Assembly: GCA_005884115.1 (NCBI GenBank)
Contig: VAXW01000004.1
Location: 186,001-250,000, forward strand
Origin: Actinomycetota bacterium
GTDB lineage: Bacteria > Actinomycetota > Thermoleophilia > Solirubrobacterales > Solirubrobacteraceae
DNA: 64,000 nucleotides
Reading direction: 5' to 3'
Part shown: one piece after another, positions 1 through 64,000 of the stretch
Numbering within the stretch: the first letter of the stretch is position 1
Layout of the letters: each line of letters begins with the position of its first letter
The notes under the pieces: model-generated
Seen by the model: the letters and a program-made list of their open reading frames with translations, nothing else
What the model was told of the DNA's origin: nothing
Databases searched by the model: none
Program-made: the position numbers and the translations under genes

Positions 1-284
1 TCGGGCGTGAGCTCCGGTGGCCGCGCCGCATCCGGCTCCGCCCGGATCTCCGCAGAGCGAGCGGCGAGGCGTTCTTCCAGCAGCGCATGGAACAGATCCT
101 GCTTTGAATCGAAGTTGTAATAGAGCGCGCCCTTGGAGACCCCCGCCTCCGCGACGATCGCATCGAGTGTCGCTCCGTGGTAGCCCTCGCTCGAGAACAC
201 GCGGTACGCGGCGTCGAGCACCCGCGCCCTGGTTCGCGCTCGACGCTCGGACTGCCTGACGGGGACGGGGGCGGGTGTAGCCAT
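1..284 (-). CDS. TetR/AcrR family transcriptional regulator, C-terminus cut by window start
   Basis: A DNA-binding repressor of the TetR family. About 94 N-terminal residues are visible. They contain the typical helix-turn-helix: RRARTRARVLDAAYRVFSSEG, then GATLDAIVAEAGVSKGALYYNFDSKQDLF, the hallmark 'ALYYNF-KQ-LF' end of the recognition region. The start is the ATG at 284, four bases from a near-perfect palindrome (288-301) that is its likely operator. It is transcribed divergently from the small membrane protein gene at 310, which it probably controls together with itself. The ligand-binding domain lies outside the window, so the inducer cannot be guessed. Family assignment is secure; the target is inference from position. 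Confidence 0.9.
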   Translation of the reverse strand, partial: MATPAPVPVRQSERRARTRARVLDAAYRVFSSEGYHGATLDAIVAEAGVSKGALYYNFDSKQDLFHALLEERLAARSAEIRAEPDAARPPELTP

Positions 285-287
285 AAA

Positions 288-301
288 ACCGACCAGTCGG
301 T
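288..301. promoter_or_regulatory. Probable TetR-family operator (ACCGAC-CA-GTCGGT)
   Basis: A 14-bp dyad with two perfect 6-bp arms and a 2-bp centre lies between the divergent TetR gene and the gene at 310. This GACC/GGTC-type palindrome resembles known AcrR-like operators. It directly precedes a TATGAT box at 301-306, so a bound repressor would block transcription toward the membrane protein gene and probably its own. Confidence 0.7.
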
Positions 302-309
302 ATGATACC

Positions 310-756
310 ATGCCCGGACATGGAGCGCTCACTGCAATGAACCCACCGGCCGGCGCCGACCCGCGCCCCGGCGACGATCCCCGACGGCTGGCCGCGCGCC
401 TCGCTGCTCTTCGCACGCTGATCGGCGCCGGAGTCATCCTCGCCCCCGGCCCGACGCTTCGCTCCTGGGGCTACCCACGAAAGGAGCGCGGCTCGGGCAC
501 GGTGCGCGCGCTGCTCCAGCTGCTCGGCGGGCGAGACGCCGTCCTGGGACTCGCAACGCTCGCAGCTCGCCACGAGCCCAGAGCCTTCCGGAGGATGGTC
601 ACGGTCGCCGCGGCCTTCGACGCGGGCGACGCGGCGATTGGTCTCGGGCTGCTGGTGCTGCGCGGCGAGACGAGAGTCCCGGCGCTCGCCTGGACCGCCG
701 TGGCCGCACCATTCAGCGTGATCGGCTGGCGCATCCAGCGAGCGCTACGGGACTGA
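310..756 (+). CDS. Small hydrophobic membrane protein, function unknown (DUF4267-like)
   Basis: A 148-aa protein with three to four hydrophobic stretches: around residues 28-48 (LAALRTLIGAGVILAPGP), 75-92 (GRDAVLGLATLA), 100-120 (VTVAAAFDAGDAAIGLGLLVL) and 125-140. The pattern, including GRD and a following hydrophobic helix with Asp residues, recalls DUF4267-type small membrane proteins, but I do not recognise it firmly. The start could be ATG 310, three bases after a TATGAT box, or ATG 337 (MNPPAG). It is divergent from the TetR gene and shares its operator, so it is probably that regulator's target, for instance a stress or solvent-response membrane protein. Confidence 0.65.
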   Translation: MPGHGALTAMNPPAGADPRPGDDPRRLAARLAALRTLIGAGVILAPGPTLRSWGYPRKERGSGTVRALLQLLGGRDAVLGLATLAARHEPRAFRRMVTVAAAFDAGDAAIGLGLLVLRGETRVPALAWTAVAAPFSVIGWRIQRALRD

Positions 757-832
757 GCGGTCCAGTATCACCCGACCCGTGGGGTCTGCAGGCAGAGCAC
801 GCGCGCCGTCGGCGAGGTTCGGTGCGCGAAAG

Positions 833-906
833 CGGGAGCGACGGGACTCGAACCCGCGACCTCTGCCGTGACAGGGCAGCGCTCTAACCAGCTGAGCTAC
901 GCCCCC
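833..906 (-). tRNA. tRNA-Asp (anticodon GTC)
   Basis: On the minus strand the 74-nt sequence starts GGGGGCGTAGCTCAGC and folds as a complete cloverleaf. The acceptor GGGGGCG pairs with CGCTCCC (one G-U). The anticodon stem CTGCC/GGCAG encloses loop CTGTCAC (anticodon GTC). The T arm GCGGG-TTCGAGT-CCCGT is intact. The discriminator base is G, as expected for tRNA-Asp. CCA is not encoded. Confidence 0.96.
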
Positions 907-1087
907 GCGCTTGCGCGGGACTGACGACGCCATCATCGCCCGCTGACTCCAGTATGACAAGGCGGGCCTCCGGGGGGCACTCGCGCTCGCGCCTCCACGC
1001 TGGCTGCCGATCCACGCTTTCACGGCACGCTTACAGGCTGGCGCTCAGCGCGTCCGCGTTGATTGGCCGAGCGGCCAGCCCGTCCGC

Positions 1088-1093
1088 TAGGCT
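1088..1093 (+). promoter_or_regulatory. Extended -10 box TAGGCT for a leaderless P450 transcript
   Basis: TAGGCT lies exactly six bases before the GTG at 1100, with no purine-rich ribosome binding site between. This spacing places transcription initiation at or next to the start codon. It is one of many TANNNT-N6..9-start arrangements in this window. Confidence 0.55.
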
Positions 1094-1099
1094 CCGTGC

Positions 1100-2554
1100 G
1101 TGGCGCTCGAGGGCCCTCCTCCATTGGTGGACGCGAAGCCGCTCTCGGTGTTGCTCCAGGACCTGCGCGACGAGCGCGCTGCGGAGGTGCCGTTTCCTCC
1201 CGGTGAAACGCGCGTCTCCCTCACGCGCACGCGCCGCTTCGCCGCGGAACCGCTGCCGATGCTGCTTGACGCCTACGAGCGCTTCGGTCCGGTCTTCACG
1301 CTGCGGCTGTTCCACTCCAACGTGGTCTTCATGCTGGGTCCGGCGGCCAACCACTACGTCACGGTCTCGCACGCGTCCAACTTCACCTGGCGCGAGGGCC
1401 ACTTCAGGGACCTGATCGGGCTGATGGGGGACGGTCTTTTGACGATCGACGGCGAGTTCCACCGGCGCTCGCGCATGATCATGCTGCCAGCCTTCCACCA
1501 CAAGCACATCGCGGCCTGGGTCGACGTGATCAGCGAGGAGACCAACCGTGCTCTCGACGAGCTCGCGCCGGGCGCGCACCTCGACCTGTACGCGTGGACG
1601 CGACGGCTCGCGCTGCGCGTGGCAATGCGCGCGCTGTTCGGGCTGGATCCCGATGGCGAGCTCGCGCGCGCCGTCGACGCGGCGGGTCTCTTCGAGCAGG
1701 GACTTTCGTTCTACTCCTCGGAGTATCTCCTGCGCATTCTGCGCACGCCGTTTTCGCCGTGGGCGCGGATGCAGCAGGCCGCGCGCAAGCTCGACGTGAT
1801 CATCTACGGCGAGATCTCGCGGCGCCGCGCGACCGGACAACGGGGCAGCGACATCCTCAGCCTGCTGCTGGACGCCGAGGATGAAGATGGCAGCCGGCTC
1901 TCAGATCGCCAGATCCGCGACGAGGTGATGACGCTGCTTTTCGCCGGCCACGACACGACGACCTCGACCGTTTCGTTCATGTTCTATGAGCTGGCGCGAC
2001 ACCCCGCGGTCGTGGAGCGCCTGCTTGCCGAGCAGGACGAGCAGATCTCAGGCCAGGGGCCGACCGCTCCACAGCTGACCTCGGGCGAGCTCGAGCAGCT
2101 CGAGATGGTGCTCGATGAGACGCTGCGCATGTACCCGCCCGCGTGGATCGGGCCGCGCCGCTCGGTGGAGGCCTTCGAGTTCGAGGGCCACGCGGTGCCG
2201 GCGCGGGCGTTCGTCAACTACTGCTCGTGGGCGAGCCACCACCTGCCCGAGGTTTTCGAAGATCCTGAGGAGTTCCGGCCCGAGCGCTTCACGCCAGAGG
2301 GGCGCGCGGCGCTGGCGAAGGGCGCTTACGTCCCCTTCGGAGGCGGCTCGCGCACGTGCATCGGCATGCGCTTCGGCCAGCTCGAGGTGCGCACGATCGC
2401 GACGCTCCTGCTGTCACGCTTCACGCTGAGCCTCGCCGACGGCTTCAAGCTGAGCGTTCGCCAGATGCCGACGATCTCTCCCAAGCACGGTCTGCCGATG
2501 GTGGTGCACGAGCGCGCACGAGCGCCGGCCGCCGGTTTGCCCGCCGCCGCCTGA
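1100..2554 (+). CDS. Cytochrome P450 monooxygenase
   Basis: A 484-aa haem-thiolate monooxygenase. The three signature elements are present: the I-helix oxygen-activation motif AGHDTTTS near residue 283, the K-helix ExxR in ETLRMYPP near 340, and the haem-binding loop FGGGSRTCIG near 413-422, whose Cys ligates the iron. The length and the HDTT/PERF motifs resemble class CYP4/CYP102-like or CYP110-type bacterial P450s that often act on fatty acids or terpenoids, but the substrate cannot be read from sequence. The GTG start is preceded by a TAGGCT box at six bases, so the message is likely leaderless. No ferredoxin gene is adjacent, though a ferredoxin/NADP reductase lies at 3890. Confidence 0.95.
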   Translation: MALEGPPPLVDAKPLSVLLQDLRDERAAEVPFPPGETRVSLTRTRRFAAEPLPMLLDAYERFGPVFTLRLFHSNVVFMLGPAANHYVTVSHASNFTWREGHFRDLIGLMGDGLLTIDGEFHRRSRMIMLPAFHHKHIAAWVDVISEETNRALDELAPGAHLDLYAWTRRLALRVAMRALFGLDPDGELARAVDAAGLFEQGLSFYSSEYLLRILRTPFSPWARMQQAARKLDVIIYGEISRRRATGQRGSDILSLLLDAEDEDGSRLSDRQIRDEVMTLLFAGHDTTTSTVSFMFYELARHPAVVERLLAEQDEQISGQGPTAPQLTSGELEQLEMVLDETLRMYPPAWIGPRRSVEAFEFEGHAVPARAFVNYCSWASHHLPEVFEDPEEFRPERFTPEGRAALAKGAYVPFGGGSRTCIGMRFGQLEVRTIATLLLSRFTLSLADGFKLSVRQMPTISPKHGLPMVVHERARAPAAGLPAAA

Positions 2555-2601
2555 TGGATCAGCGGGATCGCAGATTTCTGACCGAGCCGCACGATGCCTG
2601 A

Positions 2602-2760
2602 CGAGCGCCCACCCCTGAGGGACGCGCTTCGGATGATGCGCTCCTCATCGACCGCGACGGCCGCGTCGCCTACCAGGGGGCGGAGGGACCGTTTGGGTTC
2701 AAGCCCGCGGAGCTCGATGCGGCCATCCGCGTCGAGCTGGGTCGCGAAGAACGCGCCTAG
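2602..2760 (+). pseudogene. Remnant of a deiodinase/redoxin-like thioredoxin-fold protein (C-terminal fragment)
   Basis: The frame ending at the TAG of 2758-2760 encodes DDALLIDRDGRVAYQG followed by EGPFGFKPAELDAAI. This resembles the C-terminal end of iodothyronine-deiodinase-like and AhpC/redoxin proteins (an 'IDRDG+VAY-G' strand, then 'PWGF-PAELE-A'). No start codon exists in this frame downstream of the stop at 2599-2601, and the N-terminal thioredoxin fold with its catalytic Cys is absent. It therefore looks like the tail of a decayed gene between the P450 and nrtS. The family call rests on a short stretch and is moderate. Confidence 0.5.
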
Positions 2761-2797
2761 GACCTACATCAAGCGAAGCCTGTAAGGCTCTCCGCTG

Positions 2798-3022
2798 ATG
2801 CTCCGAGCCGTGCGCGAGGCGTGCAGGTTCTGCTTGCAGAGGCGCAACCTCCGCAGGACGCTGCGCATCGCGCTCGTGGTGGGTGTCGTCTTGACTCTCA
2901 TCAACCAGGGCGGCGTGATCACGGCCGGTCACGCGACAACCGCGACCTGGGTACGCTGCGGGCTCAATTTTGTCGTGCCGTTCCTGGTGTCAAACGCGGG
3001 CCTGCTGAGCGGACGCAGCTGA
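2798..3022 (+). CDS. nrtS: NrtS-like nitrate/nitrite transporter, small two-helix membrane protein
   Basis: A 74-aa protein with two predicted membrane helices: RTLRIALVVGVVLTLINQGG (about 19-38) and VRCGLNFVVPFLVSNAGLL (about 52-70). The 'R--KIALVVG-ILTLINQG' opening and the 'NFVVPF-VS--G' second helix are the pattern of the NrtS family, short proteins reported to take part in nitrate or nitrite transport. It stands alone, 37 bp after the redoxin-like remnant, with no nitrate assimilation genes nearby. The function is by family resemblance only. Confidence 0.7.
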   Translation: MLRAVREACRFCLQRRNLRRTLRIALVVGVVLTLINQGGVITAGHATTATWVRCGLNFVVPFLVSNAGLLSGRS

Positions 3023-3056
3023 TCAGCTCGTGCCTCTCGCGAGCGCAGTGTGGCGG

Positions 3057-3740
3057 TCAGCGCAGCGTCGCGCGCATGCTCAGCCGGTAGCCGGGCACAC
3101 CTCCTGGCGGAGCGGCGCGGCTCGCGCTAACGCCCTCGACGTAGAGGCGTGGATCAGAGAACAGCGTCACCGCCACTGCAGGCAGCGGAAAGATGCGCGG
3201 CTGCGCGACGAGCCGGCCTTCACGCGGCTGCACGACGGCGTCGAGCGAGGTGGAGATGCCGAACAGGCCGCCCCTGGCGCTCACCTCCACCCTTGCGGCT
3301 TCGCTGCGCAGAAGCCGCACTTCGACGCCGCTCGGGAGCGCCGCATGGAGCGCGGAGTCGCTGAGGAAGGCCTGCGCGGTGAGCTGGTCGCCGCGCTTGC
3401 GCAGCCTGACATCGGACAGCTGCAGTGGACCGAGACGCGCGGCGGCGGCGCTCGCGTCGAGCTTTGCCACCCCGCGCGCTTCGTGCGCGAGTTTGGCGGC
3501 AGAGGCGGGGTTGACGCGCAACGAGCCCGCCCGCAAGCTCACCGAGTCCGCATCGCCCCACAGCAGCTTCACGGCGGGCCAAGCGGAGACGTGCACGCTC
3601 TGCACGCGCCCGTAGCGCGCGACGCGGTCGGAGATTCTGCTGGCTGCGATTCCCGGCAGAAAAAGCTGCGCGAGCACCAGCAGAAGCGCGAGCGCGCCTG
3701 CGATGGCCGCGGCAATTCGCCGTGCTCTGCGCACGGGCAC
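3057..3740 (-). CDS. DUF2993 (LmeA-like) envelope lipid-binding protein
   Basis: A 227-aa protein with an N-terminal signal anchor (RRIAAAIAGALALLLVLAQLF, about 7-27) followed by the DUF2993 layout: an AASRISDRVARYG start, then alternating strands with VSLRAGSLRV, LSDVRLRKRGDQLTAQAFLSD and a late PLPAVAVTLFSDPRLYVEGV. Proteins of this family (LmeA in mycobacteria) bind anionic phospholipids or act in lipoglycan maturation outside the membrane. The start is GTG 3740. It is divergent from tRNA-Val. It could be just a structural lipid-binding protein; the enzymatic role is unproven here. Confidence 0.75.
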   Translation of the reverse strand: MPVRRARRIAAAIAGALALLLVLAQLFLPGIAASRISDRVARYGRVQSVHVSAWPAVKLLWGDADSVSLRAGSLRVNPASAAKLAHEARGVAKLDASAAAARLGPLQLSDVRLRKRGDQLTAQAFLSDSALHAALPSGVEVRLLRSEAARVEVSARGGLFGISTSLDAVVQPREGRLVAQPRIFPLPAVAVTLFSDPRLYVEGVSASRAAPPGGVPGYRLSMRATLR

Positions 3741-3777
3741 AGCTTCGCAGGCCCGCTAGCCTTCAGGCCCGGTAAGG

Positions 3778-3851
3778 GGGCGCGTAGCTCAGCTGGCCAG
3801 AGCACCTCGCTTACACCGAGGGGGTCGCCCGTTCGAGTCGGGCCGCGCCCA
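3778..3851 (+). tRNA. tRNA-Val (anticodon TAC)
   Basis: A 74-nt cloverleaf. The acceptor GGGCGCG pairs with CGCGCCC, the D arm is GCTCAGCTGGCCAGAGC, the anticodon stem CCTCG/CGAGG encloses loop CTTACAC (anticodon TAC), and the T arm GCCCG-TTCGAGT-CGGGC is perfect. The discriminator is A. CCA is not encoded. Confidence 0.96.
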
Positions 3852-3889
3852 TCCCCGCGACCGTCAAGACGCCTGCAGCGCGCAAGCCA

Positions 3890-5314
3890 ATGAGCAACGA
3901 GTCCCCCATCCGCATCGCGGTGATCGGATCCGGCCCCGCCGGCTTCTACGCGGCTGGCCACCTGCTGAAGGAATCTGCCGTCGAGGTCGAGGTCGACATG
4001 CTCGAGCGTCTGCCGACGCCGTGGGGGCTCGTGCGCTCGGGCGTGGCGCCCGATCACCCGAAGATCAAGTCGGTCTCGCGCGTGTATGAAAAGACAGCCG
4101 CGCACCCGCGCTTCCGCTACTTCGGAAACGTCACGCTCGGCGAGGACATCTCGCGCGAGGACCTGCTCGCGCACTACCACGCGGTCGTGTACGCGACGGG
4201 TTCGGCGCTCGACCGTCCGCTTGGCATCCCCGGGGAAGACCTCGTCGGCTCGCACGCGGCGACGGAGTTCGTCGGCTGGTACAACGGCCATCCCGACTTC
4301 TGCGACCTCGAGGTCGAGCTGCTCCGTGCTGAGCGCGCCCTCGTGATCGGCAACGGCAACGTCGCGCTGGACGTCGCGCGGATGCTCGTGCTGGGCACAC
4401 AGGAGCTCGCCCCGACCGACACGGCCGACCACGCTCTCGAGGTGCTCGCTCAGAGCTCGGTGCGCGAGGTGGTGATCGCTGGGCGACGCGGACCGGCGCA
4501 GGCGGCGTTCACGAACCCCGAGCTGCGCGAGCTCGGCGAGCTGGGGGACGCCGACGTGGTCGTAAACCGCGATGAGCTCGAGCAAGCGCTGGCCACCCCC
4601 GACCCGGCCGCCGAGCAGGACATCACCTCGCGGCGCAACGTCGAGATCCTGCGCGGCTACGCAGAGCGCAAGCCCACGAACGCAGCGCGGCAGGTGTCCC
4701 TTCGCTTCCTGCTCTCACCGGTCGAGCTGATTGGAGATGAGAGCGGCCGCGTCGCGGCCGTCGAGTTGGTGCGCAATGAGTTGACCGCGCGCGAGGACGG
4801 CAGCCTGCGTGCCCAGCCCACCGAGCAGCGCGAGCGGATGGAGTGCGAGCTCGTCTTCCGCGCGATCGGATACCGCGGCTTGCCGCTTCCGGGGCTGCCC
4901 TTCGATGAGGCGCGCGGGATCGTCCCGAACGAAGGCGGGCGCATCACCGACCCCGACAGCGGCCGCACGCTCGCCGGCGAGTACGTCGTCGGCTGGATCA
5001 AGCGCGGCCCCACGGGCGTGATCGGCACGAACAAGAAGGACGCGCAGGAGACCGTCGATGCGCTTCTCGCCGATGCCCAGGCCGCTTCCAACGGCGAGCG
5101 CCGGCTGCTGGCGCCGGAGGAGCCAGACGCGGAGGCGCTCGAGAGCATGCTGCGCGAGCGCAAGCCCTCGCTCGTGACCTATTCGGGCTGGGAGCAGATC
5201 GACGAGCACGAGCGCTCACACGGCGAGCGCTCGGGGCGCCCGCGCGTAAAGCTCACGCGGATCGAGGACATGCTGCGCGTCGCGGGCTCTGAGGAGCCTG
5301 AGAAATCCTCTTGA
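3890..5314 (+). CDS. fprA: Ferredoxin--NADP+ reductase, FprA (adrenodoxin reductase) type
   Basis: A 474-aa flavoprotein that passes electrons between NADPH and ferredoxin, a partner system for cytochromes P450. The N-terminal FAD motif is IAVIGSGPAGFYAAGHLL (residues 8-25), followed by the family's PTPWGLVRSGVAPDHPKIK. The NADP-binding segment ALVIGNGNVALDVARML is near 146, and the C-terminal FAD contact is in AGEYVVGWIKRGPTGVIGTNK near 370. Length fits FprA of mycobacteria (about 456 aa). It lies between tRNA-Val and tRNA-Lys with no obvious operon partner, but two P450 genes lie in the window that could use it through a ferredoxin encoded elsewhere. Confidence 0.95.
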   Translation: MSNESPIRIAVIGSGPAGFYAAGHLLKESAVEVEVDMLERLPTPWGLVRSGVAPDHPKIKSVSRVYEKTAAHPRFRYFGNVTLGEDISREDLLAHYHAVVYATGSALDRPLGIPGEDLVGSHAATEFVGWYNGHPDFCDLEVELLRAERALVIGNGNVALDVARMLVLGTQELAPTDTADHALEVLAQSSVREVVIAGRRGPAQAAFTNPELRELGELGDADVVVNRDELEQALATPDPAAEQDITSRRNVEILRGYAERKPTNAARQVSLRFLLSPVELIGDESGRVAAVELVRNELTAREDGSLRAQPTEQRERMECELVFRAIGYRGLPLPGLPFDEARGIVPNEGGRITDPDSGRTLAGEYVVGWIKRGPTGVIGTNKKDAQETVDALLADAQAASNGERRLLAPEEPDAEALESMLRERKPSLVTYSGWEQIDEHERSHGERSGRPRVKLTRIEDMLRVAGSEEPEKSS

Positions 5315-5363
5315 AGCGGGCCTCCCTCCGCGGGGAATCCATCTGCCAGACTGTCGCCCGCGA

Positions 5364-5435
5364 GCCCCGTTAGCTCATCAGGTAGAGCCCCGGACTTTTA
5401 ATCCGGTGGGGCGGGTTCGAGTCCCGCACGGGGCA
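5364..5435 (+). tRNA. tRNA-Lys (anticodon TTT)
   Basis: A 72-nt cloverleaf. The acceptor GCCCCGT pairs with ACGGGGC, the anticodon stem CCGGA/TCCGG encloses loop CTTTTAA (anticodon TTT), and the T arm GCGGG-TTCGAGT-CCCGC is perfect. The discriminator is A. The DNA just downstream (5436-6385) is of lower coding quality and carries unrecognised genes, a common situation at tRNA 3' ends used by integrating elements, but I found no repeat of the tRNA end nearby. Confidence 0.96.
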
Positions 5436-5490
5436 CTCAGGGAAAATTTCAAGCTCAGCGAAGCCGCCCTCGCAACCCCCCTTCGGCGGA

Positions 5491-5811
5491 TCACTCGAAG
5501 TCAGTTATTGCGTAGACATCGGTTCGCTGAAGCACGGTCGGCGCCCCGTGCTCGGCGTCTTGCGGCTGGAGATGATGGATTGTGTAGGTGTCGCGGCCAA
5601 CCTGAAGTATCGCCTCGACGACCTTGCCGTTCGTCGCGTCCGCCTCGCCTACGCAAACGTGGCGGTCGACCCCCCGGTAGCGGCACTCGACCGCTTGGAT
5701 CCGGCGATCGCGTGCCACGGCGCCGGTGCATAGCTCGGCCTGCTCTCGCAATGCCTGGTAGGCGCGCTCGGCGTCGTCCTGTGCCCGCTGTGGCACGAAG
5801 AAGCAGGTCAT
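5491..5811 (-). CDS. Hypothetical protein next to tRNA-Lys
   Basis: A 106-aa soluble protein, not recognised. It starts MTCFFVPQRAQDDAERAYQAL. The middle has VECRYRGVDRHVCVGEADATNGKVVEAILQVGRDTYTIHHL, where the alternating pattern suggests a small beta-rich domain, with a hydrophilic C-terminus. Its ATG overlaps the stop of the small gene at 5808-5984 by four bases (ATGA), so the two are probably a translationally coupled pair. Codon use is less GC3-biased than in neighbouring genes. The position beside a tRNA gene suggests acquired DNA. Confidence 0.5.
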   Translation of the reverse strand: MTCFFVPQRAQDDAERAYQALREQAELCTGAVARDRRIQAVECRYRGVDRHVCVGEADATNGKVVEAILQVGRDTYTIHHLQPQDAEHGAPTVLQRTDVYAITDFE

Positions 5812-5984
5812 GAGCGGCGCTTGGAACCGCGTCGCGTCGCCTCGGGGTCGAGCGGCGGGTAGCGCAGTCGCTCCTCGGGCGTCATCTTCCTGATCACGAG
5901 CTTGCCTTGAGCAACTTGCTCACGAATGTCCCTCAGCTTCTGCTCGTGCTTTTCCTGCTGGCGGAGCTGTTGGGGCCCTGGCAA
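5808..5984 (-). CDS. Small hypothetical protein coupled to the 5491-5811 gene
   Basis: A 58-aa highly charged protein: QQLRQQEKHEQKLRDIREQVAQG, then KLVIRKMTPEERLRYPPLDPEATRRGSKRRS. The first half should form one long helix. I chose the TTG at 5984 because the minus strand reads GAGGA eight bases before it and the frame is closed upstream by a stop with no ATG or GTG in between. The stop overlaps the next ATG as ATGA. No family recognised. A role as a small partner of the downstream protein, for instance a regulator or antitoxin, is speculation. Confidence 0.4.
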   Translation of the reverse strand: MPGPQQLRQQEKHEQKLRDIREQVAQGKLVIRKMTPEERLRYPPLDPEATRRGSKRRS

Positions 5985-6385
5985 GTGATTGTTCCTCAGT
6001 CGAGCTGCCCGCTTGGTCGCCGAGCACGAGGGCTGATGCCCACTGGCTGCGAGTTCCAGGACTCGCCTTCAGAGGAAGCGCTTCGCCGTTGGCTGTCGCG
6101 TCTACCGGGCTGTGCCACCCGGCAACCGGAACCTCCGTCCGCGTTGCGTTGCTTTGCGGCTACCACCCAGCGTAGCGCGGATTGGCGTCGTTCAAGGACG
6201 GTGCCCGTTTTCGCCCATAGACCGACGCGACGGGCGCGCAACGCGAGGCGCGACCTCGAGCTCAGTCAGATACCCGTCCGCGTGAGACCGTACCGGGGCG
6301 CTACCAGATACGCTTGGGTTCGCCTATTGGGATGGGAGGTGGTCGGACCGGCCGCTGCCAGACCACAGACCAGGAAGGGGATCAC
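5985..6385. other. Gene-poor stretch of about 400 bp between the tRNA-Lys island and the desaturase
   Basis: No frame here has convincing codon structure. Translations on both strands are Arg/Ser-rich and unlike known proteins. It presumably carries the promoter region of the desaturase, but I see no clear -35/-10 pair. Composition is somewhat less GC-rich than the neighbours, compatible with decayed foreign DNA. Confidence 0.4.
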
Positions 6386-7489
6386 ATGGTCCCAGCTAGG
6401 ACGGAGTCTCCCGTAGCCGCGCGGAGAGGATCATCCGGACCCGCGCGGCCGCCGGTCAACAGCCGGGAGCCCCGCCCGGAGCGGGCATGGCGCGAGACGC
6501 TCGCCCCTTACGCCCAGGCCCACAACGGACGCGCCCTACTCGGTCTTGCGACCTCTGTCGTGCCCTACCTCGCGCTGTCGGTCGCAGCGTTTTTCGCAAT
6601 CAGGCTGTCCGACCTGCTCGTCCTCGTCGTCGCGATCCCGACCGCAGCGTTTCTGGTGCGCACGTTCGTCGTCTTTCACGATTGCTCTCACAGCTCCTTC
6701 CTCGCCGCCAGGCGCGCCAATGCGTGGCTCGGCACGGTCTTGGGGCTGCTGCTGTACTCCCCGTTTTTGCGCTGGCAGCACGACCATGCGGTCCACCATG
6801 CGACCTCAGGCGACTTGGGTCGCCGCGGCGTCGGGGATATCCGCACGCTGACGGTCGCCGAATACTCGGCGCTGCCATGGCGGGGGCGCCTCGGATATCG
6901 CCTCATCCGAAGCCCTCTGTTGATGTTCGGTCTGGGGCCGATCATCGCGATGGTGATAGGGCCCCGCTTCGTAGCGCGCGGCGCGCGCCCGCGGATGCGC
7001 CGCAGCGTGCTCGCCACCGATCTGGCGCTCGCCGGCCTGATTGGCATACTGTGCTGGCTGATCGGCTGGCAGGACTACCTGCTCGTGTGCGCACCGCCTG
7101 CGCTGCTCGCGGGCTCGATCGGCATCTGGCTGTTCTATGTCCAGCACCAGTTCGAGGAGGCCTACTGGGAGAGCGGTGAGGACTGGAGCTACGTCGGCGC
7201 GGCGTTGCGTGGAAGCTCCTACCTGAAGCTGCCACGGCCGCTGCAATTCTGCACGGGCAATATCGGCTTTCATCACATCCACCACCTCAGCGCCCGCGTC
7301 CCCTACTACAACCTGCCGCGCGCGCACGCGGAGAACGCGATCTTCCACGATGTTCCGACGCTCTCGCTGCGGGATGGCCTGCGTGCGGTCGCGCTCAAGC
7401 TGTGGGATGAGGATCACCGGCGCCTGGTGACCTTCGCCCAGGCGCGTGCCGCGGCCCGCGCGGCCGCGTCGAGCGCAGAACCGACCTGA
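6386..7489 (+). CDS. Membrane fatty acid desaturase (acyl-lipid/acyl-CoA type)
   Basis: A 367-aa integral membrane di-iron desaturase. The three histidine boxes are present: HDCSHSS near residue 96, HDHAVHH near 132 and HHIHH near 297. Hydrophobic pairs fit two hairpins: about 50-90 (LATSVVPYLALSVAAFFAIRLSDLLVLVVAIP) and about 210-255 (LALAGLIGILCWLIGW, then LLAGSIGIWLFYVQHQFEE). The layout matches the omega/DesA-like 'fatty acid desaturase' family, which introduces double bonds into acyl chains of membrane lipids. I chose ATG 6386 because AGGAAGGGG lies five bases upstream. It is convergent with the DUF2294 gene. A cyclopropane-synthase-like methyltransferase that modifies unsaturated chains lies 0.6 kb downstream. 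Confidence 0.93.
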   Translation: MVPARTESPVAARRGSSGPARPPVNSREPRPERAWRETLAPYAQAHNGRALLGLATSVVPYLALSVAAFFAIRLSDLLVLVVAIPTAAFLVRTFVVFHDCSHSSFLAARRANAWLGTVLGLLLYSPFLRWQHDHAVHHATSGDLGRRGVGDIRTLTVAEYSALPWRGRLGYRLIRSPLLMFGLGPIIAMVIGPRFVARGARPRMRRSVLATDLALAGLIGILCWLIGWQDYLLVCAPPALLAGSIGIWLFYVQHQFEEAYWESGEDWSYVGAALRGSSYLKLPRPLQFCTGNIGFHHIHHLSARVPYYNLPRAHAENAIFHDVPTLSLRDGLRAVALKLWDEDHRRLVTFAQARAAARAAASSAEPT

Positions 7490-7518
7490 GGGCGACGCTT
7501 CTCGCGGAGTCCCTGTAC

Positions 7519-7893
7519 TCAGCGCTCGCCCGCCAAGGGCTCCAAGACGAAGATCTCGACCGCGAGATCGGGATCGATGCTGTTGTTGCTCATGAAGGCG
7601 GCCACCTGCCGCCCACTGAGCTCCTCCACCACGCCGACTGCGTCCTTCGCCATGCTTTCCTGGAACGCCTTGCGGATCTCCAACACAGCCTCTTGTTTGC
7701 CGTGTTGAACAAGGCTTCTCTCGCCCTTGGTCAACGCGTCGCCCATCACGCAAACGATCAGATCCCTGTTGAGAATCGTCCACGAGCTCGTTGCTCCGCG
7801 CCCGGTGTAGCGGCTGAGTAGCCTCACCATGGCGTCGGAGATCGCCGAGCTCAACGTCCCATCGCTGGTGTGTTCGCGAATGGCCTCTGACAT
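7519..7893 (-). CDS. DUF2294 family protein
   Basis: A 124-aa soluble protein matching the DUF2294 (sometimes labelled Na+-translocating decarboxylase-like) pattern: MVRLLSRYTGRGAT near the start, then DLIVCVMGDALTKGERSLV, a central helix with EIRKAFQESM, and a C-terminal GRQVAAFMSNNSIDPDLAVEIFVLEPL. The biochemical role of the family is not established. ATG 7893 has AAGGGG six bases upstream and is preferred over the in-frame TTG at 7911. It is convergent with the desaturase, 29 bp apart. Confidence 0.8.
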   Translation of the reverse strand: MSEAIREHTSDGTLSSAISDAMVRLLSRYTGRGATSSWTILNRDLIVCVMGDALTKGERSLVQHGKQEAVLEIRKAFQESMAKDAVGVVEELSGRQVAAFMSNNSIDPDLAVEIFVLEPLAGER

Positions 7894-8068
7894 CGCCGAC
7901 CCCTTGGCCAACTCTCAAAATAGGCGCCGCGCGCAAGGGAGAGTCGGCAGAGACCACACGGACGACGGCTACACGCACCCTAGCGCGCGATCGTGACAAC
8001 CGCTCGCGCTTCGGTCCCGAAGGACTGCCGTCTGGCCGCCGACGCTGGCTCCGGACGCCAGGCGCGCT

Positions 8069-8088
8069 GCCCCGATCGCGGTCGGGGC
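8069..8088. other. GC-rich hairpin upstream of the methyltransferase gene
   Basis: GCCCCGA-TCGCGG-TCGGGGC forms a perfect 7-bp stem with a 6-nt loop, 25 bp before the start at 8114 and in the divergent intergenic region. There is no T-run, so it is more likely a 5'-UTR structure or incidental than a terminator. Confidence 0.35.
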
Positions 8089-8113
8089 CGCTGTCTGCGA
8101 TCGTGCAGGCGCG

Positions 8114-9028
8114 ATGGCTGAGCGCGAGGATCTCGAGTTCACTTACTCGCTGATCGATCGGATCGTCCGGATCAGCCTGGGAGAGCTCGCCGACTTCAGC
8201 GGAGCCAAGTACGACGGCGACTTTTCCCTAACGCTCGAGCAAGCTCAGGCGCGCAAGCATGAGTACGTTGCCGAGCAGATCGAGATCCACCCCGGCCGGC
8301 GTGTGCTCGACTTGGGCTGCGGCTGGGGCGGCTTGCTGAACTTCATCCGAACCCGAGGCGGAATCGGGGTCGGAGTCACGATGTCCACGGCCCAGGTAGA
8401 GGCCTGCCGGCGACACGGCCTCGACGTTCACCTCTACGACGCACGGCTCCTCACTCGCGAGAGCTTCGGCCAGTTCGATGCGGTCGCGAGCCTCGGCGCA
8501 TTCGAGCACTTCTGCTCGCCGCAGGAGTACACGGCCGGGCGGCAGGAGAAGGTCTATCGCGATCTCTTCGCGCGAGTCGCAAGCGTGTTGGGCGACAAAG
8601 GCCGCTTCTATCTCCAGACGATGGTGTTCGGGCGCAACATGCTTCCTCCGGAGCAGATCGACCTCGAGGCGCTGAGAGGGCTCCCCCCGCGCGACTCCGA
8701 CGCGTGGCTGCTCGCGCTGCTGGGGCGCCAGTTCCCCGGCTCCTGGCTGCCGTTTGGCCAAGAGCAGCTCACCACCTGCGCCGAGCCGCATTTTCGCTTG
8801 GTGTCAAGCAGCAACGGTCGACGCGATTACATCGAGACCATCCGTCAGTGGAACGCGCGGATCGGCGCGTCGAGCGTCAGAAAGACGCTGCTGAAGCTCG
8901 CGCTGCTCCCGCGCTGGCTCAAAAGCTCCGACTTCCGACTCGCGTTCACCTCCGGCGTGAGCGCGAACAAGGTCTGCTTCGAACGCGAGCTGCTGGACCA
9001 CTATCGGCTTGTATTCGAGAAGCACTAG
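8114..9028 (+). CDS. Cyclopropane-fatty-acyl-phospholipid synthase-like SAM methyltransferase
   Basis: A 304-aa S-adenosylmethionine-dependent methyltransferase of the CFA synthase/mycolic acid cyclopropane synthase family. The SAM-binding motif VLDLGCGWGGLLNFI is near residue 64, followed by the family's GVTMSTAQVEACRRHG; the post-motif SLGAFEHFCSPQEY near 128 corresponds to the acidic/active-site region, and FYLQTMVFGRN follows. It lacks the N-terminal domain of E. coli Cfa, as mycobacterial homologues do. It would act on the double bonds of unsaturated membrane acyl chains, which the desaturase at 6386 could supply. Start ATG 8114; no strong ribosome binding site is visible. Confidence 0.85.
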   Translation: MAEREDLEFTYSLIDRIVRISLGELADFSGAKYDGDFSLTLEQAQARKHEYVAEQIEIHPGRRVLDLGCGWGGLLNFIRTRGGIGVGVTMSTAQVEACRRHGLDVHLYDARLLTRESFGQFDAVASLGAFEHFCSPQEYTAGRQEKVYRDLFARVASVLGDKGRFYLQTMVFGRNMLPPEQIDLEALRGLPPRDSDAWLLALLGRQFPGSWLPFGQEQLTTCAEPHFRLVSSSNGRRDYIETIRQWNARIGASSVRKTLLKLALLPRWLKSSDFRLAFTSGVSANKVCFERELLDHYRLVFEKH

Positions 9029-9112
9029 CGCGCGCCGGATCTACTCGTGGGCGAGCACCTTCTGCGGCGCGATGCGTAAACACCACGCGCTGCTGTTCGT
9101 CGAGCTCGGAGC

Positions 9113-9634
9113 TCAGCGCGAGGCAAAGCGCGCCTGCAGGCGCTGGAGTGCGACCGCCGCCCGCTCGGCGCGACCGCCGGGCGCCGGCGCGATGCCGAGC
9201 TGGCGCGCGACCTCGTTCATGTCATAGAAGGCGCGGTATCTGCTGATGCGGCCCCGGCGCATGATCCACTGATCGACGCCCTCGACGCGCATGCCGCGGC
9301 CGGTGGGCGCAAAACCCGGAGGGTCGATGACGCCGCGGTGTGTGCCCTCCATGCGCCACCCCCATAGGACGAGATCGCCGGCGACCGCGAGGACGGGCGG
9401 ATCGGGCTCGCTGAAACGCAGGTCTGGGAACGCGCGCACGCTCGTGAGCATGAACTCCTGCACGGCGGCGATCCCGCGCGCGGGCTCGGGCAATGCGGGG
9501 TCCGCCCAGACTACGTCCTCGGTCACGAGCTGCGCCATTGCGTCCGCGTCGCACCCGTTCCAGGCGGCGAGGTAGCGATCGACGAAGCCGCGGAGCTCAG
9601 CGGCGGAACTCGTCTGCGATGCGCTGACGGCCAC
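9113..9634 (-). CDS. SnoaL-like (NTF2-fold) protein
   Basis: A 173-aa protein with the NTF2-like 'SnoaL' pattern: VDRYLAAWNGCDADAMAQLVTEDVVWADPALPEPARGIAAVQEFM, then FPDLRFSEPDPPV, then the typical late strands WGWRMEGTHRGVIDPPGFAPTGRGMRVEGVDQW. These small alpha+beta barrels act as cyclases, isomerases or binding proteins; the substrate is unknown. GTG 9634 is chosen because TATGGT lies six bases before it, the leaderless arrangement common here; a longer in-frame GTG at 9694 would add residues that do not look like the domain. It is convergent with the methyltransferase gene. Confidence 0.8.
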   Translation of the reverse strand: MAVSASQTSSAAELRGFVDRYLAAWNGCDADAMAQLVTEDVVWADPALPEPARGIAAVQEFMLTSVRAFPDLRFSEPDPPVLAVAGDLVLWGWRMEGTHRGVIDPPGFAPTGRGMRVEGVDQWIMRRGRISRYRAFYDMNEVARQLGIAPAPGGRAERAAVALQRLQARFASR

Positions 9635-9758
9635 GTCGAAACCATACCGGCGCAGCGCGAGCCGGTAATGGCGGGTGCTGAGCGGGCCGCGCACCGCGGC
9701 GCACGGCCCGCCCGCTCCCCGTCACCGGAGGTGAGAGCGTCTCAGTGCCTCTGTGACC

Positions 9759-10031
9759 TCAGTGTTTTTCGGCCTGCTGGAAGCAGGCCACGTCGTACTG
9801 CGAGTTCTCGTTGTAGTGCTGCCCGCCAATGCCGCCTTCGGCGCTGTCGATGCCTTCCTCGTTGAACGGCGACCCGGGGGATTCATTCGCGTGGCCCGGT
9901 ACGTTTGGCTCGAGTTCCTGACACGACTGGCCCGGTTTGCCGGTGCCGGGCGGATTGGCCGCGATCGCCCCTACGGCTCCGAATGCCACCATCGCACCGG
10001 AGATGAGCATCGCAACGATGAACCTGCGCAT
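9759..10031 (-). CDS. Small secreted protein of unknown function
   Basis: A 90-aa protein with a clean signal peptide: MRRFIVAMLISGAMVAFGAV ending in GAIAA (cleavage near residue 25). The mature part is Gly/Pro/Asn-rich and contains GKPGQSCQELEPN, SPGSPFNEEG, and SQYDVACFQQAEKH. Two Cys residues (SCQ and ACF) could form one disulfide. Similar short 'GKPGQSC...SPFNE...YDVACFQ' proteins occur in actinobacteria, as far as I recall, without assigned function. The ribosome binding site AAGGAGGG lies close upstream of ATG 10031, so it is likely well expressed. Confidence 0.8.
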   Translation of the reverse strand: MRRFIVAMLISGAMVAFGAVGAIAANPPGTGKPGQSCQELEPNVPGHANESPGSPFNEEGIDSAEGGIGGQHYNENSQYDVACFQQAEKH

Positions 10032-10155
10032 TGGGTTCCCTCCTTGGTCGTTGTGCAGTGCGCCCGCTCCTTAAGACGCTGCCCCTGGGCATTTCTTCCC
10101 AACCCTCGCGCAGCCTGCGTTCGCGGCTGCGGGGAGCGCGGGCGCCAAGAAGCGC

Positions 10156-10935
10156 CTATGGATCCTTCGCCTTGGCCTGCGAGCGCTTGCCCCGTCCGCG
10201 CTTGGTCAGCCGCTCGAGCTCGCGCCCGAAGGCGGCCTCGACCTCGTGCGTCATCGTGAGCTGGTAGGCAGCCAGCAGCACGCGCGAGGACAGCGGCCGC
10301 AGGTGCTCGATCGACTCGGTCACCTCAGACCAGCGCTCCTCGGGGTAGCCGGCCTCGGCGAACGGATTCCAAACGTCCTCGAGGAACAGCTTCACGAACT
10401 CCCTCGCCACCGTGCGGCACTGGTCGCGGACCTTCGCGATCACGGTCAGCGCGTGACGCAGCGGGACGCCCTGCGCGACGACCTCCTCGGCGGCGTCGAG
10501 CAGCGACGGCAGCGGCACCTCGAAGCGCCCGTCGCCGAGCGGTGCGAGCAGCCCGATCCTTTCGGCGCGAGCGAGCACGCGCGCGTCCGCCTGCTCGCCG
10601 AAGCGCTGCTGCAGCTCGGCGAGCGTGAAGACGCGCGGCTGCTCGGTCTCGAATGGGGCCGTGACGGCCTCCCTGAAGCTGAGCAGCTGCTCGGGCCTCC
10701 CGTGCGTCTGCTCGAGCACGCGCCCGATCGCGTGCAGGTTGAAGCCTTCGGCCTGCATCTGGGCGATCAGGCGCAGGCGCGCGAGGTGCTCGGGGCCGTA
10801 GTAGCCAACGCGCTCGCGCACCACGGGCGCGGGCAACAGGCCGCGGGCACGGTGGGCGCGGATGTTGCGCACCGTCATCCCGCTCTCGGCTGCCAGCTGC
10901 TCGATCGTCAGCGTCTGCTCGATCGTGCTCGCCAT
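10156..10935 (-). CDS. MerR-family transcriptional regulator
   Basis: A 259-aa regulator. The N-terminal winged helix is LTIEQLAAESGMTVRNIRAHRARGLLPAP, then VGYYGPEHLARLRLIAQMQAEGFNLHAIGRVLEQ (residues 9-76), the standard MerR recognition and wing pattern. The C-terminal two thirds is helical and lacks Cys clusters, so it senses something other than a metal. ATG 10935 is chosen as the first start that gives the domain at the N-terminus. It is divergent from the P450 at 11054, with an imperfect dyad between them, so it probably controls that P450-SDR pair. Confidence 0.9.
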   Translation of the reverse strand: MASTIEQTLTIEQLAAESGMTVRNIRAHRARGLLPAPVVRERVGYYGPEHLARLRLIAQMQAEGFNLHAIGRVLEQTHGRPEQLLSFREAVTAPFETEQPRVFTLAELQQRFGEQADARVLARAERIGLLAPLGDGRFEVPLPSLLDAAEEVVAQGVPLRHALTVIAKVRDQCRTVAREFVKLFLEDVWNPFAEAGYPEERWSEVTESIEHLRPLSSRVLLAAYQLTMTHEVEAAFGRELERLTKRGRGKRSQAKAKDP

Positions 10936-10975
10936 CGCGCCCAGGATACCTCCAAAGAACGACACAGCAAATAAC

Positions 10976-10995
10976 GTGACATCAAATGGTGTAAC
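10976..10995. promoter_or_regulatory. Imperfect palindrome in the MerR/P450 intergenic region
   Basis: GTGACATC-AAAT-GGTGTAAC: the 8-bp arms match at six of eight positions around a 4-bp centre. It sits in the AT-rich 119-bp gap between the divergent MerR and P450 genes, where a MerR-type regulator would bind. Proposed operator; not verified. Confidence 0.4.
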
Positions 10996-11053
10996 CTTGT
11001 AGGCTGACGACGGTAGATGAGCCGAGGGTTCAATGACAGAGAGGAGACCCGGC

Positions 11054-12427
11054 ATGTCGACGATCGCCCCGCCCGCACCCGCCGAAGCAACGCCGGAGGC
11101 AGCGCGCGCGCCCGCCCGTCCCCAAACGGGGGAGTCCCCGGGGCCCGCCTCCGCGCCCGCCCACCTCGGTCTCCCGCCGGGGCCACGCTTGCCCGTGACC
11201 GCGCAGACGATCCTCGTGTGGAACCGCTCGGTCCACTTCCTCAAGCTGTGCCAACTCCGCTACGGCCCGGTGTTCACGATCCGCGCGCTGCCGTGGGGCA
11301 GGGCGGTCGTGATCAACGACAGCGCGCTCGTCAAGCAGATCTTCACCGGCGACCCCGCCGTCTATCACGCGGGCGACGGCAACTCGCTGCTCGCCCCCGT
11401 GCTCGGCGAGCGCTCGGTGCTGGTGCTCGACGAGGACGCGCACCTGCAGGCGCGCAAGCGGCTGTTGCCGCCGTTCCACGGCGATTCGGTGCGCCGCTAC
11501 GGCGAGGTTGTCGAGCACATCGTCAGCGAGGAGATCGCGCGTTGGCCGCTGGGTGAGCCGTTCTCGCTGCACCCGCGCATGCGCGCGATCACGCTCGAGG
11601 TGATCCTGCAGGCGGTTATCGGCGTGACCGAGGGAGAGCGTGCGCGCGCGCTGCGCGAGGTTCTGCCCTCGACCGTCGAGATCGGCCCGACGATCATGGC
11701 GATGTGGGTCTACGAGGGCCTCGAGCGCTTCGGGCGCTGGCGCCGCTACCGCCAGCACGTCGCCGAAGCCAACAGGCTGCTGCGCGAGGAGATCGCAGCG
11801 CGCCGATGCGATGAGCGCCTGGAGCAGCGCGAGGACGTCCTCTCCCAGCTCGTGCGCGCCGGCGAAACCGATGATGAGGAGCTGCGCGACCAGATCATGA
11901 CGCTGCTGCTCGCCGGGCACGAGACCACCACCACGGGCCTCGCGTGGGCGCTCGAGCGCCTCCTGCGCCACCCCGAGATCCTCGCGCGGGCGCGCGAGGG
12001 CGATGACGACTACCTCGACGCGGTGGTAAAGGAGACGCTGCGCGTGCGCCCGGTGATCCCCGCTGTGCTGCGCCAGCTCCAGGCCCCCGTCGAGCTCGGC
12101 GGCTGGCAGATCCCGGCGGGCGTGACGGTGATGCCCTCGATCTCGCTCATGCACGCCGACGCCACCCTCTTCCCCGAGCCCGAGCGCTTTCGCCCCGAGC
12201 GCTTCCTCGAGGACGGCGCCGGCTCGACCTACACCTGGATCCCGTTCGGCGGCGGCCGGCGCCGCTGCCTGGGAGCGGCGTTTGCGAGCTTCGAGATGCG
12301 CGTCGCGCTGCGTACGATCCTGCAGCAAACGACGCTGCGCGCCGAGCGTGCCCGGGACGAGCGCGTGCGCAGCCACCACATCACGCTCGTGCCCGCGCGC
12401 GGCGCGCGCGTCGTACGCGAGTCATAG
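11054..12427 (+). CDS. Cytochrome P450 monooxygenase
   Basis: A 457-aa P450 with all signatures: the I-helix LLLAGHETTTTG near residue 287, the K-helix ETLRVRP near 325, a PERF motif in FRPERFLED, and the haem loop FGGGRRRCLG near 397-406 with the axial Cys. Sequence style (HETT, PxxLGLPPGP start) resembles actinobacterial CYP110/CYP138-type enzymes. An in-frame ATG exists at 11033, but ATG 11054 is preferred because GAGGAGA lies seven bases before it. It is followed at 150 bp by an SDR gene; the pair may hydroxylate and then oxidise a lipid or terpenoid. It is divergent from a MerR regulator. Confidence 0.95.
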   Translation: MSTIAPPAPAEATPEAARAPARPQTGESPGPASAPAHLGLPPGPRLPVTAQTILVWNRSVHFLKLCQLRYGPVFTIRALPWGRAVVINDSALVKQIFTGDPAVYHAGDGNSLLAPVLGERSVLVLDEDAHLQARKRLLPPFHGDSVRRYGEVVEHIVSEEIARWPLGEPFSLHPRMRAITLEVILQAVIGVTEGERARALREVLPSTVEIGPTIMAMWVYEGLERFGRWRRYRQHVAEANRLLREEIAARRCDERLEQREDVLSQLVRAGETDDEELRDQIMTLLLAGHETTTTGLAWALERLLRHPEILARAREGDDDYLDAVVKETLRVRPVIPAVLRQLQAPVELGGWQIPAGVTVMPSISLMHADATLFPEPERFRPERFLEDGAGSTYTWIPFGGGRRRCLGAAFASFEMRVALRTILQQTTLRAERARDERVRSHHITLVPARGARVVRES

Positions 12428-12577
12428 CCGCAACCCCCGCGCCCTTCCGCCGCGGCCCCCGTGCGCTTGCGCTCTGGTGGGCTTGAACATAGGCTGAGTG
12501 CTCCGCGCAGGCCCGAGGTCCCCTTCGGGAACAGGCGAGCCCGCCGCGCGCCAAGCCACGAGCAGACGGAGGCCGAG

Positions 12578-13528
12578 ATGAGTCGCACGCGATCCGCCCA
12601 ATACGACGTTCGCGGACGCACCGTGTTCATCACGGGCGCCGCCCGCGGGATCGGCAAGGCGAGCGCCGAGCGCCTGCACAGAAAGGGCGCCAACGTCGCG
12701 CTCGTCGGGCTCGAGCCCGAGCGCCTGGAGGAGAACGCGGCTGCGCTGGGCGAGCGCGCGATGTTCTACGAGGCCGACGTCACCGACCTCGACGCGATGC
12801 AGGACGCCGTCGCCGCCACCGTCGAGCGCTTCGGCGGGATCGACGTGGCGATCGCCAACGCGGGCATCGCCTTCATCGGCGCGCTCGCGACGGCGCCGGT
12901 CGAGCAGGTCGAGCGCACGCTGGCGGTGAACCTGCTCGGGGTGTGGCGCACCGACCGCGCGGTGATCGACCAGATCACCAAAAGCCAGGGCTACCTGCTC
13001 AACGTCGCCTCACTGGCCGCCGTCGCGCACGGGCCACTGATGGGCCCCTACACGGCGACCAAGGCGGGCGTGGAGGCGATGACGGACGCGCTGCGCATGG
13101 AGAGCGCGCCGAGCGGCGCGCAGATCGGCTGCGCGTACTTCGGCTTCATCGACACCGATCTGGTGCGCGCGAGCTACGCCACCTCGCCGGCCGAAATCCT
13201 GAACAAGCGCGCGCCGGCTTTCATGCGCAACCCGGCGCCGCTGTCGAGCGCCATCGATGCGATCGAGCGCGGCATCGAAAGGCGCTCGGCGCGCGTATGG
13301 GCGCCGCGCTGGGTGGGCGCGATGCTCACGCTGCGTGGACTGTTCCAGCCGCTGACCGAACGGCGCCTGCTGAGCGAACCTGAGGAGCTGCGCGAGGCAT
13401 TGCGCCTCGCCGACCCGGCCTCGGGCAGCGTGCCGGAGCAGGACCCGCTGCTAGGCGTGGCCGCGCAGGGCCTGCCCGTCGCCGACCGGGGGACCACCCG
13501 GCAGTCGGCGCCTATTGCGCGCGGCTGA
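12578..13528 (+). CDS. Short-chain dehydrogenase/reductase (SDR)
   Basis: A 316-aa classical SDR. The cofactor motif TVFITGAARGIGKASAERL is at residues 13-31, the NAG motif in IANAGIAFIG near 92, the catalytic Ser in LLNVASLAAVAHG near 145, and YTATKAG with the Tyr-x3-Lys pair near 157. The length is about 60 residues above the family minimum, with a C-terminal extension (EPEELREALRLADP) as in many actinobacterial SDRs. An ACGGAGG ribosome binding site precedes ATG 12578. It follows the P450, suggesting successive oxidations of one substrate. Its last 17 bp overlap the convergent ABC permease gene. Confidence 0.92.
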   Translation: MSRTRSAQYDVRGRTVFITGAARGIGKASAERLHRKGANVALVGLEPERLEENAAALGERAMFYEADVTDLDAMQDAVAATVERFGGIDVAIANAGIAFIGALATAPVEQVERTLAVNLLGVWRTDRAVIDQITKSQGYLLNVASLAAVAHGPLMGPYTATKAGVEAMTDALRMESAPSGAQIGCAYFGFIDTDLVRASYATSPAEILNKRAPAFMRNPAPLSSAIDAIERGIERRSARVWAPRWVGAMLTLRGLFQPLTERRLLSEPEELREALRLADPASGSVPEQDPLLGVAAQGLPVADRGTTRQSAPIARG

Positions 13529-14426
13529 ACTCGAAGATCGCCACCAACAGCATCGCGAGGCCGAGCAGGGCGACGACCGCAGCGGCGACCAGCCCGGGCA
13601 CGTGCCAGCCCCACCAGGTGACGCCTGGATCGAGCGCGCGGCGCGCGCCGTTGGAGATGTTGAGGTGCGCGAAAACGGCCCTGCGCATGGGGTCGACGGC
13701 GTAGGTAAGGGGGTCGAGGCGGTTCAGCACCTCCAGCCAGCGCGGCAGGCCGGAGACGGGAAAGAGCGCGCCGGAGAGGAAGAACATCGGCATGATCGCC
13801 ATCTGCATGAGCGCCATGAACGACTGGATCTGAGAGATGCGCGCGGCCACCATCACGCCGAAGGCTGTGATCGTGAAGGCGAGCAGCAGCTGCAGGCCGA
13901 ACACGGCGGCGATCAGCCCCGGCGCGTAGGGGACGCCGACGAGTCCGGCGAGGCACAGCACGATCACGCCCTGAAAGCCCGCCACGGTGGCGCCGCCGAG
14001 GCACTTGCCGAGCACCAGCGAGCTGCGCCGCACGGGCGCGACCATCATCTCTCTCAAGAAGCCGAACTCGCGGTCCCACACGAGCGACGCGGCAGAGAAC
14101 ATGGCGGTGAACATGACCGCCATGCACAGCACGCCGGGGTAGACGAACGTGCGCAGGTTCACGCCATGCGTGCCCGCAGATGCGATCCGCGAGAGGCCGG
14201 TGCCGAGCACGAACAAGAACAGGAACGGCTGCATCAGCGAGGTGAGGATGCGCAGCGGGTCGCGAACGAAGCGGATCAGCTCGCGCTTCCACACCACTTT
14301 GATGGCGCGCAGCTCGCCGCGTGTGCCGCCCGCGGGCACGCGCACGCGCGCGAGCTCGGGCACGCGAGCCTGGAGCTGCGCGCCTGCTGCGGCGCCACTC
14401 GCCTCTGTCCTCGCTCGCGTTGCCAT
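13512..14426 (-). CDS. ABC-2 type transporter permease (DrrB-like)
   Basis: A 304-aa integral membrane subunit of an ABC exporter. After a cytoplasmic N-terminus comes KVVWKRELIRFVRDPLRILTSLMQPFLFLFVLGTGLS, the usual first segment of ABC-2 permeases, followed by about five more hydrophobic helices and the family motif REMMVAPVRRSSLVLGKCLGG near residue 130. PMFFLSGALFPVSGLPRWLEVLNRLDPLTYAVDPMR near 210-245 is the conserved ABC-2 signature region. Its start overlaps the stop of the ATPase gene by one base. Together they resemble daunorubicin-type drug or lipid exporters, under control of the PadR gene upstream. Confidence 0.93.
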   Translation of the reverse strand: MATRARTEASGAAAGAQLQARVPELARVRVPAGGTRGELRAIKVVWKRELIRFVRDPLRILTSLMQPFLFLFVLGTGLSRIASAGTHGVNLRTFVYPGVLCMAVMFTAMFSAASLVWDREFGFLREMMVAPVRRSSLVLGKCLGGATVAGFQGVIVLCLAGLVGVPYAPGLIAAVFGLQLLLAFTITAFGVMVAARISQIQSFMALMQMAIMPMFFLSGALFPVSGLPRWLEVLNRLDPLTYAVDPMRRAVFAHLNISNGARRALDPGVTWWGWHVPGLVAAAVVALLGLAMLLVAIFEFSRAQ

Positions 14427-15508
14427 CAGCGGCTCATCATGCGTGCGAAGGCGCGCGTGCGCTCGTTGCTGCTCGAGGACTCGGCGTCGCGGATCGTGGT
14501 GCCGGTGTAGGACATGAACACATCGTCGAGCGACGGCCGCGTCACGCTCACGCCGCGGATCGGCAAGCCGAGCTCGCTGAACAGGCGCGGCACGAACTGC
14601 TCGCCCTCTGCTACGCCGAAGGTGACCGCGCCTTCGGCGACAGTGGCCTCGATCCCGAAGCGCTCACGCAGCGCGGCGATCGCGCGCTGGTCGTCCTCGG
14701 TGTGGATCTGCACGCGGTCCTTGCCCACGCTCGCCTTGAGCGCTTGCGGCGTGTCGAGCACGATGATGCGGCCGTTGTCCATGATCGCGATGCGGTCGCA
14801 GTACTCGGCCTCGTCCATGTAGTGGGTGGTCAGGAAGATCGTGATCTCCTCGTTGGCCTTCAGCTCGCGCACGTAGCTCCAGATCGAGCTGCGCGTCTGC
14901 GGGTCGAGGCCCACGGTAGGCTCGTCCAGGAAGAGCACGCGCGGAGAGTGAAGCAGCCCGCGCGCGATCTCCAGGCGCCGCTTCATGCCGCCCGAGTAGA
15001 CGCTCACGAGCGCCTTGCGCCGCTCCCACAGCCCCACCATCTCCAGGACCTGGCGCATGCGCCCGCCGACCAGATCGCGCGGCACCCCGTAGAGCTCCGC
15101 GTGCAGGCGCAGGTTCTGCTCCGCTGTCAGGTAGGCGTCGAGCGTCGTGTCCTGAAAGACGAGCCCGATGTTGCGGCGCACCTGGTCGCGTTCGCGCGCG
15201 ACGTCGTGACCGGCCACGCGCGCGCTGCCGGCGCTGGGGCGCGCGAGCGTGCAGAGCATGTTGATGGTCGTCGACTTGCCGGCGCCGTTGGGACCGAGAA
15301 ACCCGAACGTCTCCCCAACGGCGACGTCGAAGTCGATTCCGCGCACGGCCTCGACTTCGCGGTAGCGCTTGACCAGACCCCTGACCGACACGGCCGCGAC
15401 GGCGTCCGCGCCGTCCTGCCCGATAAGGGTGCCCGTTGCGGGAAGGCCGGCGCCGCCACCTGAGCTAGCGGCGGCTGCGCCGGAGGTTGGGGCTCCTGAG
15501 GCATTCAC
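14426..15508 (-). CDS. ABC transporter ATP-binding protein (DrrA-like)
   Basis: A 360-aa ATPase of the DrrA/CcmA class. Walker A is LGPNGAGKST near residue 73, the Q-loop is GLVFQD, the signature is YSGGMKRRLEIA near 170, Walker B is VLFLDEPTVGLD, and the switch His is in LTTHYMDEAE. The C-terminal part (IQIHTEDD, ALRERFGIEATVAEG) is the extra domain of drug-export ATPases. The GTG start at 15508 has TAGATC six bases upstream, and the first 40 residues are a low-complexity Gly/Ala/Ser tail, so a later start is possible. It forms an operon with the permease; the PadR gene ends 29 bp upstream. Confidence 0.93.
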   Translation of the reverse strand: MNASGAPTSGAAAASSGGGAGLPATGTLIGQDGADAVAAVSVRGLVKRYREVEAVRGIDFDVAVGETFGFLGPNGAGKSTTINMLCTLARPSAGSARVAGHDVARERDQVRRNIGLVFQDTTLDAYLTAEQNLRLHAELYGVPRDLVGGRMRQVLEMVGLWERRKALVSVYSGGMKRRLEIARGLLHSPRVLFLDEPTVGLDPQTRSSIWSYVRELKANEEITIFLTTHYMDEAEYCDRIAIMDNGRIIVLDTPQALKASVGKDRVQIHTEDDQRAIAALRERFGIEATVAEGAVTFGVAEGEQFVPRLFSELGLPIRGVSVTRPSLDDVFMSYTGTTIRDAESSSSNERTRAFARMMSR

Positions 15509-15536
15509 GCGTCCGATCTACGGTATCGCCCGCCTC

Positions 15537-16157
15537 TCAATCGCCGCGATCCCCGCTCTCGCCGGCCTCTCCGTCGGCCAGGATCAGATACAGGCGGCGG
15601 CGCGCCTCGGCGAGCACCTCCTTGGCCTTTGCGATCTGCTCCTCGCTGCCCGCGCGGCTGACCTGCACGAACGCGAAGTAGACCTCGCGCACGAGCCGGC
15701 CGAGCGCGTAGGCCTCCTCGCTGACGTCGCCGCTCATCTGCTCCCACGGCGCGGGCTTGGAGGGGTCGCGCTCCTCCACGTGGGCGCGACCGGCGTCGGT
15801 GAGCACGAACAGCTTGCGACCGTCGCTCTCCTCGGAGCGGATCAGGCCCTCGTCCTCTAGCTGCGCGAGCGCCGGATACACCGAGCCGGGGCTCGGTCGC
15901 CAGACGCCTCCGCTTCGCTCCTCGACCTCCTGCATGATCTGGTAGCCGTTGCGCGGCTCCTCCGCGAGCAGCAACAGCGCGGCCGTGCGGATGTCGCCGC
16001 GGCGCGCCTTGCGAGCTCGCCAGTAGGGACTGCCGCCGGGGCCGAAGCCGCCGCGACTGAATCCGAAGCCGCCGTGGCGATGGCGGCCTCGATGGGGGCC
16101 GTAGCCGCTCGTCGCGCCGCACATCCCGGGACCTCCGTGACTTGAATGGGCAAACAT
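15537..16157 (-). CDS. PadR-family transcriptional regulator
   Basis: A 206-aa repressor. It has an unusual Gly/His/Arg-rich head (residues 1-50, GPHRGRHRHGGFGFSRGGFG) that could bind metal or be flexible. The PadR winged helix follows: RGDIRTAALLLLAEEPRNGYQIMQEVEERSGGVWRPSPGSVYPALAQLEDEGLI, with LFVLTDAGRAHVEE as the wing. The C-terminal helices match PadR-s2 proteins. The ATG at 16157 has AGGAG close by. A perfect ATATATCG-type palindrome at 16191-16202 is its likely operator. It is the first gene of the exporter operon. Confidence 0.92.
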   Translation of the reverse strand: MFAHSSHGGPGMCGATSGYGPHRGRHRHGGFGFSRGGFGPGGSPYWRARKARRGDIRTAALLLLAEEPRNGYQIMQEVEERSGGVWRPSPGSVYPALAQLEDEGLIRSEESDGRKLFVLTDAGRAHVEERDPSKPAPWEQMSGDVSEEAYALGRLVREVYFAFVQVSRAGSEEQIAKAKEVLAEARRRLYLILADGEAGESGDRGD

Positions 16158-16190
16158 GTGACTCCTATCATGAGTTGTCTCTGTAAGCTC

Positions 16191-16202
16191 ACGATATATC
16201 GT
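16191..16202. promoter_or_regulatory. Probable PadR operator ACGATATATCGT
   Basis: A perfect 12-bp palindrome, 34 bp upstream of the PadR start, in one of the few AT-rich spots of this region. PadR proteins commonly recognise ATATAT-containing dyads of this type. It probably mediates autorepression and control of the downstream ABC exporter. Confidence 0.65.
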
Positions 16203-16313
16203 AACTGTTCGGGCGCGTCAACCCCTCCAAGCGCCGGCGAGGACCGGGGGCTGGATCCGCGGCCTGGGCCCGGTCCACACATCGCCGACTCAAGTCGAGC
16301 CGGGACTCCCGAG

Positions 16314-16745
16314 CTACTCGCGTGAATCCTTTGACGCCGCGAGCCGTTCGGCGGCGGCACGACCGGCCTCGATGTCGATGTAGACGGTCACCCGCTGGAC
16401 CTTTCCGGCTACCCACTCGACGACGTGTGCTTCTCGTGCTTGGACCGTCGCGTCACTCCCCACCGGGCGGCCGACCTGTCGCTGGACCGAGAAGACGACT
16501 CCGTGGCCGAGGTCGTGTAGCTCCTCCAGCTCGAAGCGAAGCTCCTCGAACATGCTCCAGTACTCCTGCATGAAGGCGGCTGCCACCTCGCGGCCCTCAT
16601 ACACTCCGAGCCCGCTGGGCGACGTGTCATAGACCGCGTCCGGAGCCGCGAACCTCATGAGCGTGTCGATATCGCGCCGGTTCACAGCCTCGATCTGGCG
16701 GCGCGCAACCTCCGCCAGGTCGCGGGGCGTGTGCTCGCGCGACAC
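16314..16745 (-). CDS. SnoaL-like (NTF2-fold) protein downstream of purH
   Basis: A 143-aa NTF2-like protein: the helix LAEVARRQIEAVNRRDIDTLMRFAAPDAVYDTSPSGLGVYEGREVAAAFMQEYWSMFEELRFELEEL is the standard SnoaL opening, followed by strands GHGVVFSVQRQVGRPVGSDATVQAREAHVVEWVAGKVQRVTVYID. It is typical of the 'nuclear transport factor 2 family' proteins that abound in Thermoleophilia. GTG 16745 is used because it begins the domain and lies 14 bp after the purH stop, so it may be cotranscribed with purN-purH. A link to purine metabolism is not implied by the family. Confidence 0.8.
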   Translation of the reverse strand: MSREHTPRDLAEVARRQIEAVNRRDIDTLMRFAAPDAVYDTSPSGLGVYEGREVAAAFMQEYWSMFEELRFELEELHDLGHGVVFSVQRQVGRPVGSDATVQAREAHVVEWVAGKVQRVTVYIDIEAGRAAAERLAASKDSRE

Positions 16746-16759
16746 CGCCGCGCCGCCGC

Positions 16760-18376
16760 TCAGTGGCGGAAGTGGCGCACGCCGGTGGCCACCATCGCGA
16801 TCCCTGAAGCGTCGGCTGCGGCGATCACTTCCTCGTCGCGCACCGACCCGCCGGGCTGGATGATGGCGCTCACGCCCGCGTCGATGGCGAGCTGCGGGCC
16901 GTCGGCGAAGGGGAAGAACGCGTCGGAGGCGAGCACCGCGCCGGCGAGCAGCTCGGGTTGGGCCGCGCGCGCCTTCTCGAGCGCGATGCGCACCGCGTCG
17001 ACCCTGCTCATCTGCCCGGCGCCGATGCCGATCGTGGCCTGGCCGCGCGCGATCACGATCGCGTTGGAGCGCACGTGGCGGCACACCTTCCACGCGAACA
17101 GCAGCGCCTCCCATTGCTCCTCCTCGGGCGCGAGCTTGCTGATGACGCGCATCTGCTCGCGCGTCTCAGAGACGAGGTCGCGCGTCTGCACGAGCTGCCC
17201 GCCGATCACGGGCTTGCCTTCCACCTCGCGCGAGGGCTCGGGCCAGGGCGAGAGTTCGAGCAGGCGCACGTTCTTCTTTTCGCCCAGCACCGCGAGCGCG
17301 TCCTCGTCGAAGCCCGGTGCGAGCAGCACCTCGATGAACTGCTTTGAAAGCGCTGAGGCGAAGGCGCGGTCGACGCGCTCGTTGACCGCGATCACGCCTC
17401 CGTATGCGCTCTGCGGGTCGCACGCGAAGGCGCGTTCGTAGGCCGCCTGGCCGCTGTCTGCGAGCGCGCAGCCGCAGGGGTTGTTGTGCTTGACGATGGC
17501 GCACGCCGGCCCGGCGAGCTCCTCTACCAGCTCGCGCGCCGAGCTGAGATCGAGCAGGTTGTTGAACGAGAGCTCCTTGCCGTGCAGCTGACGCACGCCC
17601 TCGAGCAGGTGCGTGGCCTCGCCGACGCGCGCGTAGAAGGCGGCGCGCTGGTGCGGGTTCTCGCCGTAGCGCAGGTCCATCACCTTCTCGTACGCATCCC
17701 GCCACGCCGGCGGGAAGCCCTCGTAGGTGCGCATCGCAAACCACGTCGAGATGGCCGCGTCGTAGCGAGCCGTGCATGCGAACGCCTTGGCCGCGAGCTC
17801 GGTGCGGGTGGCGCGGCTGAGGCGGCCATCCGTTCGGCGAAGCTCCACCAGCACGGGCTCGTAGTCGGTCGGATCGACGACCACGGCCGCGAACGCGCTG
17901 TTCTTGGCCGCCGCCCTGATCATCGTCGGCCCGCCGATGTCGATGTTCTCGATGACCAGCGCCTCATCGGCGTCCTCGCGCGCGGCTGTGCGCTCGAAGG
18001 GGTACAGGTTCACGCACACCAGATCGACCTGCTCGATCCCCTGCTCGGCGGCCGCATCGAGGTGCGCGTCCTCGTCGCGCCTGGCCAAAAGGCCCGCGTA
18101 CAGGCGCGGGTGAAGCGTCTTGACGCGCCCATCCATGATCTCGGGGAAGCCCGTGAAGTCCTCGATCGAGCGCGTGACGAGGCCCGCGCGCTCGAGCTCG
18201 CCGGCGGTGCCGCCCGTGGAGACGATCTCCACCCCGAGCTCTTGAAGGCCGCGGGCGAACTCGACGATGCCGCGCTTGTCAGACACCGACAAGAGCGCGC
18301 GGCGTACGCGCACCTCGCCCGGCCGTGCCCGCTCTATGCCCGCGCGAGCGCTCTGCGTCTCGCTCTCGGAGAGCAT
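16760..18376 (-). CDS. purH: Bifunctional AICAR formyltransferase/IMP cyclohydrolase
   Basis: A 538-aa enzyme catalysing the last two steps of IMP synthesis. The N-terminal cyclohydrolase domain begins RRALLSVSDKRGIVEFARGL with VEIVSTGGTAGEL; the C-terminal transformylase contains KHNNPCG (catalytic Lys-His) near residue 293 and NAIVIARGQATIGIGAGQMSRVDA near 433. Full length. The start is ATG 18376, with TAGTCT six bases upstream, suggesting its own leaderless promoter in addition to read-through from purN, which ends nine bases before. It is separated from the other purine genes by the inserted mobile element. Confidence 0.97.
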   Translation of the reverse strand: MLSESETQSARAGIERARPGEVRVRRALLSVSDKRGIVEFARGLQELGVEIVSTGGTAGELERAGLVTRSIEDFTGFPEIMDGRVKTLHPRLYAGLLARRDEDAHLDAAAEQGIEQVDLVCVNLYPFERTAAREDADEALVIENIDIGGPTMIRAAAKNSAFAAVVVDPTDYEPVLVELRRTDGRLSRATRTELAAKAFACTARYDAAISTWFAMRTYEGFPPAWRDAYEKVMDLRYGENPHQRAAFYARVGEATHLLEGVRQLHGKELSFNNLLDLSSARELVEELAGPACAIVKHNNPCGCALADSGQAAYERAFACDPQSAYGGVIAVNERVDRAFASALSKQFIEVLLAPGFDEDALAVLGEKKNVRLLELSPWPEPSREVEGKPVIGGQLVQTRDLVSETREQMRVISKLAPEEEQWEALLFAWKVCRHVRSNAIVIARGQATIGIGAGQMSRVDAVRIALEKARAAQPELLAGAVLASDAFFPFADGPQLAIDAGVSAIIQPGGSVRDEEVIAAADASGIAMVATGVRHFRH

Positions 18377-18385
18377 GGCCAGAGA

Positions 18386-19036
18386 CTATCCCCCTACGCC
18401 CCGGCCTCGCCCACTGCGCGCGCCCGCGAGGTGCTCGAGGCCCGCCGCGGCCGGATGCGGCCCCAGCTCGCCGGCCGCAAACGAGCGCACCGCCGCGCAC
18501 AGCAGGTCGTGCTCGAGCGGGCGCAGCGCCTCGCGCACCTCGGCCGCGGAGCCCGGCGAGGGGAGCTCGAGCGCTCGCTGCGCGATCACCGGCCCGGTGT
18601 CGACACCCTGATCGACGAAGTGCACGGTCACGCCGAAGACCTTGACGCCGTACTCGAGCGCCTGCTCGATCGCCCGCAGGCCCGGAAAGGCGGGCAGCAG
18701 CGAGGGGTGCACGTTGATCACGCGGCCAGCAAAGCGGGCCAGAAACGGCGTCCCGAGCAGCTCCATGAAGCCCGCGAGCACGACGAGGCGCGCTCCGCGC
18801 AGCGCAAGCCACTCGCCGAGCGCCTCATCGCGTGCGGCGCGGTCGGCGTAGTCGGCGCGCGCGAACACCTCGACGGGAACGCCTGCCGCCTCCGCTCGCG
18901 AGAGCGCGGTCGCGCCGGCCACGCTCGAGGCAACGGCCACGATCTCGGCCTCGCGCCCGTGCACGCGGTCGATGAGCGCCTGCAGGTTCGTGCCGGCGCC
19001 GGATACGAGCACGGCGATGGGGAGCAGCTCGCCCAC
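18386..19036 (-). CDS. purN: Phosphoribosylglycinamide formyltransferase
   Basis: A 216-aa folate-dependent GAR transformylase (third step of purine synthesis). Motifs: IAVLVSGAGTNLQALID at the N-terminus, VVLAGFMELLGTPF, the catalytic INVHPSLLPAFPG near residue 103 and GVTVHFVDQGVDTGPVIAQ. GTG 19036 is chosen because TATGGT lies nine bases upstream. A longer frame reaching an ATG inside the transposon end would be an artefact of the insertion. The CRP-type palindrome at 19054-19069 begins just upstream of the -10 box, so the promoter of purN borders the mobile element. Confidence 0.93.
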   Translation of the reverse strand: MGELLPIAVLVSGAGTNLQALIDRVHGREAEIVAVASSVAGATALSRAEAAGVPVEVFARADYADRAARDEALGEWLALRGARLVVLAGFMELLGTPFLARFAGRVINVHPSLLPAFPGLRAIEQALEYGVKVFGVTVHFVDQGVDTGPVIAQRALELPSPGSAAEVREALRPLEHDLLCAAVRSFAAGELGPHPAAAGLEHLAGARSGRGRGVGG

Positions 19037-19053
19037 GGCTCCTGCACCATAGC

Positions 19054-19069
19054 TGTGAGCTAGCTCACA
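19054..19069. promoter_or_regulatory. CRP/GlxR-type palindrome TGTGAGCTAGCTCACA (left junction copy)
   Basis: A perfect TGTGA-N6-TCACA palindrome, the consensus of E. coli CRP and of actinobacterial CRP/GlxR proteins. It ends four bases upstream of the TATGGT box of purN (minus strand), so it overlaps the -35 region. Its right-hand bases belong to the mobile element end, and its centre is the element's 8-bp target duplication. The pre-insertion site can be rebuilt by removing 19066-22427, which leaves the same palindrome. Confidence 0.6.
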
Positions 19070-19091
19070 TTTGGTCATCCTCTGTATAAGC
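19066..19091 (+). repeat. Left terminal inverted repeat of the mobile element
   Basis: Twenty-six bases, identical to the reverse complement of 22394-22419. The outermost bases are CACATTTGG and the innermost GTATAAGC. Identity stops at 19092. Confidence 0.95.
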
Positions 19092-19160
19092 CGACGGCTC
19101 GCACCCGCCGCGCGGCTATTGACTGCAGAAGTGCGAAAACGCACGATATGGTCTCGTGCC

Positions 19161-19775
19161 GTGGCATCTCGGGACGACCTCAATGCTTGGCTCAGACAGA
19201 GGTTCGCCGTCGTCAGGGCCAAAAGAGGCCGTCGCAGCCTTCTCCGGATGTCGCCGCTCGTGGCGGCCCTGTCCGTCATCGCATATGCCGCGTCGGGAGA
19301 CCTGGAAGGAGGGTCGACGTTCCTTTCTGTTGTCGCCGTTGGGTTCGTCGCTGCGGCGGCGGCGTTGGTTGCTGGCGCCCTCCTCGGATTTCTGTTCGGC
19401 CTTCCACGAGCTGTCGACCAGCCGGGCACAAAAGCTCGCCTACGAACGAACACCAATCTCGACCAGATCTCCGACTGGCTCACGAAGATCCTGGTCGGTC
19501 TTGGGCTGGTTCAGCTAGGCAAAGTCACGCACGGCGTTAGCAACATTGGCCACTCTCTCGCCCCAGGGTTAGGCGATGCACCTGGTGCAAAGCCGTTTGC
19601 AATTGCGCTCCTGGTCTACTCTGCCGGAGATGGCTTTTTGATCGGCTACATCTGGACACGCGTCGACCTCAGCAGACGGTTTCGGGAAGCCGCTGAGGAC
19701 CTCGATCCGATCGAGAGGGCCACCGAAAAGGCGCTGCAAAGGCCGCCGCCTCAGCCGCCCCAGCCTCCCGATTAG
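19161..19775 (+). CDS. Uncharacterised membrane protein (transposon cargo)
   Basis: A 204-aa protein with four hydrophobic segments: about 30-46 (SPLVAALSVIAYAASG), 52-76 (LSVVAVGFVAAAAALVAGALLGFLF), 98-116 and 138-158 (AKPFAIALLVYSAGDGFLIGYIW). The motif GFLFGLPRA followed 20 residues later by NTNLDQISDWLTKILVGLGL looks strongly conserved; I recall similar stretches in membrane proteins of unknown function in varied bacteria but cannot name the family. The C-terminus is Pro-rich and cytoplasmic-looking (QRPPPQPPQPPD). GTG 19161 is the most sensible start; the frame's upstream ATG lies in the inverted repeat. It is followed after two bases by the next gene. Confidence 0.7.
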   Translation: MASRDDLNAWLRQRFAVVRAKRGRRSLLRMSPLVAALSVIAYAASGDLEGGSTFLSVVAVGFVAAAAALVAGALLGFLFGLPRAVDQPGTKARLRTNTNLDQISDWLTKILVGLGLVQLGKVTHGVSNIGHSLAPGLGDAPGAKPFAIALLVYSAGDGFLIGYIWTRVDLSRRFREAAEDLDPIERATEKALQRPPPQPPQPPD

Positions 19776-19777
19776 TT

Positions 19778-20104
19778 GTGGTTGCAGGGCTTTTCGCGCT
19801 GGCCAGATGTCGTGCGCCTCACCCAACCGTCGGATATACACTCCAAGGTATGCAGTGGTCTGAGCTTGAGAGCTATCGGCAGCTTGTAGACAACTACAAC
19901 AGTCGACGCGAGGCGTACGAAAAAGCTCTGACAGCCTGGCGGGAGGCACAGGCGGCAAACACCGGAGACCCCCAGGAGCTTCAGGCGACGAAAGCGAAAC
20001 TGGATGCGGAGTACGCCGACCTCGGCACCCTGCTCGCGAGGATAAACGCGATGCGCAACGAACTCGCTCATGCGCGCGACTCCGCCGTTACTCAGCCGCA
20101 GTAG
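19778..20104 (+). CDS. Small helical protein with a C-terminal RNxxxH motif (transposon cargo)
   Basis: A 108-aa protein, almost wholly helical: WSELESYRQLVDNYNSRREAYEKALTAWREAQAAN, then ELQATKAKLDAEYADLGTLLARINAMRNELAHARD. The RNELAH at residues 93-98 fits the R-N-x3-H (Rx4-6H) active-site pattern of HEPN proteins, but the protein is short for that fold and the match could be chance. GTG 19778 begins two bases after the membrane protein's stop; ATG 19850 (MQWSEL) is an alternative that removes a hydrophobic 24-residue head. The two genes are likely cotranscribed. No family recognised. Confidence 0.55.
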   Translation: MVAGLFALARCRAPHPTVGYTLQGMQWSELESYRQLVDNYNSRREAYEKALTAWREAQAANTGDPQELQATKAKLDAEYADLGTLLARINAMRNELAHARDSAVTQPQ

Positions 20105-20158
20105 CGCGCGCCAGCAGTTCAGCGAACATTGGCGGGTCGCACTGGTAGCCTTGGCCGC

Positions 20159-20329
20159 GTGGCTGAGACCCCGCAGCGCGACGAGCCAAAACAGACCACG
20201 CCCGCAGGCCATCGCATTCCGATCCCCTCGCGCGAGGACTTCGAGCGGATGGTCAGGAAGCTCGTGCCGCCAGCAGGTCGTAAACGCCCTGCCGACTCAG
20301 ACGAGCCTCCCGAGCGATCTGAGCAATAG
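20159..20329 (+). CDS. Small 56-aa protein (transposon cargo), possible antitoxin-like
   Basis: It starts GTG 20159, seven bases after TAGCCT, a leaderless arrangement. The sequence MAETPQRDEPKQTTPAGH, then RIPIPSREDFERMVRKLVPPAGRKRP, is hydrophilic with one amphipathic helix; 'IP-PSR-DF---+-K-A' is a recurring pattern in small actinobacterial proteins of unknown or antitoxin-like role, from memory. Its last 77 bases overlap the convergent helix-turn-helix gene (20253-20459), so one of the two could be spurious, but both have plausible protein sequences. Confidence 0.45.
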   Translation: MAETPQRDEPKQTTPAGHRIPIPSREDFERMVRKLVPPAGRKRPADSDEPPERSEQ

Positions 20330-20459
20330 ACACGCCTTCACGTTGCGCCACGCGTATCTGCTCGCGTAGGTCCTCGGTTGCGGCCTGCCGGAGACCGTCA
20401 GCGTGCTCGCGCCGTCTGGCCGCGCGCCGGATTCTCTTGACCGCCTCAGACTCGCTCAT
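20253..20459 (-). CDS. Small helix-turn-helix protein overlapping the transposase gene
   Basis: A 68-aa protein: MSESEAVKRIRRAARRREHADGLRQAATEDLREQIRVAQREGVSIAQIAREARLSRQGVYDLLAARAS. The last 30 residues (EGVSIAQIAREARLSRQGVYDLL) are a textbook helix-turn-helix. Its ATG lies inside the transposase gene's end: the overlap is 14 bp, with ATGAGCGAGTCTGA shared in two frames. It is probably the DNA-binding partner or repressor of the element and may recognise the two TGTCAA/TTGACA dyads at 21425-21469. The partial overlap with the plus-strand 56-aa gene is noted. Confidence 0.7.
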   Translation of the reverse strand: MSESEAVKRIRRAARRREHADGLRQAATEDLREQIRVAQREGVSIAQIAREARLSRQGVYDLLAARAS

Positions 20460-21423
20460 GCGTAGCCGCGTCCAGAAGCGACTCGAACATCGATGTTGGG
20501 TTGTAGCGCGCGTTCCGCCGCCACACGAACTCGTTGAGATATCCCTGTAGCCAACGGTGCGACACCTTCCGGTAGGTGCCTCGGATCGAGGGCTTGAGAT
20601 GTCCGAAGAACGCCTCGACCGTGTTCGTGTGCGTATTGCCGTCCACGTAGTACCCGGCCGAGTGGTTGATCTGACTATGGTCGATGAAGTGGCGCTTGAG
20701 GCCGTAGTACGCGGGCCAGTCGTCCGTGATGATGATCGACTCTGGCTCGACCCACTTGACAAGCTGGCGTTGTAGGTGTGGCCCATGACGGGACGGCAGC
20801 ACGGTCGCCTTGATGCGTCCACCGCGCTCGACGGCGGCGAACACCGTTGCTCTACTACGCACACGCAGTTTCGCGGCTTCTGAGCGTCGAGAGGGCCCGA
20901 GAGCAATCTGTCGGCGTGGCCCTTGCTTGCGAGGCTTGCCATCGACGGACGCCTCATCCGCCTCTACATCGCCAGAGAGCGGTATACCGTCATCCCTCAT
21001 CAGCTCGTTGCGAATGAGATTGAGCATCCGCCACGCCGTCCGATAGGACACGCCGATCTCGCGCTCAAGCATCTTGGCCGACACTCCGCAGCGAGTGCTG
21101 GTCATCATGTAGATCGCGAAGTACCACAGGTGCAGCGACGTGGAGGACTTCGCGAAGATCGTGCCTGCCGTCGGGTGGACGTGGTGGCCGCAGCCAGTGC
21201 AGGTCCACGATTGGCGTCCTTGAGAAGTCGCGTAGCGCTTGAATACGCGCTCGCGCTCACACTTCGGGCATTCGGCGTGTTCGCCGTCTGGCGAGTAGCG
21301 GGTGCGCCAAAGGTGCTCAAGGCATGCGGCGTCATCCGGGTATTCACGCATGAACTCCATGAGCGAGTAGCCCGAATCCGAGCACGCTGTCCGCGTCGGA
21401 TCGTGGCGGTTGCCTGCGGCCAT
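20446..21423 (-). CDS. IS1595-family (ISXO2-like) transposase
   Basis: A 325-aa DDE transposase. The N-terminal zinc ribbon has CPKC near residue 52 and CTGC near 73, then HHVHPTAGTIFAKSSTSLHLWYFAIYMM, typical of IS1595 transposases. The catalytic core shows GDVEADEASVDGKPRK (first Asp), IIITDDWPAYYGLKRH (second Asp), and HTNTVEAFFGHLKPSIRGTYRKVS (Glu and conserved ISXO2 tail), ending LQGYLNEFVWRRNAR. Nothing is truncated. ATG 21423 is six bases downstream of TATATT and has no ribosome binding site, so the mRNA is leaderless. Two operator-like dyads overlap this promoter. Confidence 0.93.
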   Translation of the reverse strand: MAAGNRHDPTRTACSDSGYSLMEFMREYPDDAACLEHLWRTRYSPDGEHAECPKCERERVFKRYATSQGRQSWTCTGCGHHVHPTAGTIFAKSSTSLHLWYFAIYMMTSTRCGVSAKMLEREIGVSYRTAWRMLNLIRNELMRDDGIPLSGDVEADEASVDGKPRKQGPRRQIALGPSRRSEAAKLRVRSRATVFAAVERGGRIKATVLPSRHGPHLQRQLVKWVEPESIIITDDWPAYYGLKRHFIDHSQINHSAGYYVDGNTHTNTVEAFFGHLKPSIRGTYRKVSHRWLQGYLNEFVWRRNARYNPTSMFESLLDAATHERV

Positions 21424-21424
21424 A

Positions 21425-21443
21425 CTGTCAATATACTTGACAG
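21425..21443. promoter_or_regulatory. Operator-like dyad CTGTCAA-N5-TTGACAG over the transposase -10 box
   Basis: Perfect 7-bp arms around TATAC. It covers the TATATT -10 box of the transposase promoter (minus strand; the -10 reads AATATA at 21430-21435 on plus). Its centre is 27 bp from that of the second dyad, so both may be contacted by the same regulator. Confidence 0.7.
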
Positions 21444-21458
21444 CGGGTCGAGTGTCAA
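21430..21458 (-). promoter_or_regulatory. Consensus sigma70-type promoter of the transposase gene
   Basis: On the minus strand: TTGACA (21458-21453), 17-bp spacer, TATATT (21435-21430), then six bases to the ATG at 21423. This is an almost perfect housekeeping promoter, very unlike the GC-rich surroundings. Both hexamers lie in operator dyads, implying tight repression. Confidence 0.75.
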
Positions 21459-21469
21459 GGCTCTTGACA
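21453..21469. promoter_or_regulatory. Operator-like dyad TGTCAAG-GCT-CTTGACA shared by two divergent promoters
   Basis: A perfect 17-bp palindrome. Its left arm holds the -35 hexamer of the transposase promoter and its right arm holds TTGACA (21464-21469), the -35 of the plus-strand promoter, which has TAGGCT (21488-21493) 18 bp further and the GTG start at 21500 six bases after. One protein bound here would shut off both transcripts. Confidence 0.7.
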
Positions 21470-21499
21470 GATTTACTCCGGAGTGAATAGGCTCGGCAT

Positions 21500-22366
21500 G
21501 TGCGCGGGAGCCTCGAAGGGCCAATCGCGAAGCTTGCGCGGGCAGAGCGCCAGTTTCGAGTACTTGAGCGTGAGATCGGGAAGCTCTGGCCTCCAGGCCA
21601 TGCATGGCCCGTTCGGACCAAGATAGACCGGGGCGGACTTGAGTACCGCTTCTACCTGGGCGAGCTGCCCGCTATTGAACCCGACTGGACGTTGGCTATG
21701 GGAGAGGTCCTTTTTGACCTTCGCTCCGCCCTCGACCATCTCGCCTGGGAGCTTCATGTCCGGCACTACGGTCGCCGGACGATCCCCCGAAAGGTCGAGT
21801 TCGCCAGTCAGTTCCCGATCTTCGACACCAAGACCGACTTCATCAATAAAGGTCGGCGCCGCATCAAGGAGCTTGGCCAGCGCGAGCGGCGGGCCGTCCG
21901 CGTGCTCCAGCCATACGAGGGTCGGAACGACAAGTGGCGACTCGTGCGTTCCGACCTGTCGATGCTCAATTCCTTGCACAACATCGACAAGCACCGTCAG
22001 CTCCATGTCGTAGTGGGCGCGCATCAAGCAGCGGTCGAGCCGAACTACGCGCCTGAGTTTGGGTTTCACATGACGCCGATGTGGGGCCGCGTGAAACCAC
22101 ATGCTCACGTCGAGACGTGGACCTTCGCCAAGGCACCACCCAAGATCGAGCCGCACCACGGAGCGTTCCTTGCGATATGCCTCGACTACATGGGAGAGGA
22201 GTGGCCCCTGCTCCCGATGCTTGGAGGACTTATGACGAGCGTGGCGGCCGTTCTTCGCCGGTTCGCCAACCGCTTTCCGCCCACGAATCCGCCTAGCTGG
22301 AGCCGATACACCGGCCACTGGTGGAAGGGGGCGCGGGGGTACCGGGGCGGCCCCAAGCTCGTTTAA
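21500..22366 (+). CDS. Uncharacterised protein with HEPN-like Rx4H motif (transposon cargo)
   Basis: A 288-aa soluble protein. A helical start (AERQFRVLEREIGKL) is followed by a beta segment and then VLFDLRSALDHLAWELHV, where Arg75 and His80 form an R-x4-H pattern as in HEPN nucleases. A second conserved-looking block is LSMLNSLHNIDKHRQLHVVV near residue 155. I recall a widespread family of unknown function with 'DLRSALDHLAWQL' and 'NIDKHR', but cannot name it. The GTG start has TAGGCT six bases upstream and TTGACA 18 bp before that, so it is leaderless and divergent from the transposase, sharing its operators. It is the right-end cargo gene of the element. Confidence 0.7.
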   Translation: MRGSLEGPIAKLARAERQFRVLEREIGKLWPPGHAWPVRTKIDRGGLEYRFYLGELPAIEPDWTLAMGEVLFDLRSALDHLAWELHVRHYGRRTIPRKVEFASQFPIFDTKTDFINKGRRRIKELGQRERRAVRVLQPYEGRNDKWRLVRSDLSMLNSLHNIDKHRQLHVVVGAHQAAVEPNYAPEFGFHMTPMWGRVKPHAHVETWTFAKAPPKIEPHHGAFLAICLDYMGEEWPLLPMLGGLMTSVAAVLRRFANRFPPTNPPSWSRYTGHWWKGARGYRGGPKLV

Positions 22367-22393
22367 GCGGGGGCGCATCTCAGCGCTGTGCTC

Positions 22394-22419
22394 GCTTATA
22401 CAGAGGATGACCAAATGTG
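22394..22419 (-). repeat. Right terminal inverted repeat of the mobile element
   Basis: Twenty-six bases, exact reverse complement of the left repeat at 19066-19091. Its outer end ATGTG abuts the AGCTAGCT target duplication at 22420-22427. Confidence 0.95.
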
Positions 22420-22431
22420 AGCTAGCTCACA
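22416..22431. promoter_or_regulatory. CRP/GlxR-type palindrome TGTGAGCTAGCTCACA (right junction copy)
   Basis: The second copy of the palindrome, made of the element's terminal TGTG, the AGCTAGCT duplication and the host CACA. It lies 75 bp before the small gene at 22506 and could still act on that gene, as the single ancestral site may have served both directions. Confidence 0.55.
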
Positions 22432-22448
22432 CTGACGAGGACTCGCGC

Positions 22449-22499
22449 GTCCTTCAATGAAAGGTGCTGGGCGGAGAGGGCAACGCCCAACCAAAGGAC
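22449..22499 (+). promoter_or_regulatory. Structured 5' leader able to mask the ribosome binding site
   Basis: GTCCTT (22449-22454) can pair with AAGGAC (22494-22499), which contains the ribosome binding site of the gene at 22506. Nested inside are GGT/ACC (22463-22465 with 22490-22492) and TGGGCG/CGCCCA (22468-22473 with 22484-22489). Alternatively CCTT (22451-22454) can pair with AAGG (22461-22464), which would free the site. Two exclusive pairings of one strand are the mark of a translational switch. No known riboswitch class is recognised. Confidence 0.45.
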
Positions 22500-22505
22500 A
22501 ACACC

Positions 22506-22655
22506 ATGCTCACAGCCATTATCGTCACCGCCACCATCGTCGGCACGCTCGGCTACGCGCTGGGCATCGGTCGTCGCGACTCCTCGATCCTGCGCCGGCC
22601 CTACAACAACCGCTATAACGCCGCATCCGGCGCGCGCGAGGAGTCTTTCAGCTAG
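22506..22655 (+). CDS. Very small single-span membrane protein
   Basis: A 49-aa protein: a hydrophobic N-terminal helix TAIIVTATIVGTLGYALGIG (residues 3-22) followed by a basic, polar tail RRDSSILRRPYNNRYNAASGAREESFS. AAAGGAC lies six bases before the ATG. It sits between the mobile element and convergent purF. No family recognised. Because its leader can fold to hide its ribosome binding site and a CRP-type palindrome lies upstream, it is likely a regulated gene rather than a chance frame. Confidence 0.6.
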   Translation: MLTAIIVTATIVGTLGYALGIGRRDSSILRRPYNNRYNAASGAREESFS

Positions 22656-22701
22656 ATTCGGCGCTCGGACCGCCGCCGGCGCTCGGACCGCCCCGAAAGC
22701 G

Positions 22702-24192
22702 CTACGCCCGCACGAGCGGGGGCGGCTGCGCTGAGCGCTGCTCGAGCGCGTACTTGCCGTTTGCTCCGGCGCTGCCGTCCAGCGGATAGGAGCCGCTGAA
22801 GCACGCGTCGCAGTGCGTGGCGCGCGTGGCGCCGATCGCCTCGTAGACGCCCTCGAGCGAGAGGTAGTGCAGCGAGTCGCAGCACAGCTCCGCGGCCACC
22901 TCCTCGGTGCTTCGCCCGTGGGCGATCATCTCCTCGCGCGTGGACATGTCGATGCCGTAGTGGCAGGGGTGGCGGATGGGCGGAGCGGAGATGCGCAAGT
23001 GCACCTCCGCAGCGCCAGCGTCGCGCAGCATCTGCACGATCTGGCGCGTGGTGTTGCCACGCACGATCGAATCGTCGACCACCACTAGGCGCTTGCCTGC
23101 GATCACGTCGGGCAGCGGGTTGAACTTCAAACGCAGCCCGTGCTTGCGCAGCTCCTGGCCCGGCTGGATGAACGTGCGCGCCACGTAGCGGTTCTTGACA
23201 AAGCCGTCGTCCTGCGGGAGTCCGGCGGCGCGAGCGAGCCCGCGCGCGGCCGCGTTGCCCGAGTCGGGCACCGCTATCACGACGTCCGCCTCTACGGGCG
23301 CCTCGCGCCACAGGATCTCGCCCATGCGCGCGCGTGTGACCTGCAGCGCGCGGCCGTTCATCTGCGAATCGGGCCGCGCGAAGTAGATGTGCTCGAAGAC
23401 GCAAAACGCCCGGCGCGCGCCCGGCGCCACCATGCGGCTGCGCGGCTCGCCCTCGGCGAGCGTCACGACCTCGCCCGGCTCCACCTCGCGCAAGAGCTTC
23501 GCGCCGATGATGTCAAAGGCGCTTGACTCGCTCGCCACGCAGTAGCGCCTCGGCCCCTCGGGCGCGTCCGAGGAGGGCCCGCCTGTCCCCGGATGTGGGA
23601 GCGCTCCCAGCACCAGCGGGCGCAGCCCGTGCGGGTCGCGGAAGGCGAGGATCTGATCCTTGGTCATGACGACCGTCGAGAACGCTCCCCGCAGCCGCGG
23701 CAAGACATCCGCGATCGCATCCTCGACGTCGCGCGCGGGGTGCGTGGCGATCAGCGCCGCGATGATCTCCGAATCGGAGGTCGAGCTGAAGGTGACGCCG
23801 CGCCCGACCAGGTCGTCGTGCAGCTCGACCGCGTTGATCAGGTTGCCGTTGTGTGCCAGCGCGAGCTCGCGGCGCGACCCCGCCGTGCCCTCCGAGCGGT
23901 GCACCGGCTGGGAGTTCTCCCACGCGTTTGAGCCCGTCGTCGAGTAGCGCACGTGCCCGATCGCGAGGTCTCCCGCCAGCGTGCGCAGGTCGTTCTCGCT
24001 GAAGACCTGGCTCACCAGCCCCAGCTCGCGACGCGTGATGATGTGGCCCCCCCTGTCAGCGGCCGCGATGCCCGCCGACTCCTGGCCGCGGTGCTGAAGC
24101 GCGTAGAGCGCAAAGTAGGACAGACGCGACACCTCGTGACCGGGCGCATACAGTCCGAACACTCCGCACTCATCGCGCGGTCCGTCACGCAT
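22702..24192 (-). CDS. purF: Amidophosphoribosyltransferase
   Basis: A 496-aa enzyme for the first committed step of purine synthesis. The short propeptide MRDGPRDE precedes the catalytic CGVFGLYAPG. The glutaminase domain contains YALQHRGQESAGIA and HVRYSTTGSNAWENSQP; the PRPP-binding motif is LVVVDDSIVRGNTTRQIV near 365. Cys residues in AFCVFEHIYFARPDS, RHPCHYGIDM and HCDACFSGSYPLD match the Fe-S ligands of Bacillus-type PurF. Starts at GTG 24195 and GTG 24201 are also possible; TAGCTT (24207-24202, minus strand) lies nine bases before ATG 24192 and six before GTG 24195. It is the last gene of the purEBCSQLF run. Confidence 0.96.
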   Translation of the reverse strand: MRDGPRDECGVFGLYAPGHEVSRLSYFALYALQHRGQESAGIAAADRGGHIITRRELGLVSQVFSENDLRTLAGDLAIGHVRYSTTGSNAWENSQPVHRSEGTAGSRRELALAHNGNLINAVELHDDLVGRGVTFSSTSDSEIIAALIATHPARDVEDAIADVLPRLRGAFSTVVMTKDQILAFRDPHGLRPLVLGALPHPGTGGPSSDAPEGPRRYCVASESSAFDIIGAKLLREVEPGEVVTLAEGEPRSRMVAPGARRAFCVFEHIYFARPDSQMNGRALQVTRARMGEILWREAPVEADVVIAVPDSGNAAARGLARAAGLPQDDGFVKNRYVARTFIQPGQELRKHGLRLKFNPLPDVIAGKRLVVVDDSIVRGNTTRQIVQMLRDAGAAEVHLRISAPPIRHPCHYGIDMSTREEMIAHGRSTEEVAAELCCDSLHYLSLEGVYEAIGATRATHCDACFSGSYPLDGSAGANGKYALEQRSAQPPPLVRA

Positions 24193-24214
24193 CACGACCA
24201 CAAGCTAGCAGCCC

Positions 24215-26512
24215 TCATGCGAACAGCTCCGCGAGCGCGGCGTGGGCGTCGGCGAGGTCCGTTAGCGGGATCTCCAGCAGCGGCGGTGCGGCCGATCCGC
24301 TGCCGCCGCGGGCGGCGGCCGCGGGTGCGCCGGCACCACCGGTGTCGGCGCGCAGATCCCGGATCACGAGCCGCTCCCCGCCCACGGTGCCGATGCCGAG
24401 CACGCGGGTCCGCGCGGCGAGCTCCCGTAGCCCGTGCTCGCTCGCGCTGACGACGAAGCCGCCAGGAGCCTCGCCGAACAGGATCTCGGCGACCGGCTCC
24501 GAACTCGTCGGAGCGGCGGCGATTGCTTCCCAAACATCGTCTCCCAGCTCGACCTGCGCGCCCACCGCCCCGGCCAGGCAGCACTCGGCGAGCGCGACCG
24601 CGAGCCCGCCCTCGGCGATGTCGTGCGCGCTCTCGAGCAGACCTTCGCGGACGGCGTCGCGCACCACCAGCTGGGCCGCGCGCACGGCCGGGATGTCGAT
24701 CGCGGGGAGCCCGGCGGGCAGCCGCTCGCCGCGCAGCTTGCAGAGCTCGCTCGCCGCCAGGGAGGGGCTGAAGGAGCCCACGAGGGCGATCTGCGCGCGC
24801 GCGCGGGCGAAGCCCAGCCGTCCCGCGCGCCGCGCGTCGGGCAGGCGCCCGACCATTCCGATCACGGGCGTCGGGTAGATCGGGCCTGCTGCTCCCTCGT
24901 TGTAGAGGGAGACGTTGCCACCCACGATCGGCGCCTCTAGCGCGCGACATGCGTCGCCGAGGCCGCGCACCGACTCGCTCAGCTGCCACGCGATCACGCC
25001 CTTCTCGGGATTGCCGAAGTTGAGGTTGTTCGTCGTCCCCAGTGGCTCCGCGCCGGCGCAGGCGAGGTTGGAGGCGCACTCGAGCACCGCCGCCACCGTG
25101 CCCGTGTAGGGGTCGGCGGCCACGCGCCTGCCGTTGCAGTCGATGCTCACCGCAAGCGCGCCGCCGTCTGGCAGCTCTAGCACCGCCGCGTCCGCCTGCT
25201 CGGGGCGGCGCACGGTGCGCGACTGCACGATCGCGTCGTACTGCTCGAACAGCGCGCGGCGTGAGGCAAGGTTGGCCGAGCGCAGCAGTTCGAGCAGCGT
25301 CTCGCGCGCGCCCGCTGACCGCTCGAGCGCCTTAGGCGGGTCCGCGTAGAGGGGCTCTGTGGGGCGCTGCGGCTGCAGGTCATACAGGGGGCACTCGTCG
25401 ACCAGCGCGGCCACCGGCATGTCGCCCACGAGCTCATCGCCGTCGCGCACGCGGATCCGCTGGGAGTCCGTGACCTCGCCGATCACCGAGCCGCCTACCT
25501 CCCAGCGCTCGCACAGCGCCAGCACCTCATCGACGCTCGCCGGCTCGACCACGCACAGCATGCGCTCCTGCGACTCCGAGACCATCACCTCGAAGGGCTC
25601 CATGTCAGGCTCGCGCAGCGGCACGCGGCTGACGTCGAGGTCGATCCCCACGCCGCCCTTGCTCGCCATCTCAGACGCCGAGGAGGTGAGGCCGGCGGCG
25701 CCCAGGTCCTGCAGCGATATGAGCAGGCCCCGCTGCAACAGCTCGAGCGAGCACTCCATCAGCTTCTTCTCCTCAAACGGGTCCCCCACCTGCACGCTCG
25801 GGCGCTTGTCATCGGTTGCGCCCTCCTCTGAGTCGGGGGCGCCGAGCTCCGCGGAGGCGAGCACCGAGGCGCCCCCTATGCCGTCGCGGCCGGTCGCCGC
25901 GCCGAACAGCACCAGCACGTTTCCCGGCCCCGCCGCCGCGCTGCGCATGAGCTGCTCGCGCGGGGCCAGGCCGAGCGCCATTGCGTTGATCAGGCAGTTG
26001 CTCTCATAAGGCGCCTCGAAGTACAGCTCGCCGCCCACAGTCGGCACGCCGACCGAGTTTCCGTAGTGGGAGATCCCCGACACCGCCCCGTCGAGCAGGT
26101 AGCGGGCCCGCGCGCTCGCCGCCTCGCCGAAGCGCAGCGAGTCCAGCACCGCGATCGGCCGCGCGCCGAGCGCGAAGATGTCACGCAGGATCCCGCCGAC
26201 CCCCGTCGCTGCGCCCTGGAAGGGCTCGACGGCGCTCGGGTGGTTGTGCGACTCGACCTTGAACGCGCACGCGAGCCCCCCGCCGACATCCACCGCGCCG
26301 GCGTTCTCCCCCGGCCCGACGACCACATGGGGGCCGCTGGTGGGGAGCGTGCGCAGCAGCTTCTTGGAGTGCTTGTAGGCGCAGTGCTCGCTCCACAGAA
26401 GCGAGTACATCGCCAGCTCGAGCGCGTTCGGCGCGCCGCCCTGCTTCTCGCACACGAGCTCGTACTCCTCGCGCGTCAGGCCAAGCGCGAGGGCATCGGC
26501 GAGCTCAGGCAA
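24215..26512 (-). CDS. purL: Phosphoribosylformylglycinamidine synthase, large subunit
   Basis: A 765-aa ATP-dependent FGAM synthetase subunit that works with PurS and PurQ. Signature segments: LWSEHCAYKHSKKLLRTLPT near residue 39, VESHNHPSAVEPFQGAATGVGG near 90, YGNSVGVPTVGGEL near 155 and DLGAAGLTSSASEMASKGGVG near 270. It is the small type of PurL lacking the fused glutaminase domain, as expected with separate purS and purQ. The TTG start at 26512 overlaps the end of purQ by eight bases, so translation is coupled. Confidence 0.96.
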   Translation of the reverse strand: MPELADALALGLTREEYELVCEKQGGAPNALELAMYSLLWSEHCAYKHSKKLLRTLPTSGPHVVVGPGENAGAVDVGGGLACAFKVESHNHPSAVEPFQGAATGVGGILRDIFALGARPIAVLDSLRFGEAASARARYLLDGAVSGISHYGNSVGVPTVGGELYFEAPYESNCLINAMALGLAPREQLMRSAAAGPGNVLVLFGAATGRDGIGGASVLASAELGAPDSEEGATDDKRPSVQVGDPFEEKKLMECSLELLQRGLLISLQDLGAAGLTSSASEMASKGGVGIDLDVSRVPLREPDMEPFEVMVSESQERMLCVVEPASVDEVLALCERWEVGGSVIGEVTDSQRIRVRDGDELVGDMPVAALVDECPLYDLQPQRPTEPLYADPPKALERSAGARETLLELLRSANLASRRALFEQYDAIVQSRTVRRPEQADAAVLELPDGGALAVSIDCNGRRVAADPYTGTVAAVLECASNLACAGAEPLGTTNNLNFGNPEKGVIAWQLSESVRGLGDACRALEAPIVGGNVSLYNEGAAGPIYPTPVIGMVGRLPDARRAGRLGFARARAQIALVGSFSPSLAASELCKLRGERLPAGLPAIDIPAVRAAQLVVRDAVREGLLESAHDIAEGGLAVALAECCLAGAVGAQVELGDDVWEAIAAAPTSSEPVAEILFGEAPGGFVVSASEHGLRELAARTRVLGIGTVGGERLVIRDLRADTGGAGAPAAAARGGSGSAAPPLLEIPLTDLADAHAALAELFA

Positions 26513-27182
26513 CTACCGACCCCACCGCCGCGCGCATCGACTCGAAGATCAGAAGGCCATCCGTCGAGGCGCCCGTCAGCTCCCGCACCGCATGCTCGGG
26601 GTGCGGCATGAGACCGAACACGTTGCCCGCCTCGTTGCAGACGCCGGCGATGTCCTCGAGCGAGCCGTTGAAGTTCTCGCCCGGCGCGTAGCGCAGCACC
26701 ACCTGCCCGCGCTCGCTCATCTCTTGCAGCGTGCGCTCGGCCGCGTAGTAGCGGCCCCATGAGTGCTTCGCGGGGATGCTCAGCAGCTGGTGAGGGCTGC
26801 ACGCGCGCGTGAAGTGGGTGTCCGCATTGACCACCTCGAGGCGCAGCTGGCGGAAGGTGAAGCGGCGGTTTGCGTTCACCAGCAGCGCTCCCGGCAACAG
26901 CCGCGCCTCGCACAGCACCTGAAAGCCGTTGCAGATCCCCAGCACGAGCCCGCCCTCGCGCGCGAAGTCGATCACCGACTCCATCGCCGGCGAGAAGCGC
27001 GCGATCGCGCCCGCGCGCAGGTAGTCGCCGTAGGAGAAGCCGCCCGGGACGATGATCGCGTCGGCGCCACGCAGGTCGCGCTCGCCGTGCCACAGCAGCT
27101 CGGCCTCGCCGACGAGGCTCGCGGCCCTCAGCGCGTCGAGCTCATCGCAAGAGCCCGGAAACTGCAGGACGCCGAACTTCAC
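26505..27182 (-). CDS. purQ: Phosphoribosylformylglycinamidine synthase, glutaminase subunit
   Basis: A 225-aa class I glutamine amidotransferase. It begins VKFGVLQFPGSCDELDALRAA, with IIVPGGFSYGDYLRAGAIA and the nucleophile Cys in LVLGICNGFQVLCEA near residue 88; the catalytic His-x-Glu is in GLMPHPEHA near 200. It releases ammonia for PurL. GTG 27182 overlaps the purS stop as GTGA; its end overlaps purL. Length and motifs are normal. Confidence 0.96.
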   Translation of the reverse strand: MKFGVLQFPGSCDELDALRAASLVGEAELLWHGERDLRGADAIIVPGGFSYGDYLRAGAIARFSPAMESVIDFAREGGLVLGICNGFQVLCEARLLPGALLVNANRRFTFRQLRLEVVNADTHFTRACSPHQLLSIPAKHSWGRYYAAERTLQEMSERGQVVLRYAPGENFNGSLEDIAGVCNEAGNVFGLMPHPEHAVRELTGASTDGLLIFESMRAAVGSVVA

Positions 27183-27418
27183 GCCGTCTCTGCGGAGCCG
27201 ATCAGCTGGATCTCGTAGTCCTCGACCAGCGGGTTGGCGAGCAGCTTCTCGCACATCGGCTCGATCTGGTGCTCGTCCTCGACCTCGAGCTCCACCATGC
27301 GCCCCACGTGCACGTTGGCCACGCCATCGAAGCCAAGCGCCGGAAGCGCGCGCTCGACCGCCTCTCCCTGGGGGTCGAGGATCCCCTCCTTGGGCCTGAT
27401 CAGCACGCGCGCCCTCAC
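27179..27418 (-). CDS. purS: Phosphoribosylformylglycinamidine synthase, PurS subunit
   Basis: A 79-aa small subunit that joins PurL and PurQ. The sequence RARVLIRPKEGILDPQGEAVERALPALGFDGVANVHVGRMVELEVE is the classic PurS pattern (V---KEGILDPQG-AV---L--LG). GTG 27418 overlaps the purC stop as GTGA. A longer frame upstream is not needed. Confidence 0.95.
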   Translation of the reverse strand: MRARVLIRPKEGILDPQGEAVERALPALGFDGVANVHVGRMVELEVEDEHQIEPMCEKLLANPLVEDYEIQLIGSAETA

Positions 27419-28383
27419 GCAGCACCCTGCGCGTGCACCACATCGGTGCGCGTCAGCCACTCCTCGAACGGCTCGCCCGTGATCAGCTCGTAAGCCTCGA
27501 CGTAGCGCGCGCGCGTGCCCGCGACCACCTCGTCGGGGATCGCCGGCGCAGGCGGGCGCTTGTCCCAGCCGCTCGCAGATGCCCAGTCGCGCACGAACTG
27601 CTTGTCAAAGCTCGGCTGGCTGCGGCCCGGCGCGTACCCCGCCGCGGGCCAGTAGCGCGAGGAGTCCGGCGTCAGCGCCTCGTCGCCCAGCACGAGCTCG
27701 CCGCGCTCGTCGAGCCCGAACTCGAACTTCGTGTCCGCCAAGATCACGCCGCGCTCGCGCGTGTGCGCGGCCGCGAAGGAGTACAGCTCGATGGAGCGGT
27801 CGCGCACCGCTCCCATCAGCGCGCCGTCGTCGACCAGCTCACACGCGCGCTCGAAGTCGATCGCCTCGTCGTGGCCCTCCTGCGACTTCGTGCTCGGGGT
27901 GAAGATCGGCTGCGGCAGGCGATCGGACTCGCGCAGGCCCTCTGGCAGCCCTATCCCCGACACGCTGCCGCTCGCCTGGTAGTCCTTCCATCCCGAGCCC
28001 GTGATGTAGCCGCGCACCACGCACTCCACCGGGAGCATGCGCAGCGCGCGCACGACCAGTCCGCGCCCGCGCACCTCCTCGGGAACGCCCGCGGTGGCCG
28101 AGACGAGATGGTTGGCGACGATGTGCTGCGTCTTTACAAACCAGAACGCCGACAGCCCGCTCAGGACCTTGCCCTTGTCCGGTATCGGCGTCGGGTGCAC
28201 AGCGTCGTACGTCGAGATCCTGTCGCTCGCCACCATCAGCAGGCGCCCGCCCGCTGCGGGCACGATGCGCCCCCGCAGCGCCTCCGATCCCGCTTCGGGA
28301 GTGCCCTCGGCAGCTCGCCCCAGCTCATACATCTCGCGGACCTTCCCGCTGGCGATTAGGGGCAGGTCGGCGAGCTTGGTCAC
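27415..28383 (-). CDS. purC: Phosphoribosylaminoimidazole-succinocarboxamide synthase
   Basis: A 322-aa SAICAR synthetase. It begins LADLPLIASGKVREMYELG, followed by ASDRISTYDAVHPTPIPDKGKVLSGLSAFWF, VECVVRGYITGSGWKDYQ and LADTKFEFGLDERGELVLGDE, all family motifs. The long type (about 300 aa) is common in actinobacteria and eukaryotes. GTG 28383 is preferred: TAGCAT stands eight bases upstream (leaderless), and the residues before it do not resemble the family. A 69-bp gap separates it from purB, consistent with this extra promoter. Confidence 0.95.
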   Translation of the reverse strand: MTKLADLPLIASGKVREMYELGRAAEGTPEAGSEALRGRIVPAAGGRLLMVASDRISTYDAVHPTPIPDKGKVLSGLSAFWFVKTQHIVANHLVSATAGVPEEVRGRGLVVRALRMLPVECVVRGYITGSGWKDYQASGSVSGIGLPEGLRESDRLPQPIFTPSTKSQEGHDEAIDFERACELVDDGALMGAVRDRSIELYSFAAAHTRERGVILADTKFEFGLDERGELVLGDEALTPDSSRYWPAAGYAPGRSQPSFDKQFVRDWASASGWDKRPPAPAIPDEVVAGTRARYVEAYELITGEPFEEWLTRTDVVHAQGAA

Positions 28384-28452
28384 GCATTTCGATGCTACCA
28401 GCGCGTTCGGCAGGTGCTCAGGCGGCCGCGCGCTCAGGCGGGGGGCGCTCAC

Positions 28453-29771
<1,319 letters not shown>

Positions 29772-29775
<4 letters not shown>

Positions 29776-30380
29776 GCCGCGAGGATCTGCGCGGCGAGGA
29801 TCGCTGCGTTGCGCGCGTTGTCCAACCCCACGCACGCCACCGGCACGCCGGGAGGCATCTGCACGATCGAGAGGATCGCGTCCAGTCCCCCGGCCGCGCT
29901 CAGGCTCCCCGAGAGCGGTACGCCGATGACCGGCAGGTCGGTGTGAGCGGCCACTGCCCCAGGGAGCGCAGCCGAGATGCCTGCGCCGGCGATGATCACG
30001 CGCAGTCCGCGCATGTGGGCGTTCCTGGAGTAGTCAGCAACCAGATCGGGCTCCCGGTGGGCAGACATCACGCGGATCTCGTGCAAGATGCCGCGCTCCT
30101 CCAGCTCGCGCGCCGCCTGCTGCATGACCTCCATGTCGCTTTTCGAGCCCATCACGATGCCCACGCGCGGCGCGTCGACGTCGATGTCCTCGAGCTGCGA
30201 CTCCACCTCCGGATCATCCATCAGCTCCGGCACCAGCGAGATCTCGGGCGCGCCGCCCGGGCGGCCCTCGCGCGCCGACGGGCCCTCCCGCCGGCCGAGC
30301 CTCAGCCGGTCCGGATAGACGCGCCCGCGCGCAAGCCGGGCGAGAGCGCGCACGGGCGAAGTCCCCTCACTGGAGGTCAT
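29772..30380 (-). CDS. purE: N5-carboxyaminoimidazole ribonucleotide mutase
   Basis: A 202-aa protein; the mutase domain starts at about residue 71 with VGIVMGSKSDMEVMQQAARELEERG, then VMSAHREPDLVADYS (catalytic Ser/His region), VIIAGAGISAALPGAVAAHTDLPVIGVPLSG and SIVQMPPGVPVACVG. It carries about 70 extra N-terminal residues, charged and probably disordered, compared with the usual 160-aa enzyme. ATG 30380 has TATGCT nine bases upstream, supporting this long form. It heads the purEBCSQLF run. No purK is seen in the window. Confidence 0.94.
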
Positions 30381-30432
30381 CCAAACGCCAGCATACGCCG
30401 CACGACGGGGGAATCCGGCCCGCGCGCGACGG

Positions 30433-30714
30433 CTACAGCGAGGCGATGAACTCCTCCACCGGGATCGCGGCGAGCGTCTCGTAGCGGCCCGTGCCGCGCG
30501 AGCCGAGCTCGAGCGATACGCGCGCCATCGTCCCCTCATCCGGCGCCTCGACGACCGAGATGAAGTCGACGTGACCCAGGGTCGCCCATTGGGCCTTCAC
30601 GACCGCGCCCAGCTGCTCGACCTCCTTGTTGACCTCCCTGATCCGCTCCGGATTGTTCTTGACCGTCTGCACTCCCTCAGGTGTCAGCGTCGAGAGCATG
30701 ATGAACGTGGGCAT
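30433..30714 (-). CDS. GYD domain protein
   Basis: A 93-aa protein with the GYD (PF08734-like) ferredoxin-fold pattern: MPTFIMLSTLTPEGVQTVKNNPERIREVNKEVEQLGAVVKAQWATLGHVDFISVVEAPDEGTMARVSLELGSRGTGRYETLAAIPVEEF. Function of the family is unknown. GAGGAGG lies upstream of ATG 30714. It precedes purE on the same strand by about 50 bp and could be cotranscribed, but purE seems to have its own promoter. Confidence 0.88.
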   Translation of the reverse strand: MPTFIMLSTLTPEGVQTVKNNPERIREVNKEVEQLGAVVKAQWATLGHVDFISVVEAPDEGTMARVSLELGSRGTGRYETLAAIPVEEFIASL

Positions 30715-30894
30715 CGTGGCGGTTCCTCCTCGGTTCGGCGCGGCGCGCGCCCGGCTCGGCGTGCTTGATCCGTTGTACCGGATCGGGAGCGCTAGGGGAA
30801 CCTTCATCAAGGACCGCGGCGGCGGCGCCAAGCGATGACCGTCGATCCGTCCAATCCTCCAGCCGAATCACACAGGCGCACCTAGCGTGGCGCT

Positions 30895-31467
30895 ATGCCC
30901 AAATCCCCACGCAGGCACCTGAACTACGCAAACGTCACCGCCACGCTCGCGCTCGTCCTAGCGATGAGCGGGGGCGCGCTCGCGGCCAAGCACTACCTCA
31001 TCAACTCGACCAAGCAGATAAGCCCGAAGGTGCTGAAGGCACTGAGGGGCAAGGCCGGCAAGGCCGGGCCAACGGGAAACGCCGGCGCGACCGGAAAGGA
31101 AGGACCGGCAGGCAAGGATGGCAGGGACGGCGCTCCCGGCGCAACGGGCAAGGAAGGCACGCGCGGGCCCGAAGGCGCGCCCGGAAGCGCGCTCGCCTAC
31201 GCGCACGTGAACGCCAACGGGACGCTCGACACCACGAACACGAGCAGCAACATCGAAAGCGCGAACGTGAAACTGGTCGGCACCGGGTTGTACGAATTTA
31301 CGGGCCTGTCGTTCCCGGTGCACAGCATCGATGTGACACTCGGTTTCGGCAATCCCGTCAATAGTGATGTTGAAGCGAGGGTGCTCGGCAACTCCTCTGC
31401 TGAAGTCGCTGTGCGCGATAGCAAAGGTGTCACCGCGGACGCGAACTTCTACGTCGTCTTCAACTGA
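30895..31467 (+). CDS. Collagen-like repeat surface protein
   Basis: A 190-aa secreted protein. The signal segment is NVTATLALVLAMSGGALA (about 13-30), then KHYLINSTKQISPKVLKAL, then about 17 Gly-X-Y triplets (GKAGKAGPTGNAGATGKEGP and on to GAPG, residues 51-99), and a C-terminal beta-rich head ending DANFYVVFN. It should form a triple helix with a trimeric globular head at the cell surface. TAGCGT lies six bases before the ATG. It is convergent with a paralogue at 31709-32374 that shares the HYL-STKQISPKVLK module. Confidence 0.85.
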   Translation: MPKSPRRHLNYANVTATLALVLAMSGGALAAKHYLINSTKQISPKVLKALRGKAGKAGPTGNAGATGKEGPAGKDGRDGAPGATGKEGTRGPEGAPGSALAYAHVNANGTLDTTNTSSNIESANVKLVGTGLYEFTGLSFPVHSIDVTLGFGNPVNSDVEARVLGNSSAEVAVRDSKGVTADANFYVVFN

Positions 31468-31535
31468 CTGAGCCCGCGCGGCAGGGGGTCACCCGCTAGC
31501 TGCGCAGCGCAGTACGGCGACCGCTCCGCCAGCGC

Positions 31536-31563
31536 GAAAGCCCGCGCCAAAGCGAGGGCTTTC
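31536..31563. terminator. Hairpin after the first collagen-like gene
   Basis: GAAAGCCC (31536-31543) and GGGCTTTC (31556-31563) form a perfect 8-bp stem, nine with the flanking C-G pair, around a 12-nt loop, 69 bp after the stop. There is no T-run. It may stop transcription from either side between the convergent genes. Confidence 0.45.
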
Positions 31564-31653
31564 GACAGCGCCTTGCTAGGCGGCGCTCCTGGGCGGCCAC
31601 GCGCACGCTGACCACGCAAATGTGACCGCATCCCTTGGCGGAGACCACGCGAG

Positions 31654-31679
31654 CGAGCCCACCCCGAAGGGCGGGCTCG
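31654..31679. terminator. Hairpin after the second collagen-like gene
   Basis: CGAGCCC (31654-31660) pairs with GGGCTCG (31673-31679) around a 12-nt loop, about 30 bp beyond the minus-strand gene's stop. With the hairpin at 31536 it separates the two convergent genes. Confidence 0.45.
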
Positions 31680-31708
31680 TCGCAATAGTCTCGTCTGAGC
31701 GGTGCGCG

Positions 31709-32374
31709 TTACGGCGCGGTGACCGCCCAGGTGCCCTCGTCGACGCAAACGGTGACTTCACAACTCGAGTAAACACCGAAGCCATACACCGGCATGGATT
31801 TATTGGGGGCGTCGTCGTTGATCGGGTTGACCTCGCCGCGGTTTGCTTCGTTCCCGAACTGGAAGCCCTCGAATATGCAGAGATTCCCCGGAGCTGCACC
31901 AGGCGAGGCAACGGTGCCGCTGCAGCCGCCCGGAGCACCTTCGCCTTCCGTGATGAAGTGAATGTGACCGGCAGTCGGAGCGGAGGGCAGGCTGAGCAGG
32001 AACGAGACCGCTGTCCGGTACTGTCCGCCGCTATCGGTCTGCGCTGCGTACGTTCCGCGCATGGTCTTGCCGGAAGGAAGGATGTCGATGAACCCACCCG
32101 GCGCGCCGTTTTCGCCTTTTACCCCTTGCGTTCCCTGCGGGCCCTGTAGGCCTTGGGGGCCGGTGGCACCGGTCAATCCACGCGGGCCAGTTTTTCCTTT
32201 GAGCTTTTTCAGGACCTTGGGACTGATCTGCTTGGTTGATGTCAGCAGGTAGTGACGGGCTGCGACCGCAGAGCCGCCAAGGGCAAGGAACAAAGCCAGC
32301 GCCGCCACGACCATGGCCGGGCTCGGACCACGGACCGACGGTCGCTTTGCGCCTCGCCTCAGGTGTATCCGCAT
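31709..32374 (-). CDS. Collagen-like repeat surface protein (paralogue)
   Basis: A 221-aa secreted protein. Signal/anchor: SPAMVVAALALFLALGGSAVA (about 18-38), then RHYLLTSTKQISPKVLKKLKGK, then about 13 Gly-X-Y triplets (GKTGPRGLTGATGPQG and on to GAPGG), then a C-terminal domain with four Cys (GGCSGT, NLCIFEG, SSCEVTVCVDE) that may be disulfide-bonded. ATG 32374 has AAGGAG seven bases upstream. The STKQISPKVLK module is shared with the gene at 30895, but the heads differ completely. Confidence 0.85.
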   Translation of the reverse strand: MRIHLRRGAKRPSVRGPSPAMVVAALALFLALGGSAVAARHYLLTSTKQISPKVLKKLKGKTGPRGLTGATGPQGLQGPQGTQGVKGENGAPGGFIDILPSGKTMRGTYAAQTDSGGQYRTAVSFLLSLPSAPTAGHIHFITEGEGAPGGCSGTVASPGAAPGNLCIFEGFQFGNEANRGEVNPINDDAPNKSMPVYGFGVYSSCEVTVCVDEGTWAVTAP

Positions 32375-32607
32375 AACAAGACTCCTTTGCACCGGTCGGC
32401 ACAGCCCGGACCGGGTTGTCGTGATCGCGCGGCACGCTATCGGGACGATCGGTCGCTACGCGGTCGTTGCACGAATGTATGAGTTGCCTCGAGGACCTCG
32501 CCCGGCGTGCGCGGATGAGCACGACGTCCGCCGAGCGCTGCGAACTCCGCAGCGAGCGCCGCACTCTGGGGGTGGGCCCGTGCCCGCCCTCCCCAGCTGT
32601 GCTCGCG

Positions 32608-34803
<2,196 letters not shown>

Positions 34804-34810
34804 CGTCCTG

Positions 34811-35302
34811 TCACCCTCGACGCTTGGGGACGCCGAGCGCCGCGCGCACGTCTGCGGCGCGCACGAGCGCACCGCCGCGGTAGGGGACGGTCAGCTCGGC
34901 GCGGTATGAGCGGCGCAGCTGCTCGAGCTCCTCGGCGAGCCGCGCCTCGGCCTGCAGCGCCACGTGCTCGAGCTCCTGCAGGCGCGCATGCAGGGCCTCG
35001 ATCTGCTCCTCGAGGTCGAGCACGCGCTCGACGCCGGCGAGGTTCAGCCCCAGCTCCGCGGTCATCTCCTGGATGCGCCGCAGCCGCTGCACGTCCTCCT
35101 GGGAGTAGAGGCGCGTGCCCTTCGGCGAGCGCTTGGGCTCGATCAGACCGCGCGCCTCGTAGATGCGCAGCGTCTGCGGATGCATCTGCGCGAGCTCCGC
35201 CGCGACCGAGATCATGAACACCCCGCGGTCGGCCGAGACCCTCACGCGCGCGACGCTCTGATCGCCTTCCACCCTCACACGGGCCCCGTCACGACGTGCC
35301 AT
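34811..35302 (-). CDS. hspR: HspR, MerR-family heat-shock repressor
   Basis: A 163-aa repressor. The MerR domain is [69 protein letters not shown] (residues 27-95), the typical HspR sequence, followed by a coiled coil ([17 protein letters not shown]). HspR represses dnaK and clpB operons at HAIR sites in actinobacteria. The gene overlaps the end of dnaJ by 14 bp. The promoter of this operon lacks an obvious canonical HAIR repeat (see the dnaK promoter). Confidence 0.94.
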
Positions 35303-36428
35303 GGCCTGCCTCCGTGGACTGGCGCGCCTGCGCGAACAGCTGTGCGCGCACGTCGCCGTTCATGACCTTCGAGAGCTCATCGACTGCCGCGCTCTGCTCC
35401 TCGGTGAGCTCGCGCGGGACGTCGATCACGAAGCGGTAGTGCAGATCGCCGCGATCCGAGCTCGAGCCGCCGGCCAGCTTCGGCGGGCCGGCGCCCCGCA
35501 GGCGCTGCACCGTGCCGTGCGTGGTACCCGCCCGCACGCGCAGCGTCTTGGTGCCGTCGAGCGTTGGCACCTGCACCTCGGCCCCGCGCACGGCCTCGGG
35601 GATCGTCAGAGGGACCTCGACCTCGAGGTTGTTGCCCTTGCGTTTGAACACCGGCGAGGAGGCCACGTGCGTGATCAGATAAAGGTCGCCCGGAGGTCCA
35701 CCGCGGCGGCCGGGCTCGCCCTTCCCGGCGAGCCGGATGCGGCTCCCCTCACGGACGCCCGCCGGCACGTTGACGCGCAGCCGCTTCACGGTCCGCACGG
35801 CGCCGCTGCCCTGGCAGGTGGGGCAAGGATTCTCGATCACCGTGCCCGAGCCTCCGCAGCGCGAGCAGGGCTGAGAGATCGAGAACATGCCCTGTCCCTG
35901 GGTTTCGATCCCGCGCCCCTCACAGCGCGGACAGACGATGGGGCTCGTGCCCGGCTTCGCGCCGGTGCCGTGACAGGTTGGGCAGGTTGCGTGCATCGGC
36001 ACCTGCAGGGGAACCTGAGCGCCCGAGATCGCCTGATCGAACGACAGCGACACGTGCGCCTCGAGATCGGCGCCGCGCTCCGCTCGCGGGCGCTGGCGCG
36101 CGCCGCGGCCGCCGAAGAGGTTGGAGAGGATGTCCCCCATCGAGGAGGCGTCGAAGTCGAAGTTGCCGAAGCCGCCGAAGCCGCCCCCGGGCCCTGCGCC
36201 GGTGGCGAACGGGCCGGTGCCAGAGTCGTACTGCTTGCGCTTCTCGGGATCGCCGAGCACGTCGTAGGCCTGCGAGACCTCCTTGAAGCGGGCCTCGGCC
36301 TGCTTGTCGTCGGGGTTGCGGTCGGGGTGGTATTTGCGCGCCAGCTTGCGGTAGGCCTTCTTGATCTCCTCCGCCGACGCCTTCTTGTCGACCCCGAGGG
36401 TCTTGTAGTAGTCGGGACGCAATGCCAT
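35289..36428 (-). CDS. dnaJ: Chaperone DnaJ
   Basis: A 379-aa type I J protein. The J domain [35 protein letters not shown] carries the HPD motif near residue 34; a Gly/Phe region ([17 protein letters not shown]) follows; four zinc-binding repeats are [24 protein letters not shown] and CPTCQGSG (about 148-215); the C-terminal substrate domain follows. It stimulates DnaK ATPase. It lies 15 bp after grpE in the dnaK operon. Confidence 0.97.
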
Positions 36429-36443
36429 GTGTCTCCCCGCTGG

Positions 36444-37133
36444 CTACGCCGCCACGACCACGCGGGCCGGGCGGATGATGGTCTGGCCCAGCCGGTAGCC
36501 GGGCTGGTAGACCTCCACGATTGTGCCGCTCTCAGCGCCCTCGGCGGGCTGCTCCGCGGTCGCCATCGCCTCGTGCAGCGCGGGGTCAAAGCGCTCGCCG
36601 AGCGGAGAGAAGGACTCCACGCCGGCGCGAGCGAGCGCGGCGCTCAGCTCTGAGCGCACCAGACGAACTCCGTCCAGCAGCGGATCGTTCTCCGCCGCGG
36701 CAGCCAGCGCGCGGTCGAGGTTGTCCAGCGCCGGCAGCAGCTCGCCGGCGAGCTTGGTCACGCCGCGCTCCTGCGCCTGCGCCGCCTCGCGCGCGACGCG
36801 CTTGCGGAAGTTCTCGAAGTCGGCCTGCGTGCGTTGCGCGAGCGAGAGGTACTCATCACGCTGCGCGGCCACCGCGACCAGCTCGTCGAGGTCGCCTTGG
36901 AGCACCTCACTGGCGTCGCCGCCGCTCACGGCCTGATCCTTCTCCTTCTTGGCACCGTCAACCGCCGCGCCGGCGTCGCCGCGAGCGTGCTCGGAGTCAA
37001 CCGGTGCGCGCTCGTCCCCGCGCGCCCCCTCGGCGTCACCGGCCCCCGGCGCTGGTGCGCCGGGGGCATCGGGCTTCCGGGCCACGGACTCGCCGGCGAG
37101 ACGCTGCTCGATCGTCTGCTCGGACTTGCGCAT
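36444..37133 (-). CDS. grpE: GrpE nucleotide exchange factor
   Basis: A 229-aa protein. The first 75 residues are acidic, Gly/Ala/Pro-rich and likely disordered; then the long GrpE helix (ELVAVAAQRDEYLSLAQRTQADFENFRKRVAREAAQA) and the beta domain ending GTIVEVYQPGYRLGQTIIRPARVVVA, the PROSITE-like GrpE signature. It resets DnaK by releasing ADP. It begins six bases after the dnaK stop, consistent with cotranscription. Confidence 0.96.
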   Translation of the reverse strand: MRKSEQTIEQRLAGESVARKPDAPGAPAPGAGDAEGARGDERAPVDSEHARGDAGAAVDGAKKEKDQAVSGGDASEVLQGDLDELVAVAAQRDEYLSLAQRTQADFENFRKRVAREAAQAQERGVTKLAGELLPALDNLDRALAAAAENDPLLDGVRLVRSELSAALARAGVESFSPLGERFDPALHEAMATAEQPAEGAESGTIVEVYQPGYRLGQTIIRPARVVVAA

Positions 37134-37139
37134 GTCGCC

Positions 37140-39053
<1,914 letters not shown>

Positions 39054-39095
39054 CTGGGAATGCTCCTTCAAATCAGCTTGATAAATCTAAGCGGC

Positions 39096-39124
39096 AGTGT
39101 AATAGATTTTTTGAGCGACTTCAA
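39096..39124 (-). promoter_or_regulatory. dnaK operon promoter with an overlapping TTGA/TCAA dyad
   Basis: On the minus strand: TTGAAG (39124-39119), 17-bp spacer, TACACT (39101-39096), 42 bp before the dnaK ATG, in a conspicuously AT-rich patch. TTGA-N6-TCAA (39124-39111) overlaps the -35. This is not the canonical HspR repeat CTTGAGT-N7-ACTCAAG, so HspR control here would need a degenerate site. Confidence 0.6.
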
Positions 39125-39289
39125 GCACGTCTGAAGACCGCGTTCCGCGCCGTCGGGCACTGCTCGGCACGCGGCCCGCCCCGCGTGCGTGTGCGCTCGT
39201 CGTGGGGCTGATACCCCGTTCAGCGACCAGCGCTCGGCTGGACCCGTCCAGCTGGCTTCGGCGAGGCCTCAACGCGCTACCTTGCGCGT

Positions 39290-39967
39290 GTGAGCACAGG
39301 CGCCGCGACCAAGCAGCTGTTGCCCGGCGCGGCGCTGAAGCCGCGGCTGCGCGGCGTCTCGCACGAGTACGCGTTCTTCGTCTCGCTCGCGTGCGGGGCC
39401 GGCCTCATCCTCGCCGCCTCCGGCGGCCGGGCGCGCCTGGCGGCGAGCGTCTACGCCGTGGCCGTCTCCGCACTGTTCGGGACGAGCGCTCTGTATCACC
39501 GCGTGAGCTGGCGGCCAGGCGCGCGCCGCTGGATGCGGCGCCTGGATCACTCGATGATCTTCGTGCTCATCGCCGGCACGTACACGCCCGTCGCGCTGCT
39601 CGCCCTCAGCGGCACGCTGGCGAACGCGATCCTCGTCGTGCTGTGGGCCGGGGCATTGGCCGGCATGGCGTTCAAGCTCGCCTGGATCGACGCTCCTAAG
39701 TGGCTGCTGGCGGCCATCTATGTGGCGCTCGGACTGATCTCGGCGGCGGTCATGGGAGAGCTGCCCGCGGCGATCGGCTGGCTCGGCGTGGCGGGCCTCG
39801 CGAGCGGGGGCCTGCTGTACATCGCGGGCGCCGTCATCTACGCCAGCGAACGCCCGAACCCGTGGCCGCGGGTGTTCGGCTACCACGAGGTCTTCCACGC
39901 GCTGGTGATCGCGGCGGCGGGGCTGCACTACGCGGTCATCGCCTTCGCGGTGCTGCCGCGCGGCTGA
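39290..39967 (+). CDS. Hemolysin III/AdipoR-family membrane protein
   Basis: A 225-aa seven-helix protein of the PAQR/hemolysin III (YqfA) family. The pattern LRGVSHEYAFFVSLACGAGL opens it; the conserved SALYHRVSW near 65, RRLDHSMIFVLIAGTYTPVAL near 83, and FGYHEVFHALVIAAAGLHYAV near 200 hold the family's metal-binding His residues and Asp. The name hemolysin III is historical; a hydrolase-like role in lipid homeostasis is suspected. GTG 39290 has TACCTT six bases upstream (leaderless). Its end overlaps the convergent endonuclease gene by 40 bp. Confidence 0.92.
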   Translation: MSTGAATKQLLPGAALKPRLRGVSHEYAFFVSLACGAGLILAASGGRARLAASVYAVAVSALFGTSALYHRVSWRPGARRWMRRLDHSMIFVLIAGTYTPVALLALSGTLANAILVVLWAGALAGMAFKLAWIDAPKWLLAAIYVALGLISAAVMGELPAAIGWLGVAGLASGGLLYIAGAVIYASERPNPWPRVFGYHEVFHALVIAAAGLHYAVIAFAVLPRG

Positions 39968-40737
39968 GCGCTGCGCGCCCGGGGACGGGCCTGCGCCGCG
40001 GCGAACAACCCCCGGCTGGGGCACATGCGCGCGAGAGCGCACTCATCGCACGCCGGCGCTCGCGCGTGGCAGGTGCGCCGGCCGTGGCGCAGCATGTTCA
40101 CGTGCAGCTCCAGCTCCTGCCCGGGGGGCGTGAGCGCGAGCATCTGATCGTGGAGCTCCGCGAATCCCGCGCCCGGGCGCAGCAGGTGCAGGCGTGTCCC
40201 TACGCGCGAGACGTGCGTGTCGACCGGCACCTCATGCAGGCCGTAGGAGAACAGCAGCACGCAGGCAGCCGTCTTGCGCCCCACGCCTGGCAGCCTGATG
40301 AGGTAGTCGCGCGACTCGTCAAGCGCCGCGTCCGCCATCCAGTCCAGCGAGAGCTCGTGCGCGGGGTCACGGGGGTCGGCTGAGATCGCGCGCAGGATCG
40401 CCTGGATGCGCTGCGACTTGACCTTCGATATCCCGCCCGGGCGGATCGCCTCCTCGACCTCGGCCACGGGCGCGTCGCGCACGGCCTCCCACGAGGGCAG
40501 GCGCTCGCGCAGACGCAGGTAGGCGACGTCGCGGTTGCGGTCGTTCGTCGACTGCGAGAGCACCGTGAGCACGAGCTCGGCGAGCGGGTGCCCGTGCGGG
40601 CGCATGCGGGGTTCACCGAAGACCGCGCGCAGGCGTTCGCGCACCCTCACCACACGCGCGCGGCTCGGCGGCCGCCACGCACGCGCGGCGGCGTCCGCAC
40701 GGGCGCGCCGCCCGGGACCTGCGGCTTGGCGCGACAC
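39928..40737 (-). CDS. Endonuclease III-like DNA glycosylase
   Basis: A 269-aa base-excision repair enzyme of the HhH-GPD superfamily. The helix-hairpin-helix LPGVGRKTAACVLLF near residue 157 carries the catalytic Lys, and VPVDTHVSRVGTRL the catalytic Asp. A C-x6-C-x2-C-x5-C cluster (CHARAPACDECALARMC, near 230) binds [4Fe-4S]. It differs from housekeeping Nth in having STNDRNRDVAYLRLRERLPSWEA, as seen in a second actinobacterial Nth-like group, so it may be a paralogue. GTG 40737 has TACCGT six bases upstream; the next gene diverges 44 bp away with the same arrangement. Confidence 0.9.
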   Translation of the reverse strand: MSRQAAGPGRRARADAAARAWRPPSRARVVRVRERLRAVFGEPRMRPHGHPLAELVLTVLSQSTNDRNRDVAYLRLRERLPSWEAVRDAPVAEVEEAIRPGGISKVKSQRIQAILRAISADPRDPAHELSLDWMADAALDESRDYLIRLPGVGRKTAACVLLFSYGLHEVPVDTHVSRVGTRLHLLRPGAGFAELHDQMLALTPPGQELELHVNMLRHGRRTCHARAPACDECALARMCPSRGLFAAAQARPRARSAQPRGSTAKAMTA

Positions 40738-40781
40738 GCCATCACGGTATCCGGCCAGCGCGCCGCGTATATCCTCGCTCG

Positions 40782-41597
40782 GTGCCCGAGTGCAGCGACC
40801 ACGGCGGCGAGCTCGACGGCCTGCCGATCTTCTGGCGCAGCGCTGAGAGCGACGCGCCGGCCGTGCCGCTGTACCTGCACGGCGTGCCGACGAGCTGCGA
40901 CGACTGGCTGCCCTTCCTCGCGCGCGGCGGCGGCGTGGCGCCGGATCTGCCTGGATTCGGTCGCTCGGGAAAGCCCGGCTCGCGCGCATACACGATGCCC
41001 GAGTACGACCAATTCATCGAGCGCTTCCTCGAGCTCGTAGGCGTGCAGCGCGTGAGCATGGTCGTCCACGACTGGGGAGGCGTGGGCCTGCTGTTCGCCC
41101 AGCGCCACCCCGAGCGCGTGGCGAGGCTCGTGGTGATGAACACGGTGCCACTGTTGGAGGGCTACCGCTGGCACCGCATAGCGCGCATCTGGCGCACCCC
41201 GCTGCTGGGCGAGCTGGCGATGGGGAGCGTCAACCGCCGTACCCTGCGCTTCGCCTCGCGCGAGTCAAACGCCACCCCCGGCCCGATGCCGCAGGCGTGG
41301 CAGGACAGCGTCCTGGAGCACTTCGACCACGGCACGCAGCGCGCGATCCTGAGGCTGTATCGAAGCTCGTCGCCGGAGGCTCTGCGCCGCGCCGGCGCGC
41401 ATCTCGGGCGTCTGCGCATGCCGGCGCTCGTGCTGTGGGGAGTGAGGGACCCCTACATCCCCGCGCGCTTCGCGGCCGCGTACGCGCAGGCGCTGGGCGA
41501 CGCGGAGCTCGTCGAGCTTGACGACGCGGGCCACTGGCCGTGGCTCGACCGCCCAGACGCGATCGAGTGGGTGGTGGACTTCGTGTCCGCCGCGTGA
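40782..41597 (+). CDS. Alpha/beta hydrolase, haloalkane dehalogenase-like
   Basis: A 271-aa alpha/beta hydrolase. Oxyanion region: YLHGVPTSCDDW; nucleophile elbow VVHDWGGVG near residue 94, with Asp as nucleophile as in haloalkane dehalogenases and epoxide hydrolases; acid Asp in VLWGVRDPYIP near 225; base His in DDAGHWPWLDRP near 252. Substrate not deducible. GTG 40782 has TATCCT six bases upstream. Its stop overlaps the GTG of the next gene as GTGA. Confidence 0.88.
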   Translation: MPECSDHGGELDGLPIFWRSAESDAPAVPLYLHGVPTSCDDWLPFLARGGGVAPDLPGFGRSGKPGSRAYTMPEYDQFIERFLELVGVQRVSMVVHDWGGVGLLFAQRHPERVARLVVMNTVPLLEGYRWHRIARIWRTPLLGELAMGSVNRRTLRFASRESNATPGPMPQAWQDSVLEHFDHGTQRAILRLYRSSSPEALRRAGAHLGRLRMPALVLWGVRDPYIPARFAAAYAQALGDAELVELDDAGHWPWLDRPDAIEWVVDFVSAA

Positions 41598-43237
41598 AGC
41601 TGCTCAGCCGAGCGCGGCCTGTAGACGCGTGGCTCTTCACGGCCGCGTGCGCGCTCGCATACGTGCTGCTCGCGCCGCCGAGCGCCGACCTGGCAGCAGC
41701 GGACTACCGCAGCGAGCTGTTCTCGCATGCCGGTCTGACGCTGTGGGACAACGCCTGGTACGGCGGCCACCACCTGCTCGCGTACTCCCTGCTCGCACCC
41801 GCGCTGAGCGCGCTGCTCGGCGCGCAGCTTTTGGCTGCGATCTCGATGACGCTGGCAGCGGCGCTGTTCGCTCGTTTGATCGCGGGTCGCTTCGAGCACA
41901 GCGCGAGCGCCCTTGCGACCGGCTGGTTCGCGCTCGGGGCGGCCATAGGGCTGCTGGCCAACCGCGTCCCGTTCGACCTCGGCCTCGCGCTCGGGCTCGC
42001 GGCGCTGCTGGCGAGGAGTCGCGCTGGCCGGCTGAGGGCCGGCCGGCTGAGGGCGGCCCGGAGCCTGCTCGCGCTCGCGCTGGCGCTGGCCGTCCTGTGC
42101 GCGTGCGCGAGCCCGGTGGCAGGCGCGTTTCTCGCGCTCGCAGCCTTCTCCGACGCGCTCGCGCAGCGGGCCGGCGTCTCTGCTGCCGGCCTCGCGCTCG
42201 CCGCCGCCTCGCTGGCGCCGATCGCGCTCCTCTTCGTCGCCTTCCCCGAAGGCGGCTCGCAGCCGTTCGTGGCCTCCGCCTTCTATCCCGCGCTGGCCGG
42301 GGTGCTGCTGATTGGCGCACTGATCCCGGCGGCCGAGCGCACGCTGCGACTCGGCACGCTGCTGTACGCGCTGGTGCTGGTCGGCGCCTTCGTGGTGCCC
42401 TCGGCGCTCGGGGGAAACGCGGACCGCCTCGGGGCGCTGCTCGCCGGCCCGGTCGCGGCGTGCGCGCTCGCGGGCAGCCGAGCCGGCGCTAGGCGACTGG
42501 CGCTCGTCGTGCTCGCGCCCTTCCTGCTCTACTGGCAGGCCAACGCGGCGGTCGCTGACTTCGCGGCCGCGGTGTCGGATCCCGCCGCGCGCTCCTCCTA
42601 CTACGCCCCCCTGCTCGGCGAGCTGCATGCGCTCGGCGTCGGCTTCGACGCGCGCCCGGAGCGCATCGAGGTCGTCCCCACGCGCAACCACTTCGAGGCG
42701 CGCTTCATCGCGCCGCAGGTGATGCTCGCGCGCGGCTGGGAGCGACAGCTCGACCGGTCGCGCAACGCGCTCTTCTACGACGAATCGAGGCCGCTCACGC
42801 TCGCGCGCTACAGCGCGTGGCTTGCCTCGCGGAGCGTGGCCTACGTCGCGCTGCCCGAGGGCGCTTCGCTGGACTACTCCGGTCGCGCGGAGGCGCGCCT
42901 TGTGCGGCGCGCCGCGGGCGCCGCCGGCCTGCGCGAGGTCTGGCGCGCGCGGCACTGGCGGCTCTTCTCGGTGCTCGCCGCGAGCCCGCTGGCGACGCCG
43001 CCGGCGCTGCTCGAGCGCGCCGGTCACGATGACTTCACGTTGGCTGTGCCCGGACCGGGGACGTTCGCGGTGCGCCTGCGCTACACGCCCTACTGGGCGC
43101 TCGCCGGCGGACGCGGATGCGTGGGTCGGGCCGGCGGCGGCTGGACAGCGGTGCGGGCGGGCGGGCGCGGCAGCCTGCACGTGGTCATCGATTTCTCGCT
43201 CGCGCGCATCTTCGAGCGCGGTCCGCGCTGCCGCTGA
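41594..43237 (+). CDS. Uncharacterised polytopic membrane protein
   Basis: A 547-aa protein with about ten hydrophobic segments in the first 330 residues, beginning WLFTAACALAYVLLAPPSADLAAADYRSELF, followed by GLTLWDNAWYGGHHLLAYSLLAPALSALLG, and a C-terminal soluble part of about 200 residues (VDARPERIEVVPTRNHFEARFIAP, SRSVAYVALPEGASLDYSG) likely outside. The layout resembles GT-C type membrane glycosyltransferases or their partner proteins (long loop with Asp after the first helix), but no catalytic motif is certain. GTG start coupled to the preceding hydrolase; it precedes lipid-modifying genes. Confidence 0.75.
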   Translation: MKLLSRARPVDAWLFTAACALAYVLLAPPSADLAAADYRSELFSHAGLTLWDNAWYGGHHLLAYSLLAPALSALLGAQLLAAISMTLAAALFARLIAGRFEHSASALATGWFALGAAIGLLANRVPFDLGLALGLAALLARSRAGRLRAGRLRAARSLLALALALAVLCACASPVAGAFLALAAFSDALAQRAGVSAAGLALAAASLAPIALLFVAFPEGGSQPFVASAFYPALAGVLLIGALIPAAERTLRLGTLLYALVLVGAFVVPSALGGNADRLGALLAGPVAACALAGSRAGARRLALVVLAPFLLYWQANAAVADFAAAVSDPAARSSYYAPLLGELHALGVGFDARPERIEVVPTRNHFEARFIAPQVMLARGWERQLDRSRNALFYDESRPLTLARYSAWLASRSVAYVALPEGASLDYSGRAEARLVRRAAGAAGLREVWRARHWRLFSVLAASPLATPPALLERAGHDDFTLAVPGPGTFAVRLRYTPYWALAGGRGCVGRAGGGWTAVRAGGRGSLHVVIDFSLARIFERGPRCR

Positions 43238-43272
43238 GCCCGTTCGAGCACGGTCGTTTAGGCTTGCAGCCG

Positions 43273-44064
43273 ATGGTCGCCCACGCCCGCCGTCTGCAGG
43301 CGCGCGTCCTGCCCCAAGGGTGGCTGGACGGGCTGCGCCAGCTTGCGCTCTTCCTCACCGCGTACTTCGGCTACCGCCTGGTGCGAGGACTGGTCGAGGG
43401 GCGCGCGACGGCGGCCTTCCAGCACGCGCGCGAGCTGATCTCGATCGAGCGCACGCTGCACATGTTCATCGAGCCGAGCGTGCAGGCATGGGCGTCGGGC
43501 AGCCACGTGGTGATGATGAGCGCGAGCTGGCTGTACGTGAACGCGCAGGGACCGATCACGATCGGCGCGCTGCTGTACCTCTACGTGCGCCACAACGAAC
43601 GCTTCTACTTCGTGCGCAACATGTTCATGGTGGCGATGGCGATCGCCCTCGTCGGCTACGTCGTCTTTCCGACCGCGCCGCCGCGCTTCATGCCCGAGTG
43701 GGGCTTCATCGACACCGTAAGGAACCTCACGCCGGTAAACGTCTCGCACACGAGCGCCTCGATGAGCGCGCTGCTGAACCCATACGCGGCGGTGCCCTCG
43801 ATGCACGTCGCCTTCGCGCTCATGATCGCCTGGCCGCTCGCCCGGCTGTCGCGGCGCCCGGCCGTACGCGTCGCCTGGATCATGTATCCATTCGTGATGG
43901 TGTTCGTGATCGTGGTGACCGCCAACCACTTCATCCTCGACGCGCTGCTCGGCGCCCTGACGGCGGCGGCCTCGGCGGGCGGGGCGAGCTGGCTGGCTCG
44001 GACGCGGCCCGGCGCGTGGCGCTTCTCTCGGGTTCCCGCCGCGAGGGTTACGAGCGCTTCCTGA
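43273..44064 (+). CDS. PAP2-superfamily membrane phosphatase (inositolphosphotransferase-like)
   Basis: A 263-aa membrane protein with about six helices and PAP2 motifs: FPTAPPRFMPEWGF (first conserved loop) near 135, AVPSMHVAFALMIAW near 178 with catalytic His, and ANHFILDALLGALTA near 218 with the second His and Asp. This PSMHV/NH-ILDA form is that of PAP2_3 proteins related to inositol phosphorylceramide synthase (Aur1). ATG 43273 has TAGGCT eight bases upstream. The neighbours (CDP-alcohol phosphatidyltransferase and inositol-phosphate synthase) support a role in inositol-lipid or lipoglycan turnover. Confidence 0.9.
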   Translation: MVAHARRLQARVLPQGWLDGLRQLALFLTAYFGYRLVRGLVEGRATAAFQHARELISIERTLHMFIEPSVQAWASGSHVVMMSASWLYVNAQGPITIGALLYLYVRHNERFYFVRNMFMVAMAIALVGYVVFPTAPPRFMPEWGFIDTVRNLTPVNVSHTSASMSALLNPYAAVPSMHVAFALMIAWPLARLSRRPAVRVAWIMYPFVMVFVIVVTANHFILDALLGALTAAASAGGASWLARTRPGAWRFSRVPAARVTSAS

Positions 44065-44075
44065 GCTGGACGAAG

Positions 44076-44738
44076 ATGGCGCCGCGGCAACACGCACCGC
44101 CGAGGCGCGCCCGCCGGATGCGGGCGCGCGCCCGGGCGCGCCCGCGCGCGCCGATCGGGGCAGGCGAACGCCGCGAACTGGTTCGCAACCGCCTGATCGA
44201 GTCGCGCTTGACGCCCAACGCGATCTCCATCACCGGGCTCGCGCTGAACGTGGCGGCGGCGGCGCTCGTGTGGGAACACCTCTTCTTCCTCGGCGGCGTC
44301 GCGTTCATCATCGGCTCGATCATGGACACGCTCGACGGGCGCTACTCGCGCATGTCGGGCAAGGGAACCCCGTTTGGCGCCTTCCTCGACTCGACGCTGG
44401 ATCGCATCGAGGAGGGCATCGTGCTGACCGCTGTGGCCGCGTACTTTGCGCTCGCGGGCGACCGCTTCGCCACGGCCGCGGTGGTGGTCGCTGTGCTCGC
44501 TTCGTTGATGGTCAGCTACACGCGCGCGCGCGCCGAGGCGCTGGGCGTCGAGTGCAAGGTGGGAATCGCAACGCGGCCGGTGCGCGTCGTGATCCTCTCG
44601 ATCGGGCTCGTGTTCGCAAAAGGCGCTTCGCTGGGCAACTTCGGCCTGCTGCGACCGGCCGTGTACGTGCTCGCGGCGCTCAGCGTGATCACCGTCGTGC
44701 AGCGCACGTGGCACGTGCGCGCGGCGCTGTCCGCGTGA
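44076..44738 (+). CDS. CDP-alcohol phosphatidyltransferase (probably phosphatidylinositol-phosphate synthase type)
   Basis: A 220-aa membrane enzyme. The family motif D-x2-D-G-x2-(A/S)-R-x8-G-x3-D-x3-D is present in DTLDGRYSR, then GAFLDSTLD near residues 92-118. The head is very Arg-rich (about 1-30), then RLTPNAISITGLALNVAAAAL as first helix. It transfers a phosphatidyl group from CDP-diacylglycerol to an alcohol acceptor. Because the next gene makes myo-inositol-3-phosphate, inositol phosphate is the likely acceptor, as in mycobacterial PIP synthase. It starts 11 bp after the PAP2 gene. The exact acceptor is inference. Confidence 0.88.
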   Translation: MAPRQHAPPRRARRMRARARARPRAPIGAGERRELVRNRLIESRLTPNAISITGLALNVAAAALVWEHLFFLGGVAFIIGSIMDTLDGRYSRMSGKGTPFGAFLDSTLDRIEEGIVLTAVAAYFALAGDRFATAAVVVAVLASLMVSYTRARAEALGVECKVGIATRPVRVVILSIGLVFAKGASLGNFGLLRPAVYVLAALSVITVVQRTWHVRAALSA

Positions 44739-44823
44739 GCGCGACGGCACGCGCCGGTGTGACCTGCTGGCCGCTGCGGAGTAGTCTCTGCGACCAGCCC
44801 GCCCCAGGAAGGACATCAAAGAA

Positions 44824-46062
44824 GTGATCTCAGAGCAATCAAACGGTGGCGCCCGCAACGGCGCGGCCTCCAAGAACGGCGCCGGGCGCTATCAGCGCGA
44901 CCGCGTTCGCGTGGCGATCATCGGCGTAGGCAACTGTGCCTCCGCGTTCGTGCAGGGCATCCACTACTACCGCGACGCCGACCCCGCGCAGCGCGTGCCG
45001 GGCCTGATGCACGTCGAGCTCGGCGGCTACCACGTGCGCGACATCGAGTTCAGCGCAGCCTTCGACATCGACTCGAGCAAGGTGGGCACGGATCTGGGCG
45101 AGGCGATCTGGGCGGGCGAGAACAACACGCTGGCCTTCGCCGAGGTCCCGCGCACGCTCGGCGTGCCGGTGCACCGCGGCATGACACACGACGGCCTGGG
45201 CAAGTACCTGAAGGAGAAGATCACCAAGGCGCCGGGCGAGACGGCGGACATCGTGCAGATCCTCAAGGACACGCGCACCGATGTGGTCGTCTCCTACCTG
45301 CCGGTCGGCTCCGAGCAGGCGACCAAGTGGTACGTCGAGCAGGTGCTCGAGGCCGGCTGCGGCTTCGTCAACTGCATCCCCGTGTTCATCGCGCGCGAGC
45401 GCTACTGGGACAAGCGCTTCAAAGCGGCCGGGCTGCCGATCGTGGGCGACGACATCAAGTCGCAGGTCGGCGCGACGATCGTGCACCGCACGCTGGCGCG
45501 GCTGCTCTCCGATCGCGGCGTGAAGATGCTGCGCACCTCACAGCTGAACGTGGGCGGCAACATGGACTTCTACAACATGCTCGAGCGCGAGCGGCTGGAG
45601 TCGAAGAAGATCTCAAAGACCAACGCCGTGACCTCGATCATGGACGAGGAGCTGCCGGCAGACGACGTCTACATCGGGCCCTCCGACTACGTGCCGTGGC
45701 TGGGCGACCGCAAGTGGGCGCACATCCGCGTCGAGGGCCAGGCCTTCGGCGATGTGCCCCTGAACGTGGAACTGAAGCTCGAGGTGTGGGACTCGCCGAA
45801 CTCGGCTGGCATCGTGATCGACGCGGTGCGCTGCTGCAAGCTGGCACTCAACAACGGGCTCGGCGGTCAGCTCGACGGGCCTTCCTCCTATCTGATGAAG
45901 TCGCCTCAGAACCAGCGCCCGGACGAGCGCGCGCGCGCGGACACAGAGAAGTTCATCGCCAAGTATTCGCGCACGCCCGCGAACGCCGCTGTGTCCGGCA
46001 AGCCCGCGCGCCCGACGCGCGCGCGGGCGTCGAGAAGAGCGCAGCGGGCCGCGAAGAAGTAG
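44824..46062 (+). CDS. ino1: Myo-inositol-1(3)-phosphate synthase
   Basis: A 412-aa NAD-dependent synthase converting glucose 6-phosphate to inositol phosphate. It has [21 protein letters not shown] near residue 30 (NAD-binding), [34 protein letters not shown] near 210 and [16 protein letters not shown], with SKTNAVTSI and [26 protein letters not shown], as in the actinobacterial/archaeal short enzyme. The C-terminal 45 residues are a basic Arg/Ala-rich tail absent from the core enzyme. GTG start 44824. Follows the lipid genes and supplies their head group. Confidence 0.95.
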
Positions 46063-46105
46063 TCCGACAGCCGCGCGGGCGAAGGAACGCGATAATCGTC
46101 GGCCG

Positions 46106-47548
46106 ATGCCCGCACGGTTCTCGATCGCCCACGTGACCCCGTATCCGTGGGAGGAGGCGGACAACCAGGTCAATGCCCACGTGCGGGCGGTGTCCGAGGA
46201 GCTTTCGCGGCGCGGGCATCGCGTGCTCGTGCTCGCCCCCTCGCGCTCGCAGGAGCTGGTGAGGGCCTCGCGCCGTGCCTTGCGCGCCGCGCGCGGCGAC
46301 GGGCAGCGGATGCTCGAGGGCAGCGACGGCGGCGCTCCGGCCGTGGTCGCGGTGGGCGAGGTGCTCGACGTCCCTGGCGGCGCGCGGCGGCGTCCAGCGG
46401 CGCTCCCGATCGACGTGGCGCGTACGATCGAGGAGCTGCTGGGGACCGTGGAGCTCGACTTCGTGCACGTGCACGAGCCGTTCGCACCCAGCACCTCCAA
46501 CGCGGCGCTGCGCCACTCGCGCGCGCTCAACGTAGGTTCGTTTCACTCGCCGAACGAGCGCCTGCTCTCGACGCTTGTCGCACGGCGCGTGGTGGAGAGC
46601 TTCTTCGGTCGCCTGGACGCGCGGACGGCCAGCCTGCCGCAGACAGCGGAGCTGATGCGCCGCCATTTCCCCGGCGAGTACACCCTGATCGCCGACGGCG
46701 CCGGCGCGGCGACTGAGCTCGAGCAGATCTACGCGACCCTCGCCGCGCGCAGGCACTCGAGCGAGGGCGATCCCGCGCTGCGGCGGCGGCTGGCCAAGCG
46801 GGCGCTGATCGAGGTAGACCTGCACATGCACACCGATCACTCCCACGACTGCGCCACGCCCGTGGAGGTGCTGCTCTCCACCGCGCGGGCACAGGGACTG
46901 GGCGCGATCGCGGTGACGGACCACAACGAGATCTCGGGTGCGCTCGAGGCGCGCGCGCAGGCCGAGGAGGCCCGCGTGAAGGTGATAGTGGGCGAGGAGG
47001 TCAAGACGGCGGGCCAGGGCGAGGTCATCGGCCTGTTCATCGAGGAGAAGATCCCCAGAGGCCTCACGCTCGAGGAGACCGTCGGCGAGATCAAGCGCCA
47101 GGGCGGGCTCGTGTATGTGCCGCACCCGTTCGACCGCCTGCACTCGGTGCCCGATTACGAGCACCTGCTGCCGATTCTCGAGCACATCGACGCGATCGAG
47201 GTGTTCAACTCGCGCGTGGCGATCGGCGCCTTCAACGACGAGGCAGCACGCTTCGCCGCCAAGTACCGGATCGTCTGCGGCGCAGGATCGGACTCGCATG
47301 TGCCACAGGGCCTGGGCTCGGCGCGCATCCGCATGCGCGATTTCGAAGGACCTGCCGAGTTCATGCAGTCGCTTCGCGACGCCGACATTCTCACGCGGCC
47401 CTCATCGCTCCTGTACGTACAGGCGCTGAAGTTTTTGCAGACCAAGGCCACGCCCGCGTCGGCCCAGCGGGCGAGCCGCGCGCGCCGCGTGAGGCGCGCG
47501 AAGCGAGCGACCGCGCGGCAGCGGCGCCGCGGCGCGCGCAAGGACTGA
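46106..47548 (+). CDS. GT4-like N-terminal domain fused to a PHP phosphoesterase domain
   Basis: A 480-aa two-domain protein. Residues 5-210 look like the acceptor-side Rossmann domain of GT-B glycosyltransferases (IAHVTPYPWEEADNQVNAHVRAVSEELSRRGHRVLVLAP, VHVHEPFAPSTSNAALRHSRALNVGSFHSP). The donor-binding GT domain is missing; instead a PHP domain begins near 232: VDLHMHTDHSHDC, IAVTDHNEI, VIVGEEVKT, YVPHPFDR, and GAGSDSHVP give the full set of metal ligands. The C-terminal 35 residues are very basic. ATG 46106. The next gene's start overlaps its stop by one base. Possible role: hydrolysis of a sugar- or inositol-linked phosphate; unproven. Confidence 0.85.
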   Translation: MPARFSIAHVTPYPWEEADNQVNAHVRAVSEELSRRGHRVLVLAPSRSQELVRASRRALRAARGDGQRMLEGSDGGAPAVVAVGEVLDVPGGARRRPAALPIDVARTIEELLGTVELDFVHVHEPFAPSTSNAALRHSRALNVGSFHSPNERLLSTLVARRVVESFFGRLDARTASLPQTAELMRRHFPGEYTLIADGAGAATELEQIYATLAARRHSSEGDPALRRRLAKRALIEVDLHMHTDHSHDCATPVEVLLSTARAQGLGAIAVTDHNEISGALEARAQAEEARVKVIVGEEVKTAGQGEVIGLFIEEKIPRGLTLEETVGEIKRQGGLVYVPHPFDRLHSVPDYEHLLPILEHIDAIEVFNSRVAIGAFNDEAARFAAKYRIVCGAGSDSHVPQGLGSARIRMRDFEGPAEFMQSLRDADILTRPSSLLYVQALKFLQTKATPASAQRASRARRVRRAKRATARQRRRGARKD

Positions 47549-48201
47549 TGCACCCCCAAGGACAACCACGGGCCCCGTCAAATCCCTCGGGACCGATGCC
47601 CGTCACCGATGATGAGATCCGCGAGAAGTACCTGGAGCGGGCGATTCGCGAGCTGAATCTGCTCACGCGCGAGCTGCAGGCGTGCACCCACTGCCCCCGC
47701 GGCAACCTCATGCCGGTGCTCGGCTCGGGCCATCCGCAGGCGGACATCATGATGCTCAAGTACTCGCCTCTGCCTTCCGAGATCGAGGAGGGCGTGGCCT
47801 TCTACGGACGCGCGGGCAGCGCGCTGATGAAGTCGCTCAAGCGCCTGCAGATCGACCCGCTGGCCGTGTACGGGACGTTGTGCGTCAAGTGCCCGTTGAG
47901 CGACTCCTCGCTAGCCGATCCCGCGTGCGTGGCGCGCGTGCTCGAGGAGATCGCGATCGTTCAGCCCAAGATCATCGTCGTCATGGGAGCCGAGGCGCTG
48001 AGCACGCTGGCGGAGCTCGAGATCCCTCTCGCGCGAGCGCTCGAGCCGCGCCTGGGCGAGATCCAGCAGCTCACGCCCACGATCGACGCGCTGTACGTAC
48101 CCGACATCGACGAGTCGCTCGACGAGCAGTCGGCCAAGCGCTCTTTCTGGGACGCGTTTCGCGCGCTCGGCGACTGGTATGCGGCGCAGCCACCGTACTG
48201 A
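47548..48201 (+). CDS. Uracil-DNA glycosylase superfamily protein with altered active-site motif
   Basis: A 217-aa protein with the family 4/5 architecture: LQACTHCPRGNLMPVLGSGHPQADIMML at residues 44-72 (Cys pair for the [4Fe-4S] cluster), VAFYGRAGSALMKSLKRL near 90, TLCVKCPLSDSS near 110, and CVARVLEEIAIVQPKIIVVMGAEALSTL near 130 (further Cys and the strand-loop). The usual GEAPG-x-E-E catalytic loop is replaced by LKYSPLPSEIEEG, and the usual NVVKCRPP becomes TLCVKCPLSD. It may be a glycosylase with other substrate or a non-catalytic DNA/RNA-binding relative. Translationally coupled to the PHP gene. Confidence 0.75.
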   Translation: MHPQGQPRAPSNPSGPMPVTDDEIREKYLERAIRELNLLTRELQACTHCPRGNLMPVLGSGHPQADIMMLKYSPLPSEIEEGVAFYGRAGSALMKSLKRLQIDPLAVYGTLCVKCPLSDSSLADPACVARVLEEIAIVQPKIIVVMGAEALSTLAELEIPLARALEPRLGEIQQLTPTIDALYVPDIDESLDEQSAKRSFWDAFRALGDWYAAQPPY

Positions 48202-48205
48202 AAGC

Positions 48206-48227
48206 CCGCGGGCCCCAGGGCCCGCGG
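48206..48227. terminator. Strong GC hairpin between convergent genes
   Basis: CCGCGGGCCC-CA-GGGCCCGCGG: ten perfectly complementary bases each side of a 2-nt centre (realistically an 8-bp stem with a 6-nt loop). It lies four bases after the UDG-like stop and 29 bp after the oxidoreductase stop on the other strand, so it probably terminates both; on the minus strand the stem is followed by CTTTCAG. Confidence 0.65.
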
Positions 48228-48255
48228 CCTTCGTGGCGCCCCCGGATGGGCGAAG

Positions 48256-49194
48256 TCAGATCTCCAGCACGATCTTCCCGAGCTTGCCGCCTGCGGCGAA
48301 GCGCTCGTAGGCTGCGGCTGCGTCCTCGAGCGCGAAGGTCTCGGCGATCGGGACGGTCAGCCGCCCGTCCTCGAACAGCGGCAGCACCTCGCGTTCGACC
48401 AGCCGCGCCGCGAGAGCTTTCTCCTCGAGCGGGCGCGCGCGCAGCGTCGATCCACTGATGCGAGCGCGCTTGGCCATCAGCGCGAGCAGGTTCAGCTCGC
48501 CGGTAACGCCGGCCGAGACGCCGATCACGACGATGCGCCCGCCCGGCGCAAGCGCGTCGATGTTCTCGGCGAGGTTGGGAGCGCCGACGAGCTCGAGGAT
48601 CACATCGAAGGGGCCGTGCTCGGCGAAGCCTTCGGGCGCAAGCACCTGCGCACCGAGTTCGGCCACCTGCTCGCGCAGCTGCGCGTTTCGCACCGTCGCA
48701 GTCGCGGACGCGCCGGCGGCGCGCGCGAGCTGGATCGCCGCCGTGCCCACCCCGCCGGCGCCGCCGTGCACCAGCAGACGCTCGCCGGAGCGAAGTGAGG
48801 CCTGCGTGAAGATCGCGTCGTGGGCCGTCGTGAAGACCTCTGGCGTCCCCCCCGCCGCCGGCCACTCGAGCTTGGCTGGCACGGGCGTCAGCTCGCGCTC
48901 ATGCGCGACGGCCAGCTCGGCCTGCCCACCGCCGCCGACGACTCCCATCACGCGCTCGCCGACCTCGAAGCGCGCGGCCCCATCTCCCAGCGCGGCGACC
49001 TCGCCGGCGAGCTCGAGCCCGGGGATGTCCGGCGGCGAGCCGGCCGGTGCGGGGTACAGGCCGCGGCGCTGCATCATGTCGGCGCCGTTCAGGCCGGCGG
49101 CGCGCACGCGCACGAGCACCTCGCCCGCGCCCGCGACTGGATCGGGGTGCTCCTCGATCACGATCTCCCCGTCGCGGATCGTCGCCGCTCGCAT
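48256..49194 (-). CDS. Zinc-independent quinone oxidoreductase (MDR superfamily, PIG3-like)
   Basis: A 312-aa medium-chain reductase. It opens MRAATIRDGEIVIEEHPDPVAGAGEVLVRVRAAGLNGADMMQRRGLYPAP, typical of NADPH:quinone oxidoreductases, and has LLVHGGAGGVGTAAIQLARAAGA near residue 138 as the NADPH-binding motif. The catalytic zinc ligands of alcohol dehydrogenases are absent. ATG 49194 has TAGGCT eight bases upstream. It ends the gene run otC-methyltransferase-oxidoreductase on this strand (11-bp gap), though it has its own promoter-like box. Confidence 0.92.
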   Translation of the reverse strand: MRAATIRDGEIVIEEHPDPVAGAGEVLVRVRAAGLNGADMMQRRGLYPAPAGSPPDIPGLELAGEVAALGDGAARFEVGERVMGVVGGGGQAELAVAHERELTPVPAKLEWPAAGGTPEVFTTAHDAIFTQASLRSGERLLVHGGAGGVGTAAIQLARAAGASATATVRNAQLREQVAELGAQVLAPEGFAEHGPFDVILELVGAPNLAENIDALAPGGRIVVIGVSAGVTGELNLLALMAKRARISGSTLRARPLEEKALAARLVEREVLPLFEDGRLTVPIAETFALEDAAAAYERFAAGGKLGKIVLEI

Positions 49195-49205
49195 GGCGCG
49201 ACAGC

Positions 49206-50711
49206 CTACGGGCGCCGCCGCTCGAGCAGCGCCACGCACTCCACGTGGGGTGTCTGGGGAAACATGTCGACGGGCTGCACCCTCACGAGCTCGAAGCCCG
49301 CGTGCACGAGTTCGGCGGCGTTGGGCGCGAGCGTAGTGGGGTTGCACGAGACGTAGACGACGCGCCGCGGGGCGGCCTCGATGACGCGGCGCACGACCTT
49401 CTTGGAGACCCCGGCGCGGGGCGGGTCGACGACGATCACATCGGGGCGCCCGACCCGCTGCACGAGCTCGGGTAACGCGGCGCGGACGTCGCCGGCGAAG
49501 AAGCGCGCGTTCGTCACCTCGTTGCGCCGCGCGCCTGCGATCGCGTCGGCGACGGCGCCCTCGACCAGCTCGATCCCCCACAGCTCGCCGGCGCGCGGGG
49601 CGAGGCTGAGCGCGATCGTGCCGATGCCGGAGTAGAGGTCATACACGCGCTCCCAGCCCTCGAGGCCGGCGTACTGCATCGCGTAGCCGTACACGCGCTC
49701 GGCCATCTCGGTGTTGGTCTGAAAGAACGCCTCTGGCGAGATGCGCAGGTCGAGCTCGCACACGCGCTCAGGGAGCCGCAGCTCGCCTGAGATGAGCTCG
49801 GTCTCGCCTCCGGCGGTCGTCTCGGCGAGGCGGCGCGAGCGCGTCCACAGCACGCCTGAAAGCGAATCGCCGAGCTGCTCGTGCAGCGCGTCCGCCAGAG
49901 CGCCCGCGTCGAGCGATCCCTCGGTGGTCACGATGCGTACCTGCAGCTGTCCCGTGCGGCGGCCGTCGCGCACGACGAGGTTGCGCAGGCGCGCGCGGCC
50001 GTCGGGCGCGGGTGCGGTGCGCTCGAGCTCGTAGCGCGCACGCGCGTCGGCATCGCGCCCGCGCGCTGCGGGCTCGCTCCCGTTGGCGCGCGCTGCATGG
50101 GCGCCGTTTCGCTCCCAGGCTTCGAGGCCCTGCTCGCGGCACCAGTGCAGGGCGGCGCGGCGCGCGCGATTGCCCTCGAGCGAGGCGAGCAGGCAATCCT
50201 CGAGGCCGAGCACGGCGTTGGCGCCGGCCGGTGCGTGAAACCCGCAAACGAGCTCGCCGGCCTGCTCACGCTCGCCGGCGCCGGTGCCGGCGCGCTCGAG
50301 CACGCCGAAGGAGTACTCGAGCTTGTTGCGGTAGCGCCACTGTTCGACCGCGGGCACGATCGCGGCAAGCTCGAAGCCGTCCAGGCGGCCGATCCTGCGC
50401 AACGCCTCATCGACCTGCGCGCTCTTGATCTCGAGCTGGCGCTCGTAGGGGATCACCTGCCAGGGGACGCCGGGATGCTCGGCCGCGGGGGCGATCCGCT
50501 CGGGGCTCTGCTCGAGCACCTCGAGCATGCGCGCGTGGGCGTAGCTGCGCTTGCGCTTGTGCACGAGCGCACGCACGCGGTCGCCGGGAATGGCGCCGGC
50601 GACGAACACCACGTACCCGCCCTCACCCATGCGCGCGATGCCCTCGCCCCCGCCCCCGGAGGCGAGCGCGGAGATCTCCAGCTCGACTACGTCCCCAGGA
50701 GAGGGCTTCAT
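49206..50711 (-). CDS. RNA (uracil-C5) methyltransferase, RlmD/TrmA family
   Basis: A 501-aa SAM-dependent enzyme with an N-terminal TRAM domain (VVELEISALASGGGGEGIARM, then GYVVFVAGAIPGDRVRALV, residues 8-50). The methyltransferase core shows VYDLYSGIGTIALSLA near 345, VIVVDPPRAGVSKKVVRRV near 415 and the nucleophile Cys in VVYVSCNPTTLAPN near 445, with the catalytic Glu in FPQTPHVECVALLER. The C-x5-C-x2-C Fe-S ligands normally found before YERQL are absent (PAAEHPGVPWQVIPYERQL). An Ala/Arg-rich insert lies around 190-230. ATG overlaps the ornithine carbamoyltransferase stop as ATGA. Target is probably 23S rRNA, unproven. Confidence 0.9.
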   Translation of the reverse strand: MKPSPGDVVELEISALASGGGGEGIARMGEGGYVVFVAGAIPGDRVRALVHKRKRSYAHARMLEVLEQSPERIAPAAEHPGVPWQVIPYERQLEIKSAQVDEALRRIGRLDGFELAAIVPAVEQWRYRNKLEYSFGVLERAGTGAGEREQAGELVCGFHAPAGANAVLGLEDCLLASLEGNRARRAALHWCREQGLEAWERNGAHAARANGSEPAARGRDADARARYELERTAPAPDGRARLRNLVVRDGRRTGQLQVRIVTTEGSLDAGALADALHEQLGDSLSGVLWTRSRRLAETTAGGETELISGELRLPERVCELDLRISPEAFFQTNTEMAERVYGYAMQYAGLEGWERVYDLYSGIGTIALSLAPRAGELWGIELVEGAVADAIAGARRNEVTNARFFAGDVRAALPELVQRVGRPDVIVVDPPRAGVSKKVVRRVIEAAPRRVVYVSCNPTTLAPNAAELVHAGFELVRVQPVDMFPQTPHVECVALLERRRP

Positions 50712-51610
50712 GCGGGCATGACTAGGAACTCGAGCAGCGCCTTCTGCGCGTGCCGGCGATTCTCGGCCTGATCCCAGATGCGCTGGCGAGTGCCGTAGAG
50801 GACCTCTGCGGAGATCTCCTCTCCCGCGTGGGCGGGGAGGTCGTGCATGGCGAAGGCGCGGGGCGCGGCGAGATCGAGCAGCGCGTCGTCGACGGTGTAG
50901 GCGCCGAGCGCCTCGCGACGCTCATCAGCGCTGCTCTCATCGCCCATGCTCACCCACACGTCGGTGTACACGGCGCACGCTCCCTGCACCGCCTCGCGCG
51001 GGTCCGTGTAGAGCTCGAGCGAGCCGCTCGCGCCGGCGGGCAGGGGCAGATCGGGCTCGAGCGCGTAGCCCGGCGGCGAGGCGACGGCGACGCGCAAGCC
51101 GGCGAGCGCGCCGAGCAGCGCGAGCGACCTGGCCACGTTGTTGCCGTCGCCGACGTAGGCCACGCGCAGACCCTCGAGCTCAGCGTGGGCCTCGCGCAGG
51201 GTGAGCAGGTCGGCAAGCGCCTGGCAGGGATGGTGCAGCTCGGTGAGCATATTGATCACGGGGATCTCGCTGTGCTGGGCCAGCTCCGCGAGCGTGGCAT
51301 CGGGACCGGTGCGCACGCCGACCGCGCACACGTGCCGCGAGAGCACGAGCGCGGTGTCTTGCAGCGCCTCGCCGCGCGAGAGTTGCAGCTCGTCTGAGCG
51401 CAGCACCAGCGCGTGCCCGCCGAGCTCGTCGATGCCGACCTCGAACGACACTCGCGTGCGCGTCGAGGGCTTGGTGAAGATGAGCGCGACGCTGCGGCCA
51501 TCGAGCGCCTGCGAGCAGAGCGGCGCGGCCTTGAGCTCGAGCGCGCGCTCGAGCAGCGAGCGAAGCTGGGCGGCGCTGAGCTCGGCGCCGGTGAGGAAGT
51601 GGGCCGGCAT
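50708..51610 (-). CDS. argF: Ornithine carbamoyltransferase with atypical HDLP motif
   Basis: A 300-aa transcarbamoylase. Carbamoyl-phosphate sites are intact: FTKPSTRTRVSFEVG near residue 45, LSRHVCAVGVRT and ELHHPCQALADLLTL near 125. The ornithine-binding loop DVWVSMGDE near 217 is present. The family's HCLPAHRGEE is here HDLPAHAGEE (near 255): the substrate-binding Cys is Asp and the following Arg is Ala. ATG 51610 has TACACT nine bases upstream. It is alone, without other arginine genes, but coupled to the RNA methyltransferase. It may still be ArgF, or a related carbamoyltransferase with a different amine substrate. Confidence 0.82.
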   Translation of the reverse strand: MPAHFLTGAELSAAQLRSLLERALELKAAPLCSQALDGRSVALIFTKPSTRTRVSFEVGIDELGGHALVLRSDELQLSRGEALQDTALVLSRHVCAVGVRTGPDATLAELAQHSEIPVINMLTELHHPCQALADLLTLREAHAELEGLRVAYVGDGNNVARSLALLGALAGLRVAVASPPGYALEPDLPLPAGASGSLELYTDPREAVQGACAVYTDVWVSMGDESSADERREALGAYTVDDALLDLAAPRAFAMHDLPAHAGEEISAEVLYGTRQRIWDQAENRRHAQKALLEFLVMPA

Positions 51611-51681
51611 GGACGAGCCAGTGTAGGTGCCCGGGCGCAGCGCGCGCGACCGCGCAAGCGATCGATAACGTGGCTGGGGCT

Positions 51682-52164
51682 ATGCGGAGCGCAGCGGCGA
51701 CGTTTCTGATTTGCGCGGCGCTGGCCTTGGCGGCGGGCTGCGGCTCGACTCAGCATCGCGGCAGCAGCCCGAGCGCGCCCGCGAGCCAGGCCCCAGGCGC
51801 TGCCACAACCACGACAGCGGAAAGCGCGACGGGCAAGGCCCGGCTGCAGCCGAGCGGCACGCCCAAGTTCGCGAGGCCGAGCCGCACGGCTGCGGTGCGC
51901 AGCGGGCGTGTGCGGATCGTCTACCGCAACATCACGATCAGGCCGGACACGCTGCGCGTGAGGGTGGGAAGCACGATCTCCTGGACGAACGAGGACCCGA
52001 CCCAGCACAACGTCACCTCCGTGAAGGGCCGGCAGAGGTTCGCGTCGGGCAACTTCGGCCAGGGCCGCAGCTTCGAGGTGCGCGTGAACAGGCCGGGCGT
52101 GATCGACTACGAGTGCACGATCCACCCGGCGACGATGAACGGCGCGATCGAAGTCGTCTCCTGA
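51682..52164 (+). CDS. Cupredoxin-domain lipoprotein (plastocyanin-like)
   Basis: A 160-aa exported protein. The lipoprotein signal is MRSAAATFLICAALALAAGC with lipobox LAAGC (Cys 20), followed by a Ser/Ala/Thr-rich linker. The C-terminal domain from about residue 75 has IVYRNITIRPDTLRVRVGSTISWTNEDPTQHNVTS, then YECTIHPATMNGAIEVV. His in QHN, then Cys, His and Met in ECTIHPATM are the four type-1 copper ligands. It would carry electrons or copper outside the membrane. TAACGT lies ten bases before ATG 51682. It is convergent with the thiamine genes. Confidence 0.92.
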   Translation: MRSAAATFLICAALALAAGCGSTQHRGSSPSAPASQAPGAATTTTAESATGKARLQPSGTPKFARPSRTAAVRSGRVRIVYRNITIRPDTLRVRVGSTISWTNEDPTQHNVTSVKGRQRFASGNFGQGRSFEVRVNRPGVIDYECTIHPATMNGAIEVVS

Positions 52165-52185
52165 GAGCCCGCCGGGCGCGGGTGC

Positions 52186-53196
<1,011 letters not shown>

Positions 53197-53200
<4 letters not shown>

Positions 53201-54405
53201 GTCACCACCTCCGGTGGTGAGAGGGTCGCGTGCCGCCCTTCCTGGCGGCGTTCCTCGGCGAAGCGCAGCGGAGAGCAGGTCGCCAGCAGCTCTGCGTGCC
53301 GGCTGGACTCCTCAGCGAGCAGCGAGAGCACGAGCTCGGCCGTGAGCGGAGCCAGCAGGATCCCGTTGCGGTAGTGCCCCGTCGCCCATACCAGCCCGCC
53401 GAGTGCGCCTTGTCCGATCGCGGGAAGGTTGTCGGGCGTGCCGGGACGCAGCCCCACGCACAGCTCCTCGATCTCGAGCTCGCTTACGCCGGGGACGACC
53501 TGATGGGCCTCGCGCAGCAGCTCATAGACGCCCCCGAGCTCGGTGCGCAATGCGAAGCCGCGCTCTTCGACGGTCGCGCCGAGCGCGTAGCGCCCGTCGG
53601 GGCGGGGCACCAGGTAGCCGCCCTCGAAGCGGAGCACGTGGCGCACAAGCCCAGCTCCGGCGGGATCTCGCAGCCTGAGGATCTGGCCCCTGACGGGCCG
53701 CACCGGCAGCGAGCAGCGCTCGGGCAGGCCGCCGATCTCGCCGCTCCAGGCGCCGGCCGCAAGCAGCACGCGCTCGGCCTGGATCGGCCACCCGTCCTCC
53801 AGCGCGACGCCGGTGACGCGCGAGCCCGTCCGGTCGGACTCGACCTGTGCGACGCGCACGTGCTCGTGAAGCTCCACGCCGGTGGCACGGCAGGCCTCGC
53901 GCAGGGCGTCGAGCACGCGGCGCGGGTCGACTGCGTGATCGCTGGGCACCTCGAGCGCGGAGTGGAGGGTGGGGGTGAGCGCGGGCTCGTGCTCGCGGGC
54001 CTGACTGGCGCGCAGCCGCCGGGTCTCCAGGCCCAGCGAGTCGCGCAGGGCGAGCTGACGCTGCAGCTCGCGCGCCTGATCGCCGTCGCGGGCGATGAGC
54101 AGCGTGCCCGTTTGCGTCAGCCCCACGTCTATCCCTGTAGCGGCCTGCAGCTCTGCGGCGAACTCGGGCCACATCTGCGCGGAGCGCAGCCCGAGGGCAA
54201 GCCCCCTGCGCGCGTCCTCGCCGAACTCGACCTCGGCGACGGGGGCGAGCATCCCAGCGGCCACGTGCGAGGCTGCGCGGCCCGCCACCTCCCGCTCGAG
54301 CACGGTGACGGCCATTCCGCGCTGGCGCGCGCGCCAGGCCGCTGCCAGACCGATGATGCCCGCGCCGACGACGACTACGTCAGCTGACTGGCCATGCTGG
54401 GGCAT
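53197..54405 (-). CDS. thiO: Glycine oxidase
   Basis: A 402-aa FAD amine oxidase that makes the imine (dehydroglycine) used by ThiG in aerobic bacteria. The FAD motif VVVGAGIIGLAAAWRARQRGMAVTVLE is at residues 10-36; ERVLLAAGAWSGEIGG near 215 and GLRPGTPDNLPAIGQGALGGLVWATGHYRNGILLAPLTAEL near 315 are the DAO-family C-terminal motifs. ATG 54405 has TAGCAT six bases upstream (leaderless). First gene of the thiOSG operon; I saw no TPP riboswitch upstream. Confidence 0.93.
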
Positions 54406-54494
54406 GTTTTGATGCTAGTCACCGCACGCGGCAAGCTGGCCGGATTGACCGCGATGCCTCCTCGCTCAGGAATGGACGCTTGCTGTACAGCGCC

Positions 54495-54523
54495 TTGACT
54501 GGCGGCCTTCGAACCGATACTAA
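54495..54523 (+). promoter_or_regulatory. Promoter of the large secreted repeat protein
   Basis: TTGACT (54495-54500), 17-bp spacer, TACTAA (54518-54523), 69 bp before ATG 54593. The gene also has GGGAG before the start, so unlike many neighbours it has a real leader. Confidence 0.55.
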
Positions 54524-54592
54524 TCCGCGCGCCGGGGGGACGCCGCGCCGCGGGGGCGGAGTCGGTTCTCTAATCGTCAAGGGAGTTAGGAC

Positions 54593-57061
54593 ATGCGAGG
54601 AGTTCGGCTGCACAGGCGTATCGTCGTCGTGGCTGCGGTATTCGTGCTTGCGATTGCTGGTGGCGCCTGGGCGTTCCAGGAACTGCCACCGAAAGCGCCG
54701 GTGAACGACGACATCGGTGCGGGCATCGACCGCACCGTGTCCGTCAGCGGAGGCAACCCGACGAACGCAGACGTCGTGGGCGGCTCGCTCAACAGCGCCA
54801 AACCAGCCGTACCCTGGGCGATCTTCCAGCAGGAAGAGACCGAACCGCCCTCCACCGACCAGATCTTCGTGCGTTCCTTCGCGGAAGGCAAATGGACGAC
54901 GCGCGGCAACGGCACGGTCGGCGGACTGTTTGACGAATCACCAAAATTCCCGGCCTCGCTCAACTTCGATCGAAGCGAGGACGGCGAGGTCCCGGCGATC
55001 GACTTCGCCGGGCCCGCACGCACGGTCCCGTGGGCGACGTGGTACGAGGAAACGGAAGCCTTCTTCTTCGCAACAAACATCTTCGCCAGCCGCTTCGACA
55101 GCAAACAGAACAAGTGGGTCTTTGCGGGCCAGGGTCGCGGTAAAGGGACCTCGGGCCCACCAGTGCCGTCGCTGAACATCAACCCCGAAATGGAAGCCGT
55201 GAACCCTTCGGTTGCGGGAGGCTCGGCCACCGAACCGAGCAAACCGGGGCCCTGGATCACATGGCAAGAGAACCGCGTGTACTTCGAAGAAATTGAAGGG
55301 GTAGAAGAAGAATTCGAAGCCAACCAGATCTATGTGGAGCGTCCCGAAGGGCCCGGAAGGGCGAACTGCGACGGCGTCAAGCCCGAAGGTGTGAAGGAAG
55401 TCATCCCCGGCCAGGAAGGCGAACACGTTCCCGCCATCGGAGGATTCTGCTGGCAGCAGGTCGGCGTGCCCCGCTTCCCGCTCGAAGAACCCGAGCCGAG
55501 CCTCAACGTCGATCCGTCGCGCCAAGGGGTCGAGCCCGACATAGCTTTCACAGGCAAAGAAGACACCGTCCCGTGGGTGGTCTGGTACGAGAAGGAAGCC
55601 TCCTTCCTCAAAGAACCGCTCCGGAGCAACGAGATGGTCTTCGCCGCAAAGGGCGTCAAAGATGGAGTCTCGGCGAACGGAGGCTTTCACTGGGTGGCCG
55701 TTGGAACCCAGCTCAGCGGCACGCTCGACACGTCGGGTGAAGGCACGAACAAGTTCGGAAAGTGCGCCGAATCGATCGAAAACGAGGAACACTGCTCGCT
55801 GAACAAGAACCCCTCAGCCAACGCCGAGGATCCGCGCGTGGCCGCCGGCACGATGAACCCCGCCAACGCCACCGTGCCGTGGGTGGCATGGGACGAGAAC
55901 CTCGGCGGCGTGAAGCAGATCTTCGTCGCGCGCCTGGTCGAAGGCACGCATTTCGAGCTCGCCAACGGTGGCCAGCCGATCTCATTCGGCTCGAACGACT
56001 CCACGCGTCCCGACATCACGTTCTCGGGCAACACGCCCTACGTGTCCTGGCGGGAGGACATCGGGGGTGGCGTCACCAAGGGCTTCTACGGCCACCTCGT
56101 CAACGCTGCCAACCCGACGTTCGTGCTCGATGAAAGCAACGTCCCACTGACGCCGACCGGCGTTGGCTCGGGCAAAGCGGACGTCCGCGAGCCGATCTCC
56201 TCGGGGTGCATCGCCACGCCCGCCAACGTTGACGGGAGCGTGTGCCAAGGCGGGGCAGTGGGGACCCCGTTCTTTCTGTTCACGAACGGAAATCCGCTGC
56301 GAAGCCTGTTCGCCGACGCATACCAGCCGGAAGCGCCGGTCACGGGCGGGGCGAGCGAAGTCACGACCTCGAGCGGTGTGGTGAGCGGCGCGGTGAACCC
56401 GTTGGGCGCTTCGGTCAACGTGTTCTTCGAATACGGCACGTCCACCGCCTACGGCCAGGCGACTGGTGCAGCGAAGACCGCTCCGAACAACTCGGCGACC
56501 CCGTTTGCGGCCACGCTTTCGGGGCTGCCGGCGGGGACCACGATCCACTACCGCGCCGTCGCCCGCTCGGACTTCGGCACCTTCGTGGGCTCCGATCAGA
56601 CGTTCGCGACCAAGGCTGCGCCTGCGCCGCCCCCTCCGCCCGTCCTCAACGGAACCGCGAAAGTCGGCCGGGCGAAAGTCAAAGGGACGGCAGCATATGT
56701 CCCGATCTCCTGCACCGGGCCCACAGGCGCGACGTGCAAACTCAGGCTGCGGCTGAGCGTCATCGAGGTCTTCAGGGGTCACAAGCTCGTCGCGCTGACC
56801 GCCAGGAAGAAGCTCAAGCGCAAGCTCGTCGTGGTCGGGAGCGCCAGCGTTACGCTGAAAGCCGGCCAGAGCCGCATAGTGAAGATCTCGCTGAACGGCA
56901 CCGGGCGGCGGCTGCTCGCCAAACGCCACAAGCTCAAAGTCAGGCTGCGCGTGGCTCAGACGTTCGCAAGCGCGCCTGGCGCCGCCGCGATAAGGCCCAG
57001 GACGGTCTCGACCCAGATCCTCACCTTCAAAGCGCGCAAACGGCACAAGCACCACCACTAG
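54593..57061 (+). CDS. Large secreted repeat protein with fibronectin-like domain
   Basis: An 822-aa exported protein. Signal peptide: RRIVVVAAVFVLAIAGGAWA (about 8-27). At least six copies of a repeat carrying (T/A)VPW-x2-W-x-E follow: AVPWAIFQQEE, TVPWATWYEE, KPGPWITWQEN, TVPWVVWYEKE, TVPWVAWDEN, TPYVSWREDIGG, each with a following Q-IFVxR strand, suggesting a six-bladed beta-propeller over about 50-560. A fibronectin-III-like domain (TTSSGVVSGAVNPLGASVNVFFEYGTSTAYGQATG, then YRAVARSDFG) covers about 585-680, a Pro stretch follows, then a Lys/Arg-rich C-terminal domain. Glu is mostly GAA, unlike the neighbours. Likely a cell-surface or spore-surface protein; function unknown. Confidence 0.85.
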   Translation: MRGVRLHRRIVVVAAVFVLAIAGGAWAFQELPPKAPVNDDIGAGIDRTVSVSGGNPTNADVVGGSLNSAKPAVPWAIFQQEETEPPSTDQIFVRSFAEGKWTTRGNGTVGGLFDESPKFPASLNFDRSEDGEVPAIDFAGPARTVPWATWYEETEAFFFATNIFASRFDSKQNKWVFAGQGRGKGTSGPPVPSLNINPEMEAVNPSVAGGSATEPSKPGPWITWQENRVYFEEIEGVEEEFEANQIYVERPEGPGRANCDGVKPEGVKEVIPGQEGEHVPAIGGFCWQQVGVPRFPLEEPEPSLNVDPSRQGVEPDIAFTGKEDTVPWVVWYEKEASFLKEPLRSNEMVFAAKGVKDGVSANGGFHWVAVGTQLSGTLDTSGEGTNKFGKCAESIENEEHCSLNKNPSANAEDPRVAAGTMNPANATVPWVAWDENLGGVKQIFVARLVEGTHFELANGGQPISFGSNDSTRPDITFSGNTPYVSWREDIGGGVTKGFYGHLVNAANPTFVLDESNVPLTPTGVGSGKADVREPISSGCIATPANVDGSVCQGGAVGTPFFLFTNGNPLRSLFADAYQPEAPVTGGASEVTTSSGVVSGAVNPLGASVNVFFEYGTSTAYGQATGAAKTAPNNSATPFAATLSGLPAGTTIHYRAVARSDFGTFVGSDQTFATKAAPAPPPPPVLNGTAKVGRAKVKGTAAYVPISCTGPTGATCKLRLRLSVIEVFRGHKLVALTARKKLKRKLVVVGSASVTLKAGQSRIVKISLNGTGRRLLAKRHKLKVRLRVAQTFASAPGAAAIRPRTVSTQILTFKARKRHKHHH

Positions 57062-57134
57062 GAGAGCGACAGCGGGCAGTCGATGAGCGGCGGGCCGCGG
57101 TGCCCGTCGCTCTCATCGGTGCAATGCTCAGCGC

Positions 57135-57833
57135 ATGGCCTCCCCGCGCTCCGGAGCAGAGCGGCGTGCGCGCCTCAAGGACGCGCAGCTCTACCTGGTG
57201 TGTCCGCCGAGCGCCGAGCCGGCGGACCGAGGAGGGCGCGAGCTGAGCGAGCTCGTGCGCGCAGCCATCGCCGGCGGCGTGGACGTCGTGCAGCTGCGCG
57301 AGAAGCACCTCGCCGATGACGCCTTGACCGAGAGAGGGCGCGAGCTCGCCGCGCTGTGCCGGCAGAGCGGCGCCCTCTTCATCCTCAACGACCGCCCCGA
57401 CCTCGCCGTCGCCGCCGGTGCCGACGGCGCGCACGTCGGGCAGGACGACATGCCCGTCGCCGACGCGCGGGCGCTCGTCGGGGCCGAAATGTTGATCGGG
57501 CTCTCGACGCACTCGGAGGCGCAGATCGACGCCGCCTGCGAGAACGCCCATGCGGGATCCGGCGCCGACTACATCGCGGTGGGGCCCGTGCACGAGACGC
57601 CGACCAAGCCCGGGCGCCCCGCCGTCGGGGTCGGGCTCGTGGGCTACGCCGCCGCCCGCGCGCGCGAGCTTCCGTTCTTTGCGATCGGCGGCCTCGACAG
57701 CGACAACCTCGGCGCCGTGACCGCCGCCGGCGCCCGCCGCGTGGTCGTGCTCAGAGCAATCGCCGACGCCGCCGATCCCGAACGTGCCGCGCGCGAGCTG
57801 CGCAGCCAGCTCGGCACCGCCGAAGAGAGGTGA
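57135..57833 (+). CDS. thiE: Thiamine-phosphate synthase
   Basis: A 232-aa TIM-barrel enzyme joining the pyrimidine and thiazole halves of thiamine. Motifs: LYLVCPPSAEP, GGVDVVQLREKHLADD near residue 49, FILNDRPDLAVAAGADGAHVGQDDMPVADAR near 81, IGLSTHSEAQI, DYIAVGPVHETPTKPGRPAVGVG near 145 and FFAIGGLDSDNLGAV. The start is ATG 57135. It lies on the opposite strand from thiOSG, 2.7 kb away, with the repeat protein between. Its stop overlaps the next gene's GTG as GTGA. Confidence 0.95.
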   Translation: MASPRSGAERRARLKDAQLYLVCPPSAEPADRGGRELSELVRAAIAGGVDVVQLREKHLADDALTERGRELAALCRQSGALFILNDRPDLAVAAGADGAHVGQDDMPVADARALVGAEMLIGLSTHSEAQIDAACENAHAGSGADYIAVGPVHETPTKPGRPAVGVGLVGYAAARARELPFFAIGGLDSDNLGAVTAAGARRVVVLRAIADAADPERAARELRSQLGTAEER

Positions 57834-58294
57834 GTGGGTTGAGCGGCCCGCGCGAGCAGCCGCGCGCACCGCAAGCGCAGCCAGATCGCGCCGACCGGCA
57901 GCCGCCGCGACCGCTCGAGGAGAGCGAGCGTCCGCCCGCGCTGATCGTGTCCGTCGGCGTCTGCTTCGCGCTCGCGCTCGGCGTGATCGTGGGAGCGGTG
58001 AGCGTCCACGACCTCAGCCGTCACGGCGGATCGCTGCCCGGAGCGCTGCTGCTCGCGTTCACGCTGCTGCTGCTGGCGCGCGGGATGTACAGATGCCGCT
58101 ACTGGGCCGTGCTCGCGTTCCAGGCCCTGCTCGCATTTCAGATCCTCGTAACCTCGCTGGCGCTCGTCGTTGCCTCGACCATCTTGGCCGCCGCGCTGTG
58201 CGCGCTCAGCATCACGCTCGCCGGCTGGCTGTTCTGGAAGCTCGTCGGCGTGATGGCGCGCATCCAAGCACCCCACGAGCCACCACGTCCGTAG
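57830..58294 (+). CDS. Small polytopic membrane protein of unknown function
   Basis: A 154-aa protein: a Pro/Arg-rich cytoplasmic head (residues 1-35), then four hydrophobic segments: ALIVSVGVCFALALGVIVGAVSV, GALLLAFTLLLLARGMY, YWAVLAFQALLAFQILVTSLALVVAS and LAAALCALSITLAGWLFWKLVGVM. GTG 57830 overlaps the thiE stop, so it is translated with it. Family not recognised; no link to thiamine transport can be shown. Confidence 0.7.
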   Translation: MSGLSGPREQPRAPQAQPDRADRQPPRPLEESERPPALIVSVGVCFALALGVIVGAVSVHDLSRHGGSLPGALLLAFTLLLLARGMYRCRYWAVLAFQALLAFQILVTSLALVVASTILAAALCALSITLAGWLFWKLVGVMARIQAPHEPPRP

Positions 58295-58337
58295 CAGCGG
58301 GCGCCGCTCAGGAGCGCTTCGATAGGCTCACCGCGCC

Positions 58338-59708
58338 ATGGCGGAGGCCTCGTATGACTGCATCGTTGTCGGCTCCGGACCTGGCGGCTACGTCGCGGCG
58401 ATCCGCTCCGCGCAACTTGGTAAACGCACCGCCGTGGTCGAGCGCGACAAGGTCGGCGGGCGCTGCCTCAACTACGCGTGCATCCCCGCAAAGGCGCTGC
58501 TGCGCTCGGCCGACGTGCTCGATGAGATCCGCGACAGCGAGCAGTTCGGGATCAACGTCAGCGGCGTGCAGGTCGACTACGCGGCGGTTCAAGCGCGGCG
58601 CGAGAAGGTCGTCACGACGCTCACCTCCGGTGTCAGCAACCTGTTCAAGAAACACTCCATCGACCTCATCGAGGGCAGCGCCACCCTCTCCGCCGACGCC
58701 GCTGTAAAGGTCGGCGGCGATACATACGCGGCCGCCACCGTCATCCTCGCGACGGGCTCAGTCCCGCGATCGATCCCCGGCGTGCAGTTCGGCGGGCGGG
58801 TCATCGGTACCGAGGAGGCATGGGCGCTGCCCGAGCTCCCCGCACGCCTGGCCGTCGTCGGCGCCGGCGCCTCCGGCGCCGAGATCGCATCGGGCTTCGC
58901 GCGCCTGGGGAGCGAGGTGCTGCTGCTCGAGGCGCTCGAGCAGGTGCTCCCCACCGAGGACGTCGACATCTCGCGGCTCGTGCAGCGCGGGCTCAAGCGC
59001 CAGGGCGTCGACGTGCAGACGGGCACGCTCGTCGCCGACGTGACAGTGCTCGAGGAGAGCGTGCGCGTCTCCTACGGCCCCGAGAGCGCGGAGGTGGACT
59101 ACCTGGTGATCGCGACCGGCCGCGGCGCCGACGTCGAGGGCCTCGGCCTCGCCGAGGCCGGCGTGCAGACCGACGAGTCGGGCCTCGTGCACGTCGACGG
59201 TGCGCAGCAGACCACGCGCGAGAACCTGTACGCGATCGGCGACCTCGTCTCCGGGCCCGCGCTCGCGCACAAGGCCTCCGATGAGGGGATCATCGCCGTC
59301 GAGCACTCCGCCGGGCACACCACGGAGCCGCTGTACCACCCCGACATCCCGCGCGCCACCTTCTGCGCCCCCAACGTCGGCTCCTTCGGCCTCACCGAGG
59401 CACAGGCGCGCGAGCTCGGAAACGACGTCGTGATCGGCAAGGTCACTTATGGGACCGTCGGCGGAGGCACCGTCTACGGCGACCGCACCGGCCTCGTCAA
59501 GCTCGTCGGGGAGTCGCGCTACGGCGAGCTGCTCGGCGGGCACATCGTCGGCTCGCGCGCCACCGAGCTGATCCAGGAGCTCGTCAACGTGCGCCTGCTC
59601 GAGGGCGGCTTCTCCGAGGTCGCGCGCATCGTCCACGGCCATCCCACGCTCTCGGAGGCCGTGATGGAAGCCGGGCGCGCGGCCGACGGCTGGCTGATCC
59701 ACGGGTAG
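58338..59708 (+). CDS. lpd: Dihydrolipoyl dehydrogenase (E3)
   Basis: A 456-aa FAD disulfide oxidoreductase, E3 of 2-oxoacid dehydrogenase complexes. FAD motif: CIVVGSGPGGYVAAIRSAQLGKRTAVVE; redox-active disulfide in GGRCLNYACIPAKALL near residue 41; NAD motif LAVVGAGASGAEIASGFARLGSEV near 170; YAIGDLVSGPALAHKASDEG near 295; C-terminal His-Glu in IVHGHPTLSEAVMEAGRAADG. TAGGCT lies nine bases before ATG 58338. It heads the pyruvate dehydrogenase region. Confidence 0.96.
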   Translation: MAEASYDCIVVGSGPGGYVAAIRSAQLGKRTAVVERDKVGGRCLNYACIPAKALLRSADVLDEIRDSEQFGINVSGVQVDYAAVQARREKVVTTLTSGVSNLFKKHSIDLIEGSATLSADAAVKVGGDTYAAATVILATGSVPRSIPGVQFGGRVIGTEEAWALPELPARLAVVGAGASGAEIASGFARLGSEVLLLEALEQVLPTEDVDISRLVQRGLKRQGVDVQTGTLVADVTVLEESVRVSYGPESAEVDYLVIATGRGADVEGLGLAEAGVQTDESGLVHVDGAQQTTRENLYAIGDLVSGPALAHKASDEGIIAVEHSAGHTTEPLYHPDIPRATFCAPNVGSFGLTEAQARELGNDVVIGKVTYGTVGGGTVYGDRTGLVKLVGESRYGELLGGHIVGSRATELIQELVNVRLLEGGFSEVARIVHGHPTLSEAVMEAGRAADGWLIHG

Positions 59709-59766
59709 CGCGGGCGCTCCTGCGGCGGGCGGATGCGCCGCACAGGCAGGCGATTAACCTCTTGGC

Positions 59767-60432
59767 GTGGGCGAGCGACCGGCGAGCTTCTACTTCGACC
59801 TGGCCAGCCCGCTCTGCTACCTGGCGGCCGAGCGCGTGCTGCACGCGCTCGCCCTCCCCGTGCAGTGGCAGCCCGTGCTCGCGCGCGAGCTGACGAGCGC
59901 GAGGCGCTTGCCTGGCGCCCCCGCCAACGGCTCCACGCCGGCAGGCGAGGAGCCGCTATCAACAAACCTCACAGCCCCTGAAGCACCTTCGCTCGGCAGT
60001 GAGGAGCGCTACCGCGCGCGCATCGCCGAGCTCGCGCAACAGCTCGCGCTTCAGCCGCTGCGCTGGCCCGCGGAGTTCCCCTTCGACAGCGCGCTTGCCA
60101 TGCGCGCCGCCACCTACGCGAAGTCGATCGGGCGCGGCGTCGCCTTCGCGCAGGCCGCGTTCCGGCAAGCCTTCGCAGGCGGTCGCGACCTCGGCGAGCG
60201 CGAGGGTGTGCTGATCGCTGCCGCCTCCTGCGAGATGCACCCGGCCGCCGTGCTCGCAGCGCTCGAGCGCCAGGGGATCGCGCGCGAGCTCGAGCAGGCG
60301 ACCGCCCGCGCGGCTCAGACAGGGGTCTCCAGCGTGCCCGCGCTCAGCGTCGCCGGGCGTGTGTTCGCCGGAGAGCACGCACTCGAGCGCGCCGCCGCGC
60401 ACGTCGGCGCCAGGGCTGCGGGAGCGCTGTGA
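59767..60432 (+). CDS. DsbA-like/2-hydroxychromene-2-carboxylate isomerase-type protein
   Basis: A 221-aa thioredoxin-fold protein of the DSBA/HCCA isomerase (kappa GST-like) group: ASFYFDLASPLCYLAAERV at the start, the helical insert LRWPAEFPFDSALAMRAATYAKSIGRGVAFAQAAFRQAFAGGRDLGEREGVLIAA near 95-150, and the cis-Pro region TGVSSVPALSVAGRVFAGEHALE near 185. There is no CxxC, so it is unlikely to be a disulfide oxidase. GTG 59767 has TAACCT six bases upstream. Its stop overlaps the next gene (GTGA). Position between lpd and pdhA suggests coexpression with the pyruvate dehydrogenase. Confidence 0.82.
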   Translation: MGERPASFYFDLASPLCYLAAERVLHALALPVQWQPVLARELTSARRLPGAPANGSTPAGEEPLSTNLTAPEAPSLGSEERYRARIAELAQQLALQPLRWPAEFPFDSALAMRAATYAKSIGRGVAFAQAAFRQAFAGGRDLGEREGVLIAAASCEMHPAAVLAALERQGIARELEQATARAAQTGVSSVPALSVAGRVFAGEHALERAAAHVGARAAGAL

Positions 60433-60668
60433 GGGCCAATCGCGCGTACCGGCTGATCGTCACCCGCGGCGGGCGCGCGCCCGCCCTGCTGGCCGGCGCC
60501 CAGCGGGTCGACCACGTCGAGATCGTCGAGATAGACAGCGGCGAAGTGGTGCTGTTCTGGGATCGCCCTCCGCACGCTGCCTCGCAGCTGGCGCGAGCCC
60601 TGCGCGAGGAGCTGTCCTCGCTCGAGGCCGAGGAGTTTCTCGCCCGCTGGAGTAGCGTGGAGGACTGA
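60429..60668 (+). CDS. Small conserved-looking protein in the pyruvate dehydrogenase operon
   Basis: A 79-aa soluble protein: YRLIVTRGGRAPALLAGAQRVDHVEIVEIDSGEVVLFWDRPPHAASQLARALREELSSLEAEEFLARWSSVED. It reads as a small alpha/beta domain (two or three strands and a helix). No family recognised. GTG 60429 is coupled to the previous gene and its stop overlaps pdhA's ATG by one base, so it is certainly translated within the operon, perhaps as a small regulator or assembly factor. Confidence 0.7.
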   Translation: MRANRAYRLIVTRGGRAPALLAGAQRVDHVEIVEIDSGEVVLFWDRPPHAASQLARALREELSSLEAEEFLARWSSVED

Positions 60669-61774
60669 TGCCCACGCTTCCCGCACCCGAGGTTGCGCGC
60701 GAGTGGCTTGCGACCATGATGCTCATCCGGCGTTTCGAGGAGCGCGCCGGCGAGATGTACGCGCGCGCCAAGATCGGCGGCTTCCTTCATCTCTCGATCG
60801 GCGAGGAGGCCACGATCGTGGGGAGCGCGCGCGCCCTGCGCGAGAGCGACTACCTGATCTCCACCTACCGCTCGCACGGGCACGCGCTCGTGCGCGGCAC
60901 TCCGCCCGAGAGCGTGATGGCCGAGCTCTTCGGGCGCGTCGACGGCTGCTCGCACGGGCGCGGCGGCTCGATGCACATGTTCGATGGCTCGCGCCGCTTC
61001 ATGGGCGGCTACGGCATCGTCGGCGGCAACCTCCCGATCGCCGCCGGCCTGGCGCTCGCCTGCGACTACAAGGGGTCCGACGATCTCACGCTGTGCACGT
61101 TCGGCGATGGAGCATCAAACCAGGGGACGTTCGGCGAGACGCTCAACCTCGCCGCCCTGTGGCAGCTGCCGGTCCTCTTCATGGTCATCAACAACCAGTT
61201 CGGGATGGGCACCGCTCTGCGCCGCCACTCCGCCGTCACCGACCTGCAGCGCAAGGGAGAGAGCCTCGGGGTGCCCGGCATGCGCTGCGACGGGATGGAC
61301 GTGCTCGACACCCACGGGGTCGTCTGCGAGGCAATCCGGCGCGTGCGCGAAGACCGCCGGCCGCTGCTTATTGAGGCCGTCACCTACCGCTTCCGCGGAC
61401 ACTCGATGGCCGACCCCGAGCAGTACCGCTCGCGCGAGGAGGTCGAGCGCTGGCAGGCGCGCGACCCGATCCCCGCCTTCGGCAACAAGCTGGTCGCAGA
61501 GGGCGCGCTCGACGAGTCCGAGCTCGCTCAGCTCGATGCGCAGGCCTCCGCCCGGGTCGACGAAGCGGTCGCCTTCGCCGAGAGCTCTCCCTTTCCCAAA
61601 CCCGAGTCGCTCTACGACAACGTCTACGTGCTCGACCAGGACGTCCCCGGCTGGTACTCGCTGCACACCACCGACCAGGACCACATTCCCTCACGGGACC
61701 AGGAGGCCTCCCAGGCGGGCGAGATACCGCGGCAGATGAGCGACGCCGTGCGCCTCGGCGAGGAGGCGTCCTGA
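60668..61774 (+). CDS. pdhA: Pyruvate dehydrogenase E1 component, alpha subunit
   Basis: A 368-aa thiamine-diphosphate enzyme subunit. MMLIRRFEERAGEMYARAKIGGFLHLSIGEEA opens it; SHGHALVRG near 77, GRGGSMHMFD near 100; the ThDP-binding GDGASNQGTFGETLNLAALWQLPVLFMVINNQFGMGT near 145-180; and TYRFRGHSMADPEQYRSREEV near 240. The C-terminus is longer than usual (IPSRDQEASQAGEIPRQ). It decarboxylates pyruvate with PdhB. Could in principle serve acetoin or another 2-oxoacid, as these families overlap. Confidence 0.93.
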   Translation: MPTLPAPEVAREWLATMMLIRRFEERAGEMYARAKIGGFLHLSIGEEATIVGSARALRESDYLISTYRSHGHALVRGTPPESVMAELFGRVDGCSHGRGGSMHMFDGSRRFMGGYGIVGGNLPIAAGLALACDYKGSDDLTLCTFGDGASNQGTFGETLNLAALWQLPVLFMVINNQFGMGTALRRHSAVTDLQRKGESLGVPGMRCDGMDVLDTHGVVCEAIRRVREDRRPLLIEAVTYRFRGHSMADPEQYRSREEVERWQARDPIPAFGNKLVAEGALDESELAQLDAQASARVDEAVAFAESSPFPKPESLYDNVYVLDQDVPGWYSLHTTDQDHIPSRDQEASQAGEIPRQMSDAVRLGEEAS

Positions 61775-62793
61775 TGGCCGCGATGCGCTACCGCGACGCG
61801 CTAAACGCCGCACTGCGCGAGGAGCTGCAACGAGACGAGCGCGTGTTCCTGATGGGCGAGGACATCGGCGTGTTCGGTGGCGCGTTCAAGGTAACCGCCG
61901 GCCTGCTCGACGAGTTCGGCGAGAAGCGCGTGCGCGACACGCCGATCTCCGAGAACACGATCGTCGGCATGGGCGTCGGCGCCGCTATGGCCGGCCTGCG
62001 CCCTGTCGTCGAGCTGATGACGATCAACTTCTCGCTGCTCGCCTTCGACCAGATCGTCAACCACGCCGCGCACATCCACTACATGTTCGGCGGCCAGGTC
62101 ACCGTCCCGCTCGTGCTGCGCATGCCCCAGGGCGCCGGCCACCAGCTCGGGCCAACGCACTCCCATTGCCTGGAGGCGATGTTCATGCACGTGCCCGGCC
62201 TGCTCGTCGCAGCCCCCGGCACGCCCGCCGACGCCAAGGGCCTGCTGAAGACCGCGATCCGCGACGAGAACCCGGTCGTGTTCATCGAGCACGAGTCGCT
62301 CTACGGCATCAGCGGCGAGGTTCCCGAGGAGGAGGAGGCGCTCGTCGGCTTCGGCCGCGCGCGCGTCGCTCGCGAGGGCTCCGACGTGACCGTTGTCGGC
62401 ATCTCGCGCATGGCCCGCACCGCCGAGCGCGCCGCCGAGACGCTCGCGGCCGAGCACGGCGTGCACGCGGAGGTGATCGACCCGCGCACGCTGCGGCCGC
62501 TCGACCTCGACACAGTGCTCGCCTCGGTCGCGAGCACCAACCACTGCGTGATCGTCGAGGAGGGCTGGCCGCACGGCGGCGTGGGCGCCAACCTCGCCGC
62601 GTTGATCTCCGAGCAGGCCTTCGACGACCTCGACGCGCCCGTGCAGCGCGTGAGCGGCGCCGACGCGCCGATGCCGTACTCGAAGCCGCTCGAGGACGCG
62701 GCATATCCGCACGAGGCGCAGGTCGTGCAGGCCGCTTTGGCCGTGCTCGGCCAGAGCCAGGGGCCGCCCGCCGGCCCGGGAGGCGGCAGCTGA
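61774..62793 (+). CDS. pdhB: Pyruvate dehydrogenase E1 component, beta subunit
   Basis: A 339-aa transketolase-like subunit. Motifs: MRYRDALNAALREELQRDERVFLMGEDIGVFGGAFKVTAGL, RVRDTPISENTIVGMGVGAAMAGLRPVVELM near 50, and FGGQVTVPLVLRMPQGAGHQLGPTHSH near 105, with EVIDPRTLRPLDLDTVLASV near 240. Its ATG overlaps the pdhA stop by one base; pdhC follows with the same overlap. Forms E1 with PdhA. Confidence 0.95.
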   Translation: MAAMRYRDALNAALREELQRDERVFLMGEDIGVFGGAFKVTAGLLDEFGEKRVRDTPISENTIVGMGVGAAMAGLRPVVELMTINFSLLAFDQIVNHAAHIHYMFGGQVTVPLVLRMPQGAGHQLGPTHSHCLEAMFMHVPGLLVAAPGTPADAKGLLKTAIRDENPVVFIEHESLYGISGEVPEEEEALVGFGRARVAREGSDVTVVGISRMARTAERAAETLAAEHGVHAEVIDPRTLRPLDLDTVLASVASTNHCVIVEEGWPHGGVGANLAALISEQAFDDLDAPVQRVSGADAPMPYSKPLEDAAYPHEAQVVQAALAVLGQSQGPPAGPGGGS

Positions 62794-64000
62794 TGGTCGA
62801 GATCGTCATGCCGCGGCTCTCGGACACGATGGAGGAGGGCACCATCCTGCGCTGGCTCAAGCGCGACGGAGAACAGGTGCGCCGCGGCGAGGAGCTGGTC
62901 GAGATCGAGACCGACAAGGCCACCATGAACTACCTCTCAGACCAGGAGGGCGTGCTGAAGACGGTCGCGCGCGAGGGCGACACGCTCGCCGTCGGAGAGC
63001 TCATCGCCTGGGTCGGCGATCCCTCCTCCACCACCCCACCCGGCGGCGAGCCGGGCGGCGCTCGAGCGGCGCCGGATGGCGCGGCGGTGGGCGGCGGCGT
63101 GCCAGGCGCTGAAGGCGGGGGGTCGGGCGCGTCCGCGGCGCAAGAGCTCGCGGCCACGCCGCGCGAGCAGGGCGCCGACGGCCGCACAGCCGCCCCGGCC
63201 GGGGCGCCGGCCGCGGCGGCGGAGGCTGGGGCTGCGCCTCAGCGTCCGCGAGCCTCGCCGCTCGCACGGCGGATGGCGCGCGAGCGCGGCGTGGACCTCC
63301 GAACGCTGCGCGGCAGCGGCCCAGGCGGGCGCATCGTGAAGGCCGACGTGCTCGGCGCGCCTGCCGCGCAGCTCGCGGGCGACGATGAGCGCCACGCCGC
63401 CGCTGCCGGAGGCGTTGCGCCGCCGAGCGAAGCGACGCCCGCGGCTGAAGCGCAGCCGCCGTCGTCCCTGCCCGATCCCATGCGCGCGAAGGGCGAGACG
63501 AGAACCGTCGAGCTGGGGCGCACCCAGCAGACGATCGCCAGGCGCATGGCCGAGTCGAAGGCCACGATCCCCGACTTCACGCTCCAGTGCGAGGTCGACA
63601 TGGAGGAGTGCGTGGCCCTGCGCAGCGAGCTCAAGCGCATCTCCAGCAGCGAAGCGCCGACGTACAACGACATGGTCGTCAAGTCGTGCGCGCTCGCACT
63701 GCGCGAGCATCCGCGCGCGAACAGCAGCTACCGCGACGGCGCGCTGCAGCTGTACTCGCGCATCAACATCGGCGTCGCCGTCGCTACGCAGGACGCGCTC
63801 GTCGTGCCGACCGTGTTCGACGCCGACACCAAGGCCCTGGGCGAGATCGCGCGCGAGACCCGCTCGCTGGCCGCCAGCGTTCGCGACGGCACCATCACCC
63901 CGCCTCAGCTCGGCGGCGGCACGTTCACGGTCTCCAACCTCGGCATGTACGGCATCACGAGCTTCACCGCCATCATCAACCCGCCACAGGCCGCGATCCT
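62793..64000 (+). CDS. pdhC: Dihydrolipoamide acyltransferase (E2), cut by window end
   Basis: At least 402 residues of E2. The lipoyl domain VEIVMPRLSDTMEEGTILRWLKRDGEQVRRGEELVEIETDKATMNY carries the lipoylated Lys in ETDKA near residue 43. An Ala/Gly/Pro-rich linker follows; the E3/E1-binding domain RASPLARRMARERGVDLRTLRGSGPGGRIVKADV is near 150-185; a second linker leads to the catalytic domain (QQTIARRMAESKATIPDFTL, INIGVAVATQDALVVPTVF, GGTFTVSNLGMYGI). The C-terminal HxxxDG active site lies beyond the window. Single lipoyl domain. Whether it acts on pyruvate or a branched-chain acid cannot be settled. Confidence 0.94.
   Translation, partial: MVEIVMPRLSDTMEEGTILRWLKRDGEQVRRGEELVEIETDKATMNYLSDQEGVLKTVAREGDTLAVGELIAWVGDPSSTTPPGGEPGGARAAPDGAAVGGGVPGAEGGGSGASAAQELAATPREQGADGRTAAPAGAPAAAAEAGAAPQRPRASPLARRMARERGVDLRTLRGSGPGGRIVKADVLGAPAAQLAGDDERHAAAAGGVAPPSEATPAAEAQPPSSLPDPMRAKGETRTVELGRTQQTIARRMAESKATIPDFTLQCEVDMEECVALRSELKRISSSEAPTYNDMVVKSCALALREHPRANSSYRDGALQLYSRINIGVAVATQDALVVPTVFDADTKALGEIARETRSLAASVRDGTITPPQLGGGTFTVSNLGMYGITSFTAIINPPQAAI

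Follow-up and report, generated by a model that had tools for sequence, protein, structure and literature searches.

An IS1595-family transposon with passenger genes, from a lineage that very probably uses CRP/FNR-type operators as insertion sites

Some members of the IS1595 family carry passenger genes, and elements of the IS1397 type insert into repeated extragenic palindromes. Preferences for regulatory regions have been described for DDE elements of another transposase superfamily, the prokaryotic Mutator-like TnGBS, ISLre2 and ISKra4. These aim at promoter regions and, at sigmaA promoters, insert 15-17 bp upstream of the -35 box, a preference explained as limiting the cost to the host (PMC3942029).

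Here we describe an IS1595-family transposon whose lineage very probably takes CRP/FNR-type operators (TGTGA-N6-TCACA) as its insertion sites. It was found in the window, the whole 64,000-nt stretch of DNA analysed. With ISXO2-like IS1595 elements it shares transposase domains, an 8-bp duplication, inner ends that align with those of relatives, and passengers; it differs in its insertion into CRP-type palindromes and its operator-like CACA tips. As for the IS1397 type, the target is palindromic and intergenic, but there it is a repeat, whereas here it is the putative operator of a regulator, rebuilt by the tips of the element. TnGBS, ISLre2 and ISKra4 are likewise DDE elements with regulatory-region targets, and operator rebuilding is not among their features as described in the portions of the source cited here (PMC3942029). 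A literature search of limited depth returned no report of IS1595 elements that target operators or CRP-type palindromes.

Anatomy and passenger genes

The element is a complete transposon of the IS1595 family that carries passenger genes and lies between purF and purN. An initial annotation had proposed a single mobile unit of this kind within a purine gene block, and ends, duplication and transposase all bear this out, as do the Pfam assignments of purH, purN and purF as neighbor genes. The termini are perfect 26-bp inverted repeats with CACA tips (19066-19091 on the + strand and 22394-22419 on the - strand). The 8-bp direct repeat AGCTAGCT occurs on either flank (19058-19065 and 22420-22427). 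The ISXO2-like transposase (325 aa; 20446-21423, - strand) is intact and is placed by Pfam (DDE_Tnp_IS1595, 1.2e-36, above cut-off), NCBIfam (IS1595, 3.4e-51; NF033547, 174.2 bits versus a cut-off of 75) and the transposase tree; for a Zn-ribbon model the score fell short of the cut-off (22.2 versus 25.4). The three features used here to define IS1595, namely the transposase domain, the 8-bp duplication and family-type inverted ends, are thus all present, and relatives were delimited with the identical duplication length. In the genome (87.8% complete) the transposase occurs once, and so do the ends when up to 3 mismatches are allowed.

Compared by eye, the inner part of the 26-bp ends is like the GGTAAxTATCCCTTGAC-TGTATAAGC ends of relatives and the outer tip is unlike them. 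A promoter role for the subterminal TGTATAAGC was considered and rejected, as the motif is common to elements with other targets, so it is more likely a site for the transposase. On the host side, purN (18386-19036, - strand) starts 29 bp from the junction, and a small conserved gene (22464-22655, + strand; a later ATG at 22507 would give 49 aa) lies across the site in divergent orientation.

To see how often each passenger recurs, profiles were searched iteratively (E up to 0.001) across 98 related loci, 58 delimited and 40 undelimited; for the latter, 2.5 kb on each side was searched for ORFs of at least 40 aa. The four ORFs annotated on the strand opposite the transposase are confirmed, and a gene on the transposase strand had been missed. 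Two of the four, on the + strand, encode a 66-aa protein with the motif QxT-GxxIPxPxRxxF (20129-20329; 58 of 98 loci, and all 16 elements with CAC tips) and a 288-aa protein (21500-22366; 41 of 98) of a passenger family conserved in this IS1595 branch. Both are typical of the lineage, so the cargo is in this part less odd than first described. The other two are found in this copy only: a 204-aa protein (19161-19775, + strand), predicted from its sequence to be a membrane protein, and a 108-aa helical protein (19778-20104, + strand). The missed gene encodes a 68-aa helix-turn-helix protein (20253-20459, - strand), overlaps the 3' end of the transposase gene and recurs in 10 of the 98 loci. Its product was considered as the target selector and rejected, since the searches did not recover it from 8 of the 16 CAC-tip elements.

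That the cargo is a defense, toxin or addiction module carried by an otherwise simple transposon, the reading favored initially, is compatible with the target finding and is possible, if on balance doubtful. A PIN protein (in L199) and SocA/Panacea and HTH_3 proteins (in L189) of sister elements point this way. So does the 108-aa protein: PADLOC matches it once to the terminal part of a CARF-HEPN model (4.4e-5, 21 bits) and more weakly to Csx1 and DrmD, although we distrust the CARF-HEPN match because the matched stretch is a plain charged helix. The 288-aa protein does have the RxxxxH stretch noted earlier, which also favors this reading and could correspond to the conserved Rx4-6H of a HEPN ribonuclease, but several of 34 homologues carry another residue in place of the His; G68, P106, D163 and H165 are invariant. 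Searches that included Pfam, NCBIfam and PADLOC gave no family match above cut-off for the 288-aa protein, among the 34 homologues three PADLOC models have a single match apiece (0.022-0.048), and the profile gave no match to PDB sequences up to E 5.

The target palindrome at purN and in related genomes

The element occupies the center of a CRP/FNR-type palindrome. AGCTAGCT is the core of the 16-bp putative operator TGTGAGCTAGCTCACA, which is whole at the left junction (19054-19069; outer TGTG from the host, inner CACA from the element tip) and at the right (22416-22431; outer CACA from the host, inner TGTG from the tip). The CACA tips thus re-create the palindrome at either junction, and with the termini it forms 38-nt arms that are 100% complementary. 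An order-2 Markov control of the window predicts 0.05 exact TGTGA-N6-TCACA per 64 kb, and the whole genome has four, including the two junctions. The looser TGTG-N8-CACA is not enriched in the genome (11, two of them the junctions, versus 16 for the reversed pattern). The palindrome is absent from the initial description of the locus.

The host encodes one Crp-family regulator above the Pfam cut-off (cNMP_binding and HTH_Crp_2), with a helix S-R-E-x-x-x-R that we take to resemble that of E. coli CRP. This protein presumably binds the TGTGA-N6-TCACA palindrome.

In same-genus genomes the palindrome at purN is mostly uninterrupted, as expected from the initial annotation, which had predicted empty sites in relatives. 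The purN table took 21 of 30 loci (G011 was entered twice), and the upstream region was located for 18 of the 21 rows: 11 are exact, three have one mismatch, one has two, and three have no palindrome within 200 bp. Upstream of tlyA (22 of 25 loci taken), 12 rows are exact, four have one mismatch and six have none within 350 bp. One exact tlyA row, G018, is occupied by a related element, and the same palindrome is empty in the present genome. The script scored G014 as lacking the tlyA palindrome, though an exact one lies 4 bp past its tlyA match. Exact palindromes number 1-6 per genome, or 76 over 24 genomes with duplicated junctions counted, versus three for the reversed pattern; a broad regulon would be expected to show more per genome.

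More broadly, all 16 CAC-tip elements lie at GTG-N8-CAC, 14 of them with perfect TGTG/CACA, compared with 0 of 42 elements with other tips within 3 mismatches of such flanks. The present element, flanked by TGTG-N8-CACA, belongs to the CRP-operator-targeting lineage as defined here. Among 89,060 control positions in the same host flanks, none is exact TGTG-N8-CACA, 12 are within one mismatch and 175 within two. The core begins with A in 14 of the 16 and ends with T in 15; 13 have both, and three lack one or the other. Its inner six bases vary between elements yet match between the two ends of any one element. The eight flanking bases have two mismatches in L192 and one in L240. For most of these sites, a predicted gene follows shortly downstream. 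In L118 and L237 element tips of CACG stand beside host TGTG/CACA; the tips are thus the element's own, and the fourth base is outside the duplication. A 16-bp target duplication was rejected on the same observation.

Automated delimitation, which accepted ends starting GG, CAC, GACA or CGCG, placed 15 of the 16 while blind to host flanks; L080 was positioned manually, using its duplicated palindrome. L081 was counted as CAC-tip despite a left tip of GACA, and the one-ended copies L103, L014 and L190 were left out. The 98 loci represent part of the search matches, with repeats of loci already sampled dropped by hand; nine of the 98 (L088, L104, L110, L113, L115, L116, L117, L120 and L121) had been excluded from the delimitation in advance, their earlier best matches being chance-like. 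On its left, L239b abuts the tip of a neighboring copy, so the original host bases there are unseen. Some insertions may share ancestry, for example L084 and L085, whose transposases are 88% identical and which both lie near an MMPL-like gene. Of 34 remaining elements, four show symmetry at 5 or more of 6 flank bases (0.26 expected).

Target choice by the transposase

The transposases of the CRP-type elements form one clade (support 100/98; 21 rows) comprising 19 CRP-type copies (16 with both ends, three with one), the tandem copy L239a and a single exception, L095, which is weakly placed within the clade (87/70) and has GG tips and a non-palindromic site. In neighboring lineages, eight elements lie 4-7 bp from LexA/SOS boxes (L088 was scored on its right end alone). 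Ten transposase positions, including 187R and 257G, separate the CRP clade from the others; these are only candidates for determinants of target choice.

We infer that the transposase itself reads the palindrome. It would join the two ends at positions 8 bp apart, one at each edge of the A-N6-T core, and repair would duplicate the core. With CAC(A) at the tips supplying the operator's other half, TGTGA-N6-TCACA would arise again at each junction. Genes on either side would then keep an operator and the element would gain one per end, a restoration that may spare the host.

Alternatively, an operator-bound CRP-family protein of the host could recruit the transposase by tethering, with no DNA reading by the transposase, which we consider unlikely. 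The preference for the full CRP core would suit such recruitment (A and T in 13 of 16 cores, compared with 3 of 10 pre-insertion TGTG-N8-CACA sites of this genome), as would the location of most sites close upstream of genes and the recurrence of regulator operators, here LexA boxes, as targets in neighboring lineages. However, the CRP group joins within the operator, on DNA that a bound dimer should cover, and tips that match the half-site fit recognition of DNA by the transposase.

Near-random insertion, with survival only of copies whose operator was rebuilt, is very improbable: rebuilding tips should indeed make operator insertions mild, but copies in operator-free intergenic sites should survive too, related elements, several in the same bacterial class, persist at many other sites, and the exact pattern is absent from the control positions. 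Just as implausible is a 16-bp palindrome carried by the element through site-specific recombination, for although all 16 bp are seen at both ends here, the inner bases differ among elements and agree within each, relatives show the palindrome without the element, and the CACG tips depart from the host flanks.

The presence of close relatives at other such sites suggests that these transposons dock at gene switches. At slightly less than even confidence, we propose that an IS1595 branch of Thermoleophilia and allies uses operators of global regulators as attachment sites, with one clade inside CRP-type operators and neighboring lineages beside LexA/SOS boxes. The tips of the CRP clade would have evolved into operator halves, so that insertion duplicates the switch intact, both neighbors stay regulated and passengers come under host control.

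The choice of targets by transposases is a long-standing question. Related transposases at two different regulator operators, verifiable in sequence, make it possible to trace this choice to residues and tips. If true, an insertion that restores its own target would be a clear route to less host harm, and operator-like ends may tie the element to host control. For a little-studied bacterial class, the palindromes also provide precise candidate integration sites.

Element anatomy and empty sites in relatives

The source genome (3.14 Mb in 10 contigs, 87.8% complete) carries one copy of the element, an IS1595-family transposon with passenger genes that spans 3,354 bp between its duplications (19066-22419). 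Its neighbours were named with Pfam as purF and purN, placing it within the purine genes, as the initial annotation had it. The perfect 26-bp inverted ends and intact IS1595 transposase described there were confirmed. The non-transposase genes reported on the opposite strand are present as four ORFs; a 68-aa helix-turn-helix gene overlapping the 3' end of the transposase gene had been missed. G+C content is 62% in the element versus 70% in the window. Among the best 80 kept of 186 relatives, the closest named transposases (84 and 82% identity) are from Solirubrobacteraceae metagenome-assembled genomes.

The 8-bp duplication, AGCTAGCT, is the core of a 16-bp palindrome, TGTGAGCTAGCTCACA, that is complete at each of the two junctions and that matches the CRP/FNR-type operator consensus TGTGA-N6-TCACA. 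Exact consensus matches are scarce: this genome has four, two of which are the element junctions. Across 24 genus genomes there are 76 (duplicated junctions counted) versus 3 for the reversed pattern. The looser TGTG-N8-CACA was not enriched in our genome (11 versus 16 for the reversed pattern).

An uninterrupted site in relatives, suggested earlier as a check, was found: palindromes without the element lie upstream of purN in the genus. The purF-purN gap was readable as far as purN for 18 of 21 rows, and the palindrome within 200 bp upstream of purN was exact in 11 of these, had one mismatch in 3 and two in 1, and was absent from 3. One relative, G018, carries a related element (transposase 82% identical). 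Its purN palindrome is empty, and its element occupies a palindrome located upstream of a gene for a TlyA-like protein with FtsJ and S4 domains. At the corresponding position our genome has an empty palindrome, TGTGACGTTAATCACA. Each genome therefore serves as an empty-site control for the other, the palindrome occupied in one being uninterrupted in the other. In 22 rows the tlyA palindrome was exact in 12 (including occupied G018), had one mismatch in 4, and was not found within 350 bp in 6; for one of these 6, G014, a separate palindrome listing has an exact copy 4 bp beyond its match. In G018, GCTTGC forms the inner six bases of both the purN and the occupied tlyA palindromes, probably by chance. 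A small conserved gene (22507-22655, plus strand), also found at the equivalent place between purF and purN in genus relatives, lies on the other strand, has a C-terminal RPYNNRYN-ASGARE (conservation judged by eye), and has no Pfam match.

A recurring target with element-owned tips

Scanning 84,980 species genomes yielded 186 relatives, of which the best 80 were kept, giving 79 loci. Together with chosen matches from searches of 61 genomes of relatives, 399 of the class, and 232 of the order, these made up a sample of 98 transposase loci, 58 of them delimited. Sixteen elements have CAC tips; 15 were placed by searching for an 8-bp repeat adjoining inverted ends, blind to host flanks, and one (L080) manually. 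All 16 have outer flanks GTG-8 bp-CAC, and in 14 the TGTG/CACA flanks are perfect (L240 has one mismatch, L192 two). None of the 42 other elements comes within 3 mismatches of these flanks. Core first and last bases are A in 14/16 and T in 15/16, respectively. The same host flanks offer 89,060 positions for comparison; TGTG-N8-CACA matches none of these exactly, 12 when one mismatch is allowed, and 175 when two are.

That the duplication covers 8 bp and that the tips are the element's own is shown by the CACG tips adjoining host TGTG/CACA in L118 and L237, by the GACA left tip of L081, and by GG-tipped relatives, whose alignment puts the edge of the duplication at the same position. The CRP-type transposases group in a single clade with 100/98 support. 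Of its 21 rows, 19 are of CRP type (3 with a single end seen), one is L239a, and one is L095, an exception whose placement is weak, whose tips are GG, and whose site is not palindromic. L239a and L239b face each other head to head, their two tips forming the halves of the one palindrome between them, so a junction palindrome can itself serve as a target; for L239b the left half is the tip of the adjacent copy. At L239 and L046, paired CRP-type elements or ends flank palindromes, as if the junction had been targeted again. By simple gene prediction, 12 of 13 sites checked are intergenic; at L189 the palindrome and the upstream gene's stop codon overlap. Genes beside CRP-type sites include purN, the tlyA-like gene, and those for a WS/DGAT acyltransferase, an MMPL transporter, and transglycosylase-like, DPBB, and Rieske proteins.

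LexA boxes and possible further palindromic targets

Eight elements of neighbouring lineages adjoin GAAC-N4-GTTC, the consensus SOS box for LexA in Gram-positive bacteria. The box lies at 4 bp in L082, L087, L097, L098, L043, L083 (one mismatch), and L088 (right end only seen), and at 7 bp in L100. No exact box occurs within the 24 bp inspected on each side of the other 51 delimited elements; one-mismatch boxes at 7 and 12 bp in CRP-type L081 and L118, respectively, are probably chance. For seven of the eight, 40,679 positions of host flank were scanned, giving 10 exact boxes, each within 27 bp of a junction. Four of the eight lie upstream of an ImuB-like gene (one called by Pfam IMS domain, three by similar sequence) and four in differing surroundings, and the eight do not group as a single clade in the transposase tree. 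L089 (transposase 2800-3726), an unassigned element, has an exact LexA-type box about 30 bp beyond its left tip.

Among 34 remaining delimited elements with enough flank, 4 have flank symmetry of at least 5/6 bases versus 0.26 expected, which hints at more palindromic targets. By eye, acidobacterial relatives L122, L127, L128, L132, and L150 apparently share a long target around the duplication (AAGTCCTT...TCAAAGA and CTAAGTC...GATTC), and L197 (genome G272) interrupts the perfect palindrome CCTAGTAACA-GAC-TGTTACTAGG, where the repeat is 9 bp long.

Passenger genes and a proposed mechanism

Iterated profile searches over the 98 loci found the 66-aa protein at 58 (16/16 CAC-tip elements), the 288-aa family at 41 (8/16), and the 68-aa helix-turn-helix protein at 10 (8/16); the 204- and 108-aa proteins are confined to our copy. 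The 288-aa protein has no NCBIfam, PHROGs, or PDB-sequence match and a below-threshold Pfam match (0.02). Its homologues gave three weak PADLOC matches, each to one member, and G68, P106, D163, and H165 are invariant across 34 homologues. Some passengers may be addiction or defence genes, because the 108-aa protein partially matches a PADLOC CARF-HEPN model (4.4e-5) and CAC-tip relatives carry a PIN protein (L199), SocA/Panacea and HTH_3 proteins (L189), and a DUF5343 protein (L084). Cargo of L090 and L239b includes cysteine/histidine proteins, HNH-like by eye; that of L090 has no Pfam match.

TnGBS, ISLre2, and ISKra4 elements are reported (PMC3942029) to target positions upstream of sigmaA promoters, at a distance of 15-17 bp for TnGBS and relatives. 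A literature search that included few subscription papers found no report of IS1595 elements that target CRP or LexA sites. In the most likely mechanism, the transposase joins one element end to either edge of the A-N6-T core, gap repair copies the core, and the CAC(A) tips supply the missing operator halves. We infer that the transposase, rather than a bound regulator, recognises the palindrome. Judging from sequence, this putative operator would be bound by the host Crp-family protein; the host has six HTH_Crp_2 matches, and this protein is the one over the cut-off. Regulation of purN and the small gene diverging from it would be preserved after insertion.
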